The notes under the pieces: generated by a model
Databases searched by the model: none
What the model was told of the DNA's origin: nothing
Seen by the model: the letters and a program-made list of their open reading frames with translations, nothing else
Shown: positions 1 through 64,000 of the stretch, piece after piece
Position numbering within the stretch: the stretch's first letter is position 1
How the letters are laid out: every line of letters begins with the position of its first letter
Translations under genes and position numbers: made by a program
Source of the DNA: an uncultured Verrucomicrobiota bacterium
GTDB taxonomy: Bacteria; Verrucomicrobiota; Verrucomicrobiia; Opitutales; Opitutaceae
Assembly: GCA_903898675.1 (NCBI GenBank)
Contig: CAIUGM010000033.1
Span: 62,001 to 126,000, forward strand
DNA: 64,000 nucleotides
Direction of reading: 5' to 3'

Positions 1-829
1 CCTTGTACGGCACCTGGCCCAGCAGGTGATGGATGCAGTTGAGCCTGGTCTTCTTCTTGTCCACCGCCGGCACCACCCACCACGGCGCCTCGGGAATGTG
101 CGTGCGCTGCAGCATGACCTCCTTCGCCTTGGTGTAGTCCTCCCAGCGCTTGCGTGACTCCAGGTCCATCGGGCTGAGTTTCCACTGTTTCAACGGATCG
201 TTGATCCGGCAGCGGAACCGGAACTCCTGCTCCTCGTCGGAAATCGAGAACCAGTACTTGATCACCTGGATGCCCGAGCGCACGAGCATCTTCTCGAACT
301 CGGGCACGGTGCGGAAAAACTCCTCGTATTGCTCGTCGGAGCAGAAGCCCATGACGCGCTCGACACCGGCCCGGTTGTACCAGCTGCGGTCGAAGAGCAC
401 GATCTCGCCCGCCGCCGGCAGGTGCGCGATGTAACGCTGGAAATACCACTGCGTCTTCTCGCGGTCCGTCGGCGCCGGCAGCGCGGCCACGCGGCACACG
501 CGCGGGTTGAGCCGCTGCGTGATCCGCTTGATCACGCCGCCCTTGCCCGCCGCGTCGCGCCCCTCGCAGACGATCACCATCCGGTGGCCGGTCTCGACCA
601 CCCAGTCGTGCAGCTTCACCAGCTCGCCCTGCAGCCGGTAGAGCTCCTTGAAGTAATGCTGCCGCGCCGCCCGGTCGCTGTGGTCCTCGGTCGGCCGCGG
701 CGCGGCACCGGGCTCGGGTATTTCCCAATCCTCCCGCTCCATTTCCAGCTCCTCGTCGAAGTCATCGACCAGGTCGCGCTGAATGCGCTTGAACAGAACA
801 TCATCATTGGCGGGCGAGGGCGTGGACAT
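1..829 (-). CDS. ppk2: Polyphosphate kinase 2 (PPK2), 3' end outside window
   Basis: Moves phosphate between inorganic polyphosphate and nucleotides in the cytoplasm. The reading frame is open from an ATG at 829 (complement) to the window edge, 276 codons. Translating it shows the PPK2 Walker A motif GRDAAGKGG (about residues 90-98), the Walker B-like motif FDRSWYNR (about 146-153) and the C-terminal family segments KQWKLSPMD and APWWVVPAVDKKK. PPK2 proteins are usually near 300 residues, so only the last few tens of residues are missing. The first 50 residues are acidic and not conserved. The next gene on this strand, a DUF1294 protein, stops 145 bp upstream, so ppk2 probably has its own promoter there. 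Confidence 0.95.
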   Translation of the reverse strand, partial: MSTPSPANDDVLFKRIQRDLVDDFDEELEMEREDWEIPEPGAAPRPTEDHSDRAARQHYFKELYRLQGELVKLHDWVVETGHRMVIVCEGRDAAGKGGVIKRITQRLNPRVCRVAALPAPTDREKTQWYFQRYIAHLPAAGEIVLFDRSWYNRAGVERVMGFCSDEQYEEFFRTVPEFEKMLVRSGIQVIKYWFSISDEEQEFRFRCRINDPLKQWKLSPMDLESRKRWEDYTKAKEVMLQRTHIPEAPWWVVPAVDKKKTRLNCIHHLLGQVPYK

Positions 830-974
830 GGGTCGTGGGGGACCGGCGCGGCATTGCGCAGGGTTGCCCGTGATCAAACCACCGCAGTTTTGGTGCGGTC
901 AAGAAACCGGACCGGGGCAGACCCCAGATTTAACCTGAACGACACAATTCCCCGCCGGCAGCCGGGCCCGCCGC

Positions 975-1268
975 TCAAATCCGTCCGGCCAGCCTCAGCG
1001 CACCCGCGACCAGCGCGGCCCACACAAAAAAGGCCGCGGCAAACTTGAGCTGAAAGGACGCCTTCGCCGACTTGTGCCGGAACAGGATGATGGCTAGAAA
1101 TCCACCGGGCCACCCGCCCAGCGCACTGGCCAGCCACAACGAAGACTCGGCTACGCGCGCACCACCGCGGCCGGCCTGCCACTTGTCGAACCCAAACATG
1201 ATGATCGCCCAGACCGTGGTCACGCCCAGCCACCCCAGCAGAATTTGATCGCCCGGGGTCAGGGTCAT
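975..1268 (-). CDS. DUF1294 small membrane protein
   Basis: A 97-residue inner-membrane protein of the DUF1294 family, function unknown. It has two to three hydrophobic segments (about residues 8-25, 52-64 and 76-92) and the family signature FGFDKWQAGRGGARVAE followed by LGGWPGGFLA. In other bacteria DUF1294 is often fused to a cold-shock domain; here it stands alone. The start is the ATG at 1268, which overlaps the stop codon of trmO in an ATGA junction, so the two genes are probably translationally coupled. Longer frames upstream run inside trmO and are not supported. Confidence 0.85.
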   Translation of the reverse strand: MTLTPGDQILLGWLGVTTVWAIIMFGFDKWQAGRGGARVAESSLWLASALGGWPGGFLAIILFRHKSAKASFQLKFAAAFFVWAALVAGALRLAGRI

Positions 1269-2086
1269 GCGCGTTCCGGCCAGAGTTCTAGAAACGCGAG
1301 CTGCGCGTCCCGATCGGGCAGGCCGTTCCGCTTGGCCGGATCGTTCAGGAACCGTTGCGGGTAACCGGGCTCGATCACCTCCACGGTCACGGCGTTTTCC
1401 GCGACCGTGAACCCGGCGCGCCAGGCACCGCAGCCAATGAGAAATTCCCGGTCGTCGCGTCGCGTGATCCGCCGCGTGCGGTGCGGGCTGGGATCGCGGG
1501 CCAGCAACTCCACCAGCCGCGGCCGAAAGTCGATCTGCCAGCCGGCCTGCAGCCACTCCGCCTGTTTTTCCGCGAGGGGTGCAAACGCGACGGTGAACTC
1601 CGGCGGCACCGCGAGCGCCGCATCCACCTGGGCGATCCAACCGGCGCTCTCGCCAGGAAAGGCATCATACGCCGGAATGTACGGCTTGATGTCGAAGACC
1701 GGCGTGCCGTCCACCAGGTCACACGGACCCAAGATGAGCTTCCGTCCCTCCACCTTGATCAGCTGCACCGGCGTCAGCCCGAGTGGATTCGGCCGGTGGG
1801 GCGAGCGCGTGGCAAAGACGCCGCGCCGCCGCGCCGGTCCGCGCGGGGGCATCACCCGCGGCCGCCAGTCGGTGTTGCGGTGAAACCACCAGACCAGCCA
1901 GACGCGGGAAAAGCCAGTCAGGTCCTGCAAGGCCTGCTCGTAGTTGGCCCCGGGCAGGAGCTCGAGGACGTTGCGTTCCGCCTCGATTTCCGCCGGCTGG
2001 TGCCGCGCCTGAAACTTCACCTGCTTGTGGGTGCGGATGAAACCGATCGGGTGCAGCGTGAGTTCAGGGGCCAAGCCCCCAAGCAA
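1265..2086 (-). CDS. trmO: tRNA m6t6A37 methyltransferase TrmO (TsaA family)
   Basis: SAM-dependent enzyme that N6-methylates threonylcarbamoyladenosine at position 37 of tRNA-Thr. The N-terminal TsaA/YaeB beta-barrel is clear: HPIGFIRT near residue 12, VWWFHRNTDWRPRV, then the family core VFATRSPHRPNPLGLT and VDGTPVFDIKPYIPAYDAF. The C-terminal half (about residues 160-273) is the more variable extension seen in longer TrmO proteins. 273 residues is normal for bacterial members. It is first in a two-gene unit with the DUF1294 gene (4-bp overlap). Upstream lies a dispersed inverted repeat rather than a recognisable promoter. Confidence 0.92.
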   Translation of the reverse strand: MLGGLAPELTLHPIGFIRTHKQVKFQARHQPAEIEAERNVLELLPGANYEQALQDLTGFSRVWLVWWFHRNTDWRPRVMPPRGPARRRGVFATRSPHRPNPLGLTPVQLIKVEGRKLILGPCDLVDGTPVFDIKPYIPAYDAFPGESAGWIAQVDAALAVPPEFTVAFAPLAEKQAEWLQAGWQIDFRPRLVELLARDPSPHRTRRITRRDDREFLIGCGAWRAGFTVAENAVTVEVIEPGYPQRFLNDPAKRNGLPDRDAQLAFLELWPERA

Positions 2087-2181
2087 GCCGGCAAACCCGC
2101 CGAGGTCAAACCGGGGAAAAGAAACTGAACCGGAAATTTAACCGCTGAATCTCCGGGATCCCAAACCCTTTGATCCCGGTT

Positions 2182-2302
2182 GCCCACGGAACACACGGAA
2201 TACACGGAATACACGGAAACGAAGAAGTTCTCGGTGCTTGTAGGGGTAAACGATTCCGGAACCTCAATTCTGGGCTCGGTGTATTCCGTGTGTTCCGTGG
2301 GC
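2182..2302. repeat. Dispersed inverted repeat, perfect 24-nt arms (copy 1)
   Basis: Left arm 2182-2205 begins GCCCACGGAACACACGG and is the exact reverse complement of the right arm 2279-2302; the left arm is followed by a partial tandem copy ending near 2219. The same 24-nt arms occur at 33638-33713. This element fills most of the 307-bp gap between trmO and the cvfB-like gene (2087-2393); nothing else was seen there. Frames read through it give low-complexity peptides and are not genes. Confidence 0.9.
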
Positions 2303-2393
2303 ACCCAATCCGGTGTTTTTGGCTCGGGTCAGGTCACCACCGGCTAATAATTAACTCCCCAATCGCGCCACTCGCGTCCAGCTTGCCCTCTTC

Positions 2394-3248
2394 ATGGCTC
2401 TCCTTGGCAAACGCAACCTGCTCACCATCGTCCGCGGCGCTCCGCCGGGATTCTATCTCGATGGCGGCTCGCATGGCGAAATCCTCCTGCCGGGCCGCTA
2501 TATTCCGCCGGGCGCGACGCCGGGCGGGAAGATCGACGTCTTTGTCTACCGCGATTCCGAGGACCGCCTCGTCGCCACCACGCAGAAGGCCCTCGCCAGC
2601 GTGGGCGAGTTCGCCGGCCTCAAGGTCGTCAGCACCAACCCGCGCATCGGCGTCTTTCTCGACTGGGGTTTGGACAAGGATCTCATGCTGCCCATCCGGG
2701 AAATGTCCGGCCCGGTGAACGTGGGCGACGTGGTGGTCGTCCAGGTGGCGCTCGACCCGCAGAGCGACCGGGTCTTCGCCAGCGCCCGGCTCAACCGCCG
2801 CCTCGAGATTACACCCCTGGACACCTACCATGCCGGTGACGCCGTCAAGCTGCTCGTCATGAGCGAGAGCCCGCTCGGCTATAACATGATCGTGAACGAC
2901 GCCCACCGCGGCCTGCTCTATCACTCCGACGTGCCCGGGCCGCTCCAGATCGGCCAGCGCATCGAGGGCTACGTCCGCTCCATCCGCCCCGACGGCAAGC
3001 TCGATCTCGCCGCCGGTCGGGCCGGTTACCGCCGCGTCGGTTCTTTTGCCGAGCAAATCATCGCCGCCTTGGAAGCCGCCGGCGGACGCCTGCCCTACCA
3101 CGACAACAGCCCGCCCGAGGCCATCCGCGAAACCTTCGGCATGAGCAAGAAGGCCTTCAAACAGGCCATCGGCGCCCTCTTCCGCGAGCGCAAGATCTTC
3201 ATCGACCCGAATGGGATCCGCCTCGTGAATCCCGTGAAGGACCGCTGA
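2394..3248 (+). CDS. cvfB: CvfB-family S1-like RNA-binding protein
   Basis: A 284-residue cytoplasmic protein of the CvfB/YitL family (conserved virulence factor B). These proteins carry three S1-like OB-fold domains and a C-terminal winged-helix domain and bind RNA. Visible features: a first S1-like domain with GEILLPGRYIPP, a second with GVFLDWGLDKDLMLP (about residues 85-100), a third with GLLYHSDVPGPLQIGQRIEGYV, and a C-terminal winged helix ending FGMSKKAFKQAIGALFRERKIF. Length and domain order are normal. The ATG at 2394 starts directly at the first domain. It is followed, 73 bp downstream and in the same direction, by another small RNA-binding gene. Confidence 0.88.
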   Translation: MALLGKRNLLTIVRGAPPGFYLDGGSHGEILLPGRYIPPGATPGGKIDVFVYRDSEDRLVATTQKALASVGEFAGLKVVSTNPRIGVFLDWGLDKDLMLPIREMSGPVNVGDVVVVQVALDPQSDRVFASARLNRRLEITPLDTYHAGDAVKLLVMSESPLGYNMIVNDAHRGLLYHSDVPGPLQIGQRIEGYVRSIRPDGKLDLAAGRAGYRRVGSFAEQIIAALEAAGGRLPYHDNSPPEAIRETFGMSKKAFKQAIGALFRERKIFIDPNGIRLVNPVKDR

Positions 3249-3321
3249 CCCGATGCCGCGGCACGGCGAACCCGGATTGTGCTTTGTGCCACCCGGCCTT
3301 TGTGTCTAAAAATCCACCGCA

Positions 3322-3588
3322 ATGACTGTTCCGAAGAAATCCTCCCAGCCCAAGCAGGCGACCAATTCCTCCAGTCCGCGCACCGTGGTCGTCCGGGAGG
3401 TGCCGATCGAGCTCTGCCAGTTCATCAAGTTCGGCGGGCTGAGCGAAACCGGCGGCGAGGCCAAGCAGCTCATCAGCTCCGGCCTCGTGTTGCTCAACGG
3501 CGTCGTGGAAACCCAGAAGCGCAAGAAGCTCGCGGTCGGCGACCAGGTGAAGGCTAACGGCCACACGATCATCGTTAAGCTGGCTTGA
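3322..3588 (+). CDS. S4-domain RNA-binding protein (YaaA/YbcJ-like)
   Basis: An 88-residue protein whose C-terminal 60 residues form a free-standing S4 domain: FIKFGGLSETGGEAKQLIS, then GLVLLNGVVETQKRKKLAVGD. This matches the short YbcJ/RlbA-type S4 proteins thought to bind structured RNA such as rRNA. The first 25 residues are Ser/Thr/Lys rich and likely disordered. It lies in a same-strand run with the cvfB-like gene before it and the sulfurtransferase after it. Confidence 0.85.
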   Translation: MTVPKKSSQPKQATNSSSPRTVVVREVPIELCQFIKFGGLSETGGEAKQLISSGLVLLNGVVETQKRKKLAVGDQVKANGHTIIVKLA

Positions 3589-3648
3589 GCGGAGTTGGCG
3601 GTTTCCCATTCGGGCCAATTCGTGAAATCCGTGGCCACTTCCTCCCCC

Positions 3649-4488
3649 ATGCTTGTAAGTGCCGACCAACTTTCCGCCCACCTGGACGATCCGTCCTGGG
3701 TCATCTTCGATTGCCGGCATGATCTGGTCGATCACGCCAAGGGCGCGAAGCTCTACGCCGAGGGCCATATTCCGGGCGCATACTTCGCCCCCGTCGAGAC
3801 CACCCTCGCCGGACCAAAGACCGGCACGAACGGCCGCCACCCACTTCCTTCGCCCGACACCTTCGCCGCTTTTCTCGCGGCCCACGGCGTTTCCGCGGCA
3901 TCCACCGTCGTGGCCTACGACGACAGTGGCGGCCTCTATGCCGCGCGCCTGTGGTGGCAGGCAAAGTGGATCGGGTTGCGCTCCGTCGCCCTGCTCGACG
4001 GTGGTATCCCCAAATGGCTGGCCGAGGGCCGCGCGCTCACGACCACCGTGAACTCGCCCGTGCCTGCCGTCCTCCACGCGCACCCCGACACTTCGCTGGT
4101 CTGGAGCGCCGACCAGGTGCTCGGCCGTCTGTCGGACCCATCCTCCGCCATCCTCGATGCCCGCGCCGCCGAGCGCTTCCGCGGCGACGTCGAGCCGATC
4201 GATCCGGTGGCCGGGCACATCCCGGGCGCACTCAATCGATTTTATAAAAGCAACCTCCAGTCCGACCTGACTTTCCGGCCCGCAGAGGAACTGAAAAAGG
4301 AATTCTCGGCACTGCTGAAAAACCGCGCGCCGGAGAACGTCGCCCACCAGTGCGGCTCCGGCATCACCGCCTGCGCCAACCTGTTCGCCATGGAATACGC
4401 CGGGCTGCCGGGCTCGAAGCTTTACGCCGGTTCGTGGAGCGAGTGGGTCGCCGATCCCAAGCGACCGGTGGCGCGCGGCGCGGGTTAG
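3649..4488 (+). CDS. Tandem rhodanese sulfurtransferase (MST/TST type)
   Basis: Two-domain sulfurtransferase. The N-terminal, catalytically silent rhodanese domain begins LVSADQLSAHLDDPSWVIFDCR; the C-terminal domain has the active-site loop with Cys in HQCGSGITACAN. A CGSG[VI]TA loop is typical of 3-mercaptopyruvate sulfurtransferases rather than thiosulfate ones (CRKGVT), so MST is the better call, though specificity cannot be settled by eye. Start chosen at ATG 3649; an upstream TTG at 3595 would add 18 unconserved residues. Length from 3649 is 279 residues, normal for the family. Confidence 0.88.
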   Translation: MLVSADQLSAHLDDPSWVIFDCRHDLVDHAKGAKLYAEGHIPGAYFAPVETTLAGPKTGTNGRHPLPSPDTFAAFLAAHGVSAASTVVAYDDSGGLYAARLWWQAKWIGLRSVALLDGGIPKWLAEGRALTTTVNSPVPAVLHAHPDTSLVWSADQVLGRLSDPSSAILDARAAERFRGDVEPIDPVAGHIPGALNRFYKSNLQSDLTFRPAEELKKEFSALLKNRAPENVAHQCGSGITACANLFAMEYAGLPGSKLYAGSWSEWVADPKRPVARGAG

Positions 4489-4532
4489 CTTTAATGTTCC
4501 CATCCCGGCGCCTCCGCGCCATCGATTCAGCA

Positions 4533-5834
4533 ATGTCATTTTTGTCCCTCGGCCTGTCGGAACCCCTGCTGCGTGCGGTCACGGAGCGGAAATATTCCGT
4601 GCCCACGCCCGTGCAGGCCGCGGCCATCCCCGCCGTGCTGCGCGGCCGTGACGTCTGGGCCTCGGCCCAAACTGGCTCCGGCAAGACCGCGGCGTTTGCC
4701 CTCCCCATCTTGCAGCTGCTCGCCGCGGGCCCGCGCGAACGCGGCCGCTTTGCCCGCGCCCTGATTTTGGCGCCGACGCGCGAGCTGGCCGCGCAGATCG
4801 GGGAATCCTTCCGCCTCTACGCCCGCCACTTGCCCTCGCCCAGCAAGACCCTCGTCGTCTACGGCGGCGTCTCGATCAACCCGCAGATGATGGCCCTCGG
4901 CGGCGGCGCCGACGTGCTCGTCGCCACGCCCGGCCGGCTGCTGGACCTCATCGACCACAACGCGGTGTCCCTCTCCGCGCTGCAGGTGCTCGTGCTCGAT
5001 GAGGCGGACCGGCTGCTCGATCTCGGCTTCACCGACGAACTCGCCCGGATCATCGCCCTCCTGCCCGCCCGCCGGCAGAATTTGTTCTTCTCCGCCACGT
5101 TTCCCCCGGCCGTCCAGCAGCTCGCGGAAAACCTGCTGCGTGATCCCGTCCGCATCGACGTCCCGGCGGAACCCGCGACCGCGCCGGATATCGTCCAGCG
5201 CGCCATCGAGGTCGATCCGCCGCGCCGCACCCAGCTGCTGCGTCACCTCATCGAGGAGAACCAGTGGACCCGCGTCCTGGTCTTTGTTGCGACCAAGTAC
5301 GCCACCGAGCACGTGGCCGAGAAGCTGCGCAAGGCCGGCATCGCCGCCACCGCCCTCCACGGCGAATTGAGCCAGGGTGCGCGCATGCAGGCACTCGCGG
5401 ATTTCAAGGCGTCGAAAGTGCGCGTCCTGCTCGCCACCGACCTCGCCGCGCGCGGCCTCGATGTCGTGGATCTGCCCGTCGTCGTGAACTTCGACCTGCC
5501 GCGTTCCGCCGTCGACTACACGCACCGCATCGGCCGCACCGGCCGCGCGGGCGCCAGCGGCGTCGCGGTCAATTTTGTCAGCGCCGGCACCCACGCCCAT
5601 TTTCTGCTGATCGAAAAGCGCCACGGCCTGGACCTGCCGCGCGAGCAGATCGGGGGCTTCGAGCCCGTGGAGACGGTCGAGACCGACGTGCCACCGCCGA
5701 CCGGCGGCATCAAGGGCCGGCGCAAGAGCAAGAAGGACAAGCTGCGGGAAGCGGCGGGCCAGCCGCCCACGAGCGGAGCCCAGCCGGCCGCCGCGGCTCC
5801 CGGGAAGAAATTCTCCTGGCCGCGGCTGCGCTGA
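4533..5834 (+). CDS. DEAD-box ATP-dependent RNA helicase (RhlE-like)
   Basis: Unwinds RNA duplexes with ATP. All superfamily 2 motifs are visible in order: Q motif (GLSEPLLRAV...TPVQ), motif I AQTGSGKT, Ia PTRELAAQ, motif II DEAD (VLDEADRLLDLGF), motif III SAT, then RGLDV and HRIGRTGRAG in the second RecA domain. The C-terminal tail of about 60 residues is Lys/Pro/Ala rich, a common RNA-binding extension. The order and tail suit the RhlE group. ATG 4533 places the Q motif a few residues in; an upstream ATG at 4494 is possible. Confidence 0.93.
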   Translation: MSFLSLGLSEPLLRAVTERKYSVPTPVQAAAIPAVLRGRDVWASAQTGSGKTAAFALPILQLLAAGPRERGRFARALILAPTRELAAQIGESFRLYARHLPSPSKTLVVYGGVSINPQMMALGGGADVLVATPGRLLDLIDHNAVSLSALQVLVLDEADRLLDLGFTDELARIIALLPARRQNLFFSATFPPAVQQLAENLLRDPVRIDVPAEPATAPDIVQRAIEVDPPRRTQLLRHLIEENQWTRVLVFVATKYATEHVAEKLRKAGIAATALHGELSQGARMQALADFKASKVRVLLATDLAARGLDVVDLPVVVNFDLPRSAVDYTHRIGRTGRAGASGVAVNFVSAGTHAHFLLIEKRHGLDLPREQIGGFEPVETVETDVPPPTGGIKGRRKSKKDKLREAAGQPPTSGAQPAAAAPGKKFSWPRLR

Positions 5835-5886
5835 ACGGGCCAGCGGACCGCTTGCCTGCCGGCGGATTGTCGCCCAAGTTCGCGGC

Positions 5887-6582
5887 ATGCCCACCACGCC
5901 ACATGTAGAGCAGCACTTCACGGCCGGCGACGCGGTCCGCGACATCGTGATCGGCATGTCCGACGGCCTGACGGTCCCCTTCGCGCTGGCGGCCGGCCTG
6001 ACCGGCGCGATTTCGCAGACCCATATCATCGTGACCGCCGGCTTCGCGGAGATCGCCGCCGGCTCGATCGCGATGGGCCTGGGCGGCTATCTCGCCGCCC
6101 GCGGCGATGCCGAGCACTACGTGCACGAGCGGGCGCGCGAGGAACAGGAGATCGTTGAGAAGCCGGAGGACGAGGCCCAGGAGGTGCGCGATATTTTCCT
6201 GACCTACGGGCTCTCGGCGGAGGAATGCGCCACCGTGGTGGCGTCGCTGCGGCAGCGACCCAGGGACTGGGTCACCTTCATGATGCGCTTCGAGCTGGGC
6301 CTGGAGGAACCCGAACCCGGCCGGGCGTGGAAGAGCGCGCTGACGATCGCGAGCGCCTACATCGTGGGCGGTCTGATTCCGCTCAGCGCGTACCTGTTCA
6401 TGAGCACGACCCAGGCGGCGCTCAAGGTCTCGGTGGTCACCACGCTGATCGCGCTCGCGATCTTCGGCGGCATCAAGGGCCGCGTGACCGGCGTCCCGGT
6501 TTTCCGCAGCGGCCTGCAGACCACCCTGATCGGCGGCATGGCGGCGGCGGCGGCCTTCGCCATCGCCCGCTGGATTTCGTAA
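5887..6582 (+). CDS. VIT1/CCC1 family transporter
   Basis: A 231-residue inner-membrane protein of the VIT1/CCC1 (DUF125) family, which moves Fe2+ or Mn2+. The opening RDIVIGMSDGLTVPFALAAG is the family signature of the first helix, followed by EIAAGSIAMGLGGYLAA in the second. A cytoplasmic acidic linker (about residues 78-130; EEQEIVEKPEDEAQEV) matches the metal-binding domain position of the family. Three more helices follow. Substrate cannot be told from sequence. It is 52 bp downstream of the helicase and 25 bp upstream of the phosphatase gene. Confidence 0.9.
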   Translation: MPTTPHVEQHFTAGDAVRDIVIGMSDGLTVPFALAAGLTGAISQTHIIVTAGFAEIAAGSIAMGLGGYLAARGDAEHYVHERAREEQEIVEKPEDEAQEVRDIFLTYGLSAEECATVVASLRQRPRDWVTFMMRFELGLEEPEPGRAWKSALTIASAYIVGGLIPLSAYLFMSTTQAALKVSVVTTLIALAIFGGIKGRVTGVPVFRSGLQTTLIGGMAAAAAFAIARWIS

Positions 6583-6607
6583 ACGCGCCACCGGCCGGAA
6601 ACCCGCG

Positions 6608-7171
6608 ATGCTTCAGCAGCTTTATTTCATCCGTCACGGCGAGACCGCCTGGTCGCTCACCGGCCAGCACACCGGCCGGACCGACCTGCCGCTGTTGCCG
6701 CAGGGTGAACAGGCGGCCCGGCAGCTCGCCGACCGACTGGGCCGGATCGAATTCAGCCGCGTCCTCACCAGTCCGCGACTGCGCGCCCGGCAAACCTGCC
6801 GGTTGGCCGGCTTGGGGGCCGCGGCCGTGATCGAGCCGGATCTCGCCGAATGGGATTACGGCGACTTCGAGGGACTCCGCCGCGCCGAGATCCTCCAGCG
6901 GCAGCCGGACTGGAATATCTACCGCGACGGCTGCCCGCACGGTGAATCACCCGCGGCGATCACCGCCCGCGTTGACGGGCTCATCTACCGGCTGCGTGGC
7001 CTGGACGGAAACATCGCGGTTTTTTCGCACGGGCATCTCGGCCGGGTTCTGGTCGCGCGCTGGATCGGGCTGCCCAGCGCCGAGGCCCAACGCTTTGTCC
7101 TCGGCACGGCCTCCGTAAGCGTGCTGGGTTTCGAGCACGAGGCCCCCGTGATCGTGCAGTGGAACACCTGA
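6608..7171 (+). CDS. Histidine phosphatase family protein
   Basis: A 187-residue member of the phosphoglycerate-mutase-like histidine phosphatase superfamily. The catalytic RHG is in YFIRHGETAWS near the N-terminus, with the Arg in SPRLRARQTC, the acid EWDYGDFEGL and the second His in VFSHGHLGRVL. The family covers phosphoglycerate mutases, cobalamin-phosphate phosphatase and broad phosphatases; the short length and lack of mutase insertions favour a phosphatase. It follows the VIT1-type transporter in the same direction with a 25-bp gap. Confidence 0.88.
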   Translation: MLQQLYFIRHGETAWSLTGQHTGRTDLPLLPQGEQAARQLADRLGRIEFSRVLTSPRLRARQTCRLAGLGAAAVIEPDLAEWDYGDFEGLRRAEILQRQPDWNIYRDGCPHGESPAAITARVDGLIYRLRGLDGNIAVFSHGHLGRVLVARWIGLPSAEAQRFVLGTASVSVLGFEHEAPVIVQWNT

Positions 7172-7276
7172 TCGGTCGCGGGTCCGCCCGCGTGATTTGA
7201 TTGGCAATTGTCCCACCCGTGGCCTCTTTTTTTACGTCCTCTCTCATCCGCTTCACCCCACTGATCCCGTCTCCCC

Positions 7277-8080
7277 ATGAATATTCCCCGCCGCGACTTC
7301 CTTAAAACCACGCTGGTGGCGTCAGCCGCCACCGCCCTCACGAGCCTGAAGGCCACGGCGGCTGAAGCTGGCGCGGCCGGCCGCGACTACTACGAGCTGC
7401 GCGCCTACCGTCTCAAGCCCGGCGCGCCGCATACCCTGCTCGACGCTTACCTGGAACAGGCGCTGATCCCGGCGCTCAACACCCAGGGCATCAAGGCGGT
7501 GGGCGTGTTCACGGAGCCGGAGGCGAAGGACGGCCCGGCGGTTTGGGTGCTCATCCCGCACCGCTCGCTCGAGTCCGTCGGGCGCGTGACGGCCGCCCTC
7601 AACCGCGACCCGGCCGTCCTGGCCGCGGGCGCCGACTACCTGCACTCGCCCACGAAGGCGAATCCGGCCTTCGACCGGATCGACAGCTGGCTGTTGCTGG
7701 CGTTTGCCGGTCTGCCGCAACTTGCGGTGCCGGCCCTGGCGCAGAAAAAGGCCGCCCGCATTTTCGAGCTGCGCGTTTACGAGAGCTACAGCGAGGCCAA
7801 GGCCTTGAACAAGGTCGACATGTTCAACGCCGGCGAGATCGGGCTCATGCAGCAACTCGACCTGTCCCCCGTGTTCTACGGCCAGGCCCTCGTTGGCCGC
7901 GATCTGCCGCACCTCGCCTATCTGCTTTGCAGTCCCGACCGTGAAACCCACACGAAAAACTGGGCGGCCTTCGGGGCCCATCCCGTGTGGCACAAGCTGC
8001 GCGATGATCCGCAGTACGCGGACAACGTGTCCAAGATCACCAGCCGGTTTCTTGTCCCGGCCGCATTCTCGCAGATCTGA
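7277..8080 (+). CDS. Tat-exported NIPSNAP family protein
   Basis: A 267-residue predicted periplasmic protein. The N-terminus NIPRRDFLKTTLVASAATA is a twin-arginine signal. The mature part contains two ferredoxin-like NIPSNAP repeats: YYELRAYRLKPGAPHTLLDAYL (about residues 37-58) and FELRVYESYSEAKALNKVDMF (about residues 162-182). This architecture is common in Verrucomicrobiota and Planctomycetota; no activity is established. It is a single gene with its own upstream gap, and it ends convergently with mgsA. Confidence 0.85.
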   Translation: MNIPRRDFLKTTLVASAATALTSLKATAAEAGAAGRDYYELRAYRLKPGAPHTLLDAYLEQALIPALNTQGIKAVGVFTEPEAKDGPAVWVLIPHRSLESVGRVTAALNRDPAVLAAGADYLHSPTKANPAFDRIDSWLLLAFAGLPQLAVPALAQKKAARIFELRVYESYSEAKALNKVDMFNAGEIGLMQQLDLSPVFYGQALVGRDLPHLAYLLCSPDRETHTKNWAAFGAHPVWHKLRDDPQYADNVSKITSRFLVPAAFSQI

Positions 8081-8090
8081 GGCAAATGCA

Positions 8091-8113
8091 GGGCCGGCAC
8101 TTGTCGCCGGCCC
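8091..8113. terminator. Possible bidirectional stem-loop terminator
   Basis: A perfect 8-bp GC stem (GGGCCGGC at 8091-8098 with its complement at 8106-8113) and a 7-nt loop sits between the convergent stop codons of the NIPSNAP gene (8080) and mgsA (8120). There is no U-tract, so intrinsic termination is uncertain. Confidence 0.4.
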
Positions 8114-8119
8114 CACTCC

Positions 8120-8692
8120 TCAGGTGGCCGCCGGAGTTGCCGGTGCCGTCACTGCTGGCGCGGCCGCCGTGTCCGTCGACCGGCGCTTCTTGGTCTCGGT
8201 GACCCCGGGAATCGGCAGCGCGGGCGTCTCCACGCCCGGGACCTTGCGGTTGCGGTAGGCGTCGTAGTCCGGCACGAGCCGCTCGTAGGTCTTGTCCATC
8301 AGCGGGGACGAGATGATGAAGTCGGCGGACGCCCGGTCGCAGGCGATCGGGATGTTCCAGACCACCGCCATGCGCAGGAGCGCCTTCACGTCGGGGTCGT
8401 GCGCCTGCTGCTCCAGCGGGTCCCAGAAGAAGATCAGGAAATCGATCTCGTTGTCCACGATCTTGGCCCCGATCTGCTGGTCGCCGCCCAGCGGGCCGCT
8501 CTGGAGCTTGTTGATGGGAAAGCCCAGCTCGCGCTCGAGCAGCGTGCCGGTCGTGCCGGTGGCGAAGACCTTGTGGTGTGCCAGCAGGTCGCGGTTGAAC
8601 TTCGACCACTCGACCAGGTCGCGCTTCTTGTTGTCGTGCGCCACGAGGGCGATCTTCTTGTTCGGTTCCATCACGATTTTCTTTTGGGCCAT
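8120..8692 (-). CDS. mgsA: Methylglyoxal synthase
   Basis: Converts dihydroxyacetone phosphate to methylglyoxal and phosphate, a bypass of lower glycolysis. Family marks: [12 protein letters not shown] at the start, [11 protein letters not shown] phosphate-binding loop, [12 protein letters not shown] with the catalytic Asp, and [20 protein letters not shown]. Typical MgsA is about 150 residues; this one is 190, with an extra C-terminal tail of about 40 residues rich in Thr/Ala/Pro. The start is the ATG at 8692; the frame stays open upstream but that segment lacks family similarity. It is divergent from the secreted hydrolase at 8850. Confidence 0.93.
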
Positions 8693-8849
8693 GGGATTAA
8701 CTGTTTCGGCCCGGCTGGGATCGCCGGACCACGGCCCGAGGCTGCATGAAACCATTGCGCTTGTCACTGGGTGATTCCGGGTCCGCGCCGGCGGTTGATT
8801 TTCCGCCTTGGTAATTGGCCCGGGCGGCGGCAGGCTCATTTCCGCTTTC

Positions 8850-9752
8850 ATGAAATTTCTCCCCGTCTTGCTTCTTCTCGCCGCCACGCTGGGCGTGACG
8901 GCCACCGCCGCCGACATGTCCGCCCCCGAACTCAAACGCGTCACCTACCACAGCAACGTCACCGGCCTCGACCGCGACTACTTCGTCTACCTGCCGCGCG
9001 GCTATGCCCAACAGAAGGAGTGGCCGGTCCTGCTCTTCCTCCACGGCAACGGCGAGCGCGGCAACGCCAAGGATGAGCTGGACTACGTGCTGATCCACGG
9101 GCCGCTCTTCGAGGCGTGGGCCCAGAAAAAAGACCTGCCCTTCGTCATCATCTCCCCGCAGCTGCCGATGTTCGACCAGGCCGAGGTGCCTTACATCAAG
9201 AACCGCAAACCCTCGGACATTCCCCGGCGCCTGGCCGAGGGCATCCACCCTTACCCCCCGCACTACGACGGTAAGGAGCCCATGCAGGGCCAGCTCTCCG
9301 ACGAGAAACTCGGCTTTCCGCCCGAGGGCGACGCCCGCGGCTGGAACGTCATCGCCGATGAGGTGATGGGCATGGTCGATCACGTGCTCGTCACCTACAA
9401 GGGCGACCCGAAGCGCGTTTACCTCACGGGCCTGAGCTACGGCGGATTCGGCACCTGGTACCTCGCGTGGAAACACCCGGAGAAATTCGCCGCCATCGCG
9501 CCGGTCGTCGGCTACGGCGGCCCGGTCATGGCGCCGACACTCGCCGCGGCGAAGCTGCCGATCTGGGTTTTTGCCGGCGGCCGCGATCCCGTCGTGCCCG
9601 TGAAGTATTTCTATCCGCTCCTCAACAAGCTGGAGGAACTCGGTCACCCGGACGTGCGCTTCACGATCGAGTCTGACATGGCCCATCCCACCTGGGTCCG
9701 GGTCTACGCGAGCCAGGATCTCTACACCTGGCTGCTGTCCCACTCCAAATAA
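8850..9752 (+). CDS. Secreted alpha/beta hydrolase (esterase/depolymerase-like)
   Basis: A 300-residue exported esterase-like protein. ATG 8850 opens a Sec signal peptide ([19 protein letters not shown]). The fold is marked by the oxyanion segment [11 protein letters not shown], nucleophile elbow [10 protein letters not shown], acid in [10 protein letters not shown] and His in DMAHPTW. This matches the PHB-depolymerase/feruloyl-esterase-like hydrolases common in polysaccharide degraders. The real substrate is unknown. It is convergent with a second, unrelated esterase. Confidence 0.85.
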
Positions 9753-9769
9753 CCACCCTCCGGCCGGGC

Positions 9770-10513
9770 TCAGGTTCCGCGCGCGCCAAACAAGTCCACC
9801 AATCCCGCACGGAACGCCTCGGGCAGGACGTTGAAGTGATTGCGGCCGGGGAATCGCCGGACCGTTAATTCCAACCCGGTGAACGGCCGGGCCGCCAGTT
9901 GTTGCTCCAGCAGCGTCAGGTCCCCGGTCATCGACGCCGAGTCCTCCGCGCCGACCGACAGGAAGAGGCGCGCCGGGAGCGCCGCACTGCGGTCGTGCCG
10001 GCGCACGCCCTCCCCGAGAATGTGCCGGTCGGCCCACCAGATCGAGGGAGCGCTCGCGAGATAGCGGGTGAAGAACAACGGTTCCTGCCAGAGCGCATGC
10101 AGCACGAGCAGCGACCCGAGCGAATGTCCGCCGATTCCGCGCACCTCCGCGTGCACCGGATAACGCCGCGCCAGATCTGGCCAGAGCGTAGCGGTCAGGA
10201 ATTTCATGAAGGCCGCCGCCCCGCCACTGGTCGGTTCGTCACTGTGCGCCGCGGACGTGTAGTCGCGTCCGCGCTTGTTGGCCGCCTTGGCGTAGCTCGC
10301 GCCATAACCCACGCCCACCAGCAGCAGCGGCGGCACCCGGCCGGCCTCGCGCAGTTCGCGATAGGCCGCGACCGCGAACGAAAACTGGTCGTCCCCATCC
10401 ATGAACAGCATCACCGGCCACGGACCGGGCGCCAGTCCGGCGGCCGGAGCCTCGATATAAATATGGTAGTCGGTCTTTGTCTCGGGCGAGTGAAGTTTGA
10501 AGGTCGGTTTCAT
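9770..10513 (-). CDS. Alpha/beta hydrolase, esterase D/IroE-like
   Basis: A 247-residue hydrolase of the esterase (PF00756-like) group. It shows YIEAPA near the N-terminus, MLFMDGDDQF, nucleophile elbow GGHSLGSLL and a C-terminal FPGRNHFNVLP carrying the probable catalytic His. No signal peptide is visible, so it is probably cytoplasmic. Relatives act on siderophore esters, S-formylglutathione or short acyl esters; none can be preferred here. The gene is followed 3' by the convergent secreted hydrolase (17-bp gap) and preceded by a dispersed repeat. Confidence 0.82.
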   Translation of the reverse strand: MKPTFKLHSPETKTDYHIYIEAPAAGLAPGPWPVMLFMDGDDQFSFAVAAYRELREAGRVPPLLLVGVGYGASYAKAANKRGRDYTSAAHSDEPTSGGAAAFMKFLTATLWPDLARRYPVHAEVRGIGGHSLGSLLVLHALWQEPLFFTRYLASAPSIWWADRHILGEGVRRHDRSAALPARLFLSVGAEDSASMTGDLTLLEQQLAARPFTGLELTVRRFPGRNHFNVLPEAFRAGLVDLFGARGT

Positions 10514-10556
10514 GAGCCAAAAGAAATGGGCGAAAGGAGTCGGACCAAGGCGGTTT

Positions 10557-10693
10557 CACCACGGATATCACAGATGAATACCGATATTTCGGAAAAAATC
10601 CAACTGCGTGAAACAGTCAGCCCACCGGAGGAGGGAAATCCCGGAAGCCTTTCGAAAACGCCTTGATCCGTGATCATCCGTGTAATCCGTGGT
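10557..10693. repeat. Dispersed imperfect inverted repeat, ACCACGGAT family
   Basis: Left arm starts at about 10558 (ACCACGGATATCACAGATG) and the right arm ends at about 10693 (reverse complement ACCACGGATTACACGGATG). The arms match imperfectly and are separated by about 80 bp. It is related in style, though not in sequence, to the GCCCACGG family at 2182 and 33638. It occupies the gap upstream of the esterase gene. Confidence 0.7.
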
Positions 10694-10754
10694 CCACTCC
10701 CCGTTCGAGTTGTTCCGCCGTTGTTCTCCTTGCTTCCCGCACCGGGCGCTCGAC

Positions 10755-10934
10755 TCAGGCCGCACTGACATCCACGCGCTCGATCTCGCCGTCGACGATC
10801 CGGACCGCCACCGTCATCGGCGCGCAGCAGACCTCGCAGTCCACGATGAATTCCGCGCTGCCCTCGCTCACGTCGAGTGCGAGGGTGAAGGTTTCTCCGC
10901 AATGCGGGCACTCCAGGGAAATGGAATCGGTCAC
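10755..10934 (-). CDS. CPXCG motif-containing cysteine-rich small protein
   Basis: A 59-residue protein too short for many gene finders. It starts at GTG 10934 (complement) and reads TDSISLECPHCGETF, then VDCEVCCAPM, ending in VDVSAA. The pattern, one CPXCG knuckle near residue 10 and a second CxxCC cluster near residue 35, matches the small CPXCG cysteine-rich family of likely zinc-ribbon proteins of unknown role. It stands alone between two oppositely arranged blocks. Five cysteines and codon use like its neighbours support a real gene. Confidence 0.75.
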   Translation of the reverse strand: MTDSISLECPHCGETFTLALDVSEGSAEFIVDCEVCCAPMTVAVRIVDGEIERVDVSAA

Positions 10935-11133
10935 GCGACAAACGTGCGCCCTTGGATTGCGGCGTCAAATTCCAAGCCAGCGATTTACAGGCGGGAACGA
11001 CCGGATCGGAACCCCCTTGCCCTTGTTGCCACCGGTCTGAATGGCGCGAAGGTCCGGGTGCCCGACCCACTTTCCTCGGCCCCCCTGCTCTCTAGCATTG
11101 AACCGGCTCCCCGGATTCCTTCATCCTGACCGA

Positions 11134-12787
11134 ATGGACCTCACCGCCAGCCCGGCCGGCGCCCCCGCCGCTGATGAAGCCCTCATCCGAAGGCTGGCCG
11201 AGCTCAACCAGATCGGGGTCGCGCTCTCGAAGGAGAAGAACCTGAACCACCTGCTCGAGACGATCCTGATCGCGGCCAAGAAGATCACCCACGCCGACGG
11301 CGGCACGCTCTACCGCCGGCACGCCGCGAACAAGAACGCGCTGCAGTTCGAGATCATCCGCACCGACTCGCTGGGTATCGCCATGGGCGGCACGACCGGC
11401 ACGCAGATCCCGTTCGAGCCCGTGCTCCTGCGCGACGCGGAGGGCCGCGAGAACACCGCCATGGTGGCCGCCTACGCGGTGCTGAAGGACAGCACGGTCA
11501 ACATCGCCGACGCGTACCGCGAGCAGGGCTTCGATTTTTCCGGGACCAAGGCGTTCGACCGCCGCACGGGCTACCGCTCGCAGTCCTTCCTGACCGTGCC
11601 CTTGAAGAGCCACGAGGGCGAGATCATCGGCGTGCTGCAGCTGATCAACGCCAAGGAGCCCGGCACCGGGCGCATCGTGGCGTTCACCGAGACCGACCAG
11701 CGCCTTGCCGAGTCGCTCGCCTCGCAGGCCGCCGTGGCCCTGACCAACCGGCTGCTCATCCTCCAGCTCGAAAGCCTGTTCGAATCCTTCATCACGCTCA
11801 TCAACGACGCGATCGACGACAAGTCGCCCTACACGGGCGGCCACTGCAAGCGCGTCCCGATCCTCACCATGCTGCTGGCCGAGGCGGCACACCGCACCGA
11901 AACCGGTCCGCTGGGGGGACTGGACCATAACGGACAAGGATCGCTACGAGCTGAAGATCGCCGGCCTGTTGCACGACTGCGGCAAGGTCACCACGCCCGT
12001 CCACGTCGTGGACAAGGCCACGAAGCTGCAGACCATCCACGACCGGATCGACCTGATCGACACCCGGTTCGAGGTGATCCGGCGCGACGCCGAGATCGCG
12101 CTGCTCAGGAACCTGGCCCAGCCCGGCGCCGACCGGCCGGCGTTGGAGCAGGCCTTCCAGGCGCGCCTCGCGGAGATCGGTGCCGACCAGGAATTCCTAC
12201 GCTTTTGCAACACCGGCAGCGAGGCAATGAAGCCGGCGGATCAGGAACGGGTGCAGGCCATTTCCCTGAAATACCGCTTCCCGCATTCGCCGGGCAGCGA
12301 GACCGATTTCCTGACGCCCGACGAGTTGAAGAATCTCACCATCCGCGCCGGCACGCTGACCACGGAGGAGCGGCAGGTCATCAACCACCACATCAACGTC
12401 ACGATCAAGATGCTCGAGGCCCTGCCGTGGCCCAAGCACCTGCGCAATGTGCCGGAGTATGCCGGCGGCCACCACGAGCGCATGGACGGCAAGGGCTACC
12501 CCCGCGGCCTGACGCGCGAGCAGATGTCGGTGCAGGCGCGCATCATGGGCATCGCCGACATCTTCGAGGCGCTCACGGCCCGCGACCGGCCGTACAAGAA
12601 GGGCCAGACCCTGACCGAATCGCTGCAAATCCTCGGCCAGCTCCGCCTGAACGGCCACGTGGATCCCGACCTCTTTGACATCTTCGTCCGGGAACGGGTC
12701 TACCTGCGCTATGCCGAGAAATTCCTGGACCCCACGCAGATCGACGAGGTCGACGTGAGCCGGATTCCCGGGTACTCCGGGGACTGA
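11134..12787 (+). pseudogene. GAF/HD-GYP c-di-GMP phosphodiesterase, frameshifted
   Basis: Predicted cyclic-di-GMP phosphodiesterase in two frames. Frame one, from ATG 11134, encodes a GAF domain (LAELNQIGVALSKEKN to about residue 205) and the first HD-GYP helix (SPYTGGHCKRVPILTML). At the run of six G at 11913-11918 the coding shifts; the other frame continues DWTITDKDRYELKIAG, then LLHDCGKVTTP, HHERMDGKGYPRGL and RIMGIADIFEAL to the stop at 12787. Removing one G joins the halves cleanly, so this is a one-base insertion in a homopolymer. The GYP motif is HHERMDGKGYP and metal ligands look intact, so a sequencing error or a recent mutation is likely. Confidence 0.85.
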
Positions 12788-12867
12788 CCGGAAGCCGGCC
12801 ATGATTGCTGTTGCCCACGCGGGTGCACGGCGAATCATGCCGGGTGCCCGCCACCACGCGCCTTCCC

Positions 12868-13674
12868 ATGAAAAATTTTGCCATCCTCTCCGCCGTTCTC
12901 TGTCTGCTGACGGCCCGGGTTGAAGCCAAGAACGGCCTGCTTTATCCCGTCACGCTCGGCCAGTTCGAAAACCACTCGAACTACGCGGGCCCGCTGGACC
13001 TGACCGGGACCTTCAGCACCGGTCTCGCCGACCTGCTCCAGAGCACGGGGCTTTTCCTGGTGGTACCCGAGGCCGAGATGCACGGCGCGGACAAGGCGCC
13101 GGTCACCGGCCCGATCAATCCCGCGCAACTGCTGGTCCGGGGCGAGATCACCGCCTTTGTCGACGGCAAGCCCGGCGTCAGTCACGCGGAGATCACCGCG
13201 GTCATCACCCTCCTCGACGTCGTCACCGGCCAGGTGAAGGGCGTCAAGAATGTCGTGAGCCAGGCCCGGTACGCCGGCAGCAGCCCCGGCCTCGCCGACC
13301 CGGCCATCAACCAGGATCTCACCGCCTTCAAGAAGACCAACGCCGGCCAGGCGCTGACCGCCGCCGTCGAGGATGTGATGGGCTTCTGCGTCGCGCAGCT
13401 CGTGGGCCTGCCGTGGAGCGGCAGTGTGATTCTCGTGAAGGGCAACCAGATCTACTTCAACCGCGGCCAGCGCGAGGGCGTGGTGCCCGGGCAGATTTTC
13501 AAGGTCGGCACCAGCGAGGTCGTGCGCGACCCGGGCACGGGCGACGTGCTGGACAACCGCTTCACCGAAAAGGCGCAGATCCGGGTCGACAGCGTGAAGG
13601 AAAAGGTCGCGACCTGCTCCCTCATCATCGGCGGCGGCATCGAGCGCGGGATGAGCGTGCTGCCGAAGGAGTGA
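12868..13674 (+). CDS. CsgG-like secreted protein
   Basis: A 268-residue exported protein. ATG 12868 gives a Sec signal (KNFAILSAVLCLLTARVEA). The body resembles the CsgG/HfaB fold: an N-terminal GLADLLQSTGLFLVVP block, then LLVRGEITAFVDG and AVITLLDVVTGQVKG. The last 70 residues (VKGNQIYFNRGQREGVVPGQ) resemble the C-terminal domain of FlgT-like proteins. CsgG itself is a curli secretion lipoprotein, but there is no lipobox Cys here and no curli genes nearby, so a curli role is not supported. It follows the HD-GYP gene by 80 bp in the same direction. Confidence 0.65.
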   Translation: MKNFAILSAVLCLLTARVEAKNGLLYPVTLGQFENHSNYAGPLDLTGTFSTGLADLLQSTGLFLVVPEAEMHGADKAPVTGPINPAQLLVRGEITAFVDGKPGVSHAEITAVITLLDVVTGQVKGVKNVVSQARYAGSSPGLADPAINQDLTAFKKTNAGQALTAAVEDVMGFCVAQLVGLPWSGSVILVKGNQIYFNRGQREGVVPGQIFKVGTSEVVRDPGTGDVLDNRFTEKAQIRVDSVKEKVATCSLIIGGGIERGMSVLPKE

Positions 13675-13838
13675 ACCGCGCGGGGCCGCGTCTGGTCGCG
13701 AAAAATCCGCCGCGGTCAACGGGACAAACTGTATCGCACTTGCGCTTCGGCGGGACCGACGCAAAGTTGCCGCGTCACTTTTGGTTTTGATCCACGTCAC
13801 TACCCCTCAGGAAACCCACGCTACAAACCTGACCAACC

Positions 13839-15518
13839 ATGTCTGAACAAAATTATGACGCCATCGTCGTTGGCTCCGGCATCAGCGGCGGCTGGGCCGC
13901 CAAGGAGCTGACCGAGAAGGGCCTGAAGGTCCTCCTGCTCGAGCGGGGGCGCAACCTGGAGCACATCACCGGTTACACCAATGCGCTCGCGGCGCCCTGG
14001 GAGCTCCCGAACCGCGGCATCAATTCCCGCCAGCTGATCAAGGACCACCCGGTGCTGGCCCGCGACTATGTCCTCGCCCAGGCCAACGTGGATTACTGGG
14101 CGGACGAAAAGGAATGCCCCTACAAGGAGGAAAAACCCTTTGACTGGTACCGCGGCTACCACGTGGGCGGGCGTTCCCTGATGTGGGGCCGGCAGAGCTA
14201 CCGGTGGAGCGATTTCGATTTCGAGGCCAATGTGCGCGAGGGCATCGCCACCGACTGGCCCATCCGCTACCAGGACATCGCGCCCTGGTATGACCACGCG
14301 GAGAGCTTCGCCGGCATCAGCGGATCCAAGGAGGGCCTGCCGCAGCTGCCCGACGGCCAGTTCCTTCCACCCATGGAGCTGAACTGCGTCGAGCAGGAGG
14401 TCGCCGGCCGCATCAAGGCCCACTACGCGGACCGGCGCCGCCTGATCATCGGCCGCGTCGCCAACCTCACCGCCCCGCACAATGGCCGGGTCAACTGCCA
14501 GTACCGCGACAAGTGCTGGCTCGGCTGCCCGTTCGGCGCCTACTTCAGCACGCAGTCCGCCACGCTGCCGGCCGCCGTGCAGACCGGCAACCTGACACTG
14601 CGGCCGTTCTCGATCGTCACGAAGCTGCTGTACGACAAGGACGCGCAAAAGGCCACCGGCGTCGAGGTGCTCGACGCCGAGACCAACCAGACCCGCGAGT
14701 TCAAGGCGAAGATCGTCTTCCTCTGCGCGTCGACCTTCAACTCCACCTGGATCCTGATGAACTCCGCCACGGAGATCTGGCCGGGCGGACTCGGGAGCAG
14801 CAGCGGGGAACTCGGCCACAACGCGATGGACCACCACTTCCGCTGCGGCGCCGCGGGCGACGTCGAGGGTTTCGAGGACAAGTACGTCTATGGCCGCCGC
14901 GCGAACGGGTTCTACATCCCGCGCTTCCGGAATCTTTTTGCCGACCACCGCGACTATCGCCGCGGCTTCGGCTACCAAGGTGGGGCGAGCCGCCAGGGCT
15001 GGGATCGCAACGTCGCCGAGCTTGGCATCGGCGCCGGGTTCAAGGAGGCCCTCACCGAGCCCGGCCCGTGGAGCATCGGCATGACCGCTTTTGGCGAGAT
15101 CCTGCCCTATCACGAAAACCGGATCTACCTGGATAAAACCGCCAAGGACAAATGGGGCCTGCCCATCCTGGGCTTCGACTGCGAGATCAAGGACAATGAG
15201 CGGAAGATGCGCGTCGACATGATGAACGACGCTGCCGAGATGCTTGAGACTTCCGGCGTCAAGAACGTCCGCACCACCGACAGCGGCTACACCTTCGGCC
15301 AGGGCATCCACGAGATGGGCACGGCCCGCATGGGCGCCGACCCGAAGACTTCCGTCCTGAACCGGAACAACCAGGTGTGGGAGGCGAAGAATGTCTTCGT
15401 CACCGACGGCTCCTGCATGGTCTCTGCCGCCTGCGTGAATCCATCCCTCACCTACATGGCGCTCACCGCGCGCGCCGCGGCCTTCGCCGTCGACGAGCTG
15501 AAAAAAGGCAACCTATGA
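13839..15518 (+). CDS. GMC family FAD-dependent oxidoreductase (sugar/gluconate dehydrogenase type)
   Basis: A 559-residue flavoprotein. The FAD-binding Rossmann motif is GSGISGGWAAKEL near residue 10, the second GMC signature region is YHVGGRSLMWGRQSYR (about residues 105-120), and the C-terminus carries HEMGTARMG and the substrate-side NPSLTYMALTARAA. These match the large subunit of membrane-type gluconate 2-dehydrogenases and fructose dehydrogenases. No signal peptide is present; such subunits are usually exported by hitchhiking on subunit 3, which follows with an ATGA overlap and has a twin-arginine signal. The cytochrome subunit of classical three-part enzymes is not nearby. Confidence 0.9.
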   Translation: MSEQNYDAIVVGSGISGGWAAKELTEKGLKVLLLERGRNLEHITGYTNALAAPWELPNRGINSRQLIKDHPVLARDYVLAQANVDYWADEKECPYKEEKPFDWYRGYHVGGRSLMWGRQSYRWSDFDFEANVREGIATDWPIRYQDIAPWYDHAESFAGISGSKEGLPQLPDGQFLPPMELNCVEQEVAGRIKAHYADRRRLIIGRVANLTAPHNGRVNCQYRDKCWLGCPFGAYFSTQSATLPAAVQTGNLTLRPFSIVTKLLYDKDAQKATGVEVLDAETNQTREFKAKIVFLCASTFNSTWILMNSATEIWPGGLGSSSGELGHNAMDHHFRCGAAGDVEGFEDKYVYGRRANGFYIPRFRNLFADHRDYRRGFGYQGGASRQGWDRNVAELGIGAGFKEALTEPGPWSIGMTAFGEILPYHENRIYLDKTAKDKWGLPILGFDCEIKDNERKMRVDMMNDAAEMLETSGVKNVRTTDSGYTFGQGIHEMGTARMGADPKTSVLNRNNQVWEAKNVFVTDGSCMVSAACVNPSLTYMALTARAAAFAVDELKKGNL

Positions 15519-16114
15519 ACCGCCCCGACCCGATTCCCCTGATCAATCGCCGGGAGGCGCTCGCCCGGATGGCCCTGCTGCTCGGCGGGACCTGCGTGGG
15601 CGCCCAGGTTTTCCTGCGCGGCGACTCCGGCGTCGGCCAACCGGCCGGCCCCGGCTTCTCCGCCGCGAACCTCGCGCTGCTGGACGAGATCGGCGACACG
15701 ATCATCCCCGCCACCCACACGCCCGGGGCCAAGGCCACCGGGATCGGCGCCTTCATGGCCCAGATGGTGCAGGATTGCTATGACGAGGAGCACCAGGCGA
15801 TTTTCCGGGACGGGCTGGTGAAACTGGAAGCGGCCTGCACGCAGCAATCCGGAAGATCCTTCCTGCAATGCTCGCCGGCCGAGCGCACCACCCTGCTGAA
15901 CACCCTGGATGCCGCGGCGCGGACGCAGAAAACCCCGGTGCATTATTTCCGGATGCTAAAGGAGCTGACCGTCCTCGGCTATTTCACCTCGGAGATCGGC
16001 TGCACCCAGGCCCTGCGCTTTGTGGAAACCCCGGGATCTTTCGACGGCAGCGCCCCCTACAAGAAGGGCGACCGCGCCTGGTTCAGCCCGCCCAATCATT
16101 TCATCCGCTCCTAA
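15515..16114 (+). CDS. Gluconate 2-dehydrogenase subunit 3 family protein
   Basis: A 199-residue partner of the GMC dehydrogenase. It begins with a twin-arginine-like signal (NRREALARMALLLGG), then LALLDEIGDTIIPATHTPGAKATG, the hallmark of the Gluconate_2-dh3 family, and ends FKKGDRAW-like (YKKGDRAWFSPPNHF). The ATG at 15515 overlaps the stop of the GMC gene by 4 bp, so the two are co-translated and probably form one exported complex, with this subunit supplying the Tat signal. The electron acceptor is not encoded in the window. Confidence 0.88.
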   Translation: MNRPDPIPLINRREALARMALLLGGTCVGAQVFLRGDSGVGQPAGPGFSAANLALLDEIGDTIIPATHTPGAKATGIGAFMAQMVQDCYDEEHQAIFRDGLVKLEAACTQQSGRSFLQCSPAERTTLLNTLDAAARTQKTPVHYFRMLKELTVLGYFTSEIGCTQALRFVETPGSFDGSAPYKKGDRAWFSPPNHFIRS

Positions 16115-16126
16115 CCCCACCCCGTC

Positions 16127-16672
16127 ATGCGCCACCTTTCCTCGCTCGCCGTCCTGCTTTTGCTCTCCGCCCTGACCCTGCGCGCCGAATCCCTCGGCGA
16201 GATTCCGCTCAAGGATATCGACGGCCACGCCACCACCCTGGCTGCCTTCAAGGGTCGCGTGTTGCTCATCGTGAACACGGCGTCGGAGTGCGGCTACACG
16301 CCGCAGTACAAGGGCCTGGAGGCGGTGTTTCTGAAATACCAGGCGCAGGGCCTGACGGTGCTCGGCTTTCCCTGCAACCAGTTTGGCGGGCAGGAGCCGG
16401 GCTCAAACGCCACGATCAAGCAATTCTGCAGCACGACCTTTCACGTCACGTTTCCGCTTTTCGACAAGCTTGAGGTCAACGGCCCCGGCCGCCATCCGCT
16501 CTATGTGGCGCTGGCCGGCAAGGGCTCGCCCTTCCCCGGCGACATCACCTGGAATTTCAATAAATTCCTGATCGGCCGCGACGGCCGGATCCTGCAGCGC
16601 TTCGACTCCGACGCGACGCCCGAGTCTCCCGCCGTGATCAAGGCGATCGAGTCCGCGCTCGCCGCGAAATAA
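16127..16672 (+). CDS. Periplasmic glutathione/thioredoxin peroxidase (GPx family)
   Basis: A 181-residue exported peroxidase. A Sec signal (RHLSSLAVLLLLSALTLRA) precedes the GPx fold. The catalytic Cys is in NTASECGYTPQY, the Gln region in FPCNQFGGQEPG and the Trp/Asn tetrad residues in WNFNKFLI. It is a cysteine rather than selenocysteine enzyme. Bacterial members of this type usually take electrons from thioredoxin-like proteins. It starts 12 bp after the dehydrogenase subunit 3 gene and is likely in the same operon, which would suit detoxifying peroxide made near a periplasmic oxidoreductase. Confidence 0.92.
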   Translation: MRHLSSLAVLLLLSALTLRAESLGEIPLKDIDGHATTLAAFKGRVLLIVNTASECGYTPQYKGLEAVFLKYQAQGLTVLGFPCNQFGGQEPGSNATIKQFCSTTFHVTFPLFDKLEVNGPGRHPLYVALAGKGSPFPGDITWNFNKFLIGRDGRILQRFDSDATPESPAVIKAIESALAAK

Positions 16673-16724
16673 TCGGACCCGCCCGCCGGGAGCTGAAGTC
16701 GCAGAACCGGATCGTGCATTTCCT

Positions 16725-16778
16725 TGTAGCAGCCGTCGTCAGACGGCTGGCGCCAGCGGCCTTACGGCCACTGCTACA
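16725..16778. repeat. Dispersed inverted repeat (TGTAGCAG family)
   Basis: TGTAGCAG at the left end pairs with CTGCTACA at the right end, with internal pairing around CCGTC/GACGG and GGCGCC. It sits downstream of the peroxidase gene. Such short elements recur through the window's gaps. Confidence 0.6.
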
Positions 16779-16825
16779 TCCAAGCAGGAGCAAGCTCCAT
16801 GGTGCAGGATCCAAGGATAATAAAA

Positions 16826-16847
16826 AAGGCGCCCGGTTGGGCGCCTT
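16826..16847 (-). terminator. Rho-independent terminator of the Gly/His-rich protein gene
   Basis: A perfect 9-bp stem (AAGGCGCCC with its complement GGGCGCCTT) and a 4-nt loop. Read on the minus strand it is followed by a run of T (plus-strand A at 16822-16827), 25 bp after the stop codon at 16873. Confidence 0.85.
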
Positions 16848-16872
16848 CGTCGATTCAGGTTTTAGGCGGCGC

Positions 16873-17493
16873 TCAATGGTGCCCGCCGTGCCAGCCACCG
16901 CCGCCATGCCAGCCGCCACCATGATAACCGTGGCCGTAGTAGCCGTGGCCGCTGAAGCCCCAGCCGAGGCCGACGCCGATGGCGAGCGGAGCCCAGAAGT
17001 CCCAGGCCGGATCATAGTAGTTCGAATAGCGCGGCTGGTAATAAACCACCGGGGCCGGGTCGGTGTAGATCACGGTGGGCGCGGGCGTCGAGTAGACGAC
17101 CGTGTTGGTCGCCTGGGGCGGAGCCGAAACCAACGTGTAAGTGGCGGTGGAGATCGCCGGAGCCGCCTGGGTCACGGCCGGTGCGGGGGTCCCGTTTTCC
17201 GAAGTCGTGTAGGCAAAGGTGCGCGTGCTGCCGTTTTGATATTTATAAACCACGAGGACCCGGTCGGCCGACTGATCGATGCGGACGATGCTCAGGCCCT
17301 CGTCCTCGGCGTCCTTGGTCAGCTGCGTGGCCGTCGGAAGTTTGGCGACGTACACGAGGCCGTTGACCGCGATGGGGGCCGCGGCCACCTGGGGATTGGA
17401 ATTGGGGGCGCCAGAATTATCCTGCGCCAGGGCCGTGGAGCCCGCGACCGCCGCCGCCAGAAGGACGGCCGGAAGGAATAGAGTGGTTTTCAT
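16873..17493 (-). CDS. Secreted protein with Gly/His-rich C-terminus
   Basis: A 206-residue exported protein I do not recognise as a named family. The N-terminus (KTTLFLPAVLLAAAVAGSTA) is a Sec signal. Residues 35-90 (GLVYVAKLPTATQLTKDAED to VVYKYQNGST) look like one small folded domain. A Pro/Thr/Ala/Tyr linker follows with VVYYQPRYSNYYDPAW, and the last 40 residues are nearly all Gly, His, Tyr and Trp (GHGYYGHGYHGGGWHGGG). That tail could bind metal or anchor the protein to the surface; this is inference. It has its own terminator and a 270-bp upstream gap, so it is a single-gene unit. Confidence 0.75.
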   Translation of the reverse strand: MKTTLFLPAVLLAAAVAGSTALAQDNSGAPNSNPQVAAAPIAVNGLVYVAKLPTATQLTKDAEDEGLSIVRIDQSADRVLVVYKYQNGSTRTFAYTTSENGTPAPAVTQAAPAISTATYTLVSAPPQATNTVVYSTPAPTVIYTDPAPVVYYQPRYSNYYDPAWDFWAPLAIGVGLGWGFSGHGYYGHGYHGGGWHGGGGWHGGHH

Positions 17494-17669
17494 AGTGGCT
17501 GGAGAGTTGGTGGGGTGATCAGACCTTAGTCTGCTTTGTTAGTGCCGTCAAATTGTGCGGAGGCGTAAAACCAGCGGAGAGCATTTCAACGCATTAACTA
17601 AGCAACTGAAGGATAAGACGAAGGAGGGGGCGGGAGGTTACCCCTAATCTGGGAGGTATACCCGGCGCG

Positions 17670-17742
17670 GTAGGGGCGCAGTCTTGCTGCGCCCTCGAAC
17701 GGGAGGCCGCGCAAGCAGGGCGCAGCGAGTCTGCGCCCCTAC
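17670..17742. repeat. Dispersed imperfect inverted repeat (GTAGGGGCGCAG family)
   Basis: Arm 17670-17695 (GTAGGGGCGCAGTCTTGC...) pairs with 17717-17742 with three mismatches over 26 bp. It is in the gap between the S10 peptidase stop (17766) and the promoter side of the Gly/His-rich protein gene. Confidence 0.75.
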
Positions 17743-17765
17743 GGGGAAACCAAACGCTGCGTCTC

Positions 17766-19445
17766 TTACCGCGCGGCGGCGTGCACCGGTTGCTGGTGCA
17801 GTGCGTCCTGCAGGAAGGCCTCGAAATCCTGCTTGAATTTGATCCGCGACGGCTGGTGGATGTAGAGCATGTGGCCCGACTCGTAGTAGGTGAACCGCAG
17901 GTTGGCCCGCGCGGCAGGATCGAGGTTCATGATCGCGACGGCGTTCTCCGCGGCGTAAAATGGCGTGGCCAGGTCGTAGTAGCTGCATGTGACCCAGATC
18001 TTCAGGTACGGATTCCGCGTCATCGCCTTCCGCAGATCCTCCGCGGTGTTGGGGAAACCGGCGCCGGCGTCGCCGAAATTCCACGGGGTCACATCGGCCG
18101 TGCCCTCATACGGCAGGTCGCTTTCAAACTTGAGCTCGCGGCGCACGTAGTCGTTGAACGCCGCGGTGAGCGGGCCGGCCACGGCCTCGTCGCTCGGGTC
18201 GTATTCGCCGTCGCCGAGCGTGCCGTCGGTGCCCGGCTCGTAGCGGAGGCCGGAGAAGCGCGCGTCGAGCCGGCCGAGGAGCTTGTCCTCACCCCGGAGC
18301 AGCTGGGAAAAGAAAAGATAATCCGGGATGCGCAGCTTGCGCTGCAGGCAGTAGGCCGCGGACAGGCCGGTGAAACGGCTGAGCTCGGCCGCGATCCGCT
18401 GCTTCTCGGCGGCCGGCAGGGTGTCGCCCCGCGCCAGCGCCAGGGTGTAGTCACCGCCGGCAAAGGCCCGCGCCAGCGCGGAAACCTCCGCGACGCCCTT
18501 GGCCTGCAGGTCGGCGGGGAGTTTCTTGTGGTACCACGCCGCGGCGGCATAGGTCGGCAGGAAGCCGATGTACGGGTCGTTGTTCTGCGGCGTGAACTCC
18601 AGCGTCTGGAAACTCAGCACCGACGAGACGAGCACGATGCCGTTCAGGTACATGCCGTAGCGGGCCTGCAGGTAATCGGAAAGCCCGGCGGCGCGGGTCG
18701 TGCCGTAGCTTTCACCCATGACGATCTTCGGCGAGAGCCAGCGGGCATTGCGCGAGGTGTAGAGGCGGATGAAGTCGCCCACGCTGGCGATATCCTCCTT
18801 GAGGCCGTGGTATTGCTCGGGTTTTTCCTTCGGCATCGGCCGGCTGTAGCCGGTGGAGACCGGGTCGATGAAGACGAGGTCCGTGTGGTCGAGCCAGGTG
18901 GATTCATTGTCGACCAGCTGGTACGGCGGCGGCGGCGCCTCGCCGTCTTCAGTCAGGGCGGCGCGGCGCGGCGCGACGGAGCCCATGTGCAGCCAGATCG
19001 AGGCGGAGCCGGGTCCGCCGTTGAACGCGAAGGTCAGCGGCCGCGTCGCCGGGTCGGCCACGTCATCGAGCGTGTAGGCGACGAAGAAAACCTTGGCCTT
19101 GGGCTTCAGCCCATCCTTGGTTTTCTTCGGCTCATCCTCGGGTTTGGCCTCGGGCGCCGCCGGCGGGGCGGCACTCTTCACCAGCGGCTTGCCCTCCTCC
19201 TCCTTGAGCACGAGGTAGCCGGTGGTCGCGTGATACTTCAGCGTCCGGCCCCCGACCGTGATCGTGTGGGCGGTGACCACCGGCGCGGGATCCTCTTCCG
19301 CCACGGCGTCCCGGTCCTTCCCGGGACCCGCGGTCTCGAACTTCGTTTCGACCTTGGATTCAAGCTTGGTTTCAGCGGTGAGCGGGAGACCCGCGGCGAG
19401 GAGCAGCAACAGACCGGCGAGCCGGTGCGTGGAGATTTTCGGCAT
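17766..19445 (-). CDS. Secreted S10 family serine carboxypeptidase
   Basis: A 559-residue exported peptidase. ATG 19445 gives a Sec signal (STHRLAGLLLLLAAGLPLTA). The S10 marks are LTFAFNGGPGSASIWLHMG (oxyanion region), GESYGTTRAAGL with the nucleophile Ser, and the C-terminal SGHMLYIHQPS with the catalytic His; a probable Asp lies in the segment YDLATPFY. A charged segment rich in Lys/Glu (about residues 25-110) precedes the catalytic domain. S10 enzymes of this bacterial type cleave single residues from peptide C-termini. It is upstream of, and in line with, no obvious partner; the PycTM-like gene lies 67 bp further upstream on the same strand. Confidence 0.9.
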   Translation of the reverse strand: MPKISTHRLAGLLLLLAAGLPLTAETKLESKVETKFETAGPGKDRDAVAEEDPAPVVTAHTITVGGRTLKYHATTGYLVLKEEEGKPLVKSAAPPAAPEAKPEDEPKKTKDGLKPKAKVFFVAYTLDDVADPATRPLTFAFNGGPGSASIWLHMGSVAPRRAALTEDGEAPPPPYQLVDNESTWLDHTDLVFIDPVSTGYSRPMPKEKPEQYHGLKEDIASVGDFIRLYTSRNARWLSPKIVMGESYGTTRAAGLSDYLQARYGMYLNGIVLVSSVLSFQTLEFTPQNNDPYIGFLPTYAAAAWYHKKLPADLQAKGVAEVSALARAFAGGDYTLALARGDTLPAAEKQRIAAELSRFTGLSAAYCLQRKLRIPDYLFFSQLLRGEDKLLGRLDARFSGLRYEPGTDGTLGDGEYDPSDEAVAGPLTAAFNDYVRRELKFESDLPYEGTADVTPWNFGDAGAGFPNTAEDLRKAMTRNPYLKIWVTCSYYDLATPFYAAENAVAIMNLDPAARANLRFTYYESGHMLYIHQPSRIKFKQDFEAFLQDALHQQPVHAAAR

Positions 19446-19512
19446 TCCCGCATGCTGGTAAACGGGTGCCGGCGCACAAGCAGATTGAGGCGAAAACCGC
19501 CGCCCCACCCGC

Positions 19513-20040
19513 TCACAGCTTGGCGCTGAGCAGGAGCGTGAAGAAGCTGGCGAACAGGCCGACGATGAAGGTCGTGTAGGCGAGGCGCAGGTAGCGGTAT
19601 TTCTTGTAGGCGAGGAACACGCCCAGGGTGTAGATCTCGCGCACCTCGGCCTCGTAGGTCAGCGACGGGTCGTTGAGCACCCGCTCCATCTCCGCAGAGA
19701 AGCGCGGATAATCCAGCCCCATGAAGTCGCCGAAGAAAAGCAGGTTGAAGCCCGGGCTGTGCACGTCGGGCTCCGGGTGCCCGCGGTGGTTGAAGGGCAG
19801 CTTCGGCATCACCGCGTAGGCGGAGAGCAGGATGGTGATGAGGCTGAAGCCCATCAGCACGATCAGCGGCCACTGCGTCCCGGCCTTCAGCGCCTGCGGC
19901 GCGGCGAGGGTGATCACGATGGACGCCATCGTGAGCAGCATGTTGGCCTTCACGTCGGCCATGCTGCTGAGCTGCACATGGTGCGCGCGCGTCTGGCTGA
20001 GAAGGTAGTTGGCTTCGTTGCTGGGGGCGTTGATTTTCAT
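19513..20040 (-). CDS. PycTM-like (DUF5706) membrane protein
   Basis: A 175-residue membrane protein with the layout of the Pycsar effector PycTM (DUF5706): an N-terminal cytoplasmic helix, two close transmembrane helices (about residues 36-49, MLLTMASIVITLAAPQAL, and 57-76, WPLIVLMGFSLITILLSAYA), a cytoplasmic segment containing LLFFGDFMGLDYPRF and a KYRYLRLAY motif, and a last transmembrane helix at the C-terminus. In Pycsar, PycTM kills the cell when a cyclase makes cUMP or cCMP during phage infection. No nucleotide cyclase is next to it, so it is either an orphan effector or a non-defence relative. Start chosen at ATG 20040; an upstream start at 20088 is possible. Confidence 0.65.
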   Translation of the reverse strand: MKINAPSNEANYLLSQTRAHHVQLSSMADVKANMLLTMASIVITLAAPQALKAGTQWPLIVLMGFSLITILLSAYAVMPKLPFNHRGHPEPDVHSPGFNLLFFGDFMGLDYPRFSAEMERVLNDPSLTYEAEVREIYTLGVFLAYKKYRYLRLAYTTFIVGLFASFFTLLLSAKL

Positions 20041-20062
20041 GAAAGGGGAAACGGCCGGGAAA

Positions 20063-20554
20063 TTATTTGGCGCCGGGGTAGACGGCAAAGGCCTCGATCT
20101 CGATCAGCCAGTCGGGGCTGACCAGGGCCGCCACGCCGACCGTGGAGCGCGCGGTTTTGGCGGGATTTTTCGCGTTGTTGAAAAACTCCCCGTAGGCCTT
20201 GAACCAGCCGGGGAAGTCCGGCTTCCCCTCCTTCGCCGCATCCGCCACGACATACACGCGCAGGTAAACGACGTCCTGCAGGGTCAGCCCCTGGGCCGCG
20301 AGCACCTGGGCGATGTTCCTGAGGCAGCTGACGCCCTGGGTGTAGGTGTCGCCGTAGCGCTCGTGGATGGTCTTGCCGTCCTTGTTCAGCTCGGTCGGCA
20401 CCGTACCGCTGGTCCAGAATCCGGCGCGGCCCGCCGGGAGCGCCACGCCGGAGGCGATCGGCCACGCCGCGTCACCGGTGAACGTGACCTGATCCGGTGC
20501 CGCGCACCGGCCGGTGACCGCCAGCAGGAAAAACAGGGCGAGGGTTGTTTTCAT
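20063..20554 (-). CDS. RidA-family imine deaminase with signal peptide
   Basis: A 163-residue RidA/YjgF/UK114 family protein. RidA hydrolyses reactive enamines and imines. Family marks are SGTVPTE-like strand 2, TQGVSCLRNIAQVL, VVYLRVYVV, and the key Arg in the C-terminal ARSTVGVAAL (the Arg105 equivalent of E. coli RidA), followed by EIEAFAV. Unusually for the family, it begins with a clear Sec signal (KTTLALFFLLAVTGRCAA), so it is probably periplasmic. It lies 5 bp downstream of the Tat-exported amine oxidase, whose imine product it could remove. Confidence 0.88.
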   Translation of the reverse strand: MKTTLALFFLLAVTGRCAAPDQVTFTGDAAWPIASGVALPAGRAGFWTSGTVPTELNKDGKTIHERYGDTYTQGVSCLRNIAQVLAAQGLTLQDVVYLRVYVVADAAKEGKPDFPGWFKAYGEFFNNAKNPAKTARSTVGVAALVSPDWLIEIEAFAVYPGAK

Positions 20555-20559
20555 AATGA

Positions 20560-22167
20560 TCAGGCGTTGGCCCGGGCGTGCAAGGCGGCGATCGTGCGGT
20601 GGGCGGACACAAACGCGCCCGCCTGCCACGCGACGAGCTTGGTCAGCCAGTCGCCGGCAAAATAGAAGGGGCCGTCGGGCTGGCTGAGCGTGCGGAACAT
20701 GGCGTCCTGCTCCGCCTCGCTGCCGTACTGCATCCACGCACCCTCGTTGTAGCGCACGCGCTGCCATTCCACGGAAAAGGAATTTTCGAATTCCGCCGGA
20801 TACTGGGGGTGGATCTTTGCACCCTGCTCCAGCATGGCCCGCTCGCGCTGGGCCGGCGTCATGGCGTCGAAGTCCTTCACGTTGGAAAAATGATAGGCGC
20901 CGACCACGATGCCCTTGCCGGCCGTGTTGAGGCCGTCGAACGGGTAATAAATCTGGCTGATCGGCTGGTTCGTGATGGAGCGTCCGCCGTAGATTTCGTC
21001 GTCCTCCTCCCAGAACCGGCGCTTGAACTGCAGGCCGATTTTCCCGGCATTGTCGGGGACGCCCGACCGGAGCGCGGCGAGCGTCGCCGGGGCGAGATCG
21101 CCGGGCAGCCGCGCCAGCAGGTGCGGCGGCAGGGCGCAGACGCAAAAATCGCCGGTCACTTCCCGGACGACTCCGCCCTGCGCCTGGTCGGCGTAGAGGA
21201 TGCGCACGCCGCCGTCGGTCCCGCGCCGCAGTTCGCGCACCTCGGCGCCATAGCGGATGACCGGGCCGAGGCGCTCTGCAAAGGCGTACGGGATCCGGTC
21301 CATGCCGCCGACCGGCGTCAGCATCGTGCCCTGCTGGTTGGACTCATGATCGATCGTGTGCATCGAGGCGTAGCCCGCCTGGATCAGCGCCTCGAGTTCC
21401 ACCGGCACTGTCGGCGCGCCCGGCCCGCCATCGGTGCCCGGGGAAATCGTGTAGCCGCGGGGATGATCGAGGAAGGTGGGTTCCAGCTTGGTGTCGCCCG
21501 CGCGCGGGTAGACGAGGTCCTTCGTCAGCCGCCCCTCGTCGCGGAGATACTCGATGAGTTTCTCGCGGTCCTCCGCCGTCAGCGGCCCGTCGAGCTGGCC
21601 GCGGCGCGCGACCTTGGCCAGCAACTCCGCGGTGTGCCCGCGCATGTCGGTGTCGAATTCCTTGATCCGCATCCGCGGGTGGCCGTCGACGTGGACAAAC
21701 GCCGCCTCGTTGAAATGGGGAAACGGCACGAGCTTGACGCCGAACTCGCGGCAGTAATCGAGCGTGGTCTCGTGATGGTGCGAAAGCCGCATCGCGCCCG
21801 CGTTGAGAAAAAGTCCCTCGTCGAACCGGCAGGTCTGCGCGGGATTGCCCGCTTCCGTCTCCGTCGTGCCGCCGCGCACGGTCCAGACGCGTCCGCCCGG
21901 CCGCGAGCGCGCCTCGAGCAGCACGCACTCATAGCCGAGCCGGCCCAGCTCATAGGCCGTCGCGAGTCCCGCCGCGCCGCCGCCCAGAATCACAATCCGC
22001 CGGCCCCGGCCCGCGGGGGCCCGGCCCGCCAGCCGGAAACCGCCCCGGTCACGCGCGAACAGTTCCAACCCGAACATTGCGCCCAGCACCGCGGCGCCGC
22101 CGTAGCGCGCCATCTTGGTTAAAAACTGCCGGCGGGTGAACGGTGAACGGCCAGGCGTGGTGCGCAT
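20560..22167 (-). CDS. Tat-exported FAD amine oxidase (L-amino-acid oxidase-like)
   Basis: A 535-residue flavin amine oxidase. The start at ATG 22167 gives a twin-arginine signal (FTRRQFLTKMARYGGAAVLG). FAD binding is shown by VILGGGAAGLATAYELGRLG, LEARSRPGGRVWT and the C-terminal YFAGDWLTKLVAWQAGAFVSA. Within the family it is closest in pattern to bacterial and snake-venom type L-amino-acid oxidases (TPVGGMDRIPYAFAERLG region), which oxidise amino acids to imino acids with H2O2. It is upstream of the signal-peptide RidA by 5 bp on the same strand, forming a likely operon. Substrate is not known. Confidence 0.88.
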   Translation of the reverse strand: MRTTPGRSPFTRRQFLTKMARYGGAAVLGAMFGLELFARDRGGFRLAGRAPAGRGRRIVILGGGAAGLATAYELGRLGYECVLLEARSRPGGRVWTVRGGTTETEAGNPAQTCRFDEGLFLNAGAMRLSHHHETTLDYCREFGVKLVPFPHFNEAAFVHVDGHPRMRIKEFDTDMRGHTAELLAKVARRGQLDGPLTAEDREKLIEYLRDEGRLTKDLVYPRAGDTKLEPTFLDHPRGYTISPGTDGGPGAPTVPVELEALIQAGYASMHTIDHESNQQGTMLTPVGGMDRIPYAFAERLGPVIRYGAEVRELRRGTDGGVRILYADQAQGGVVREVTGDFCVCALPPHLLARLPGDLAPATLAALRSGVPDNAGKIGLQFKRRFWEEDDEIYGGRSITNQPISQIYYPFDGLNTAGKGIVVGAYHFSNVKDFDAMTPAQRERAMLEQGAKIHPQYPAEFENSFSVEWQRVRYNEGAWMQYGSEAEQDAMFRTLSQPDGPFYFAGDWLTKLVAWQAGAFVSAHRTIAALHARANA

Positions 22168-22245
22168 GCGGCCCAATGAAGCGGAATCCCGCCGCCGCGC
22201 CAAGCGGCTTTTCTTTTGGCCAAATCGGGGTACGGTCACGGCGCG

Positions 22246-22518
22246 ATGTTTGCCGACCTCTTCCAGTTCAAGACCCGCCGGGCCCCCGGGGGCATCGACC
22301 GCGCCTTCATCACGGAGGTGAACGTGCGCCGGCCGGTGCCCCGCGATCCCCGGCTGGAAAGGATCATTTTGATCTGCTGGATCCTGATCGCCGTGAAGCA
22401 CGTGGCGGTCATCTGGGCGGTGCACCACTACCCGGTTCCGTTCAACCAACTCTGGATCAACGCCCCGACCTTCCTGCTCGGGCTGCTGGCGACCGTCGCG
22501 TATTATTTCCGCGAGTGA
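22246..22518 (+). CDS. Small membrane protein of unknown function
   Basis: A 90-residue protein starting at ATG 22246 (FADLFQFKTRR). It has a basic N-terminal stretch of about 40 residues and two hydrophobic helices (about residues 40-55, IILICWILIAVKHVAV, and 70-86, FLLGLLATVAYYF). I do not recognise a named family. It is divergent from the amine oxidase gene and 66 bp upstream of the DUF5069 gene in the same direction. High GC at third codon positions supports it being real. Confidence 0.6.
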   Translation: MFADLFQFKTRRAPGGIDRAFITEVNVRRPVPRDPRLERIILICWILIAVKHVAVIWAVHHYPVPFNQLWINAPTFLLGLLATVAYYFRE

Positions 22519-22584
22519 GCGCTGATTCCGCGCCGGGGCGCTTTGCTCTGGATTCCCGCCGTCGAATCCTGAATTCTGCGCGGC

Positions 22585-23031
22585 ATGCCCCACGTTCCCG
22601 GACTCCGCAGCTGTTATGATAAAGTCGGCGGCCTCGTTTATTTTGGCCGCATGCTCGACAAGATCCGGCTGCAAGCCGCGCACCAGCTCCCCGCGGACTA
22701 TGCCGGCAACGTCGGCAAGGGCTTCGATGCCCGCTGCTGCACCTTCCTGCGGGTCGCCTATGCCGACCTCCAGGCCCGGACGCTCGCCGGCGGCACCGAC
22801 GGGGAAATCCTCGCCTGGTGCCTGGAGCGCGGCGGCCCGCGCACCGATGACGAGCGCTACGTCTGGAGCCGCTTTCTCTCCAAGGTGGGCTGGCGCGACG
22901 ACCGCACGCCCGTGCTCCAGCAGCGCATCGCCGAGTACGGCCTCACCGGCAAACCCATCGAAACCTTCTTCGATCTCAACGAATACGACGAGGGCCGCGA
23001 CCCGGTCGGCACGCAGGCCTGGCTGAAATAG
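22585..23031 (+). CDS. DUF5069 protein (copy 1)
   Basis: A 148-residue protein of the DUF5069 family, found mainly in Verrucomicrobiota; function unknown. The family start YDKVGGLVYFGRMLDKIRL and the C-terminal FFDLNEYDEGR are visible, with Cys pair CCTFLR in the middle. No signal peptide or membrane segment, so cytoplasmic. It is 5 bp upstream of the penicillin acylase gene. A second, divergent DUF5069 protein is at 62631-63092. Confidence 0.85.
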   Translation: MPHVPGLRSCYDKVGGLVYFGRMLDKIRLQAAHQLPADYAGNVGKGFDARCCTFLRVAYADLQARTLAGGTDGEILAWCLERGGPRTDDERYVWSRFLSKVGWRDDRTPVLQQRIAEYGLTGKPIETFFDLNEYDEGRDPVGTQAWLK

Positions 23032-23036
23032 CCCGC

Positions 23037-25439
23037 ATGAGCCCGCTGCAAAAACGCTTTTCCTACCTGCTGTCCACCCTGAGCGTGATCGGGCTGCTCG
23101 CGGTGGCGGCGGCGGCCTGGAGTTGGTGGCAGGTGCGCGGCAGCCTGCCGCAGCTCGACGGCACCCGCGCCGTCGCCGGCCTCGGGGCGCCGGTGAAGGT
23201 GGAGCGTGACGCCCTCGGGGTGCCGACCATCACGGGCGCAACCCGCGCGGATGTCGCCCGCGCCACGGGCTTCGTCCACGCCCAGGACCGTTTTTTCCAG
23301 ATGGACCTGCTCCGGCGCAGCGGCGCGGGCGAGCTCTCGGAGCTTTTTGGCGCCGCCGCACTGCCCCTCGACCGGGCGCACCGGCTGCACGGCTTCCGCC
23401 CGACGGCGGAGAAGGTGGTCGCGGCCCTGCCCGCCGACCAGCGCACCGTACTCGACGCCTACACGGCCGGCGTAAATGCCGGCCTGGCCGCGCTGCCGAA
23501 GATTCCCTGGGAATACCTGCTGCTCCGCACCGCGCCGCAGGCGTGGCGCGCCGAGGACAGCATCCTGATCTCCTACGCCATGTGGTTCGACCTGCAGGAC
23601 TCCACCGGCCGGCTCGAGCAGAATCTTCGCGCCGCGCGGCTGTCGCTCGGCCAGGCCGGCCTGGATTTCTTCGCGCCGGAGGGCGACTCGTGGGACGCGG
23701 CGCTCGACGGCAGCACGTTCACCCCCGCGCCGCTGCCGCCGTTGCGGCTGAAACCGGCGGATCCGGAGGTGGTCGGCGCCGTTGCGCCCAACCGCCCGGC
23801 GACCGAGGAGCCGCTTTTGCCCGGTTCCAACAGTTTCGCGATCGACGGCGCGCATACCGCGACGGGCGCCGCCATGCTGGCGAATGACATGCACCTCGGC
23901 CTGAACGTGCCGCACATCTGGTACCGGGCCGTGCTGCAGTGGACCGACGCCGCGGGCACCGCGCAACGCGTGGTGGGCGTCACCCTGCCCGGGACGCCGC
24001 TGGTCATCGCCGGCAGCAACGGGCGACTCGCGTGGGGTTTCACCAATTCCTACATCGATACCAGCGACGTGGTGCTGGTGGAGACGGAGTCGATCGCCCA
24101 GATCCATTACCGCACGCCGCGCGGCTGGGTGGAGATCGAGGACCGCAGCGAACCCATCAAGGTCAAGGGCCAGGAGCCCGCGCCCTTCATCACCCGCTGG
24201 ACAGAGTGGGGCCCGATTCTCTCCGGGCCGGAGGACGGCCGCTATCTCGTGTTGCGCTGGAACGCCCACGACCCCGCCTCCACCAACCTGCGCCTGATGG
24301 AACTCGAGACCACCGCCACCGCCGCGGACGCCGTCACGCTCGCCCACCGGATCGGCATGCCGAACCAGAACCTGGTCGTCGCCGACGCCGGCGGCGCCAT
24401 CGCCTGGACGCTCACCGGCACGGTGCCGCGGCGCGTCGGGTTCACCGGCCGCGAGCCGGTCTCGTGGGCCTTCGGCGACCGCCGCTGGGACGGCTGGTTG
24501 AAGCCCGAGGAAATTCCCGTCATCGCCAACCCGGCGGAAGGCATCCTGTGGACCGCCAACCAGCGGATCGTGGGCGGCGCCGCGTTCGCCAAGGTCGGCG
24601 ACAGCGGCTACGATGACGGCGGCCGCGCCGGGCAGATCCGCGACGACCTGCGCCAGCTGGCCGCTTCCGGGAAGAAGGCGGTGCCCGCCGACCTGCTCGC
24701 CATCCAGCTCGACGACCGCGCGCTCTACCTGGCGCGCTGGCAGAAATTCCTGCTCGAGGTCCTGACCGACGAGGCCGTTGCCCAGAAGGGCGCCCGCCGG
24801 GAGCTGCGCGAGACCATCCGGCAGTGGAACGGCCACGCCAGCACCGACTCGGCCGCCTACCGGCTGGTGCGCGCCTATCACCTGAAGCTCGCCGACCGCG
24901 TGCTGGCGCCGTTTTTTGCGACGGCGACAGACCGCTATGAGGAATTCAGTTACAACAAATTCCACTACGACGACGCGCTGTGGCGGCTGGTCCATGAGCA
25001 GCCGGCCCGGATGCTCAATCCGGCCAACTCATCCTGGAACGCCCTCCTGCTCGCGGCGGCGGACGACGTGACCGCCGACGTCGAGAAATCGGGGCTGCCC
25101 ATCGCGCGCTACACGTGGGGCGCCCGCAACACCCTGCGGATGCGGCACCCGTTCAGCAGCTTTTTGCCGAAGCCGATCGCCCGTTTCCTCGACATGCCGG
25201 CCGAAGCGCTGCCGGGCGACAGCCACATGCCCCGCGTGCAGGGCCCGGATTTCGGCGCCAGCGAGCGGCTGGTGGTTTCGCCCGGCCATGAGAACGAGGC
25301 GATCCTGCACCTGCCCGGCGGCCAGAGCGGCCACCCGCTGTCACCGTACTACCGCGCCGGCCACGCCGCCTGGGTCAAGGGCGAGCCCACGCCACTTTTG
25401 CCCGGCCCGGCGCAGCATGTGCTCCTGCTGCAGCCTTAG
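23037..25439 (+). CDS. Penicillin acylase family protein (Ntn hydrolase)
   Basis: An 800-residue self-processing acylase of the penicillin amidase/AHL acylase family. An N-terminal membrane anchor or signal (YLLSTLSVIGLLAVAAAAWSWW) is followed by the alpha chain (KVERDALGVPTITG; FVHAQDRFFQMDLLRR). The autoproteolytic nucleophile is Ser264 in PGSNSFAIDG, followed by GAAMLANDMHLGLNVP. The beta chain carries the oxyanion Asn region and ends LSPYYRAGHAAW. Substrates in the family include penicillins, acyl-homoserine lactones and other N-acyl amides, so quorum quenching is possible but not shown. It follows the DUF5069 gene by 5 bp. Confidence 0.92.
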   Translation: MSPLQKRFSYLLSTLSVIGLLAVAAAAWSWWQVRGSLPQLDGTRAVAGLGAPVKVERDALGVPTITGATRADVARATGFVHAQDRFFQMDLLRRSGAGELSELFGAAALPLDRAHRLHGFRPTAEKVVAALPADQRTVLDAYTAGVNAGLAALPKIPWEYLLLRTAPQAWRAEDSILISYAMWFDLQDSTGRLEQNLRAARLSLGQAGLDFFAPEGDSWDAALDGSTFTPAPLPPLRLKPADPEVVGAVAPNRPATEEPLLPGSNSFAIDGAHTATGAAMLANDMHLGLNVPHIWYRAVLQWTDAAGTAQRVVGVTLPGTPLVIAGSNGRLAWGFTNSYIDTSDVVLVETESIAQIHYRTPRGWVEIEDRSEPIKVKGQEPAPFITRWTEWGPILSGPEDGRYLVLRWNAHDPASTNLRLMELETTATAADAVTLAHRIGMPNQNLVVADAGGAIAWTLTGTVPRRVGFTGREPVSWAFGDRRWDGWLKPEEIPVIANPAEGILWTANQRIVGGAAFAKVGDSGYDDGGRAGQIRDDLRQLAASGKKAVPADLLAIQLDDRALYLARWQKFLLEVLTDEAVAQKGARRELRETIRQWNGHASTDSAAYRLVRAYHLKLADRVLAPFFATATDRYEEFSYNKFHYDDALWRLVHEQPARMLNPANSSWNALLLAAADDVTADVEKSGLPIARYTWGARNTLRMRHPFSSFLPKPIARFLDMPAEALPGDSHMPRVQGPDFGASERLVVSPGHENEAILHLPGGQSGHPLSPYYRAGHAAWVKGEPTPLLPGPAQHVLLLQP

Positions 25440-25450
25440 GCTGCAAAATC

Positions 25451-25524
25451 CCAATGGCCAAACGTCCAAATATCAAAGGTCGGGTGCTTTTGGGTTTGGG
25501 CTTTCTTTGGCCCTTGGCTATTGG
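25451..25524. repeat. Imperfect inverted repeat in the acylase-upp gap
   Basis: CCAATGGCCAA at 25451-25461 pairs, with one mismatch, with TTGGCTATTGG at 25514-25524, in a stretch less GC-rich than its neighbours. It fills the 106-bp gap between the acylase stop and upp. It may belong to the same class of dispersed elements. Confidence 0.5.
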
Positions 25525-25545
25525 CCCCTTTGAACTTTCTCCCTC

Positions 25546-26163
25546 ATGTCCCTCCACGTCCTCTCCCACCCGCTCGGCGCGCACGTGCTGACCCACCTCC
25601 GCGACAAGACCACCAAGCCGGCGCTGTTCCGCACGCTGAGCTACCAGATCTCGCTCCTGCTCGCCCTCGAGGCGACGCGCGACCTGGCCACCGTGGACAA
25701 GGCGATCGACACGCCGATGGAGCCGACCACCGGCCACGTGCTGGGCAAACCGCTGGTCGTCGTCCCGATCCTGCGCGCCGGCCTCGGCATGCTGCAGCCG
25801 TTCCATGACACCTTTCCCGATGTATCCGTCGGCTACGTCGGCCTCGAGCGGGACCACGCGACGGCCGTCGCCCGCAGTTATTACTGCAAGCTGCCGCCGC
25901 TCGCCGGCACGCGCGTGATCGTCGTCGACCCGATGCTCGCCACCGGCGGTTCCGCCGTGCAGGCCATCAACGTGGTGAAGGCCTCGGGCGGGAAGGAGAT
26001 CGTCTTTGTCTGCATCGTGTCGTCACCCGAGGGCGTGGCCGTGCTGCAGGCCGCGCACCCCGAGGTGCCGATCCACACCGGCGCGCTCGACCGCGAGCTC
26101 AACGGCCGGAAATACATCCTGCCCGGCCTCGGCGATTTCGGCGACCGGCTCTACGGCACCTGA
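25546..26163 (+). CDS. upp: Uracil phosphoribosyltransferase
   Basis: Makes UMP from uracil and PRPP (pyrimidine salvage). A 205-residue protein of normal length. Marks: LEATRDLATVDKAIDTPME, VVPILRAGLGM, the PRPP loop VVDPMLATGGSAVQAI, and the uracil-binding C-terminus YILPGLGDFGDRLYGT. No signal peptide. It ends in a stop that abuts the convergent Gfo/Idh stop, the two TGA codons forming TGATCA. Confidence 0.97.
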   Translation: MSLHVLSHPLGAHVLTHLRDKTTKPALFRTLSYQISLLLALEATRDLATVDKAIDTPMEPTTGHVLGKPLVVVPILRAGLGMLQPFHDTFPDVSVGYVGLERDHATAVARSYYCKLPPLAGTRVIVVDPMLATGGSAVQAINVVKASGGKEIVFVCIVSSPEGVAVLQAAHPEVPIHTGALDRELNGRKYILPGLGDFGDRLYGT

Positions 26164-27618
26164 TCAGGCCAGTTGTGGCACGACAAACGGCGCGCGGTAA
26201 TCGCGGGTCAGCAGCGCATTCGCCCCGGGCGCGACGGGGCCGGTGAGTTTTTCCGCAACCGGATCGACCGCCAGCAACTGGCCGAGCGCGGCGGGGGTTT
26301 TCTCCAGGTCAACCTCGTTGGCCGCGAAGTGCCCGGCCATCCGGCTCCACGCCTCCGTCAGGGCGGGTTCCGCGGCGAGCTTCTCCCGGATCCCGGCCGG
26401 CGGGGCAACACGGCCGAGCCGGTGGGATATATTGCCGAGATGCGCGAGCGCACTGGAGACATGGCCCTCGCCGATGGGCCCGTACAGGTCACCCGTCCGC
26501 CGGCTCCGAACCACGTCGATGAAATTGGCCATGTGGCGGTCCTCACCCTTGAATTCCCGCAGCAGCCGGCCGTCGCGATCATAGGCTTGGGCGGCGAAGT
26601 AGGACCCCGTGACCACATAACCGTGCTCACAATCGATCACGTTCCCGATGGAAAGACCGCGGTACTGATCCATCGTGTTGCCGGCCCCGGTCTTCGCCGG
26701 CAGGCCGCGCACCTCGAAAACCAGCGGCGCGGTGGCGTAGTCGTGCACGATGATCTGGCTGTTGGGCGTCTCGCCGTCGTCCACGTAACCCAGCCGGCCA
26801 CCCACGCTGAGCGTGTGCCGCGGCAGGCCGGACTCGCCCAGAAACCAGCGGGCGACATCCAGCTGGTGGATGCCCTGGTTGCCCACGTCGCCGTTGCCGT
26901 AGGGCCAGAACCAATGCCAGTCATAGTGCACCGGCCCGTGGGCCGCACCGTTCCGCCGGGGCGGCACCAGCGGGGCGGGACCGGACCAGAGGTCATAATC
27001 GATCGTGGCCGGCACGGGTTGCGGACCCGAGGTCAGGCCGATGCTCGCCCGCCGCTTGTAGCAAAACCCGCGCGCCGTCGTGATCTTGCCGAGCGCGCCG
27101 GACCGGACCCACGCGACGGCCTCCTGCAGACCCGCGCCGGAGCGGATCTGCGTGCCGGCCTGAACCACGCGGTGGTAGTTCGTCGCGGCGGCGACGAGCT
27201 GGCGTCCCTCCCAGAGGTTGTGCGAGACGGGTTTCTCGACGTAGACATCCTTGCCGGCCTGACAGGCCCAGATGCCCATCAGGGCATGCCAGTGGTTGGG
27301 CGTGGCGACCGTGACGGCGTCGATCCCCGGGGCAGCGAGCAACTCCCGGATGTCGCGGTAAGTTTTCACGGAACCCCCCAGCGCCTGGGCGGTTTTCGCA
27401 AGCACGGCGGAATCGACATCACACAGCGCGACGACCCGGACGCCGGGAATCGCCTGCAGGCTGGTGAGATGATTCTGTCCGCGGCTGTTGAGCCCGACGA
27501 CCGCGACGCGGATGTCGCCGTTGGCGCCGCTGACCTGGCCCCACGAGCGCGCGGAGAGCGCGGCGCCGGCGGCCAGGGCGGACGTTTTCAAGAAGGAGCG
27601 ACGGGTAAACTGGTTCAT
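26164..27618 (-). CDS. Tat-exported Gfo/Idh/MocA family oxidoreductase
   Basis: A 484-residue NAD(P)-dependent oxidoreductase-like protein with a twin-arginine signal (FTRRSFLKTSALAAGAALSA). The Rossmann domain is RVAVVGLNSRGQNHLTSL, the family EKP motif is VYVEKPVSHN (EKP), and the substrate domain has HYDWHWFWPYGNGDVGNQGIHQLDVARWFLG, with the YGNGDxGNQG pattern typical of the exported planctomycete/verrucomicrobial subgroup. It forms a pair with the DUF6807 gene 14 bp upstream; this pairing is common in these phyla and hints at sugar-derivative processing. Confidence 0.9.
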   Translation of the reverse strand: MNQFTRRSFLKTSALAAGAALSARSWGQVSGANGDIRVAVVGLNSRGQNHLTSLQAIPGVRVVALCDVDSAVLAKTAQALGGSVKTYRDIRELLAAPGIDAVTVATPNHWHALMGIWACQAGKDVYVEKPVSHNLWEGRQLVAAATNYHRVVQAGTQIRSGAGLQEAVAWVRSGALGKITTARGFCYKRRASIGLTSGPQPVPATIDYDLWSGPAPLVPPRRNGAAHGPVHYDWHWFWPYGNGDVGNQGIHQLDVARWFLGESGLPRHTLSVGGRLGYVDDGETPNSQIIVHDYATAPLVFEVRGLPAKTGAGNTMDQYRGLSIGNVIDCEHGYVVTGSYFAAQAYDRDGRLLREFKGEDRHMANFIDVVRSRRTGDLYGPIGEGHVSSALAHLGNISHRLGRVAPPAGIREKLAAEPALTEAWSRMAGHFAANEVDLEKTPAALGQLLAVDPVAEKLTGPVAPGANALLTRDYRAPFVVPQLA

Positions 27619-27632
27619 GGGCAGCGTGGGGT

Positions 27633-28622
27633 TTATTTTTCCGCAACGTACCCGGCGTAGTGGGCGGCGACCTGCGCCGCGATTTCATCGCCGAGGTGGA
27701 AATAGAACCGGTAGCGGAGGGTCAGGGCGCCGCCGGCGGGAATCACGTGGTCACCGAGATGCGGCTGGTCCTTGCGCCCCTCGAAATCGTGCCGGCCAAG
27801 GGGATTCGCGGCGAAGAGCCCGTAGTCCCGCGCCATCCACCACGTGGGGTGACGGAGATTTTGCGGGTGGTCGAAGATCGCCACGCCGTAGGTCTGCCCG
27901 TCATGCGGCGCATGGTAATCGCACCAATCGGCGCGCCGGCCCCAGGCGGCCGCGTCGCGGTCGCCTTTCGCGGTAACGATGTGCCCGCGGCCGGGCACCG
28001 GCCGCGACCCGGATTGGTGCGGCAGCGTCAGCCATTGCGCGAGCCGGATGGCCATGACGCCGTCCTTGTTGTCCCCGAGCAGCAACGGCGCTTCCGGCCG
28101 CGCGTGCAACGTGACCGTGCAATCGATAAAACGGCCGGCCGCGGTGGCCTGAAACCGGAGCGTCGTCTCGCTGGTGCACACCAGCTCACCCGCCGGACCC
28201 AGCCACTGCTCGGTGGCGTGGATAACCCCGGCCGGGCCGTCGGCCGCGGTGGTCAGCGTATCATTCACGATGCGGCCCTTGGGCGTATTGCCGCCGGCCG
28301 GATCCTCGTTCCAAAAATCGATGCCGTTGACCGAACTGTGGGCGAACCACAGCGAGCGGTGGTGGGGATGGTCCTGTTCCTCGCCGGCCGGAGACTGCAT
28401 CGGGAAGTCCCGGGTGAGCGGCGTGCCATCCGCCGCGAGGATGGGATAAAGGTACGGCCGCCGCGCCCCATCGCCGTAAATGTATTCGGTAAACCACTGG
28501 CCGCCGGCCTCGACGCGCACGCGGTCGGCGAGTCGCGTGAGGGTCACCGCGGGGTCGGACTCAGCCAGGGCGCACGACGCCGTCAGGCCCAACCACAGCA
28601 GCAGGGGTCGCCGGCGGATCAT
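27633..28622 (-). CDS. DUF6807 (PmoA-like) secreted protein
   Basis: A 329-residue exported protein of the DUF6807/PmoA-like family. ATG 28622 gives a short Sec signal (RRRPLLLWLGLTASCALA). Marks: YIYGDGARRPYLYPI, the HPHHRSLWFAHSSVNG block and DNKDGVMAIRLA, ending RYRFYFHLGDE. The family is a beta-sandwich often found beside Gfo/Idh genes; no reaction is established. It lies 14 bp upstream of the Gfo/Idh gene and probably shares its transcript. A perfect 12-bp palindrome lies 64 bp upstream of its start. Confidence 0.85.
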   Translation of the reverse strand: MIRRRPLLLWLGLTASCALAESDPAVTLTRLADRVRVEAGGQWFTEYIYGDGARRPYLYPILAADGTPLTRDFPMQSPAGEEQDHPHHRSLWFAHSSVNGIDFWNEDPAGGNTPKGRIVNDTLTTAADGPAGVIHATEQWLGPAGELVCTSETTLRFQATAAGRFIDCTVTLHARPEAPLLLGDNKDGVMAIRLAQWLTLPHQSGSRPVPGRGHIVTAKGDRDAAAWGRRADWCDYHAPHDGQTYGVAIFDHPQNLRHPTWWMARDYGLFAANPLGRHDFEGRKDQPHLGDHVIPAGGALTLRYRFYFHLGDEIAAQVAAHYAGYVAEK

Positions 28623-28685
28623 GCCGCACTCAAGCGCCCGCGCCGCCGCGCCGCAACCGCAAAGCCGGCGCACCGCTTACCGGCC

Positions 28686-28710
28686 ACTTGTCACTTAATA
28701 AGTGACAAGT
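28686..28710. promoter_or_regulatory. Perfect 12-bp palindrome upstream of the DUF6807/Gfo-Idh pair
   Basis: ACTTGTCACTTA and its exact reverse complement flank a single A. It lies between the DUF1223 stop (28728) and the DUF6807 start (28622), has lower GC than its surroundings, and has no T-run on either side, so an operator is more likely than a terminator. Confidence 0.5.
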
Positions 28711-28727
28711 TCTTCCGGGTCGCCCGT

Positions 28728-29444
28728 TCAATCCAGCCAGCCGCCGGTCGCCTGCAACGGGGCAAGTTCGCCGCGGCGCACCGCCCAGACGGCCAGGGCA
28801 TGGCGCGGGATTTCCGCGGCGGCCGGAACCGGCAGCTCGATCTCGGCCACGCCGGACCGGAGCCGGGCCTGCTTCAGCGTCAGCACGACGAACTCGTGTT
28901 GCAGCGTGCGGCCCTCGTTCTCGCCGGCGCGGACCCGCGACACGATGCCACCGCCCAGCAGGGCCGCGTAGATTTCGCAGTCCCCGGCCGCGACAAACTT
29001 GATCCGGCAGGTGCCGCCCGCGGCGTACTCCACCGACAGGACGCCCGCGTTTTCGGCGGAGGCCGCCGGGATGGCGCCCGCGCTCTTCCGCCACTCTGCG
29101 CCGTCGAGCACGAAGCCGGGCGTGTAGACGGTGTCACCGCCCCAAAGGCTGGAATAGGCGTACTGGCGCGCGGTGTATTCCTTGCGGGCAAAGCGATCCG
29201 GCCAGCCGAGATTATCCCAGTAACTGACGTGAAAGGCCACCGGCACGAAATCGCGCCAGAGCCCGGGCGCGTCGCGCAGGCCGCCCAGCCATTGCTCCGC
29301 GGGCGGACAGCTGCTGCAGCCCTCCGAGCTGTAAAGCTCAAGGAGGTGGGTGCGGGTCTCGCCGCTGGAAAATTTTCCAGTCACGGCCGGGCAGGTCACC
29401 GCGGGCAGGACAGCAAGGAGGCAAAGCAACCGGTACATCCGCAT
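28728..29444 (-). CDS. DUF1223 thioredoxin-like secreted protein
   Basis: A 238-residue exported protein of the DUF1223 family. An N-terminal signal (YRLLCLLAVLPAVTCPAV) is followed by the thioredoxin-like start LLELYSSEGCSSCPPAEQWL with a CSSC redox motif and FHVSYWDNLGWPDRFA, the family signature. A C-terminal beta domain (about residues 130-230) completes it. Function is unknown; a periplasmic disulphide role is inferred from CxxC. Single gene, divergent from the acyltransferase at 29629. Confidence 0.88.
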   Translation of the reverse strand: MRMYRLLCLLAVLPAVTCPAVTGKFSSGETRTHLLELYSSEGCSSCPPAEQWLGGLRDAPGLWRDFVPVAFHVSYWDNLGWPDRFARKEYTARQYAYSSLWGGDTVYTPGFVLDGAEWRKSAGAIPAASAENAGVLSVEYAAGGTCRIKFVAAGDCEIYAALLGGGIVSRVRAGENEGRTLQHEFVVLTLKQARLRSGVAEIELPVPAAAEIPRHALAVWAVRRGELAPLQATGGWLD

Positions 29445-29628
29445 AAGAGCCGGGTTGGGCCCGCGCTATTCCAAGCATTCGGGATTGCGAGGGCCGGGGC
29501 CCGGCGCTGGAGTTGGCCCATGAAAATTTTCCCGTCTTCCCCCCGGCGCGGCCCGCACGCCGCGAGTCCGGCTGCGGAGACGAAGGCATGAGCCCGCGGC
29601 CCGAACCCACCGGCGCCCGCCCGTGCTG

Positions 29629-30894
29629 ATGGCCTGGCGGGACATATTCCGTTACCGGTTGCGGCCGCCGGCGACGTCCACGGACCGTCCGCCGCGCGAC
29701 CTCGCCCTCGAGGCCCTGCGCGGGCTGTGCGCGCTGCTGGTTTTCTACGCGCACGCGTTCCTGCCTTTCCCCGCGCTGGATCCGGGCTACGCGCCGTCGG
29801 CCGTGTTCTGGTGGTTCAACCTGGGCGCGGCAGCGGTGCTGATGTTTTTCGTCATGTCCGGTTATGTAATCGGCTTGTCCATCCGCGAACCCCTCACCGG
29901 CCCGGGCGCGCGGCGGTACGTGCTGCGCCGCACCGCCCGGCTGGTGCCCGTGGCCTACGCGGCGATCCTGCTGGCCTGGCTGCTCCAGCCCGACCTCAGC
30001 CGGCATATGTTGCTGGGAAATTTTCTGTTCCTGCAAAATGACGTCCCCTACCCGGTCACCGGCTGGCAGTTTCCCCTCCTGGTCAACGACCCGGTGCTCT
30101 GGACGCTGAACTACGAGGCGTTTTATTACCTGCTGTTCCTCGTGGTCTGGTGGCTTGCACCTTCCGCCGTGGTTTTTTTCGGGCTGATCACGCTGGTCGC
30201 CTTCGGCCCGGCGCTCGGGCTGCCGGTGCCGGTCTTGATCTCACGCCACGCCTGCGGTGCCTACTACTGGATGGGCGGGCTGGCCCTCGCCTGGTGCACC
30301 GCGGCTCCGGCGGCCGCGGCCGCCGGGCGCAGCCAGTGGCCCAGCGCCGTGCTGGGCGCCTACGCCCTGTGGGTCGTGGGTCCCCTGCGCCTGTTGTTTC
30401 TCCAGGGCGGATTTTATTCGCTCCTGTGGCCGACGAGCGTTTCCCCGCACCGGCTGGACTTCCTGCCGGCGTGCCTGTGGTGCGTCCTCGCCGTCACCGG
30501 CCGGTCGCCCGCCACCCAAAGAATCCTCGCGTGGCTCTGCCTGGGCTGGGCCTGGTTTGGGACCGGCTGGCTGCTGTTCACCGGGCAGTGGAGTCCCATC
30601 CACTATGTCGCGACCGCCGCCCTGCTCGCCGCCACCGGGCTGATGTTCCGCCCGGCCTTTTCGCTGGCCGGCCTAGGCCGGCTCGGGCCGCTCGGGGCCA
30701 TTTCGTTCGGGCTCTACGCCTTCGCGGCGCCGCTCCAGATCAGCCAGCGGGTGCTGCTGCCGGAGTTTTCGGGCACGGTCCTGACCTTTGCCGTGCGGCT
30801 GGCCGGCCTGCTGGCCGCCACGGCGGGACTGGCCTGGCTCGTGGACCACCGGTTGCACCAGTGGCTGGTCGCGCGCTTGCGCCGGCCCCGGTAA
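29629..30894 (+). CDS. Membrane acyltransferase 3 family protein
   Basis: A 421-residue inner-membrane O-acyltransferase. The first helix carries LALEALRGLCALLVFYAHA with the conserved R and H, then a second helix with FFVMSGYVIGLSIR (F-SG pattern) and RRTARLVPVAYAAILLAW. About ten hydrophobic helices follow. The family acylates sugars in exopolysaccharide, LPS or peptidoglycan. Start taken at ATG 29629; a GTG at 29623 is 6 bp earlier. No polysaccharide genes lie close by, so the target is open. Confidence 0.85.
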   Translation: MAWRDIFRYRLRPPATSTDRPPRDLALEALRGLCALLVFYAHAFLPFPALDPGYAPSAVFWWFNLGAAAVLMFFVMSGYVIGLSIREPLTGPGARRYVLRRTARLVPVAYAAILLAWLLQPDLSRHMLLGNFLFLQNDVPYPVTGWQFPLLVNDPVLWTLNYEAFYYLLFLVVWWLAPSAVVFFGLITLVAFGPALGLPVPVLISRHACGAYYWMGGLALAWCTAAPAAAAAGRSQWPSAVLGAYALWVVGPLRLLFLQGGFYSLLWPTSVSPHRLDFLPACLWCVLAVTGRSPATQRILAWLCLGWAWFGTGWLLFTGQWSPIHYVATAALLAATGLMFRPAFSLAGLGRLGPLGAISFGLYAFAAPLQISQRVLLPEFSGTVLTFAVRLAGLLAATAGLAWLVDHRLHQWLVARLRRPR

Positions 30895-30933
30895 TTCTCT
30901 TCACCTCGCGCCTGCTTTTACCAACATCGCCCC

Positions 30934-31827
30934 ATGCATATTGACCGCCCCGGCCTGATTGTCGCCGACCACTGGAAGGACTACCAACTCCTCGACTGCG
31001 GCCAGGGCATGAAGCACGAGAAATGGGGCCCCTACACCCTGGTGCGGCCCGACCCGCAGATCATCTGGCCGCGCACCGGCGGCAACGGCCGCTGGGAAAA
31101 CTGGGACGGCTTCTACCACCGCAGCGAGACCGGCGGCGGCAAGTGGGAATACCGCCAGAAGCTGCCCGACCACTGGAGCATCCGCTACGGCGAGCTGACC
31201 TTCAAGATCCACCCGACCAGCTTCAAGCACACCGGCCTCTTTCCCGAGCAGGCTGTCAACTGGGACTGGTTCAGCGCGAAGATCAAGGCGGCGCGCGCCG
31301 CGGGCCGCGAGGTGAACGTCCTGAACCTCTTCGGCTACACCGGGGCCGCCTCGGTCGCCGCGGCCGCCGCCGGCGCCAGCGTCTGCCACGTCGATGCCGC
31401 CGAGGGCATGGTCAAGTGGTGCAAGGAAAACGCCACCCTCTCGGGCCTCGCCACCGCGCCCATCCGCTACATCACCGACGACTGCCTGAAATTTGTCCGC
31501 CGCGAGATCAAGCGCGGGCGCAAGTACGATGCGATCATCATGGACCCGCCGACGTACGGCCGCGGCAGCACCGGCGAGATGTGGAAACTCGAGGACCACC
31601 TCTGGGAACTGCTCCGCGAGTGCAAGGACCTGCTGAGCGACCGTCCGGTCTTTTTCCTGATCAACGCCTATACCGCGCGGCTCTCGCCCACGGTGGTCGT
31701 CAACCTCCTCGCCAGCCTGCTCTCCGGCGCCGGCGGCCAGCTCTCGGGCGGCGAGGTCGGCCTGCCCGTCCAGCGCGACGGGAAAATCCTGCCCTGCGGC
31801 ATCTTCGGCCGGTGGTCCTCGCTTTGA
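30934..31827 (+). CDS. Class I SAM methyltransferase (RlmI-like, RNA substrate likely)
   Basis: A 297-residue methyltransferase resembling the catalytic half of RlmI/RlmK-type 23S rRNA methyltransferases. Motif I is VLNLFGYTGAASVAAAAAGA, motif II-III VCHVDAAEGMVKWCKENA and motif IV IIMDPPTYGRG. The N-terminal 100 residues replace the PUA domain of RlmI with a beta-rich region (LLDCGQGMKHEKWG). Its stop overlaps the ATG of the LpxR-like gene (TGATG), so translation is coupled. Confidence 0.85.
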   Translation: MHIDRPGLIVADHWKDYQLLDCGQGMKHEKWGPYTLVRPDPQIIWPRTGGNGRWENWDGFYHRSETGGGKWEYRQKLPDHWSIRYGELTFKIHPTSFKHTGLFPEQAVNWDWFSAKIKAARAAGREVNVLNLFGYTGAASVAAAAAGASVCHVDAAEGMVKWCKENATLSGLATAPIRYITDDCLKFVRREIKRGRKYDAIIMDPPTYGRGSTGEMWKLEDHLWELLRECKDLLSDRPVFFLINAYTARLSPTVVVNLLASLLSGAGGQLSGGEVGLPVQRDGKILPCGIFGRWSSL

Positions 31828-32897
31828 TGAAATATCGCCTGCTTTTTTGCGGCCTCGTCCTGCTCACCGCCCGCCTGGTCGCCGACCAGCCGGCCCCCGC
31901 CCCGGCCGACGTCGAGCATCCGGCGAAGTGGAGCGACCTCTTCAACACGAGCGCGATCAGCGTCATCTCGGAAAACGACAAGTACTTCGCCGGCACCGAC
32001 CGGCATTACACCAACGGCTTCCGCCTGTCCTTCCTCGGCGACACCAAGATCAACGAGTCGCCCGACCTGGTGCAGAAGATCGCCACCTACGTGCCGACCC
32101 TCAACAGCCAGACCGCGCGCGAGCAGATCTACAAGGTGGGCGTCTCGCTCGGCCAGAACATCTACACGCCGTCCGACACCGCGACCACCCTGCCCCAGCC
32201 CCACGACCGGCCCTACGCCGGCTGGCTGTACGCCGCGCTGACGTTCCAGGCCCAGAGCGACGACGCCAAGCTGCTGCGCGTCGTGGAAATCGCCGTCGGC
32301 ATGGTCGGGCCGGCGTCGCTGGGCCGGCAGGTGCAGAACGGTTTTCACGACATCATCAACGTCGACCACGCGAACGGCTGGGACAACCAGCTGCACAACG
32401 AGCCCGGCCTCGTGCTGTCGTGGGAGCGCCGCTACCGCGTGGGCAAGATCAGCACGCCGATCCTCGGCCTGCAGACCGACCTGATGGTCCGCGGCGGCGT
32501 TTCCCTCGGCAACATCCGCACGAACGCCGCCACCGGCTTCGCCGTCCGCGTCGGCTGGCAGCTGCCCGACGACTTTGGCGCCGACCTCATCCGCCCGGCC
32601 GGCGGCAGCGTCACGTCCGCCAAGCACTTCAGCCTCTATCTGTTTGGCAGCACCGAGGGCCGCGCCGTCGCGCGCAACCTCTTCCTCGATGGCAACACCT
32701 GGCAGGACAGCCTCTCCGTCGACAAGCGTCCCTTGGTGGCCGACCTCAACGTCGGCCTGGTCTTGCGCACGCCCTTCGCCGGCACGCACCTGAAGGGCAT
32801 GCAGATCGCCTACATGCAGAACTACCGCACGAAGGAATTTTACGGCCAACCGAAGGGCGATGTGTTTGGCTCGATCGGAATCAGCTTTCTCTTTTAA
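31827..32897 (+). CDS. LpxR-like (DUF2219) outer-membrane lipid A deacylase family protein
   Basis: A 356-residue exported beta-barrel of the LpxR/DUF2219 family, which in Salmonella removes the 3'-acyloxyacyl group of lipid A. It has a Sec signal (KYRLLFCGLVLLTARLVA), then the family start FNTSAISVISENDKYFAGTDRHYTNGFRLSF-type segment (with ENDKYF and HYTNG), DRPYAGWLYAAL and the C-terminal GSIGISFLF ending in Phe, as in outer-membrane barrels. Catalytic Asn, Thr and His candidates lie in these segments. Its ATG overlaps the methyltransferase stop. Actual lipid substrate is inferred only. Confidence 0.82.
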   Translation: MKYRLLFCGLVLLTARLVADQPAPAPADVEHPAKWSDLFNTSAISVISENDKYFAGTDRHYTNGFRLSFLGDTKINESPDLVQKIATYVPTLNSQTAREQIYKVGVSLGQNIYTPSDTATTLPQPHDRPYAGWLYAALTFQAQSDDAKLLRVVEIAVGMVGPASLGRQVQNGFHDIINVDHANGWDNQLHNEPGLVLSWERRYRVGKISTPILGLQTDLMVRGGVSLGNIRTNAATGFAVRVGWQLPDDFGADLIRPAGGSVTSAKHFSLYLFGSTEGRAVARNLFLDGNTWQDSLSVDKRPLVADLNVGLVLRTPFAGTHLKGMQIAYMQNYRTKEFYGQPKGDVFGSIGISFLF

Positions 32898-32900
32898 ACC

Positions 32901-33629
32901 ATGTCCACCCTCGCCGAAAACTACCTCGCCACCGCCAGCAGCATGCTGCAGCGCGCCTGCGCCCTCAACGCGCCGGTGCTGAAAAAACTCGGGCCGGTCA
33001 TCGGCGAGTCACTCGCCAAGGGCGGCGTGCTGCACACCTTCGGCAGCGGTCACAGCGAGATCATCGGCCGCGAGATCATCGGCCGCGCGGGCGGACTCGT
33101 CTGCGTCAGCGGCCTCTACGACCCCACCGGCGGCTTCGTGGAGAACCTCGTCGGCTACGGCACGAAGATCGTCGAGCGCTACGACCGCGCCCACGGCCTG
33201 CTGGCCGGCGAGACCATCATCGTCATTTCCAACTCGGGCAAAAATTCCTCGCCGATCGAGGTGGCGCTCTACGCCAAACAGAAGGGCCTGCACGTGGTGG
33301 GCCTCACCTGCGTCGAGATGTCGAAGGCCGCCGCGACCGTCCACCCGGGTGGCAAGAAGCTTCACGAGGTCGCCGACTACGTGCTCGATAACGTCGGCGT
33401 GCCCGGTGACGCGATCACGCCCGTGACGGACGGGGTGCTCGCGGGCCCGACCTCCACGCTGATCGGGGCCACGCTGCTCAACCTCCTGACAATGGAAGTC
33501 ATCGCGTGGCTCAAGGCCGGCGGGCATCCACTTCCGATTCTCCGCAGCCAGAACATGCCGGACGCCATCGAGTACAACCGCGAGCTCGGCAAGAAATACA
33601 AGGGCCGCCTGAGCCGGCAGCTGGCGTAA
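32901..33629 (+). CDS. SIS-domain sugar isomerase-like protein
   Basis: A 242-residue SIS-domain protein. Marks: GVLHTFGSGHSEIIGREI, then VISNSGKNSSPIEVALYAKQKGL and LDNVGVPGDA. The pattern matches the UPF0309/YfhH-like subgroup, related to phosphosugar isomerases and MurNAc-6-phosphate etherase. No signal peptide. It starts 3 bp after the LpxR-like gene and precedes an amino-sugar kinase, so a role in amino-sugar phosphate metabolism is a reasonable inference. Confidence 0.82.
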   Translation: MSTLAENYLATASSMLQRACALNAPVLKKLGPVIGESLAKGGVLHTFGSGHSEIIGREIIGRAGGLVCVSGLYDPTGGFVENLVGYGTKIVERYDRAHGLLAGETIIVISNSGKNSSPIEVALYAKQKGLHVVGLTCVEMSKAAATVHPGGKKLHEVADYVLDNVGVPGDAITPVTDGVLAGPTSTLIGATLLNLLTMEVIAWLKAGGHPLPILRSQNMPDAIEYNRELGKKYKGRLSRQLA

Positions 33630-33637
33630 TAATTTTG

Positions 33638-33713
33638 GCCCACGGAACACACGGAATACACTGAAAAGAATTCCGGTCCGCCTCGTTCTGTGTATTCCGT
33701 GTGTTCCGTGGGC
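33638..33713. repeat. Dispersed inverted repeat, perfect 24-nt arms (copy 2)
   Basis: Arms 33638-33661 and 33690-33713 are exact reverse complements and are identical to the arms of the 2182-2302 copy. The inner spacer is 28 bp. The right arm overlaps the 5' end of the kinase gene and contains its candidate GTG start codons. Confidence 0.92.
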
Positions 33714-34625
33714 AATCTCTACAAAATCGGCGTGGATGGCGGCGGGACGAAGACCGAGCTGGTCCTGCTCGACGGCACCGGCGCGGAAGTGGCGCACCAC
33801 CTTGCCCCGGGCTGCAATCCCAGCCAGGTCGGGGCGGACCGCGCGCGGACCATACTAACCGAGGCGCTGGCGGAGCTCCTCGCCGCGGCCAGAGCGACGG
33901 GCATCACGCCGGAAATCTCCGCCACCCATCTCTACATGGCGGGCGCCGGGGCCTTCTGGCAGGAAGTGGTGGCCTCCCTCTCCGGGTTTGGCCGGGTCGT
34001 CACCGGCCCCGATTCGGTGCCGGTGCTGGAACTGGCGACGGCCGGCGCGCCCGGACTCGTGCTCCATGCCGGCACCGGCTCCTTTGTCGCCGCCCGCGGG
34101 CCGGACGGCGCCACGCACTACGCCGGCGGACTCGGCTGGAAATTCGGTGACCCCGGCAGCGGCTTCGATATCGGCCGGCGCGCCCTTGCGTTTGCGCTGC
34201 TCGAGCTGCAAGCCGCCCCGGGCCCGATGCTGTCCCCGCTCGCCGCCGCACTGCGCGCGCACACCGGGCTCGCGGATTACGCAGCCAACTCACGGTTCTT
34301 CTACAACGACACGGGGGCCAACGCCATGATCGCAAGTTTCGCCCCGCTGGTGATCAAGCTCGCCGAGGAGGATTGCGGACCGGCGCAGCAGGTGGTGGCC
34401 GACTCCATCACCGACCTCGCCCGCCTGGCCGACCAGGTGATCCACCGGCTTTTTCCGGCCCCGGTCGCGCGTCTGCCCTGCGGCGTGAGCGGCCGCGTCC
34501 TGAACAGCGTCCCCGCCGCTTTTGCCCTGCGTTCGCTGGCCAGCAAACTGAACTGGCCGGTGGAACTGCGCTTCATCGACACCGCGCCCATCGACGGCGT
34601 GAAACGGTTACTAAGCAAATTGTAG
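33708..34625 (+). CDS. BadF/BadG-type ATPase, probable N-acetylglucosamine kinase
   Basis: A 305-residue ASKHA-fold kinase of the BadF/BadG/BcrA/BcrD family, close to N-acetylglucosamine kinases. Marks: YKIGVDGGGTKTELVLLD (phosphate 1), GLVLHAGTGSFVAARG and YAGGLGWKFGDPGSGFDIGRRA. Start taken at GTG 33708; earlier GTG codons at 33690 and 33699 are also possible. All three fall inside the right arm of a dispersed repeat, and the TAG stop falls inside the next repeat. With the SIS gene just upstream it forms a probable amino-sugar phosphate pair. Confidence 0.82.
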   Translation: MGNLYKIGVDGGGTKTELVLLDGTGAEVAHHLAPGCNPSQVGADRARTILTEALAELLAAARATGITPEISATHLYMAGAGAFWQEVVASLSGFGRVVTGPDSVPVLELATAGAPGLVLHAGTGSFVAARGPDGATHYAGGLGWKFGDPGSGFDIGRRALAFALLELQAAPGPMLSPLAAALRAHTGLADYAANSRFFYNDTGANAMIASFAPLVIKLAEEDCGPAQQVVADSITDLARLADQVIHRLFPAPVARLPCGVSGRVLNSVPAAFALRSLASKLNWPVELRFIDTAPIDGVKRLLSKL

Positions 34626-34682
34626 GAGCCTGTTAACAGGCGACTCCGCCGACCTTCCATCGCTTGCCAGCAAGCACCTACA
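34621..34682. repeat. Dispersed imperfect inverted repeat (TGTAGGAGCC family)
   Basis: TGTAGGAGCCTGTTAACAGG at the left end pairs imperfectly with the right end, whose reverse complement is TGTAGGTGCTTGCTGGCAAG. The left arm contains the TAG stop of the kinase; the right arm lies 9 bp upstream of the next gene's GTG. Confidence 0.75.
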
Positions 34683-34690
34683 AAGCCGAA

Positions 34691-35557
34691 GTGACAATCC
34701 TCGCCGAACCCGAGTGGCAGGACCGCCGCCGCGCCCACGAGCAGCGCGTGGGTGAGTGGACCAAGCCGCACCGGGAACGCGCCGGCCGGGGCGAAAAACA
34801 TCCCGTCCATGATTTCCTCTTTGAGTACTACCGTTTCCGTCCGAGCTGGCTGGAGCGCTGGCATCCGGGTCCGGACGTCGTGCTGCAAGGCGCGGCCGCC
34901 CGCGAATATCTCCGCTGGCCGGAATACCACGAGACGGAGCACGGCATCGGACTGAACCTGCCGGCCTTTCCCCCGCACCGGCGCGAGAGCCTGGCGTGGA
35001 TGGTGAACCTGCTGCGGCTCACGACGGAGCGGCCGCCGCAGTTCGCCTGCTACGGCCTGCACGAGTGGGCCATGGTCTACCGGCAGACGCCGGAGGAAGT
35101 GCGGCACAACGCCTGGCCGCTGCGGTTTCCGCCGGAGGAGCTGGCGCGGATCGTCGAGGCCCAGCCGGTCCGCTGCTCGCACTTCGATGCGTTCCGCTTT
35201 TTCACCGCACCCGCGCGCCCGCTCAACAAGCTGCAGCCGACGCGGGCCGAGACGCCGGCCTTCGAGCAACGCGGCTGTCTGCACGCCAACATGGACCTGT
35301 ACAAATGGGCCTTCAAGTTCGCCCCCTTCACGCCCGGCGAACTCGTCGCGGATTGCTTCGCGCTGGCGCGCGACATCCGCGAAACCGACATGCGCGCGAG
35401 CCCCTACGACTTTTCGGCCCTCGGGTTTGCGCCGGTCCGCATCGAGACCCCGGAAGGCCGCACCGAGTATGAAATCCAGCAGCGCGACTTCGCGGAACGC
35501 AGCCAGCCGCTGAGGACGCGGCTCATTGCGGTAGGTCTGCGGCTGCTCGCGGGCTGA
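34691..35557 (+). CDS. Conserved protein, sometimes labelled 3-methyladenine DNA glycosylase
   Basis: A 288-residue protein starting at GTG 34691. It carries the pattern TKPHRERAGRGEKHPVHDFLFEYY, then LEMW-type WHPG and HETEHGIGLNLPAFPPHR, WAMVYRQ and QRGCLHANMDLYKWA. Proteins with this pattern, frequent in Actinobacteria, are often annotated as 3-methyladenine DNA glycosylase, but I see no helix-hairpin-helix or known glycosylase catalytic motif, so the activity is doubtful. Conserved His, Trp and Tyr residues and one Cys suggest a metal or redox site; this is inference. It is cytoplasmic, with no signal. Confidence 0.6.
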   Translation: MTILAEPEWQDRRRAHEQRVGEWTKPHRERAGRGEKHPVHDFLFEYYRFRPSWLERWHPGPDVVLQGAAAREYLRWPEYHETEHGIGLNLPAFPPHRRESLAWMVNLLRLTTERPPQFACYGLHEWAMVYRQTPEEVRHNAWPLRFPPEELARIVEAQPVRCSHFDAFRFFTAPARPLNKLQPTRAETPAFEQRGCLHANMDLYKWAFKFAPFTPGELVADCFALARDIRETDMRASPYDFSALGFAPVRIETPEGRTEYEIQQRDFAERSQPLRTRLIAVGLRLLAG

Positions 35558-35576
35558 GGTGCATCGCCAAACCGTT

Positions 35577-35666
35577 TGTCATTCTGAGCGCAGCGAAGAA
35601 TCCATGCGCTCGGAAATGATGTCATGCTCGCGGCCGTCTGGATTCTTCGCTGCGCTCAGAATGACA
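35577..35666. repeat. Dispersed inverted repeat, perfect 28-nt arms (CATTCTGAGCG family)
   Basis: Arms 35577-35604 and 35639-35666 are exact reverse complements (TGTCATTCTGAGCGCAGC... ). The 34-bp spacer contains no gene. It separates two convergent genes (stops 35557 and 35681), so it could also act as a transcript-end hairpin. Confidence 0.9.
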
Positions 35667-35680
35667 GGCTTTGTTTCCCC

Positions 35681-35935
35681 TCACTTCTTTTTCTGCCAGT
35701 AGGTCAGCCCCGGCTCGAAGCACGTGGGCGCCAGGTCCTCGAGCTTGCCCCGGAAGAATTTCTCCGCGTCCTTGACGCCCTGATTGTAGGCAAGCGGTGC
35801 GATCTCCTTGACAATGTAATCCAGCAACAGCCTCGCCTTGAGGTCGCCGATCTCCTGGTCGAGCTCGGCGGCGCAATACTTCTTTAATGAGTGGATGATT
35901 TCGCCGGTCTCTTGGGGCTGTAGGGTGATGGGCAT
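35681..35935 (-). CDS. DUF2164 small protein
   Basis: An 84-residue protein from ATG 35935 matching DUF2164: LQPQETGEIIHSLKKYCAAELDQEIGD-type N-terminal helix, then LLDYIVKEIAPLAYNQGVKDAE and the C-terminal CFEPGLTYWQKKK. Function unknown; usually a stand-alone cytoplasmic protein. It is divergent from the 363-residue protein at 36080, with a less GC-rich 144-bp gap between them that probably holds both promoters. Confidence 0.82.
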   Translation of the reverse strand: MPITLQPQETGEIIHSLKKYCAAELDQEIGDLKARLLLDYIVKEIAPLAYNQGVKDAEKFFRGKLEDLAPTCFEPGLTYWQKKK

Positions 35936-36079
35936 AGCAGGAAACAATATTTGCTCAGGACTGATATCAACTTCACATCCTGGCAGAGGTTGAGATGGGT
36001 GCATGACGACATGCGAGAGCGATTCCTCGACTAGCCCCACGCTTGCCTCCGCGCAGCGCCACCCCCAGCCTGCCCGCCG

Positions 36080-37171
36080 ATGGATGAAGTTCCCCAGCCC
36101 CCGGTCCTGCGCACCGGGAAGAAGCCCAGCTACCCGATCGGGGAGCCGTTGCGCCACTACCTGCGGAAGTACCGCCGCGAGCGGGACCTGCCGGTGACGT
36201 ATGAGCGGCTGCGCTACTTTCACGAGGCCATGCCGCTGCTCGACGCCGACGGCCGGAATACGCTCTGGGACAGCGTCATCTACCGCGCGGAGGAAATGGG
36301 CCCGCTGAACGAGGACCTGAAGCGGGTCTACGCCCTGCTCAAGGTGGACGGGGACTTCTCCGTGATGGAGCACCTCTACGTCGACCGCATCGACTTCTGC
36401 GGCTTCGGCAACTCCATGCCGTTCCGGATCCGCATCGTGAATGCGTTCAACGACAACGCGGACTACTTCTACATCAAGCAGGCCGACGCCTCGCGCGTCT
36501 ACGGCCTGGAGCTGGAGCACCTGCTCTCGCCCAACCGGCTCAACTTCCTGACCCACGGCGTCACCCTGGTGGAGGAACACATCGCAGGCGTGCCGGGTGA
36601 CGTCTTCATCGACCGCTGGCTCGAGCACCGCCCGGAGCTGAAGCCGATCCGCATCGCGAAGGAGCTGGTGAAGTTCAACGAGCGCTGCTTCGTCCGGCTG
36701 CTGGGCGACATGCGCAGCTACAACTTTGTCTTCGTCATCACGCCGGACTTCGAGGGCTCGCAGGTTCGCATCCGCGCGATGGACTTCGACCAGCAGTCCT
36801 ACAACGCGCGCAAGAACTTCTACCTCCCGCAGTTTTTCAAGGAGAACGCCGCCCTGGTTAAATTCTGCGACAAGCACCTGCATTTCAAGACGGCGTTCCA
36901 GTACCAGCGCGAGGAGCAGACGCTGATGCTGCACCGCGCCGAGCTGGCGTCGGTCCGGCTCGCGGCCCTGCTGGCCGCGATGATGCACGACCCGATCGCG
37001 CCGCCCGCGCACGTGCAGGCGCTGCGCGAGAGCCTGGCCGAGCACTTCAAGGACGCCGGGTACCTCCGCTGCACCACCATGGGCGAGATCGTGCGGCAGA
37101 GCCTCGACACCCTCCGCGACAACATCAACAAGGGCCTCGGTTCACTGACGGGGGCCCCGTTGGTCAAGTAG
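36080..37171 (+). CDS. Unknown protein with protein-kinase-like motifs
   Basis: A 363-residue protein of no family I can name. Several segments look like a kinase fold in order: a beta strand with Lys (YFYIKQAD, about residue 132), a following Glu helix (LELEHLL), a possible catalytic loop DMRSYNF (about residues 214-220; D-x4-N spacing) and a possible metal-binding MDFDQQSY (about residues 234-241). This is the layout of HipA/APH-like kinases, but the match is by motif only. It has no signal or membrane segment. Its gene is isolated and divergent from DUF2164. Confidence 0.6.
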   Translation: MDEVPQPPVLRTGKKPSYPIGEPLRHYLRKYRRERDLPVTYERLRYFHEAMPLLDADGRNTLWDSVIYRAEEMGPLNEDLKRVYALLKVDGDFSVMEHLYVDRIDFCGFGNSMPFRIRIVNAFNDNADYFYIKQADASRVYGLELEHLLSPNRLNFLTHGVTLVEEHIAGVPGDVFIDRWLEHRPELKPIRIAKELVKFNERCFVRLLGDMRSYNFVFVITPDFEGSQVRIRAMDFDQQSYNARKNFYLPQFFKENAALVKFCDKHLHFKTAFQYQREEQTLMLHRAELASVRLAALLAAMMHDPIAPPAHVQALRESLAEHFKDAGYLRCTTMGEIVRQSLDTLRDNINKGLGSLTGAPLVK

Positions 37172-37266
37172 CGGGCGGCCGGTGCCTCGAGACCGACCGC
37201 CGCAAACATCCGTGGGCGGCTCCACTCACAACCCGCGAGCAGGACCGGCAACCTGACCGCACCACC

Positions 37267-38370
37267 TCACCATTTGTGGGCGTAGGACATGCTAATGAGG
37301 AAATCGGCGAACGCCGCGTCCCCGTGTTTGCCCGTGTGCATGTCGGCGTAGCTGCGGGTACGGTCCCTCAGGATCGCCCACGGCACCGAGAGGGAGAAGG
37401 AGTCATGGCTCGTGCCAAAGGCGATCCCTGGCTCGATTGACACGACATAACCCGGCCGCCGGAACCCCTTGCTGCCACCGATCAGATCGAGGGCGGGAAC
37501 GCCCTCCACCCGGCCGCCGAGGCTGGCGCTGAAGTTGTATTTCGAGGGGAAAAGTTGGCTCACGCCCAGCCGGACCTGATATTGATCGGGCACGGAATCA
37601 AAAGCCGTCAGCGAGGCCGGGTTGGAACTGCGGCTGGTACCGTTGGTCTCGCGCGGATTGATCAGGTAAAAGCCCGTCGCGTAAAGCGAGGTCGCCGCGG
37701 ACAGGCGCTGGTAAGCCTGCAAGTCCACCGCGATGCCCCAGCCGCCATCACCGGGCTGGATAGATTGATCGACCGTCTTGAGCACGGGGCCGGTTCTCGT
37801 GTAGGCGATATCCTTCACGTTGGTGTCGCCGGTAGGCATCTTCAGACCCAGCCCGAGCGCGAGATTGTTGCGCGGGTTGGCCGCGGGGTCCCGCAACCAG
37901 TTCCGGCCGCTGAGACGGATATCGCCGATGCCGTGCGAGTTCATCGTGTGCCGGTGCACGCCGTCATGCTCGTAAAGGGACGAGCGCGTCGCGGAGAAGT
38001 ACGGCACATCCAGCGCCAGCGAGTAGCGCGGCGAGATTTTATACACGACCGCCGTGTCGAATTGCTCGACCACATTGACCACCTCGGAGCCCGCCGTGTA
38101 GCGCTGGTGCTGTTCCTGGGTTCCGATGAAATGCCGGTGCGAACGGAAGTGCTCGTAGGATTCGTCAATCTCCCACTTGTCCGCCGCCGGGGCGGCGAGG
38201 CTGCCGAAGCTGCAGGTTCCATCACCCATCTGCTTGATGGCGACACAGCCTTGGGCCTGGGCCTTCGTGGCGGCAGCGACAAGCGCCGCTGAGAAAACGA
38301 GAGCGTAGACGAACGGCTTGGCCGAGGCCAGGCGAGCGTGGAATGAACGTGGGGTAGCGCGGGTTTGCAT
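37267..38370 (-). CDS. Outer-membrane beta-barrel, phenol-degradation MetA-like (PF13557 type)
   Basis: A 367-residue exported protein. The signal (FVYALVFSAALVAAATKAQA) is followed by a short Cys-containing region, then alternating strands such as VVNVVEQFDTAVVYKISPRYSLALDVPY and HGIGDIRLSGRNW, LALGLGLKMPTGD; this pattern is that of the transporter-like barrels named for the MetA phenol pathway (PF13557). The name does not mean that phenol is degraded here. It lies downstream of a LytTR-type repeat pair (38473-38506). Confidence 0.75.
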   Translation of the reverse strand: MQTRATPRSFHARLASAKPFVYALVFSAALVAAATKAQAQGCVAIKQMGDGTCSFGSLAAPAADKWEIDESYEHFRSHRHFIGTQEQHQRYTAGSEVVNVVEQFDTAVVYKISPRYSLALDVPYFSATRSSLYEHDGVHRHTMNSHGIGDIRLSGRNWLRDPAANPRNNLALGLGLKMPTGDTNVKDIAYTRTGPVLKTVDQSIQPGDGGWGIAVDLQAYQRLSAATSLYATGFYLINPRETNGTSRSSNPASLTAFDSVPDQYQVRLGVSQLFPSKYNFSASLGGRVEGVPALDLIGGSKGFRRPGYVVSIEPGIAFGTSHDSFSLSVPWAILRDRTRSYADMHTGKHGDAAFADFLISMSYAHKW

Positions 38371-38472
38371 GGTGGGGTTGGTCACTGGATGTGTGCACCG
38401 AGCCGAAATATTTCCGCTCAGCGCACCAAGAACGCGCGGAACGTGATGGATTCCCCGCCGCTGCAAACAACA

Positions 38473-38506
38473 TTGGGGCGAGCTGCCCGGCGCAGGGGAC
38501 GAGCTG
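38473..38506 (-). promoter_or_regulatory. LytTR-type direct repeat pair, site D
   Basis: On the minus strand: CAGCTCGTCCCCT, 8 bp, CAGCTCGCCCCAA, i.e. two 13-bp repeats with a 21-bp period, ending 102 bp upstream of the outer-membrane protein start at 38370. It lies in the 342-bp gap 38371-38712, whose only other visible feature is the terminator at 38652. Matches sites at 45893, 50134 and 53884 in sequence, spacing and orientation. Confidence 0.65.
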
Positions 38507-38651
38507 CCGGAGAAGGGTTGCGACACGGCGGAAATTATTTTCCTTCCGTCGCGTGAACGGAAATGCCGCGCGAACCCGCGCCGCCTGCCCGCCCGTTTGT
38601 CATAAAGCCGCGCCATCAGCCGGGCCCTTGTCGCCGGCCCGGAAAATAAAA

Positions 38652-38678
38652 AGGGCGGGATCAAATAGATCCCGCCCT
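38652..38678 (-). terminator. Rho-independent terminator of the outer-membrane barrel gene
   Basis: A perfect 11-bp stem (AGGGCGGGATC and its complement) and a 5-nt loop, followed on the minus strand by a T-rich stretch (plus-strand A at 38644-38651). It lies 34 bp after the stop at 38713. Confidence 0.88.
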
Positions 38679-38712
38679 CAAATTATCCGGCCCGGCGCCG
38701 GGTACGGCCCGA

Positions 38713-40107
38713 TCAGAACTTATACTGGAGACCGACCGACGTGAGCATGTGCTCGAAGTCGCGGAAACCGGGGCCAAAGGTCGCGGCCAGGCTCTTCAGC
38801 CCGTTGCTGCCCTTCTCGTAGGTGAAGCCCGCGTTCACGATCAGGTGCGGCGTGAACGAGTATGTGAGCGCAATGGACTCCTGGTAGTCGAGGTCGTCGC
38901 GCAGGGCCGGAGCGGAGCCGGCCAGGTCGTTGCCGATGGTGTAGTTCGCCTCGAGGGCCTTGAGGCCGAGCTCCAGGCCCCACACCTTCGACGGATTCCA
39001 ACGGTAGGTCAGGCCATAGGAAATATCCTCGTACGGCGCGATACCCGTGCTGCCGAGAAACAGCCACTGCTTGTAGCTGATCGCCAGCGTCTGGCTGTGC
39101 GGCAGTGCCGCGGTGAGGGAGCCTTCGCCATAGAAGCGGGTCGTGCGCAGGTGATTGATCGGGGTGTTCGGGTTGTAGTCGCGGGCGTCGGGACCGCCGG
39201 CAACTTTCACCGTCAGCCATTTGGCCAGCTTGCCCTCGACCCCGAGGAGATACCGCTGGTAATGGTTTGACGAATAATGCCGGTCACCGCTGATCGCCGC
39301 GGCAAACTGCTGCTGATACTGGTAGCCGTCACGGTAGCCGAGCGTCAGCGCCAGGTCGGGGGTCACCTTATAGCCGAAATCCAGGCCACCGTTGATATCC
39401 GAGCGGTCGGCATAGTTCTGGTAACCCTTGTACGGCGCCGCGCCGGTGTTGTGAAACACCGTCTGCAGATTGTAGAACACCAGGGCCGAGGCCGCGCGGA
39501 CGAAGTAATTGCCGGACGTGTAGGTCAACTGCGCCGTATAGCGGTCCTGCACCTGATTGCGGCGCTCGCGGGCCGGGGCGTGGGCGAAGTTATTGCGGAA
39601 CTTGTCATTCTGCTCCGCCGCCGCGCCCGCCAGCTGGTTGAGGGCATAGGTCGGCGCCTGGTTGCTGCCGTCGACGTAGAGGAACGCGTTGTCGAAGTTG
39701 AAGGAGATGTCGCCGGTCTTCCCGCCGATCACCGTGTTGATCTTCTGCGACGAGTAGCTTTCCGCGGCGTAGTCCGAATAGGAAAAGGCGTCCGGCTGGT
39801 AAACGAGGGACAAGGTCTTGATCGTCTTCTGCTCGCCGAGCAGGGGCAGCAGATTCAGGGCCAGCTTGAGCGAGACGGAACTGACCTGCGACTTCTCCGG
39901 GGCGAGTTGCTTGCCCGAGACCCCGAGCAAGTTGTCATCATAGATGGCCTTGGCCGAGACCGAGAGCTCGCTCAGCCAGGCTGGCTTGTGCCAGTCATTG
40001 GGGTCGGCGGGCGGGGCGTCGGCAGCGCGACACGGAGTCGTCAGGGCAAAAGCGGCGGAAGCGGCCGCGAGCAGAAACAATGGAATGGTGGTGGGTTTGG
40101 TTTGCAT
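38713..40107 (-). CDS. Outer-membrane beta-barrel protein
   Basis: A 464-residue exported protein. The signal (IPLFLLAAASAAFALTTPC) precedes a mature protein of repeated amphipathic strands (for example LALTLGYRDGYQYQQQFAA, QTLAISYKQWLFL, LIVNAGFTYEKGSNG) and a C-terminal LTSVGLQYKF, the terminal aromatic expected for BAM-dependent insertion. I do not recognise a transport family. It lies between the CRTAC1-like gene at 40329 and its own terminator, with a 221-bp gap upstream; no 21-bp repeat pair was found in that gap. Confidence 0.75.
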   Translation of the reverse strand: MQTKPTTIPLFLLAAASAAFALTTPCRAADAPPADPNDWHKPAWLSELSVSAKAIYDDNLLGVSGKQLAPEKSQVSSVSLKLALNLLPLLGEQKTIKTLSLVYQPDAFSYSDYAAESYSSQKINTVIGGKTGDISFNFDNAFLYVDGSNQAPTYALNQLAGAAAEQNDKFRNNFAHAPARERRNQVQDRYTAQLTYTSGNYFVRAASALVFYNLQTVFHNTGAAPYKGYQNYADRSDINGGLDFGYKVTPDLALTLGYRDGYQYQQQFAAAISGDRHYSSNHYQRYLLGVEGKLAKWLTVKVAGGPDARDYNPNTPINHLRTTRFYGEGSLTAALPHSQTLAISYKQWLFLGSTGIAPYEDISYGLTYRWNPSKVWGLELGLKALEANYTIGNDLAGSAPALRDDLDYQESIALTYSFTPHLIVNAGFTYEKGSNGLKSLAATFGPGFRDFEHMLTSVGLQYKF

Positions 40108-40328
40108 GGTGGAAATTGGTTTGCGGTCAGCTAACTGCAGTTGTCATTCCGTTCATCGGTCCCGGGGGGCTTGGCTTCACTCAAAGAATTCATGCCTTGG
40201 ATGAACCGCGCTCATGCGCCGGGTTGTCCCAGGGTCCCGCGACTTTGCATCGGCGGGGCCCGGGCCGGCGGCTTGAGCTTGGAATACCGTGGGCAAGACG
40301 TGCTTAAGGGTCCGTGGTTGGACGATGA

Positions 40329-43300
40329 TCAGCGGTTGGCCGGATTGAACAGCAGGACGGGGCCCTCGCGGCGGGCGACGACGAGCGACGGCGACTTGCT
40401 GCCGTCGAGCAAGACGGCGGCGGCCCCGCGCACTTCGCCGGGGATCGCGATGCCGGCCTGCGCCGGCGAGAGGGCCGTGAAGCCGCCCTTGCCGTCACCC
40501 TTCAGCAGCACGCCGAGGCTGCCGTCGAAGCGGCCGGTGTTCGGCTCGGGGCCGAAGTTGTTGCCGGCGACAAAGAGGTCGAGCTTGCCGTCGCCATCGA
40601 GATCACGGGCGATGATGACGTTGATCGGCGCGATCTGCGCGAGGCGCGGCAGCGGCTGGAATTCAAAGCCCGCCTTGCCGTGGTTGAGGAAGATGCCGCT
40701 GGCGAGTTCCGTGGCCGCCAGCTTGCGGACCTTGGCCAGGTGGTCGGCGCCGAAGATATCCTCGACCGTCGCGTTGGAATACGCGGCGTAGGTCGGGAAT
40801 TTCTTGGGCAGCCACGGGAAGGCGTAGGCCAGCTTGCTGCGGCCGCGCGCGGGATAGAGCTTCCCGTCCTCGTACTGGGCCTCGATGAGCTGGTCCTTGC
40901 CGCTGCCGTCGAAGTCGCCGGCGAACAGCACGGTCGGCTCCGTGGCCGAGGCCCGGTACTTGGTGTTGAGGCCGACGTTGCCCGCGATGATGTCCAGCTT
41001 GCCGTCGCCGTTGACGTCGGCCACCGCGAGCGAGCTCCACCAGCCGGTGCGGCCGGCGAGACCCATCTTCTCGGTGAGGTTTTCAAAACCCTTGCCGGTG
41101 TTGTGCCAGTAGGTGACCGGGCCCCACTCGGTGGCGACCAGCAGGTCGGGGCGCTTGTCGCCATCGAGGTCGGCCCAGACGGCGGCCGTGACCATGCCGA
41201 CATTGCGCAGGCCGGGCGCGAGCTCGTCCGTCACATCGACGAATTTGCCGCCGACATTGCGGTAGAGGAAACTGCGGGGCGTCTCGGGATACTTGCCCGG
41301 CACCACGCGCCCGCCGATGAAGAGGTCGATCTTGCCGTCATGATCGAAATCCGCCGCGGCGATCGCCGCGGTGCTTTCGCCGTCCGCCGGCAGGGTGCCC
41401 GCGGGCGCGAGGGTGAACTTGCCGTGGCCGTCGTTGAGGTAGACGCGGTCGTTCAGCGCGGCGTCGCCGCGGCTGTGCTCGACGCCGCCGGCGACGAGGA
41501 CCAGGTCGGGCTGGCCGTCACCGTTGACGTCGACAAACAGCGCGCCCGCATCATCGGACACGGCGTCCGTCGCCCAGGGCTGCGAGGGTGCGGGCACAAA
41601 TTTGCCGCCCGCCTGGCCGAGGAAGAGTTCGCCGGGCTGGCCGGAGGAACCGGAAATGAAGATGTCGGCGATGCCGTCGCCATTGACATCCGCGGTCGCG
41701 ACGGCCGGCCCCATGCCACTGAGGCGGCGGGGCAGCAGGCGCTGCCGGACCAGCTCGTCAAAGGGCTGGACGGCGCTGGTGTGCTTCAAGCCGCGGCTCG
41801 CGGCGGCTTCGCCGAACAGGGCGTCGGCCCGCGCCGGCGACTTGAAGGTGGCGGCCGGACGCTTGGTCGCGCCGTCGGACGGCGGCTCGGCAATCGTGAG
41901 CAGGCGGTCGACCGGCAGGTTCTCGAGCACCTGCACCTGGCCTTGCGGCCACCGGATCGTGAGCTTCTTGATGACGCTGTCGGTGCCGAGGCCGAAATGG
42001 ACGTCGGCGGGCTCGCTGGCGGTGATGCCGCGCTCGGTGTAGATCTGGTGCATCTGGATGCCGCTGGCGGACTCGATCCGCAGCTCGGCGCCGATGGCGT
42101 CCCGGTTGGGCGCGCGGCCCGCGAGCTTGATCATCACGCGGTGACCGGCCGAGTTCAGGTTGCGCACGATCGTGGGCGGCGCGTTGCAGTTCGCGTAGAC
42201 GAGGTCGAGGTTGCCGGTGTTGAACAGGTCGGCGACCGCGCAGCCGAAGGCGATGGTCGATTCATCGAGGCCCCAGGCGGCCGAGACATTCTCGAACTTC
42301 ATGCCGCCAAGGTTGCGGTAGGCGACGGTGGTCTCCTCGCGCGGGGCGGCTTTTTTCCAGACGCTGGCGCGGGCGGAGAGCGTGGGCGCGACGTTCTGTT
42401 TGTCGACGATGTCGGCGTCCACGAAGTTGCGGATCATGCCCGACGTGAAAAACACGTCGAGGCGGCCGTCGTTGTCGAGGTCGGCGAGGCGCGCCGCCCA
42501 GGTCCAGCCCGTGGCATCCATGCCCGCGAGGTGGGCGACTTCCTGGAAGTGGTCGGTCCCGGTGTTGAGATAAACCGCGTTCCACATGTATTGGGGAATC
42601 AGGTCCGGCACGCGTTCCATCTCCCACAGGCCGCGGCCGATCTCCTCCATGCCCTTCATGAAACCGGGGTGGGTGCGGTCCCGCATGTCGGTGACGAGAA
42701 AGTCCACCAGGCCGTCGTTGTTGATGTCGCCGGCGTCGGCGCCCATCGAGAAGTACGTCACGTGCGGCAGGCGCTCGTCGACCACATCGGTGAAAGTGCC
42801 GTCGCCGTTGTTGAGGTAGAAGCGGTCGGGCGTCTCAAAGTCGTTCGCGCAGTAAAGGTCGGGCCAGCCGTCGTGGTTCGCGTCGAACCAGATCGCGGTG
42901 TGCCCCTGGGTCAGGCCCCAGATGCCGGCCTTCTTCGACACATCGGTGAACGTGCCGTTGCCGTTGTTGTGCATCAGGTACGCGCGGCGGCCCTGCGGCG
43001 CCTTGGAGAAATCCAGGATGTTCATCACGATGTAGCAATCGAGGTAACCGTCGCCGTCGTAGTCCGCGAAGGAGGCGTGCACGGACGCGTCCTTGATATC
43101 GAGGCCGTATTCCTTGGCGCGTTCGGTGAACGTGCCGTCGCCATTGTTCACGAACAGCAGGTTCGGCGCATCGTAGCGGCAGACATAGATGTCCGGCCAG
43201 CCGTCCTGGTTGATGTCGACCACGGTGGCGCCGGCCTTGCCGATCTTTTCGTCCTGCGCCTTGCAGTCGACCCCGGCGGTCGCCGCGATGTCGACGAACT

Positions 43301-43649
43301 GGCCCGTCACCGTCTGGTGGTAGAGCGCGCAGACGCCGTTCTTGGAAACGGAGAAAATATCCAGCCGGCCGTCGCGGTCGAAGTCGCCGATGGCGATGCC
43401 GGTCTCGAGCGCACCGAGGGTGAACTCGCGGAAGCGGTCGGCCCACATGCGCGGGTCATCGTACACGTTCGGCACCGTCAGGCCGGCGGCCTCGCGCGCC
43501 AGCCGCTGAAACGGCTTGGCGCCGGGCGCCAGCGGCTCGCGGGGGGCCAGGGGCGCGGAGGTGTAGGCGGGGGCCACCGGCGCCGCGGGCTCGGCGGCCA
43601 GGGCGGCGACGGTCGCCAGTGAAAGGGTGAGCAGCAGGTGTTTGAACAT
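40329..43649 (-). CDS. Large secreted FG-GAP/ASPIC-UnbV protein (CRTAC1-like)
   Basis: A 1106-residue exported protein starting at ATG 43649 with a Sec signal (FKHLLLTLSLATVAALAAE). It has many FG-GAP/VCBS calcium-binding repeats of the D-x-D-x-D-G type (DFDRDGRLDIF, DYDGDGYLDCY, NNGDGTFTE), an ASPIC/UnbV region (about residues 545-600, RIESASGIQMHQIYTERG; RWPQGQVQVLENLP), and a second run of FG-GAP repeats after it. The family forms beta-propellers on the cell surface or in the periplasm. It is last in an operon with a DoxX-like gene and a haloperoxidase (33 and 25 bp gaps). Confidence 0.9.
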   Translation of the reverse strand: MFKHLLLTLSLATVAALAAEPAAPVAPAYTSAPLAPREPLAPGAKPFQRLAREAAGLTVPNVYDDPRMWADRFREFTLGALETGIAIGDFDRDGRLDIFSVSKNGVCALYHQTVTGQFVDIAATAGVDCKAQDEKIGKAGATVVDINQDGWPDIYVCRYDAPNLLFVNNGDGTFTERAKEYGLDIKDASVHASFADYDGDGYLDCYIVMNILDFSKAPQGRRAYLMHNNGNGTFTDVSKKAGIWGLTQGHTAIWFDANHDGWPDLYCANDFETPDRFYLNNGDGTFTDVVDERLPHVTYFSMGADAGDINNDGLVDFLVTDMRDRTHPGFMKGMEEIGRGLWEMERVPDLIPQYMWNAVYLNTGTDHFQEVAHLAGMDATGWTWAARLADLDNDGRLDVFFTSGMIRNFVDADIVDKQNVAPTLSARASVWKKAAPREETTVAYRNLGGMKFENVSAAWGLDESTIAFGCAVADLFNTGNLDLVYANCNAPPTIVRNLNSAGHRVMIKLAGRAPNRDAIGAELRIESASGIQMHQIYTERGITASEPADVHFGLGTDSVIKKLTIRWPQGQVQVLENLPVDRLLTIAEPPSDGATKRPAATFKSPARADALFGEAAASRGLKHTSAVQPFDELVRQRLLPRRLSGMGPAVATADVNGDGIADIFISGSSGQPGELFLGQAGGKFVPAPSQPWATDAVSDDAGALFVDVNGDGQPDLVLVAGGVEHSRGDAALNDRVYLNDGHGKFTLAPAGTLPADGESTAAIAAADFDHDGKIDLFIGGRVVPGKYPETPRSFLYRNVGGKFVDVTDELAPGLRNVGMVTAAVWADLDGDKRPDLLVATEWGPVTYWHNTGKGFENLTEKMGLAGRTGWWSSLAVADVNGDGKLDIIAGNVGLNTKYRASATEPTVLFAGDFDGSGKDQLIEAQYEDGKLYPARGRSKLAYAFPWLPKKFPTYAAYSNATVEDIFGADHLAKVRKLAATELASGIFLNHGKAGFEFQPLPRLAQIAPINVIIARDLDGDGKLDLFVAGNNFGPEPNTGRFDGSLGVLLKGDGKGGFTALSPAQAGIAIPGEVRGAAAVLLDGSKSPSLVVARREGPVLLFNPANR

Positions 43650-43682
43650 GGGAGGAGTCTCCAGCGTGGGTTGATCAGGCAA

Positions 43683-44504
43683 TCAGGTGGCCGGCAGCAT
43701 CGACGGGGTGGCGTCGACGGGCCGGGGGACAAGTAAAAGGACCAGCGCGAGGGGCGCGGCATAGCTGCCAAAGCGCTCGATGAGTTCCCAGATCGGGGCC
43801 CCGGCGACGAGAAAGAGGCTTTCCGTCGAGATTTTCCAAACGCAGATGGCGACAAACAAACCGGGGCGGGGCCGGAGCAGCACGAGGGCCGCGAGGAAAA
43901 ATTCGAAGGCGCCAATCGCCGGCACCAGCGCGGCCGGCTGGCTCGCGCCCAGCGCGGCGTAATGCCGGGCGAGGCCCGCCTTGTGGGCGATCAGGCCGAG
44001 GCCGCCGTGGCCGACCAGCAAGGCCGCCGTGGTCAGCCGCAAAATCCAGGTCAGCAGGGTCCGCTTCGCCGGCTCCAACCGGGGCCAACGGAAAGACAGG
44101 CGCGTGAAGAGCGGACCGTTGGTACCCACGACCGCGAGCAGCGCGAAGGGCACCCCGTAGTTGCCCGCCCGCTCGATCGCTTCCCAAACGGGTTCGCCGG
44201 AGAGCGGACGCAGCAACGCCGTCCAGGTCGCCCACAGCGCAGCCCAGATAAAAAGCGCCCGGCAGGGCCAGACCAGGGCAAGGACACCCATGATGATATC
44301 CATCGTCCCGACGATGGGCATCAGCCGCCAGGCCAGCGGCTCGCCGATCCCGCCGACGGCAAAATACGGCACCCAGGCCGCCTTGGTGATGATGCCAAAG
44401 GCGCCATGCCCGATGAAGCAGCCGGCCACCCCCGCCCTCAACACCCAGGGGAGGATGGGCCCGGCTGCCTCATCGGAGCTCTGAACTGCACCTTGCGTGA
44501 TCAT
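43683..44504 (-). CDS. Duplicated DoxX-like membrane protein
   Basis: A 273-residue inner-membrane protein made of two similar DoxX-like halves. The first half has FIGHGAFGIITKAA, GTMDIIMGVLALVWPCR and EAIERAGNYGVPFAL; the second has LVGHGGLGLIAHKAGLARHY, GAFEFFLAALVLLRPRP and ELIERFGSYAAPLALVLL. The repeat of GHGxxG ... ERxGxYxxPxAL is plain. About eight helices. DoxX proteins associate with quinone and redox complexes. It lies between a haloperoxidase and a secreted CRTAC1-like protein in one operon. Confidence 0.82.
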   Translation of the reverse strand: MITQGAVQSSDEAAGPILPWVLRAGVAGCFIGHGAFGIITKAAWVPYFAVGGIGEPLAWRLMPIVGTMDIIMGVLALVWPCRALFIWAALWATWTALLRPLSGEPVWEAIERAGNYGVPFALLAVVGTNGPLFTRLSFRWPRLEPAKRTLLTWILRLTTAALLVGHGGLGLIAHKAGLARHYAALGASQPAALVPAIGAFEFFLAALVLLRPRPGLFVAICVWKISTESLFLVAGAPIWELIERFGSYAAPLALVLLLVPRPVDATPSMLPAT

Positions 44505-44529
44505 ACCAGTGGATAACCGACTGGCTGAA

Positions 44530-45792
44530 TTACTTGAGCGGCAGCAAAGCGTTCTCGACCGTCCAGTCGGCGATCTTCACGCCGACCTTCTGGGCCTCGA
44601 GGTTATCGGACATCACGTGGATGCCGCCCCAGACCCGGCTCATGCCGGCTTCACGCTGCGCATCGGAAAGTTTCTTGTAGGTCCGGACCGCGCCCGGCAG
44701 GCCGTCGGACGTCGTGGTGAACTCGATGTCATCCGTGCCGAAGAAGTGCGCGAGGATCCGGGCGCCGGCCGCGGAAAACGTGCTGTGGCCCGACGTGTAG
44801 GAGGGGAACGGCGGCGAGGCGAGATTGGGAATGAAGTCGGGATTCACCTGCGCCGCCGGATTCACCTTCGGGTCGATTTCCCGGATGGCGGTTTCCGGGC
44901 GCCAGGTCCGGTAGAAGTACTTCGTCTCCCAGCAGGAGATGGCCCCGTCGGCCTCGGCGATGTTGAGCAAGGCAAACAGCCGGGCCGCGTCGGGCACGGA
45001 CAGTTTGTTGCGGCGGGCGAGGTCCTCGGCGATCATGTTCCAGTGGCCGGGCGGCGTGGAGGTGCCGAGATCGTCCATCCAGAACGGCGTGCTCAGGGTC
45101 TGGTATTCCGTGCGGTCGGCGCCATCGCGCGGACCCACCTTGTTCACGTAGGCGATCTCCTCGGCATATTCCTTCGAGTCGACCGCGTTCGGCGGCGGGG
45201 CGCGGAACTGTTCCGGCGCGGTCATCACAAACGGCGTGACCTTGCCCCAGAAGGGCAGCAGGGCTGGCCGGAAATTCGGCGCGGTTTCGCGCCACTTGCC
45301 CTGGTCGGAGCTGGCGTACTTGCCGGGGATGGGCTTGTCGAATCCGCTGGTGGCGCGCTTGGCCAGGACGGCCTCGGCGACGTGCTTGCCCCAGGCAAGG
45401 CCGTCGGTCTTCGCCTGGCCATCGGGAATCGACGCGATCGCATTGTCATAGGCGACCTTCAGGTTGTGCGGGTTGGCGGTCGGGCTCCAAAGGGCCGCCA
45501 TGACCGTGTAGGCCGCGCCGGCGACCGCGGCATCGAGGTCGGCGCCCGCCGGGGCGGGATCGTTGACCAGCCAGCCGTGGTGCGTGCGGGTGACACCGTT
45601 CACCGCGTCGAAGATCGCCACGTGGAAGGTCGCGAGAAACAGCGACGACATGGGCGGGGGATTGCGGGCCAGCCGCGTGGCATTCAGGGCCTGGCCATTC
45701 CAATAAAGAACCGAGTTGTCGGCGGCGCGGACGAGCGCGCAGGACAGCGCCAAGGCGACAAAGGCGGATACGATCAAGCGGGGAAGTTTCAT
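44530..45792 (-). CDS. Secreted vanadium-dependent haloperoxidase family protein
   Basis: A 420-residue exported protein of the vanadium haloperoxidase/PAP2 superfamily. The signal (PRLIVSAFVALALSCALVRA) is followed by an all-helical body with the three active-site motifs in order: KYFYRTWRP (K-x6-RP), SYTSGHSTFSA (the SGH motif) and SRVWGGIH (SR-x5-H). These coordinate vanadate in haloperoxidases or phosphate in the acid phosphatases, so either oxidation of halides by H2O2 or phosphatase activity is possible; length and context favour the haloperoxidase-like branch. First gene of a three-gene operon, downstream of a LytTR-type repeat pair. Confidence 0.88.
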   Translation of the reverse strand: MKLPRLIVSAFVALALSCALVRAADNSVLYWNGQALNATRLARNPPPMSSLFLATFHVAIFDAVNGVTRTHHGWLVNDPAPAGADLDAAVAGAAYTVMAALWSPTANPHNLKVAYDNAIASIPDGQAKTDGLAWGKHVAEAVLAKRATSGFDKPIPGKYASSDQGKWRETAPNFRPALLPFWGKVTPFVMTAPEQFRAPPPNAVDSKEYAEEIAYVNKVGPRDGADRTEYQTLSTPFWMDDLGTSTPPGHWNMIAEDLARRNKLSVPDAARLFALLNIAEADGAISCWETKYFYRTWRPETAIREIDPKVNPAAQVNPDFIPNLASPPFPSYTSGHSTFSAAGARILAHFFGTDDIEFTTTSDGLPGAVRTYKKLSDAQREAGMSRVWGGIHVMSDNLEAQKVGVKIADWTVENALLPLK

Positions 45793-45892
45793 GGGCGTGG
45801 GATAAAACTCGGGCAGGCCTCAGGGGTAGGGCCTCAGGGGTGGGTGGGGTGCGGCCGGAAAAAGGCAGTTTTAGCCCGGCAGGAAAAGGCTT

Positions 45893-45926
45893 CTGGGGCG
45901 AATTGCCCCCAAGCTGGGGCGAATTG
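45893..45926 (-). promoter_or_regulatory. LytTR-type direct repeat pair, site A
   Basis: On the minus strand two identical 13-bp copies of CAATTCGCCCCAG separated by 8 bp (21-bp period), ending 100 bp upstream of the haloperoxidase ATG at 45792. The pair lies 14 bp beyond the FKBP stop codon. Closer to the start there is also a 15-bp tandem repeat (GCCTCAGGGGTrGG, about 45818-45845). Confidence 0.75.
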
Positions 45927-45939
45927 ACTGGAGTCCCCC

Positions 45940-46689
45940 TTATGGCGGCGGGGCGCCGACCACTTCATGCAAGGTAACCCAGAAAACCAGGGGCGTACCC
46001 CGGTCCACCCCATCCGGCCATTCACCCTCACCAAAGGAGAGCGCCGGCGGCAGCACAAAGACGGCGCTGGCATCGACCGTCATCATTTGCAGGCCCTCCA
46101 TGAATCCAGGCAGGAGATCGACCATCTTCAGCGGCGCCCTTTCGGACGAAAGTTGCGGCAGCTTGGTCGTGCTGTCGGCCGCCGTCGCGATACAGGTCAC
46201 CACAATCGTGTCACCGGGGCGCGGCCTGATTCCGCCACGGCCCGGGTTGATCCGATAGCCGAGACCGCTGGAGGTTTGCTGCAACCGGAGCCGTTTGCGC
46301 ATTTCCTTCATATAGGCCTCCAGCCGGCCGGGCTGGGCATAGACCAACGCGGCCGCCTGCTTCTCCCGCGCGACGATCTCCCTCACCCTCCGGCCCATCT
46401 CGGCACTGACCATGCGCGCCCGGTCGTCGAACGAATAAGCCTTGCCCCGGAACGCGGCGCGCACGCCCTCGATGAACGCCGCGATCTGCGCCTCGTCCCA
46501 TCCCAATTCCGGCAGGTGGCTGCTCTCGGCAAAGGATGATCCGATGGCGGCAAACGACTCGGGCGGATAGGTCACGGCCGCCGGCGGGGCCGCGGAGGCA
46601 TCCGCCGGCCCGGGTTCAGCGGCCTGAGCGGGGCGAGCGAACGACCCGATCGCGAAAACGATCACACCAAGGACGCGGAATGTTTTCAT
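45940..46689 (-). CDS. Exported FKBP-type peptidyl-prolyl isomerase
   Basis: A 249-residue exported prolyl isomerase. ATG 46689 gives a signal (KTFRVLGVIVFAIGSFARPAQA). Residues about 45-150 form the helical FKBP N-terminal domain (FIEGVRAAFRGKAYSFDD). The FKBP domain follows: SGLGYRINPGRGGIRPRPGDTIVV and LPGFMEGLQMM, then FVLPPALSFGEG and TPLVFWVTLHEVV. Several canonical active-site positions are altered (the expected YGxxG appears as FGEG), so activity may be weak. It lies 25 bp after the CRTAC1-like gene on the same strand and could fold that exported partner. Confidence 0.82.
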   Translation of the reverse strand: MKTFRVLGVIVFAIGSFARPAQAAEPGPADASAAPPAAVTYPPESFAAIGSSFAESSHLPELGWDEAQIAAFIEGVRAAFRGKAYSFDDRARMVSAEMGRRVREIVAREKQAAALVYAQPGRLEAYMKEMRKRLRLQQTSSGLGYRINPGRGGIRPRPGDTIVVTCIATAADSTTKLPQLSSERAPLKMVDLLPGFMEGLQMMTVDASAVFVLPPALSFGEGEWPDGVDRGTPLVFWVTLHEVVGAPPP

Positions 46690-46714
46690 GTTTCCAAAGG
46701 GACCGGGTGCCCGG

Positions 46715-49108
46715 TCAGGCCGGCCACGCGAAGCTCTTGAGCGGGACCGGCACTGGCGCACCCAGGTCTTCCCGCACATGATAGAGCTGGTTGATCTTCA
46801 ATCCCGTCAGGATCTGCGTGCGGCCGCTCGCCGGCCAGAAAACCTCGACGCGGGTGATGACCTGCGCCGGGCCGAGGCCGATTTCCTGGCGCAGCGTGGA
46901 GGAGCCGAAACTCCCGCCGGTGCCCACGATGCGGTGGATCGCACGCTCCCCGGTGCCGGTTGGCACGACCACCTTGACCCGCGCGCCGACGGCCGAGCGG
47001 TTGGTTCTGACGCCCTCCAGCTTCAGCTTGAGCCAGTTGTTGCCGTGGCCGGGATTGGCGAAGAGCTGGCTGTGGGCGGTGTCCGTCTCGACCGCGCCAC
47101 CGACCACCGAGTAGATATCCTGCGTACCGCTGTTGTTGATGTCGCCAAAGGCAATGGCGTGGCCCTTCTGCAACTGGCCGAAACCGCCGGAGGCCGTCAC
47201 CTCCTGAAAGCGCCGGCCGCCGTCGTTGCGGAACATGCGGTTGGGGATCAGGACGTCGAGGCCCGGGCTGCCCGTGCCGGCGTAGAAATCGAGCCAGCCG
47301 TCGTTGTCGAGGTCGCCAAAGTTCGCCCCCATCGTCTGCAGCAGCTTGTCCAGACCGCATTCCTGCGTGACGTCGGTGAACGTGCCGTCGCCATTGTTGC
47401 GGTAAAGCTTCGGGCGCTGGCCGCCGGACGGACGGCCGAGGAAATCCGCGGCGATGTCGCCAACGTCTTGGATCCCGTAACCGTGCAGGAGGATGTCCGG
47501 CCAGCCGTCGTTGTCGTAGTCCCAGAACCAGCACGCAAAGCTGCTCGGCGGATCGGTCACGCCGGCCGCCTCGGCCACGTCGGTGAAGCGCCAGAGGGCG
47601 CGCGCGGACGGGTCGGGCCCCACGGGCCCGTCGTTGCGAAGCAGGAGCTTCGGCCCCTCCAGCCGCGACAGCAGGAGATCCGGCCGGCCGTCGTTGTTGA
47701 AATCTGCGCTCGCCACCCCCTTGAAGAAACCCACGAAATCCACGCCGTGCTCGGCCGCGCACTCGGTGAAGGTTCCGTTGCCGTTGTTCCGGAAGAGCTC
47801 GCAGGGGTTTTCCTCCCGGCCCTGGGATTCGTTCGCGATGAAGAGGTCGAGCCAGCCGTCGTTGTTGTAGTCGAACCAGACAGCCGAGTTGGTCGGGCGG
47901 AAGCGGAGGAGACCGGCTTCCTCCGTCACATCGGTGAAGGTGAAATCGCCGTTGTTGCGCAGCAACGAGCACGGGTAATGGCCCTCGGTCCCGAGCCACG
48001 CGCCGCGCAGCACCAGCACATCCATCAGGCCGTCGTTGTTGTAGTCGCAATGGATCAGGTTGAGCCCGCCGGTGAGGCCAAGGAGGCCGGCCTCCTCGGT
48101 GCGCTCCGTGAAGGTGCCGTCGCCGTTGTTGCGGAAGAGCCGCAGCTGGCTGTTCAGGCCCCACGCCGAAACCATCACGTCGAGGAACCCGTCGTTGTCG
48201 AAGTCCTCCAGCACGACGCCGCCGGCGAGGCCCTCGACGTCGAGCCCGACCCGGCCGGACACATCGGGGAAGTGCTTGATGTCGTATTCGGCCGCAAAGA
48301 GCTGCGGGTCGATCAGCCAGTGCGGCGGCACCGCGCCGGGGTATTCGCCCAGGGTCATGTACGCAATGTTCAGCAGCCAGCGCGCGCGCAGCTCGCCCGG
48401 GTATTTTTGCAGGAGTTCGGTCAGGACCTTGACGGCGCCGCGGGCGCCGCGCGGCCGTTGGTGCACGCCGCCGCCCCGGATCGGGAACAGACAGGAGTCC
48501 GCGTTGTGTCCGTCGAGGCAGTTTTCCATCTCGCCGATCCGCAGCCAGCAGATGGCCTGGAATTCCAGCCAGTCCGGCTCGCGCCGGTTTTCCGGCGGCA
48601 CGTGGCCCGCGTCCATCATCCGCTGGATGGCCTCGTTTTCCCGGAGCGCGCCCTCGGGATCGCCGGCGGACAGGAGCTGCCAGGCCAGCCGCATCCGCAG
48701 GGTGAAGCGCTGCATGGGATCGGTGATTTTCGCCTCTTGGGCGCGCAGGAGCGCCGCCTGTTCCGCGCTGCGGAAGGGATTGCGCAGCGGGTCGGCGTCG
48801 CGCGTGATTTTTTGCAGGAGCGCGACCATGCGGCGCGTGCTCGCCGGCTGGCGGAGCGCGGCCGCCGCGGATCGGGCCGCCTGCTCCGGGGTGGGCACCG
48901 CGCCCGGGGCGCAGAATTCCGGCGTCCTGGCCGGCGCCCCTACCAAGTGCGCCGGCCAGGCCAGGCCCAGGCCGAGCGCCCCGCCCATCGAGCGGATGAA
49001 CGCCCGCCGGTCGAAAGCATTGGCGGCCGCGGTGGACGGCGGCGGACCCGCGCGGGCGGCGGCGGGGCGCGAAAAAGCCGGGAGCCGGGCGTGGTCGGGA
49101 AGCGGCAT
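46715..49108 (-). CDS. Tat-exported TPR/FG-GAP/ASPIC-UnbV protein (CRTAC1-like)
   Basis: A 797-residue exported protein. A twin-arginine signal (FDRRAFIRSMGGALGLGLA) is preceded by about 33 residues. Residues 70-255 are helical and TPR-like (LRMRLAWQLLSAGDPEGAL; WLLNIAYMTLGEYPG). From about 290 on are FG-GAP repeats (DFDNDGFLDVM, DYNNDGWLDLF, RNNGDGTFTE) and the C-terminal ASPIC/UnbV domain (GTGGSFGSSTLRQEIGLG; VEVFWPASGRTQ). The first of a pair with the FKBP gene. Being Tat-exported while its relatives use Sec suggests it folds before export. Confidence 0.88.
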   Translation of the reverse strand: MPLPDHARLPAFSRPAAARAGPPPSTAAANAFDRRAFIRSMGGALGLGLAWPAHLVGAPARTPEFCAPGAVPTPEQAARSAAAALRQPASTRRMVALLQKITRDADPLRNPFRSAEQAALLRAQEAKITDPMQRFTLRMRLAWQLLSAGDPEGALRENEAIQRMMDAGHVPPENRREPDWLEFQAICWLRIGEMENCLDGHNADSCLFPIRGGGVHQRPRGARGAVKVLTELLQKYPGELRARWLLNIAYMTLGEYPGAVPPHWLIDPQLFAAEYDIKHFPDVSGRVGLDVEGLAGGVVLEDFDNDGFLDVMVSAWGLNSQLRLFRNNGDGTFTERTEEAGLLGLTGGLNLIHCDYNNDGLMDVLVLRGAWLGTEGHYPCSLLRNNGDFTFTDVTEEAGLLRFRPTNSAVWFDYNNDGWLDLFIANESQGREENPCELFRNNGNGTFTECAAEHGVDFVGFFKGVASADFNNDGRPDLLLSRLEGPKLLLRNDGPVGPDPSARALWRFTDVAEAAGVTDPPSSFACWFWDYDNDGWPDILLHGYGIQDVGDIAADFLGRPSGGQRPKLYRNNGDGTFTDVTQECGLDKLLQTMGANFGDLDNDGWLDFYAGTGSPGLDVLIPNRMFRNDGGRRFQEVTASGGFGQLQKGHAIAFGDINNSGTQDIYSVVGGAVETDTAHSQLFANPGHGNNWLKLKLEGVRTNRSAVGARVKVVVPTGTGERAIHRIVGTGGSFGSSTLRQEIGLGPAQVITRVEVFWPASGRTQILTGLKINQLYHVREDLGAPVPVPLKSFAWPA

Positions 49109-49234
49109 TGCCCGGCATGGCTAGCCGGAGTGGCGGCGGAGGGAATTACTCCGGGACTAAACGCCGCAAATTCGTGGTGGCGCGCGGCCGGCCGGGGGCG
49201 AACCCGGCCCGGAGGATGCGCGGAAATTTTCCCG

Positions 49235-49995
49235 TCAGCCCGGGGAAAGTTTCTCCAGCCAGCCGTGCCGTTGCCGGCTCAGGGGCAGCCGGGTCCCGTT
49301 CTCCAGCACAACCACGTAGTCGCCATCGCCTGCCAGCTGGAGTTCCTTCACCCGGTCGATCCGCACCACGGCCGACCGGTTTACCCGGGCGAACTCCACC
49401 GAGCCGAGTCGCAGTTCCAGGCCGGAAAGGGTTTCCCGCAACACCAAGCTCCGGGCATCGGCCAGATGCAAAATCGAATGATTGTTCGCCGCCTCCACCC
49501 AGACGATCTCGGCCGGGCGGAGAAACACGAGGCAACCACCGGACTTGACCGTGAGCCGCTCCGGTCTTCGCTCCGGGACCCCGGCCAGCCGGCTTTCCAC
49601 GCGCGCCCGCAGGTCCTCCTCGCGCTGCGCGCGGATGTAGTCGGTGGCACGGCTCAGCGCGAGGCGAAGCCGGGCCTGGTCGAAGGGTTTCAGCAGGTAA
49701 TCGACGGCGTGCGCGCCGAAGGCGTCCAGGGCAAACCGGGGATGGGCGGTGACAAAAATAATGGCGGGGCGCCGGCCCGCGGGCAGGCCCGCCACCACCT
49801 GCAGGCCATCACCGCGGGCATCTGGACATCGAGCAGCACCACGTCCATTTGTCCCTGACGGATCACCGCAAGGGCGTCCGAACCCGTCGAACATTCGCCG
49901 GAAATCTCGAAGCCGGTTTCTTCCTGGAGGAAACTGCGAAGGCGGTTCCGCGCGAGAGGCTCATCATCTACAATCAGGAGGCGCAGTTTCGTCAT
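49235..49995 (-). pseudogene. LytTR response regulator 1, frameshifted
   Basis: A LytR/AlgR-type response regulator in two frames. From ATG 49995 the receiver begins TKLRLLIVDDEPLARNRL and runs to VVLLDVQMP with the phospho-Asp. At the CCC run (plus-strand GGG 49816-49818) the frame changes; the other frame continues GDGLQVVAGLPAG, AVDYLLKPFDQ and then a full LytTR DNA-binding domain (RLTVKSGGCLVFLRPAEI, FARVNRSAVV) to 49235. Adding one C restores the gene. It is a close paralog of the intact regulator at 50198. Either an assembly error or a recent loss. Confidence 0.85.
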
Positions 49996-50006
49996 GTGCT
50001 TGCGGC

Positions 50007-50077
50007 GATTTGCCAGGATGGAGGCAAATCCCCCTAAAAAAACCCGGCCCCGGAGAGTGCCATCACCCGCCGGGGCC
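50007..50077 (-). promoter_or_regulatory. Structured 5' leader of LytTR regulator 1 (two hairpins and T7)
   Basis: On the minus strand, a stem GGCCCCGG/CCGGGGCC (50046-50053 with 50070-50077) is followed by GGG and seven T (plus-strand A 50036-50042), like a terminator, and then a perfect 8-bp hairpin GATTTGCC/GGCAAATC (50007-50014 with 50023-50030) ending 11 bp before the ATG at 49995. This could be the terminator of the upstream regulator gene or an attenuator of this one. Confidence 0.5.
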
Positions 50078-50133
50078 AAACCCTAAAAGACTGGGGAAAA
50101 GATAAGGCGGTCCCGCGGCCGAGGTAAACTCTT

Positions 50134-50167
50134 CTGGGGCCAGTTGCCCCTCCTTTGGGACGAGTTG
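50134..50167 (-). promoter_or_regulatory. LytTR-type direct repeat pair, site B
   Basis: On the minus strand CAACTCGTCCCAA, 8 bp, CAACTGGCCCCAG, with a 21-bp period, ending 138 bp upstream of LytTR regulator 1 (ATG 49995) and 30 bp downstream of the stop of LytTR regulator 2. This suggests that one of the regulators controls regulator 1. Confidence 0.65.
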
Positions 50168-50197
50168 CCGGGACCCCGGCGACGCCCCGGGCGCGGT

Positions 50198-50971
50198 TCA
50201 GTCCGCCTTGCCGCTGGCGAATTCGTCCAGTTTGCCGCGCAAGTTACGGCTCAGCGGCAACTTGGTGCCGTCGCGCAACAGCACGATATAATCGCCGTGC
50301 AGGGCCGGCTGCAGTTCCTTGATCTGGTCGCGATGCACGATCGCCGAGCGGTTCACCCGCGCAAAACTGGCCGCGCCGAGCCGAGCCTCCAGCGCCGCCA
50401 TCGTCTCGCGCAACATCAACCGGCCGGTCACCAGGTGCAGGACCGCGTAATTGTCCGCCGCCTCCACCCACACGATTTCATCCGACTTGAGGAAGACGAG
50501 CCGGCCGTCGGTCTTCACCGTCAGGCGCTCGTTCTTGCTGGCGGGCGGCGGGGCCTCGGCCAGCAGGCCCTCCAGCTTCTGGCCCAGGTCGCCGGCGCGC
50601 CGCACGCGCACGTGGGCCTGCGCCCGCTGGATCGCCGTCTGGAGCCGCTCCCGGTCAAAGGGCTTCAGCAGGTAATCGAGCGCCTGCACCTTGAACGCAT
50701 CGAGCGCGAACTCCTCGTGCGCCGTGGCAAAGACGATGGCGGGCCGGTTTTCCAGCGGCAGCTCGGCCAGCACCTCGAGCCCGTCGCAGCCGGGCATCTG
50801 CATGTCGAGGAAGACCAGGTCGAGCGCCGTGTTCCGGATCAGGGCGATCGCCTCCGTGCCGCTGCCGCATTCCGCGACGATCTCCACCGCCGGCTCGGTG
50901 CGCAGCAGGCTGCGCAGCCGCTCCCGGGCCAGGGGTTCGTCATCAACGAGCAGTACGCGGAGCTTGGTCAT
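50198..50971 (-). CDS. LytTR family response regulator 2
   Basis: A 257-residue DNA-binding response regulator. The receiver (VLLVDDEPLARERLRSLL) has phospho-Asp in LVFLDMQMPGCDG, the switch Thr/Ser region FATAHEE and Lys in YLLKPFD. A linker of about 35 residues precedes the LytTR domain (ERLTVKTDGRLVFLKSDEIVWVEA to FARVNRSAIVHRDQIKEL). It is co-directional with the LytS-type kinase, whose stop is 3 bp upstream, so the pair is a classic two-component operon. The four 21-bp direct repeat pairs nearby are plausible targets. Confidence 0.93.
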   Translation of the reverse strand: MTKLRVLLVDDEPLARERLRSLLRTEPAVEIVAECGSGTEAIALIRNTALDLVFLDMQMPGCDGLEVLAELPLENRPAIVFATAHEEFALDAFKVQALDYLLKPFDRERLQTAIQRAQAHVRVRRAGDLGQKLEGLLAEAPPPASKNERLTVKTDGRLVFLKSDEIVWVEAADNYAVLHLVTGRLMLRETMAALEARLGAASFARVNRSAIVHRDQIKELQPALHGDYIVLLRDGTKLPLSRNLRGKLDEFASGKAD

Positions 50972-50974
50972 GGG

Positions 50975-52060
50975 TCAGTCGGCCGGCAGGGTTACGCGCA
51001 CGATTAGCCCGCCATCGGGATGGTTGGCCAGCTCGAAGCGATGCCGGTCGCCATAAAGTTCGCGCAGCCGCGCCCGGGTGTTGCCGAGGCCGATGCCCTC
51101 GCGGGTGAACCCGCCCGGCGGCTGGCCGGCGCCGTTGTCGCGCACGGTCAGCTCGACAAAACCCGGGAGGGCCCGGGCGGTCAGCACGAGGCGGCCGGGC
51201 CGCGCCTGCCGCTCGATCCCGTGACGGATGGCGTTTTCCACCAGCGGCTGCAGCAGGAGGCTGGGCACCTCGGCGTCGAGCACCGCCGGGTCGAGGTCGA
51301 ACTCCACCGCGAGCCGGTCGCGAAACCGGATGCGCTCGATCTCCAGGTATTTCTCGATGAACGCGATCTCCTCGCGCAGCGGCGTGCGCGGCTGGCCCGG
51401 ATGGCTCATTGTGATCCGCAGCAGCTCGCCGAGGCGCACCAGCATGCGGTCGGCCGCCTCCACGTCGCTGTGCATGAGCGAGGCGATGCCGTTGAGGGTG
51501 TTGAACAGGAAGTGCGGCTTCAGCTGGCGGAGCAGCGCCTGCAGCCGCGCCTCGGTCAGGTGCTTCTCCAGCTCGAGCGTGTGCACCGTGCGCTCATGGT
51601 ACTTGCGGTAGTAGTCGATCGCATGGCTGACGGAAATGATCACGCCGTAGATCAGCAGGTTGAAGGGAAAGGTCTTCACCAGCAGCGGCCGGAAAATCTC
51701 GGGGAACGTCACCGGCTCGTCGATCAGCAGGCTGTGCACCTGGCCGACCGCCGCGCGTAGGCCCACGTAGACGAGGGAAAAAAACAGCGCGGCGAGCAGG
51801 TGGATGCCGGCCGTGCGCCACGGCGTGGCGCCCTCGGGCGGATACCGCCGCGCCAGCCACAGGATCGGCACGGAGAGCACCGCCCACACATACCAGTCCG
51901 CGAGCGAATAGCTGATGGCCTGGCCCCACGTCACCGACCGGCCGAGCAGCGTGCTCGAGAGGTAGAACTGGCTGGCGAACGCGAGCCCGACCAGCGTCCA
52001 GAACGCGGCAATGCCCGTGAGGCGGAGCAACGAGCGGGAAAGCGGGCGGGCAACGGACAT
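50975..52060 (-). CDS. LytS/YpdA-type sensor histidine kinase (His_kinase family)
   Basis: A 361-residue inner-membrane sensor kinase. Four hydrophobic segments lie in the first 180 residues (for example LLRLTGIAAFWTLVGLAF and LLIYGVIISVSHAIDYY). The phospho-accepting His is in LKPHFLFNTLNGIASL, the His_kinase (PF06580) motif, and the ATPase domain has LLLQPLVENAIRHGIE and VRDNGAGQP with GIGLGNTRARL. There is no separate sensor domain, so the membrane region likely senses the signal. Divergent from the CRTAC1-like gene at 52133 and 3 bp upstream of LytTR regulator 2. A 6-bp palindrome (CGCAAA/TTTGCG, 52063-52078) lies between the divergent starts. Confidence 0.92.
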   Translation of the reverse strand: MSVARPLSRSLLRLTGIAAFWTLVGLAFASQFYLSSTLLGRSVTWGQAISYSLADWYVWAVLSVPILWLARRYPPEGATPWRTAGIHLLAALFFSLVYVGLRAAVGQVHSLLIDEPVTFPEIFRPLLVKTFPFNLLIYGVIISVSHAIDYYRKYHERTVHTLELEKHLTEARLQALLRQLKPHFLFNTLNGIASLMHSDVEAADRMLVRLGELLRITMSHPGQPRTPLREEIAFIEKYLEIERIRFRDRLAVEFDLDPAVLDAEVPSLLLQPLVENAIRHGIERQARPGRLVLTARALPGFVELTVRDNGAGQPPGGFTREGIGLGNTRARLRELYGDRHRFELANHPDGGLIVRVTLPAD

Positions 52061-52132
52061 CGCGCAAAATGATTTGCGATGTATGTAGGATGGACAAGCA
52101 ATACGTGTCGACGCCCCTTTCGGGGTTTCACG

Positions 52133-53863
52133 ATGAACCAGGTCGCGCCCAATCCCCTTCCCCGCCCCGCGTCCGCGGAGGCGCCGGGCCGCGCGGCCGT
52201 GCCGCCGCTGCTGCCGGTGGTCGTGACGCTGGTCGTGGCGGCCATCATCTTGAGCGTGGCCTTCGCGATCCTGTTTCCCGCCACCGCCGGGCCGGTGCAG
52301 CCCGTGCCGGCCGCGCGCTTCACCAACATCACCGAGGCGTCCGGCATCCATTTCGTCCACCAGCAGGGCCTGGCCGAATCACCCACCACCCTCGGCGGCG
52401 GGGTGGTCGTGCTGGACTACGACCGCGACGGCCACCCGGACCTCTTCTTCGTCAACGGCACCACGTGGCCGTGGGAGGAAATGGGGCCGTGGAGCCACGC
52501 CGCCGCCTGCGCGCTCTACCACAACGACGGCCACGGCCACTTCACCGATGTCTCGCGCGAGGCCGGCCTCGACCTCGTCACGCAGGGCATGTCGGCCGCC
52601 GTGGGCGACTACGACAACGACGGGTTTCCCGACATCTACGTGACCTGCGTCGGGGCCAACCATCTTTTCCACAACCGCGGCGACGGCACGTTCGAGGACG
52701 TGACGCTCGCGGCCGGGGTCGGCGGCGACGACCACACCTGGAGCACGGGCGCGACCTGGATCGACTACGACGGCGACGGCAAACTCGATCTCGTCGTCGC
52801 GCACTACGCGAGCTGGCCGCAGGAGGTGAGTCTCGCGATGGCCTTCACGATCGCCGACATCGGCCGGTCCTACGGCGCGCCCACGGGCTTTGTCGGGGTC
52901 CCGCCGTCCGTCTACCGCAACCTGGGCCACGGCAAGTTCGTGCTCGTGCCGGGCTCGGCCGGGCTGCGCAACCTCGACCCGTCGACCGGCCTGCCCACGG
53001 CCAAGGCGCTCGCCGTCGTGCCCGTCGACGCCAACGGCGACGGCAAGCTCGACCTGCTCTTCTCCTACCACACCGCCGACAACGCGCTTTTTCTCAACCA
53101 GGGCGACGGCACGTTCAAGCAATGGACCGGCGGCGCCGACAACCGCAACGAAGGCGCCGCGGCCGGGCTGGCGTCGGCCAGCCTCCTGCCGCTGGCGCAG
53201 GCCCCGGACACCGATGAGCGTCTCGCCGCCCTCCAGTCCGTGGGGGCGATCGGCGGGCACCACCACGACGAGCCGCAGCTCCACCTGCGCGGCAAGCTGG
53301 ACGGCGCGCTGTTCGACTACGAGCTCGACGGTCACTTCGGGTTTTTCACCGGCGACGGCCGGGCCGAGCCGGACGTGAACAAATTCGAGCAGGGCCGGGA
53401 TTTTGCGACGGTGCCGCAACTGCTGCTCAACCGCGGCAAGAGCTGGGTGCCGGCGCCCATCGCGGGCGACTGGGCCCGGCCGATGGTGGCCCGCGGCATC
53501 GCCGTGGCGGATTTTGACGGTGACGGCTACGACGATGTCATCATCGCCCAGAACAACGGCCCGGCCGTGCTGCTGCGCAACGATCTGCGCAGCGGGCTGC
53601 CCTGGTTGCGCGTGAAGCTGGTTGCCACCCGCAGCCAGCCCGAGGCGGGCGGCGCGCGGGTCGAGGTGCACACGCCACGCCGCATCTTGGTCCAGACCAT
53701 GGCGCCCGCGATGGGCTTCATGGCGCAGTCGGAATCCGCGCTGACCTTCGGGCTGGGCGACGACACCCGCGTGCGCAAACTCGTGATCTACTGGCCGTCC
53801 GGCCAGCGCCAGGAACTCCGGCCCGAGGCGATCAACCAGACGCTTGTCATCCGCGAACCCTGA
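52133..53863 (+). CDS. Membrane-anchored FG-GAP/ASPIC-UnbV protein (CRTAC1-like)
   Basis: A 576-residue exported protein. Start taken at ATG 52133, giving a cytoplasmic N-terminus and one transmembrane helix (LLPVVVTLVVAAIILSVAFAILF). The domain start FTNITEASGIHFVHQQG and the FG-GAP repeats (DYDRDGHPDLFFVN, DYDNDGFPDIYVT, DYDGDGKLDLVV, DFDGDGYDDVII) are plain, followed by the ASPIC/UnbV end (GGARVEVHTPRRILVQT; KLVIYWPSGQRQEL). It is divergent from the LytS gene and 168 bp upstream of the transglutaminase gene, with site C in between. Confidence 0.9.
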   Translation: MNQVAPNPLPRPASAEAPGRAAVPPLLPVVVTLVVAAIILSVAFAILFPATAGPVQPVPAARFTNITEASGIHFVHQQGLAESPTTLGGGVVVLDYDRDGHPDLFFVNGTTWPWEEMGPWSHAAACALYHNDGHGHFTDVSREAGLDLVTQGMSAAVGDYDNDGFPDIYVTCVGANHLFHNRGDGTFEDVTLAAGVGGDDHTWSTGATWIDYDGDGKLDLVVAHYASWPQEVSLAMAFTIADIGRSYGAPTGFVGVPPSVYRNLGHGKFVLVPGSAGLRNLDPSTGLPTAKALAVVPVDANGDGKLDLLFSYHTADNALFLNQGDGTFKQWTGGADNRNEGAAAGLASASLLPLAQAPDTDERLAALQSVGAIGGHHHDEPQLHLRGKLDGALFDYELDGHFGFFTGDGRAEPDVNKFEQGRDFATVPQLLLNRGKSWVPAPIAGDWARPMVARGIAVADFDGDGYDDVIIAQNNGPAVLLRNDLRSGLPWLRVKLVATRSQPEAGGARVEVHTPRRILVQTMAPAMGFMAQSESALTFGLGDDTRVRKLVIYWPSGQRQELRPEAINQTLVIREP

Positions 53864-53883
53864 GCGGGATGGCGCCGGCCGGC

Positions 53884-53917
53884 CAGTTCGCCCCGCGGGA
53901 ATGGCATTTCATCCCAA
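53884..53917 (+). promoter_or_regulatory. LytTR-type direct repeat pair, site C
   Basis: Plus strand CAGTTCGCCCCGC, 8 bp, CATTTCATCCCAA, with a 21-bp period, ending 113 bp upstream of the transglutaminase ATG at 54031. The second half is the most diverged of the eight half-sites. Orientation relative to the gene is the same as in sites A, B and D. Confidence 0.55.
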
Positions 53918-54030
53918 CCGCATTGCCGGTTTCGGGTCCTCGCGCCTTATCGGACCCCGCGCCGCCCGGTGTCCCACGACCATCGGGTGGAGGCCGTGCG
54001 TCGAGAATTGTTCGTGGGCAACCCCACCCC

Positions 54031-55098
54031 ATGAAAACTCCCGTCGCCCTCCTTGCCCTGGCCACACTCTGTCCCGCCCTCCCGCTGTGCGGTGAAACCG
54101 TCGCCCCCGTGACCACCACGTATCACGTGGAGCAAAACGTCACCCTCGCGGAAATCCCCGCCGGCACCAAGTCTGTCAAATGGTGGATCGCCGTGCCCGA
54201 CGACAACCGCGACCAGGACCTCGTCGATTTTTCCGTCCCCTCCGCCCCCGGCTCCTGGCACGTGGTAACCGAGCCGGCGCATGGCAACCGCTTCATCCTC
54301 GTCGAGGTGAACGCCCCCGCGGCCAAATCGCTGGTGACCAAGGTCGAGTTCACCCTCCGCCGCCGCTCGGTCTTCACGGAGGTCGATCCCGCCAAGGCCG
54401 GCGCGATCACTGACTCGCACCGGATCCTCTTTGCGGACGAGTTGCGCCGGGATGCCCCGCACATGGAGGTGACCCCGGCCATCGCCCAGATGGCCGACGC
54501 CGCCTGCGGCACGGAAACGAACATCGCCGTGCAGGCGAAGCTCCTGCTCGGCAAGGTCGCGGACTATGCCGACCACTACTCGAAGGATCCGACCAAGCAC
54601 AAGTACAGCGTGGGCGACGCCACGGAGTGCCTCGCCAACGCCGGCGGGACCTGCACCGACATGCACTCGCTGTTCATCGCGCTCGCGCGCGCGCGCGGCA
54701 TTCCCGCCCGGCTGCAGATGGGCTATCGCCTCCGCGAAGCCAACGCCGGCAAGGAGGTCGATCCCGGCTATCGCTGCTGGGTGGAATATTTTGTGCCCAG
54801 CTACGGCTGGATTCCCTCGGACATTGTCGAGGCGGATGACCCCAAGGGGCTCGGCCGCAACCGCTGGTTCACCGGTCTCACCGAGCGCCGGCTCTGGTTG
54901 AATGAAGGCCGGGAATTCGACCTGGCCGGTCGCGCCGTCACCTCCCACCGCGTGAACACCATGATCATCGGTTACGCCGAGATCGATGGCGTCGAGGCCC
55001 GCGTCCTTCCGGAAGGCGACCTGCACGCCCAGCTTTCGCGCACCGTGCGCTACACCGAAATCAAGCCGGAGCCCGTGACCGTGGCCCAGGCCCGTTGA
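54031..55098 (+). CDS. Exported transglutaminase-like protein, catalytic His replaced
   Basis: A 355-residue exported protein of the transglutaminase-like superfamily. ATG 54031 opens a signal (KTPVALLALATLCPALPLCG). An N-terminal beta domain (about 25-130) precedes the core: Cys208 in GGTCTDMHSLFIALAR, then GIPARLQMGYRLR. In this family the catalytic His is usually in a YHCWVE-type motif; here it is YRCWVEYF, with Arg248 (codon CGC) in the His place, before GWIPSDIVEADDP. Activity may be lost or changed. It is downstream of site C and co-directional with the CRTAC1-like gene. Confidence 0.85.
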   Translation: MKTPVALLALATLCPALPLCGETVAPVTTTYHVEQNVTLAEIPAGTKSVKWWIAVPDDNRDQDLVDFSVPSAPGSWHVVTEPAHGNRFILVEVNAPAAKSLVTKVEFTLRRRSVFTEVDPAKAGAITDSHRILFADELRRDAPHMEVTPAIAQMADAACGTETNIAVQAKLLLGKVADYADHYSKDPTKHKYSVGDATECLANAGGTCTDMHSLFIALARARGIPARLQMGYRLREANAGKEVDPGYRCWVEYFVPSYGWIPSDIVEADDPKGLGRNRWFTGLTERRLWLNEGREFDLAGRAVTSHRVNTMIIGYAEIDGVEARVLPEGDLHAQLSRTVRYTEIKPEPVTVAQAR

Positions 55099-55106
55099 GG
55101 TTGGTG

Positions 55107-55231
55107 TAGCCGGCGGCACGGCTGTAGCCGGGGTCGCTGACCCCGGTCCGAGCCTGCGACGGAGCCTAGCGCGGAGATATTCTTGTAGCCGCGCTTGAGT
55201 CTAAGTCGAAAGCGTGGTCGCGGCCGACCAC
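55107..55231. repeat. Cluster of short inverted repeats (TGTAGCCG family)
   Basis: Contains CCGGGGTC/GACCCCGG (55128-55135 with 55139-55146) and GTGGTCG/CGACCAC (55214-55220 with 55225-55231), plus three copies of TGTAGCC. It fills the gap between the convergent transglutaminase and LuxR-regulator genes; no T-run was seen. Confidence 0.6.
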
Positions 55232-55276
55232 GTTGTCGCCAAGCTCCAACGCGGCCACCCCTTTTTTGAAACCGCC

Positions 55277-55972
55277 CTAGCCTGAACTGATCTTCTCCAG
55301 GGCGAGCGTGACCGCCGCCGTGCGATTCTCCACCCCGAGCTTCGCGAAGATGCTCTCGAGGTGTTTTTTCACCGTCGTAAGCTTGATGCCGAGGATGATG
55401 GCGATCTCGGGGTTGGTCTTGCCCTGCACCACCCAGGAAAGGAGTTCGGCCTCCCGCGGGGTCAGGCTCAGGGCCTTTCCCAAGGCCGCCGGACTGGCGT
55501 CGGCAACCGAGGCCGGCCGGCCGGCGCCGGATTGCCGGCGCCGGCGCAGGCGCGCGGAAACCGCCGCGAGCAGGTCGGCCGGCTCGACCGGTTTCACGAG
55601 ATAATCGTCGGCACCGAGGTTCATCCCGGTGCGCTGGTCCTCGCGCTCGCTCCAGCCGGTGAGAAACACAAACGGCAGGTGCGCGGTCGTCACATCGGCG
55701 CGCAGGGCCTCGAGCACGCGATGGCCGTTCATTTCCGGCATCGTGATGTCGCAGAGCACCAGGGCGGGCTTTTCCCGCCGCGCGAGCTCGACGCCCTCGC
55801 GACCGTGGCGGGCCTCGATCGGCTGGTAGCCCTCGGCCGCCAGCAGCGCCGCCATTTGCCGGCGCATCTTCGCATCATCGTCGATCACGAGGATTTTTTC
55901 CACGCCCGAAAGCTGGCGGCCGCCCCGCGCGAAGTAAAGCGGACAGCGCGGCGGACCGGCCGTGAAATTCAT
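55277..55972 (-). CDS. NarL/LuxR-type response regulator
   Basis: A 231-residue response regulator. The receiver (KILVIDDDAKMRRQMAALL) has phospho-Asp in LVLCDITMPEMNG and Lys in YLVKPVEP; the C-terminal LuxR-type helix-turn-helix has LTPREAELLSWVVQGKTNPEIA and LTTVKKHLESIFAKLG. A Ser/Ala/Arg-rich linker of about 25 residues joins them. Start could be ATG 55972 (used here) or GTG 55903, which begins at the receiver domain. It has no partner kinase next to it, though two kinases lie 2-6 kb downstream on the other strand. Confidence 0.9.
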   Translation of the reverse strand: MNFTAGPPRCPLYFARGGRQLSGVEKILVIDDDAKMRRQMAALLAAEGYQPIEARHGREGVELARREKPALVLCDITMPEMNGHRVLEALRADVTTAHLPFVFLTGWSEREDQRTGMNLGADDYLVKPVEPADLLAAVSARLRRRRQSGAGRPASVADASPAALGKALSLTPREAELLSWVVQGKTNPEIAIILGIKLTTVKKHLESIFAKLGVENRTAAVTLALEKISSG

Positions 55973-56034
55973 TGGCAGGCCGCGCTCCGCCGGCGATTCT
56001 TCCGCCCGACGCCGGCCCTCCGCGTTTCTTCCGC

Positions 56035-57210
56035 TTGTTAAACGCCTCCCCCAACTCCCCTCCGATCATACCGGCCCGCATCGGCGACGCGGGCGGAACG
56101 GCCAGGGTCCATATTGACGGACACACCGGGCTGCGCGGCATCGCCGCCATGGTCGTGGTGCTCGGCCACATGCGGTTGAACGAGTGGTTCCCCGGCGACC
56201 TCACGGATTTGCTCGGCCGGTTCGTTTCCTGGGAGGGGGAGGCCGTGGACCTCTTCTTCATGCTCAGCGGGTTCATCCTCTACCATAATTACCCGCCCCG
56301 CGAACGCGTCAGCTGGGCCGACTACGCGCTCGCCCGCTTTGCGCGGATCTACCCGCTCTTCCTCCTGTGCCTTGTCCTGTGCGTGGCGTTGGATGCGTAC
56401 ACCTACCTGCTGTTCGGGGTCGCCAAGGACAACCTCGATCCCAGCAAAATCCTGATCAACGTCCTCCTGCTGAACGGACTCTTCGCCAACGCCCCGCGCG
56501 CCAGCATCAACCCGACTTCCTGGTCGGTGTCCATCGAGGCCATCCTGTATTGCACGGCGTTTCCACTCCTGAGCCTGCTGGTGAAAAACTGGCGCGCCGC
56601 GGCCAGGCTGGGCCCGGTCCTGCTGATCGGCGGCCTCACCGCGCTGCTGACGCTGCTCTACCTGCCGTCTGCCGCGGGCGGGGGCGGGGGCGGGGCCGGA
56701 TCGTCCTACCACTACCTTCTCCGGGGCGTGCTCGCGTTCTCCATCGGGTTTTTTATCCGGCTGACCCTGGACGCCAATCCCGCGCCGCCGCGGCGGGCCG
56801 GAAGTGCCGTGCTGGGTGCGGTCAGTGTGCTCGGCGTGGCGGTCGTCCTGTTTTTCCGGCTGCCGCGCGCCCTGCTGATGCCGTGCTTTGCGGTGCTCGT
56901 CTATGCCACCGCCACCAATGACACGCCGCTGGCCGGTTTCCTGAAGCGGCCCGTCTTCCGTTTCCTGGGCACCCGGTCCTACTCGATCTACCTGATCCAC
57001 TATCCCGTCCTCTTGCTGCTCTACCGGTGCGTCCTGTTCCCCTCGCGCTACCAGGCGGGTTTCACGACCGCCGCGAAGCTCGTCACTTTTCCCGGCCTGC
57101 TGATTGCCACGCTGTTCCTCGCCGAGTTTTCCTACACGCATTTCGAATCCCCGGTGCGGCGCTACCTGCGGGTCCGGTTCAAGCGGCCGGCGCCCGCCGG
57201 CCCGACCTGA
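56035..57210 (+). CDS. Acyltransferase 3 family membrane protein
   Basis: An inner-membrane O-acyltransferase of about 391 residues. No ATG precedes the domain, so the start is a TTG, either 56035 (used) or 55972. The domain starts HTGLRGIAAMVVVLGHM with the conserved R and H, then LFFMLSGFILYHNY and YALARFARIYPLFLL. About ten helices follow, including SYSIYLIHYPVLLLLYR near the end. The family modifies polysaccharides or lipids. Divergent from the LuxR-type regulator. Substrate not known. Confidence 0.82.
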   Translation: MLNASPNSPPIIPARIGDAGGTARVHIDGHTGLRGIAAMVVVLGHMRLNEWFPGDLTDLLGRFVSWEGEAVDLFFMLSGFILYHNYPPRERVSWADYALARFARIYPLFLLCLVLCVALDAYTYLLFGVAKDNLDPSKILINVLLLNGLFANAPRASINPTSWSVSIEAILYCTAFPLLSLLVKNWRAAARLGPVLLIGGLTALLTLLYLPSAAGGGGGGAGSSYHYLLRGVLAFSIGFFIRLTLDANPAPPRRAGSAVLGAVSVLGVAVVLFFRLPRALLMPCFAVLVYATATNDTPLAGFLKRPVFRFLGTRSYSIYLIHYPVLLLLYRCVLFPSRYQAGFTTAAKLVTFPGLLIATLFLAEFSYTHFESPVRRYLRVRFKRPAPAGPT

Positions 57211-57285
57211 CCGATCGGCCCGTGCCCGGGCGGCCCATGGTGCGGCGCGGGGAATTGTGGCATGCTCCGCCCAGCCAACCCCGCC

Positions 57286-57723
57286 ATGACTCCGCAGGAA
57301 ATCACCCTCATCAAGAACTCCTTCGCCAAGGTCGCGCCCATCGCGGACCAGGCCGCCGCCATTTTCTACGCCCGCCTGTTCGAGCTCGATCCCGCGCTCC
57401 GCGACCTGTTTCAGGGCGACATGAAGGAACAGGGCCGCAAGCTCATGACGATGCTCGGGGTCGCCGTGAACAGCCTCGAGCGCATCGAGCAGCTGGTGCC
57501 CGCCGTCCGCCAGCTCGGCCTGAAGCACGCCGGCTACCGCGTCCGCGAGGAACACTACGAGACCGTCGGCGACGCCCTGTTGTGGACGCTGGCCAAGGGC
57601 CTGGGCGCCGAGTTCACCCTCGATACGCGCATCGCCTGGGGCAAAACCTACTGGCTGCTGGCCGAGACGATGAAGGCCGGCGCCCGCGATGGCGCCGCCA
57701 AGGCCGCCCGCGCCGTGGCCTGA
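57286..57723 (+). CDS. Single-domain bacterial haemoglobin (globin)
   Basis: A 145-residue globin of the Vitreoscilla haemoglobin/flavohaemoglobin-globin type. It begins TPQEITLIKNSFAKVAPIAD, has LFQGDMKEQGRKLMTMLG, and the proximal (F8) His in LGLKHAGYRVREEHY. ATG 57286 matches the family start; an ATG at 57262 would add 8 residues. There is no reductase domain, so it needs a separate reductase or serves as an O2/NO binder. It lies 110 bp upstream of a large hybrid kinase in the same direction. Confidence 0.92.
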   Translation: MTPQEITLIKNSFAKVAPIADQAAAIFYARLFELDPALRDLFQGDMKEQGRKLMTMLGVAVNSLERIEQLVPAVRQLGLKHAGYRVREEHYETVGDALLWTLAKGLGAEFTLDTRIAWGKTYWLLAETMKAGARDGAAKAARAVA

Positions 57724-57833
57724 ACCGGCCGGCGGCCGCCGCTCGATTTTCCCTGATTTGATGTTCGGGAGTAACCGGGGTGCCGGGCGCGGCGGAAGTC
57801 CGCCGTTGCCTGCACCCCGTTTGTGCTTATCCG

Positions 57834-60800
57834 ATGTGGCCCGCGATGCCCGATCCTGCCCGTTCCCTTTCCCCCGAACCGCTGCCGGCGCAGGTCGCGG
57901 AGCTGGCCCGCCAGCTGGCGGCCGCGCAGGAGGCCCTCCGGCAAAGCGAGGCCGGCCGCCGCGAATCGCAGGATTTTTTCACCAAGTCGTTCCAGACCAC
58001 GCCGGCGCTGATGATCATCGCCCGCCTGTCCGACGGCCATGTGCTCGAGGCCAACGGCGGCTTCGAGCAGATCTCGGGCTACACGCGCGCCGAGGCGGTG
58101 GGCCACAGCACGCTGGAGCTGGGCCTCTGGAACGAGCCGGGGGCGCGCGATGCGTTCATCGCCCAATTGCGGCGCAACGGCCGCATCCGTGACTTCGAGG
58201 GCGTCTTCCGGGCCAAGGGCGGCGAGGCGCGGCACCTCCTGATCAACGCCGACCTCGTGGAGATGAACGGCACCACCTGCATGCTGACCGTCGGGGTCGA
58301 CATCAGCGAACGGCTGCGGCGCGAACAGGTGCAGAACGCCACCTACCGGATTTCCCAGGCGGTCCTCGCCGGCGGCGACCTGCCGGTGCTGTTCGCAGAA
58401 CTGCACCGCATCATCGCCGGCCTGATGACCGCACCGAACTTCTATGTCGCCCTCCTCAGCCCCGACGGCCGCCAGTTGAGTTTCCCCTACTTCGTGGATG
58501 AGACCGTGCCGGTGCCGCCGCCGGCCCGCAAACCCGGCTACGGCCTGACCGAATACGTGCTGCACACCGGCCGGCCGCTGCTCAGCACCGCCGACGAACT
58601 CACCGTGCTCCTGCGCGACCACAGCCGCTACCTGCCGCTGGGCCAGCCGGCCGCGCTCTGGCTGGGGGCGCCGCTCCTCATCGACGGCCGCCCCATCGGC
58701 GTGATCACCGTGCAGGATTACCATAATCCACAGGCCTATGGCGAGGAGGAGAAACGGCTGCTGCTGTTCGTCGCCGACCAGGTGGCCGCCGCCGTGCACC
58801 GGCGCCGCACCGAGGCGCTGCAGCGTGAGTCGCAGGATTATTTTGCGAAGTCCTTCCAGGCGAGCCCGGCGCTCACCGCCCTCGCGCAGCTGCATGACGG
58901 GCGGATCATCGAGGCCAACGCCGCCTTTCTCCGCGCCTCGGGCTACACGCGCGAGGAAGTCCTGGGCCGCACGTCGCTGGAGCTGGGCATCTGGCCAGAG
59001 CCGACGCACCGCGTCGCCTTCATGGAACAGCTGCACCGGACCGGCAGCGTCCGCGACCACGAGGCCGTGTTCTACACGAAGGAGCGCGAGGCCCGCTACG
59101 TCTCGCTCAACTCCGACATCCTCGAGCTGGAAGGCACGCGCTGCATGCTCATCACGGCCATCGACCTGACGGACCGGCGCCGCCGCGAGCAGGTGCAGGA
59201 TGCCACCTACCAGATCTCGCGCGTGCTGCTCACGGGCGGCGACCTCCCGGCGCTGTTCGCCGAGGTGCACCGCTTGATCGCGGGCCTGATGCCCGCGCGG
59301 AATTTCTACGTGGCGCTCCTGAACGCGGAGGAGTCCGAGCTGAGCTTCCCGTATTTCATCGACGAGCACGTGCCGGAGGCGCCCGCGCGCAAGCCGGCCA
59401 ACGGCTTCACCGAGCTGATCCTGCGCAGCCGCCGGCCCCAGCTGCTCGCGGCGGACGAGCTCGCCGCCCTGCTGGCCGGGCACGGACCCTACCAGCCCCT
59501 CGACCGGCCGGCCGCGGTGCGGCTGGGCGCCCCGCTCCTCATCGACGGCCAGGCCCGCGGCGTCATCGCGCTGCAGGACTACGACAACCCGCGCGCCTAC
59601 GGCGAGGAAGCCCTGCGCCTCCTGACGTTCGTCGCCGACCAGGCCGCCGGCGCCGTGCAACGCCGGCAGGCCGAGGAGGCCCTCGCGCGCGCCGAGCAGC
59701 AGTACCGCGGGATTTTTGAAAACGCCCTGGAAGGCCTCTATCAGTCCTCGCCCGACGGCCGCTTCCAGCGCGTCAACCCGGCGCTGGCGGGCATGCTCGG
59801 TTACGACTCTCCGGCGGAGCTCCTGGCCGCCGTCAACCGGATCGACCGCCAGTTCTACGCCGACCCGGACCGCCGCGCGCAGTTCCTGGAGCTCGTCCGT
59901 GTTTCCGACGAGGTCACCGATTTCGAGTCCGAGGTCGTGCGGCGCGACGGGACCCGGCTGTGGATTTCCGAGTCGGTCAGCGTGCTGCGCAATGCCGGCG
60001 ACGAGGCGGTGCTTTTCGAGGGCGTGGCCATCGACATCACCGCGCGCCGCGAAACCGCCCGCTCGCTCGAGGCGGCCCGCGAGGCGGCCGATGCCGCCAA
60101 CCGCGCGAAATCCCAGTTCCTGGCAAGCATGAGCAACGAGCTCCGCACGCCGCTCAACGGCATTCTGGGTTACACCCAGATCCTGCGGCGCGACCCGGCC
60201 CTCACGGAGAAGCAGCGGGACGGCCTCGGCATCATCCACCAGTCCGCCGACCATCTCCTCGCCGTCATCAACGATGTGCTCGACCTCGCCAAGATCGAGG
60301 CCCGCAAGCTCGAGCTGCATCCGGCCGAATTCGACCTGCCCGAGTTTATCCGGGCGGTGGAGGCTTTCTTCCAGCCGCGCGCGCGCGAAAAAAACCTGCT
60401 GCTTGAGACGGCGTTCGCCGACGACCTGCCGCAGGTGGTCACCGGCGACGCGCAGCGGCTGCGACAGGTGGCGTTCAACCTCCTGAGCAACGCGGTGAAA
60501 TTCACGCAGAGCGGCGGCGTCGTGTTCTCCGTGGAAAAATCCGGCGAGAAAATCCGTTTCTCCGTCAGCGACAGCGGCCCCGGCATCGCCCCCGAGGACC
60601 AGGCGCAGCTGTTCGAGCCCTTCGCGCAGCTCGGCGACCACCGCCGGCACGCCGAGGGCACGGGGCTCGGGCTCAACGTCAGCCGCGGCATCGTGGAGCA
60701 GATGGGCGGGCGGCTGCTGCTCGAGAGCCGGACCGGCTGGGGCAGCCGCTTCTGGTTTGAGGTGCCGTTGCCGGCCGCGGTGGGCGCCGCCCCGCTGACG

Positions 60801-61484
60801 GCCGCCGCCCCGCACCGCATCACCGGCTACACGGGTGCCCGCCGCCGGGTGCTGGTGGCCGACGACCAGGCGACCAACAGCAGCCTGCTGGTCGAATTGC
60901 TGGCCCCGCTCGGTTTCGAGGTGACCACGGCCGGCGACGGGGCCGAGGCCGTGGCCCGCGCCCGCGAGCGCCGGCCCGATCTGGTGCTGCTGGATCTCCG
61001 GATGCCGCGCATGGATGGCTTCGCCGCGGCCCGCGCCATCCGGGCCCTGTTCCCCCAGGACGGCCCGCCGCTCATCGGGATCTCCGCCAGCGCCTTTGAT
61101 CCCGACCGGCAGGCGTGCCTTGATGCCGGGTGCGCGGAATTCCTGGCCAAGCCGTTCCGCGAGGAGCAGCTGCTGGCCATCCTCGAGCGCCAGCTCGGCC
61201 TGGAATGGAACTACGTCGAGGGAACCGGGCCGGAAACCACCGCGCCGTTCCCCGCCGTGCAGCACGCCCCGGAAGCCGCCGATGCGGACACGCTCTTCGA
61301 GCTCGCCAGCAAGGGCGATGTGCTGGGCGTGCGCACCTTCGCCGCGCAGCTGGCCGAGCGCGACCCGCGCCTCGCGCCTTTCGCCCAGGCCGTCACCGAC
61401 CTGGCCGCCCGCTTCCGGATGAAGGCCATCCGCCAGTTCGTCGCCCGCTACCGCGCGCCGGACGCCCCGGCGCCAAGCCCGTGA
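57834..61484 (+). CDS. Hybrid sensor histidine kinase lacking the phospho-accepting His
   Basis: A 1216-residue cytoplasmic protein: PAS (about 45-160), GAF (165-320), PAS (333-450), GAF (453-610), PAS (620-740), HisKA (745-815), HATPase (870-985) and a receiver (1004-1120), plus a C-terminal helical tail. The two PAS-GAF units are clear duplicates (QDFFTKSFQTTPAL and QDYFAKSFQASPAL). In the H-box the usual MSHELRTPLN reads MSNELRTPLN: Asn768 (codon AAC 60135-60137) replaces His. The ATPase motifs (LLSNAVKFT, DSGPGIAPED, GTGLGLNVSRGIVEQMGG) and receiver Asp1054 (LVLLDLRMPRMDG) are intact. Start could be GTG 57780, ATG 57834 or ATG 57846. Confidence 0.92.
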   Translation: MWPAMPDPARSLSPEPLPAQVAELARQLAAAQEALRQSEAGRRESQDFFTKSFQTTPALMIIARLSDGHVLEANGGFEQISGYTRAEAVGHSTLELGLWNEPGARDAFIAQLRRNGRIRDFEGVFRAKGGEARHLLINADLVEMNGTTCMLTVGVDISERLRREQVQNATYRISQAVLAGGDLPVLFAELHRIIAGLMTAPNFYVALLSPDGRQLSFPYFVDETVPVPPPARKPGYGLTEYVLHTGRPLLSTADELTVLLRDHSRYLPLGQPAALWLGAPLLIDGRPIGVITVQDYHNPQAYGEEEKRLLLFVADQVAAAVHRRRTEALQRESQDYFAKSFQASPALTALAQLHDGRIIEANAAFLRASGYTREEVLGRTSLELGIWPEPTHRVAFMEQLHRTGSVRDHEAVFYTKEREARYVSLNSDILELEGTRCMLITAIDLTDRRRREQVQDATYQISRVLLTGGDLPALFAEVHRLIAGLMPARNFYVALLNAEESELSFPYFIDEHVPEAPARKPANGFTELILRSRRPQLLAADELAALLAGHGPYQPLDRPAAVRLGAPLLIDGQARGVIALQDYDNPRAYGEEALRLLTFVADQAAGAVQRRQAEEALARAEQQYRGIFENALEGLYQSSPDGRFQRVNPALAGMLGYDSPAELLAAVNRIDRQFYADPDRRAQFLELVRVSDEVTDFESEVVRRDGTRLWISESVSVLRNAGDEAVLFEGVAIDITARRETARSLEAAREAADAANRAKSQFLASMSNELRTPLNGILGYTQILRRDPALTEKQRDGLGIIHQSADHLLAVINDVLDLAKIEARKLELHPAEFDLPEFIRAVEAFFQPRAREKNLLLETAFADDLPQVVTGDAQRLRQVAFNLLSNAVKFTQSGGVVFSVEKSGEKIRFSVSDSGPGIAPEDQAQLFEPFAQLGDHRRHAEGTGLGLNVSRGIVEQMGGRLLLESRTGWGSRFWFEVPLPAAVGAAPLTAAAPHRITGYTGARRRVLVADDQATNSSLLVELLAPLGFEVTTAGDGAEAVARARERRPDLVLLDLRMPRMDGFAAARAIRALFPQDGPPLIGISASAFDPDRQACLDAGCAEFLAKPFREEQLLAILERQLGLEWNYVEGTGPETTAPFPAVQHAPEAADADTLFELASKGDVLGVRTFAAQLAERDPRLAPFAQAVTDLAARFRMKAIRQFVARYRAPDAPAPSP

Positions 61485-61545
61485 GGCGAATCTTCGCGAT
61501 GACCGTTCTCCGTTCACCTTCCCTCTCACTCTCACTTCCGCCCTG

Positions 61546-62625
61546 ATGCCCGCCACGATCCTCATCGTCGACGATACTCCCGCCAATCTCAGCGTGCTGG
61601 TCGACACCCTGTCGGAAGCCGGCTACAAGCTGATGGTCGCCGAGGACGGCGAGGACGCCCTCGCCCAGACCGCGCGCACCCAGCCGGATCTCGTGCTGCT
61701 CGACGTGATGATGCCCGGGCTGGACGGATTTGAAACCTGCCGCCGGTTGAAGGCGCAGGCTGTGACCCGCGATGTGCCCGTGATTTTCATGACGGCCCTG
61801 ACCGACACGACGGAAAAGGTGCGGGCGTTCAACGCCGGCGCGGTCGATTACATCACCAAGCCCATCCAGCATGAGGAGGCGCTCGCGCGCATCGGCACGC
61901 ATCTCACGATCCGCCGGCTGCAACAGGAACTGAAGCAGCAGCTCGCGCTCAAGGAGCGGTTCATGCGGATCGCGGGGCACGACCTGCGGAATCCCCTTTG
62001 CCTGATTCTCATGTCCGGCGAACTCGCCCGCCGGAAGGGCGCCACGCCCGCGGTCGCGGAATACCTGGAGAGCATCCACGGCTCGGCGCAACAGATGCGC
62101 CGGATCATCGACACCTTCCTCAACCTCCGGAAACCGGGCGACGAAGCCCGCAGCCCGATGGACCGGGCCGACCTGAACCTGGTGGCCGCCGCCGTCGTGA
62201 CGCAAAATGAACCGGCCGCCGAGCGGAAGCAGCTGGTCCTGGGCGTGGAACTCGGCGACGACCTCCCGCTGGCGAAGGCCGACGCGGGCAGCACCTACCA
62301 GGCGCTCAGCAACTACCTCAGCAACGCGATCAAGTTTCACGCGCCTGGCGGACGCATCGTCGTCCGGACGCGGCTGGCCGGCGCATTCCTCCGCGCCGAA
62401 GTCCAGGACCAGGGCCCCGGCATCGCGGCGGCGGAGCGCCCCGCGCTGTTCACGGAATATGCCCGGCTCTCCGCCCGCCCCACCGGCGGCGAGGACAGCA
62501 CGGGGCTGGGACTTTCCATCGTGAAGCAACTCGTCGAGGCCGATGGCGGCAAGGTTGGCGCGGATTTCCCCGCGGAAGGCGGGGCGGTTTTCTGGTTCGA
62601 GCTGCCGGTCGCGCCGGGAGCGTAG
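61546..62625 (+). CDS. REC-histidine kinase (orphan-type hybrid)
   Basis: A 359-residue protein with an N-terminal receiver (ILIVDDTPANLSVLVDTL; LVLLDVMMPGLDG; TKPIQHEEALARI) and a C-terminal kinase. The HisKA motif is FMRIAGHDLRNPLCLIL with the His present; the ATPase has LSNYLSNAIKFHAPGG, DQGPGIAAAERPA and STGLGLSIVKQLVEADGG. It has no transmembrane segment. It lies 61 bp downstream of the hybrid kinase that lacks its own His, and could act with it. It is convergent with a DUF5069 gene, 5 bp apart. Confidence 0.92.
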   Translation: MPATILIVDDTPANLSVLVDTLSEAGYKLMVAEDGEDALAQTARTQPDLVLLDVMMPGLDGFETCRRLKAQAVTRDVPVIFMTALTDTTEKVRAFNAGAVDYITKPIQHEEALARIGTHLTIRRLQQELKQQLALKERFMRIAGHDLRNPLCLILMSGELARRKGATPAVAEYLESIHGSAQQMRRIIDTFLNLRKPGDEARSPMDRADLNLVAAAVVTQNEPAAERKQLVLGVELGDDLPLAKADAGSTYQALSNYLSNAIKFHAPGGRIVVRTRLAGAFLRAEVQDQGPGIAAAERPALFTEYARLSARPTGGEDSTGLGLSIVKQLVEADGGKVGADFPAEGGAVFWFELPVAPGA

Positions 62626-62630
62626 GCGCC

Positions 62631-63092
62631 CTACTCGATCCGGCCCTCGTCGAAGTCCATCAGGTCGGTGACGCTGATGATCTGGTCGGTGCGGTCGGCG
62701 CAGCCCATGTTGGTCAGCGCCTCCTTCAGGAATTCCCGCCCGCTCACCGTCATGCCCTTCTGCACGTACTCGCGGTTCCACTTCGCGGCGCGCACGTCGG
62801 CGGGCAGGATCGCGAGCAGCTTGGCGTCGATCTCGGCGTCGGTCGCGGACTCCCGGACGATCTGCTCCACGGCCGCCGGCTCGATCCCGAGGTGCTGGCA
62901 CAGGAAGCGGTCCATGCCGCGCTTGAAATTCTTGGCGTAGCTCGCCGGCAGCGCGCCGTGCGCCTTCACGTATTTGCACTTGGCCAGGAAGCGCGGGAGG
63001 TGCAGCAGGCCGGTGGCCCCATGGGGCTGGTACGCGGACGGCAGCGTGGTGAGGACTTCGCCGGACGAACCGGGAATCGGCTTGGAGGGCAT
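62631..63092 (-). CDS. DUF5069 protein (copy 2)
   Basis: A 153-residue DUF5069 protein from ATG 63092. It shows LPSAYQPHGATGLLHLPRFLAKCKYVK (with GLLHLPR), a central FLCQHLGIEP and the C-terminal TDLMDFDEGRIE, the family end. It is only distantly like the copy at 22585. Function unknown; cytoplasmic. Convergent with the REC-kinase gene and divergent from serA, with 103 bp between the starts. Confidence 0.85.
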   Translation of the reverse strand: MPSKPIPGSSGEVLTTLPSAYQPHGATGLLHLPRFLAKCKYVKAHGALPASYAKNFKRGMDRFLCQHLGIEPAAVEQIVRESATDAEIDAKLLAILPADVRAAKWNREYVQKGMTVSGREFLKEALTNMGCADRTDQIISVTDLMDFDEGRIE

Positions 63093-63195
63093 GGCGGACA
63101 ATAAACCGAACCCATGTTCAACCGGGAGGCAAGCCCGGGGCGCGCACACGGGCCTTGCCCGGGCGGGGTTTTCCGCTGAACCTTGGGCCTCTCCG

Positions 63196-64000
63196 ATGCA
63201 AAAACTCTCCTTCGACAAAAGCCGCATCAAGTTCCTCTTCCTCGAGGGCATTCACGCGAACGCCACCGACGCCCTCGCCGCGGACGGTTACTCCGCCGTC
63301 CGCAGCCTGCCGAAGTCCCTCACGGGCGACGCGCTCAAGGCCGCGCTGAAGGACGTGCATTTCCTCGGCATCCGCTCGCGCACCGAGCTGACCGCGGAAA
63401 TGCTGGAGGCCGCACCCAAGCTCGCCGCCATCGGCTGCTTCTGTATCGGGACCAACCAGGTCGACCTCGCGGTTGCCGCCCAGCGTGGCATTCCCGTTTT
63501 CAACGCACCTTACTCCAACACGCGCAGCGTCGCCGAGCTCGTGCTCGGCCAGGTCATCATGCTCCTGCGCGGCATTCCCGAGAAAAACGCCCTCGTGCAC
63601 CGCGGCGGCTGGACGAAGAGCGCCGAAGGCAGCGTCGAGGTCCGCGGCAAGACGCTCGGCATCGTCGGCTACGGCCACATCGGCACGCAGATCGGCATCC
63701 TCGCCGAGCAGCTCGGCATGCGTGTGCTCTTCCACGACATCGCCGGCAAACTCCCGCTCGGCAACGCCCGCGCCATGCCCAGGCTCGCCGCGCTGCTGGC
63801 CGAGAGCGACGTCGTCACGCTCCACATTCCCGAAACCGCGCAGACGAAAAACCTCATCGGCCGCGCCCAGCTCGCCGCGATGAAGAAGGGCTCGCACCTG
63901 ATCAACGCCGCGCGCGGCACGGTGGTCGACATCGACGCGCTGGCCGACGCCCTGCAGCGCAAGCACCTCGCCGGCGCCGCCATCGACGTGTTCCCGGTGG
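63196..64000 (+). CDS. serA: D-3-phosphoglycerate dehydrogenase SerA, 3' end outside window
   Basis: First enzyme of serine synthesis, oxidising 3-phosphoglycerate with NAD+. Open from ATG 63196 to the window edge (268 codons). It is closely like E. coli SerA: HFLGIRSRTELT, AIGCFCIGTNQVDLAVAAQRG, FNAPYSNTRSVAELV, the NAD motif GIVGYGHIGTQIG, LINAARGTVVDIDALADAL and LAGAAIDVFP. The C-terminal part, including the ACT domain expected in this class, is outside the window. Divergent from the DUF5069 gene. Confidence 0.97.
   Translation, partial: MQKLSFDKSRIKFLFLEGIHANATDALAADGYSAVRSLPKSLTGDALKAALKDVHFLGIRSRTELTAEMLEAAPKLAAIGCFCIGTNQVDLAVAAQRGIPVFNAPYSNTRSVAELVLGQVIMLLRGIPEKNALVHRGGWTKSAEGSVEVRGKTLGIVGYGHIGTQIGILAEQLGMRVLFHDIAGKLPLGNARAMPRLAALLAESDVVTLHIPETAQTKNLIGRAQLAAMKKGSHLINAARGTVVDIDALADALQRKHLAGAAIDVFPV

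Follow-up and report, generated by a model that had tools for sequence, protein, structure and literature searches.

The question raised by this locus is whether a hybrid sensor histidine kinase with asparagine in place of its phospho-acceptor histidine represents an evolved signalling arrangement, a recently disabled enzyme or a single wrong base in an assembly. The kinase (HK1) is encoded in the window, i.e., the whole stretch of 64,000 nucleotides that was analysed, and has the following features:

57849–61484, + strand: HK1, hybrid sensor histidine kinase of 1,211 aa, recognized by its ORF, Pfam domains and orthologs
60129–60158, + strand: H-box MSNELRTPLN (bases ATG AGC AAC GAG CTC CGC ACG CCG CTC AAC)
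60135–60137, + strand: acceptor position, AAC (Asn), residue 763; CAC or CAT (His) in 10 of the 10 orthologs found
60477–60674, + strand: ATP-binding boxes N, G1, F and G2, all intact
60477–60503, + strand: N-box NLLSNAVKF
60570–60590, + strand: G1 box DSGPGIA
60615–60629, + strand: F-box EPFAQ
60654–60674, + strand: G2 box EGTGLGL
60987–61007, + strand: receiver phospho-acceptor Asp motif LLDLRMP, intact
61143–61157, + strand: receiver Lys motif LAKPF, present

Residue numbering begins with the ATG at 57849; translation could alternatively start at a GTG at 57780, giving a longer ORF. The Pfam domains follow each other in the order PAS-GAF-PAS-GAF-PAS-HisKA-HATPase_c-REC, succeeded by a tail of approximately 90 aa, and the matches to HisKA (72.9 bits), HATPase_c (100.8 bits) and Response_reg (87.8 bits) are all above the cut-off within a single protein. 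Residue 763 corresponds to position 11 of the HisKA profile, and the E-x-x-T motif adjoining it is intact. The initial annotation had read the H-box as MSNELRTPLN by the codon AAC at 60135–60137, which the bases confirm. Its description of the ATP-binding motifs and the receiver Asp as intact also holds, with the N, G1, F and G2 boxes and LLDLRMP all present. HK1 therefore resembles HisKA hybrid kinases (PF00512 + PF02518 + PF00072) in its domain set over the curated cut-offs, its ATP boxes and its receiver Asp and Lys, but differs from them in the H-box phospho-acceptor, which is Asn instead of His, and this in the source genome only among those examined. In HisKA kinases, the acceptor His is the site of autophosphorylation.

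Orthologs of HK1

A protein search of 57 genomes (the source genome and 56 relatives) gave seven clear orthologs of HK1, the best pieces of which were 59–76% identical, and a further scan, of named genomes, returned 16 loci, eight of them aligning over nearly the whole of HK1 (five already among the first seven and three new). Together, these are 10 distinct orthologs in 10 other genomes, a count that leaves out, also for the acceptor residue, the other eight scanned loci (L100–L107, 24–34% identity) and makes no use of two further stretches (L038 and L039). The eight orthologs from named genomes come from MAGs labelled Opitutus, Lacunisphaera, Opitutaceae, Opitutae or Verrucomicrobia, which makes a member of the Opitutaceae the very likely host. 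All 10 orthologs have His at the acceptor position, encoded by CAC in nine and by CAT in one, so that HK1 differs at this site by one substitution from ten His-keeping sister proteins. The H-box is slightly variable elsewhere, three of the 10 reading VSHELRTPLN, with Val for Met at its start. Moreover, among the first 30 loci there were 22 weaker paralogous matches (L009–L030), with His in every H-box found by the search expression.

The Asn is private to the source genome among the genomes examined. An evolved signalling arrangement is not supported: the initial annotation had named His in all orthologs as a refuting observation, and His is present in 10 of the 10 found. As judged from the orthologs, the ancestral state is a hybrid kinase with an acceptor His located upstream of a REC-kinase. 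A conserved pseudokinase family was also considered and is rejected, as none of the 10 orthologs has a non-His residue: HK1 has its acceptor His replaced, as a DivL-like pseudo-histidine kinase does, and no ortholog shares the replacement.

Conserved gene neighborhood

HK1 lies in a block comprising a response regulator on the opposite strand, a globin, the hybrid kinase and the REC-kinase:

55277–62625: whole block; kinase pair in 10 of 10, regulator in nine of 10 and globin in eight of 10 ortholog loci
55277–55972, − strand: REC-LuxR (GerE) response regulator, its homolog at least 65% identical in the loci that have it
57262–57723, + strand: globin-family protein upstream of HK1, its homolog near HK1 in the loci that have it
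61546–62625, + strand: HK2, REC-HisKA-HATPase_c kinase of 359 aa directly downstream of HK1, recognized by its ORF and Pfam domains

Conservation of the block was assessed by tblastn at E up to 1e-15 in the flanks retrieved around the orthologs. The next gene had been annotated as a REC-kinase with an intact His, and HK2 indeed reads GHDLRNPL at 61975–61998. Since HK2 immediately follows HK1 in each of the 10 ortholog neighborhoods, a functional link between the two is supported, and the conserved neighborhood suggests joint action of HK2 and the ancestral hybrid kinase. The REC-LuxR regulator is possibly the output of the HK1-HK2 pair, and the block as a whole may, as a guess, be a gas- or redox-linked phosphorelay. 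For studies of signalling in the Opitutaceae, this conserved set of REC-LuxR regulator, globin, hybrid kinase and REC-kinase is perhaps more useful than the Asn.

Constraint on HK1

Private changes were scored in eight aligned sequences (the source genome and seven orthologs) at gap-free columns only, which left part of the sensor region unscored because of a shorter ortholog of about 1,000 aa (G023) in the alignment. The other seven orthologs agreed at 345 columns, of which 337 were invariant and eight deviated in HK1 (residues 442, 504, 527, 666, 711, 718, 763 and 1190). By the same measure, the two nearest relatives had 4 and 10 private changes and the others from 10 to 66, while HK2 of the source genome had three. 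H763N was the only private change of HK1 within residues 735–990, and there was none in the receiver. General decay of the gene was not seen, the number of private changes at the scored columns being no higher than expected from the relatives (8 versus 4 and 10), and until recently HK1 therefore seems to have evolved under normal constraint. Nothing but residue 763 sets it apart, a pattern that fits either a very recent mutation or a single wrong base.

Frequency of the substitution

The source genome (G000, with the window at C33:62001-126000; 3.52 Mb in 40 contigs, 99.95% complete, 0.66% contamination) has 45 matches to the HisKA profile, 41 of them over the curated cut-off. The census was made in profile coordinates; a crude H-box census by regular expression missed many kinases. 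At profile position 11, His was found in 44 of the 45 matches and Asn in one, HK1.

A strict DNA motif for the H-box, ATG-WSN-[codon]-GAR-MTN-MGN-ACN-CCN-MTN-AAY, was counted in 250 family genomes; in protein terms it stands for M, a residue that is mostly S or T, the acceptor residue, and then E-[L/I/M]-[R/S]-T-P-[L/I/M]-N. It occurred 1,466 times with His, in 217 of the 250 genomes, and once with Asn, in HK1; no other residue was found at the acceptor position of this motif in the 250 genomes (codons not starting with C, starting with C but without A in the second place, or CAR). Looser H-boxes, including those of three of the 10 HK1 orthologs, fall outside the motif, and for these the figure is that of the source genome alone, 44 of 45. 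In a phylum-wide draw of 387 genomes, which overlaps the family genomes and in which only the Asn motif was counted and hence has no His denominator, there was no Asn motif beyond HK1. A wider clade with an Asn-type H-box of this strict form was therefore not found, HK1 being the only case in the 250 family genomes and the 387-genome draw. A substituted acceptor His, with Asn among the replacements, is reported for about 1% of histidine kinases (PMC5361649); the strict-motif rate of 1 in 1,467 is lower, as expected, since the strict motif favors well-kept kinases. The Asn of HK1 exceeds motif-level noise, given 44 of 45 His in its own genome and one Asn against 1,466 His in the family.

Interpretation of the substitution

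Histidine kinases with a His-to-Asn replacement are an already known kind (PMC5361649). The literature searches listed no paper on a natural His-to-Asn kinase of this group. DivL of Caulobacter, with Tyr for His, resembles HK1 in its histidine kinase fold, multi-PAS input and replaced acceptor (PMC5361649); however, the role of DivL is characterized, whereas HK1 has undegraded ATP boxes and a replacement that no other genome examined shares. RcsD is comparable as a member of a two-kinase phosphorelay that is without the conserved kinase-domain His, but it is described as a phosphotransferase with an HPt domain (PMC3762810), whereas HK1 has no Pfam match to HPt at E up to 0.001. EnvZ H243A is like HK1 in having a single substitution of the acceptor His with the rest intact. 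NtrB H139N, which did not occur in the papers listed by a literature search for it, is another acceptor-dead laboratory allele; unlike HK1, it and EnvZ H243A are laboratory-made, in simple non-hybrid kinases.

The explanation towards which we lean, with restrained confidence, is that the Asn of HK1 is a real and recent kinase-dead allele, probably arisen by a single C-to-A change (CAC to AAC). The ancestral HK1 would have been an ordinary hybrid histidine kinase with an acceptor His, in a block with the globin, HK2 and the REC-LuxR regulator, and the change of CAC to AAC would have taken place in the source genome alone among those examined. By analogy with acceptor mutants, the Asn form should bind ATP without autophosphorylating at residue 763 and without feeding its receiver or HK2; it would still fold and dimerize, with its receiver intact. 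The PAS/GAF signal input would then no longer deliver phosphate to HK2 or to the receiver of HK1 itself, leaving HK2 to work alone once the acceptor of HK1 had been lost. What we infer here is that the kinase is dead, that the allele is recent in the population and which way phosphate flows.

Loss of autophosphorylation is what is usually expected of such a replacement, and His-to-Ala in EnvZ is reported to abolish it (PMC4734776, PMC5727384). The kinase-dead status of HK1 is nonetheless not certain, because labelling by ATP was reported for RcsD, which is without the conserved His of the kinase domain (PMC3762810). Any phosphatase activity retained through the intact E-x-x-T would make HK1 a net negative element. 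This last inference is weak because, besides the E/DxxT/N motif adjoining the acceptor, which matters for dephosphorylation, the His itself has been implicated in that reaction (PMC5727384).

It is somewhat unlikely, yet a realistic prospect, that the Asn is instead a sequencing, assembly or minority-strain consensus error and that the kinase of the organism has His. The change fits such an error: a single base, private to one genome, at the acceptor residue, shared by none of the 10 orthologs and accompanied by no other private change at conserved columns of the catalytic core, in a genome of 40 contigs; the eight orthologs from named genomes are from MAGs. Against it, the assembly is not visibly poor, being 99.95% complete and 0.66% contaminated with a stop in none of the 45 HisKA matches, and the eight private changes of HK1 lie between the 4 and 10 of its two nearest relatives, with three in HK2; one wrong base would, however, leave no further trace. 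Quite unlikely, in turn, is a functional pseudokinase of the DivL type, in which the Asn would be maintained so that HK1 could sense or titrate a phosphorylated receiver, or modulate HK2 with no flow of phosphate. Regulation of another kinase by a His-substituted histidine kinase has a precedent in DivL (PMC5361649), and HK1 does combine intact fold motifs and receiver with a multi-PAS input and an adjacent kinase conserved as a partner; but the Asn occurs in none of the 10 orthologs and thus shows no sign of being kept by selection. Nor are the ATP-binding boxes degenerated as they would be in a settled pseudokinase.

Very little probability is given to the proposal that the Asn is real and fixed in the species and that HK1, as a newly arisen pseudokinase, holds the adjacent REC-kinase in check by acting as a sink or sensor of phosphate. 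Least probable of all would be a mixed dimer, in which the Asn subunit, through an ATP-binding domain that is still intact, phosphorylates a partner such as HK2 on its His. The co-location of HK2 with its intact His is compatible with this, and EnvZ offers a parallel: the ATP-binding domain of the acceptor mutant still phosphorylates the His of a partner subunit that does not bind ATP, so that phosphorylation is restored in trans when H243A is paired with a subunit dead in ATP binding (PMC4734776). The kinase cores are, however, distant, HK1 of the window and HK2 of the relatives being approximately 30–33% identical over approximately 225–290 aa. In addition, histidine kinases mostly form homodimers, which speaks against such pairing.

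If the base is real, the recent kinase-dead allele would be a natural version of the textbook acceptor-dead mutant within an intact and conserved two-kinase pathway, and HK1 could show how histidine pseudokinases begin. One more unshared case of a substituted His adds little unless the base is verified.

Sensor region, tail and a related kinase

The sensor part of HK1 (57960–59675) consists of a tandem-duplicated PAS-GAF unit, the two copies sharing 59% identity across 285 aligned positions. In the shorter ortholog G023, the two units match the same stretch, and this protein thus seems to have a single PAS-GAF unit. The tail after the receiver (61206–61484, approximately 90 aa) matches no Pfam family at E up to 0.001. 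It contains no fully conserved His in the eight aligned sequences and therefore does not look like an HPt domain; near its end, all eight share a conserved LAARFxMKAIRQF. A further kinase of the source genome (L075, G000:C14:35869-36228) has, within a single open frame of 579 aa, two HisKA matches whose starts are separated by 213 bases and each of which has its own His; it is a possible case of a tandem acceptor domain.
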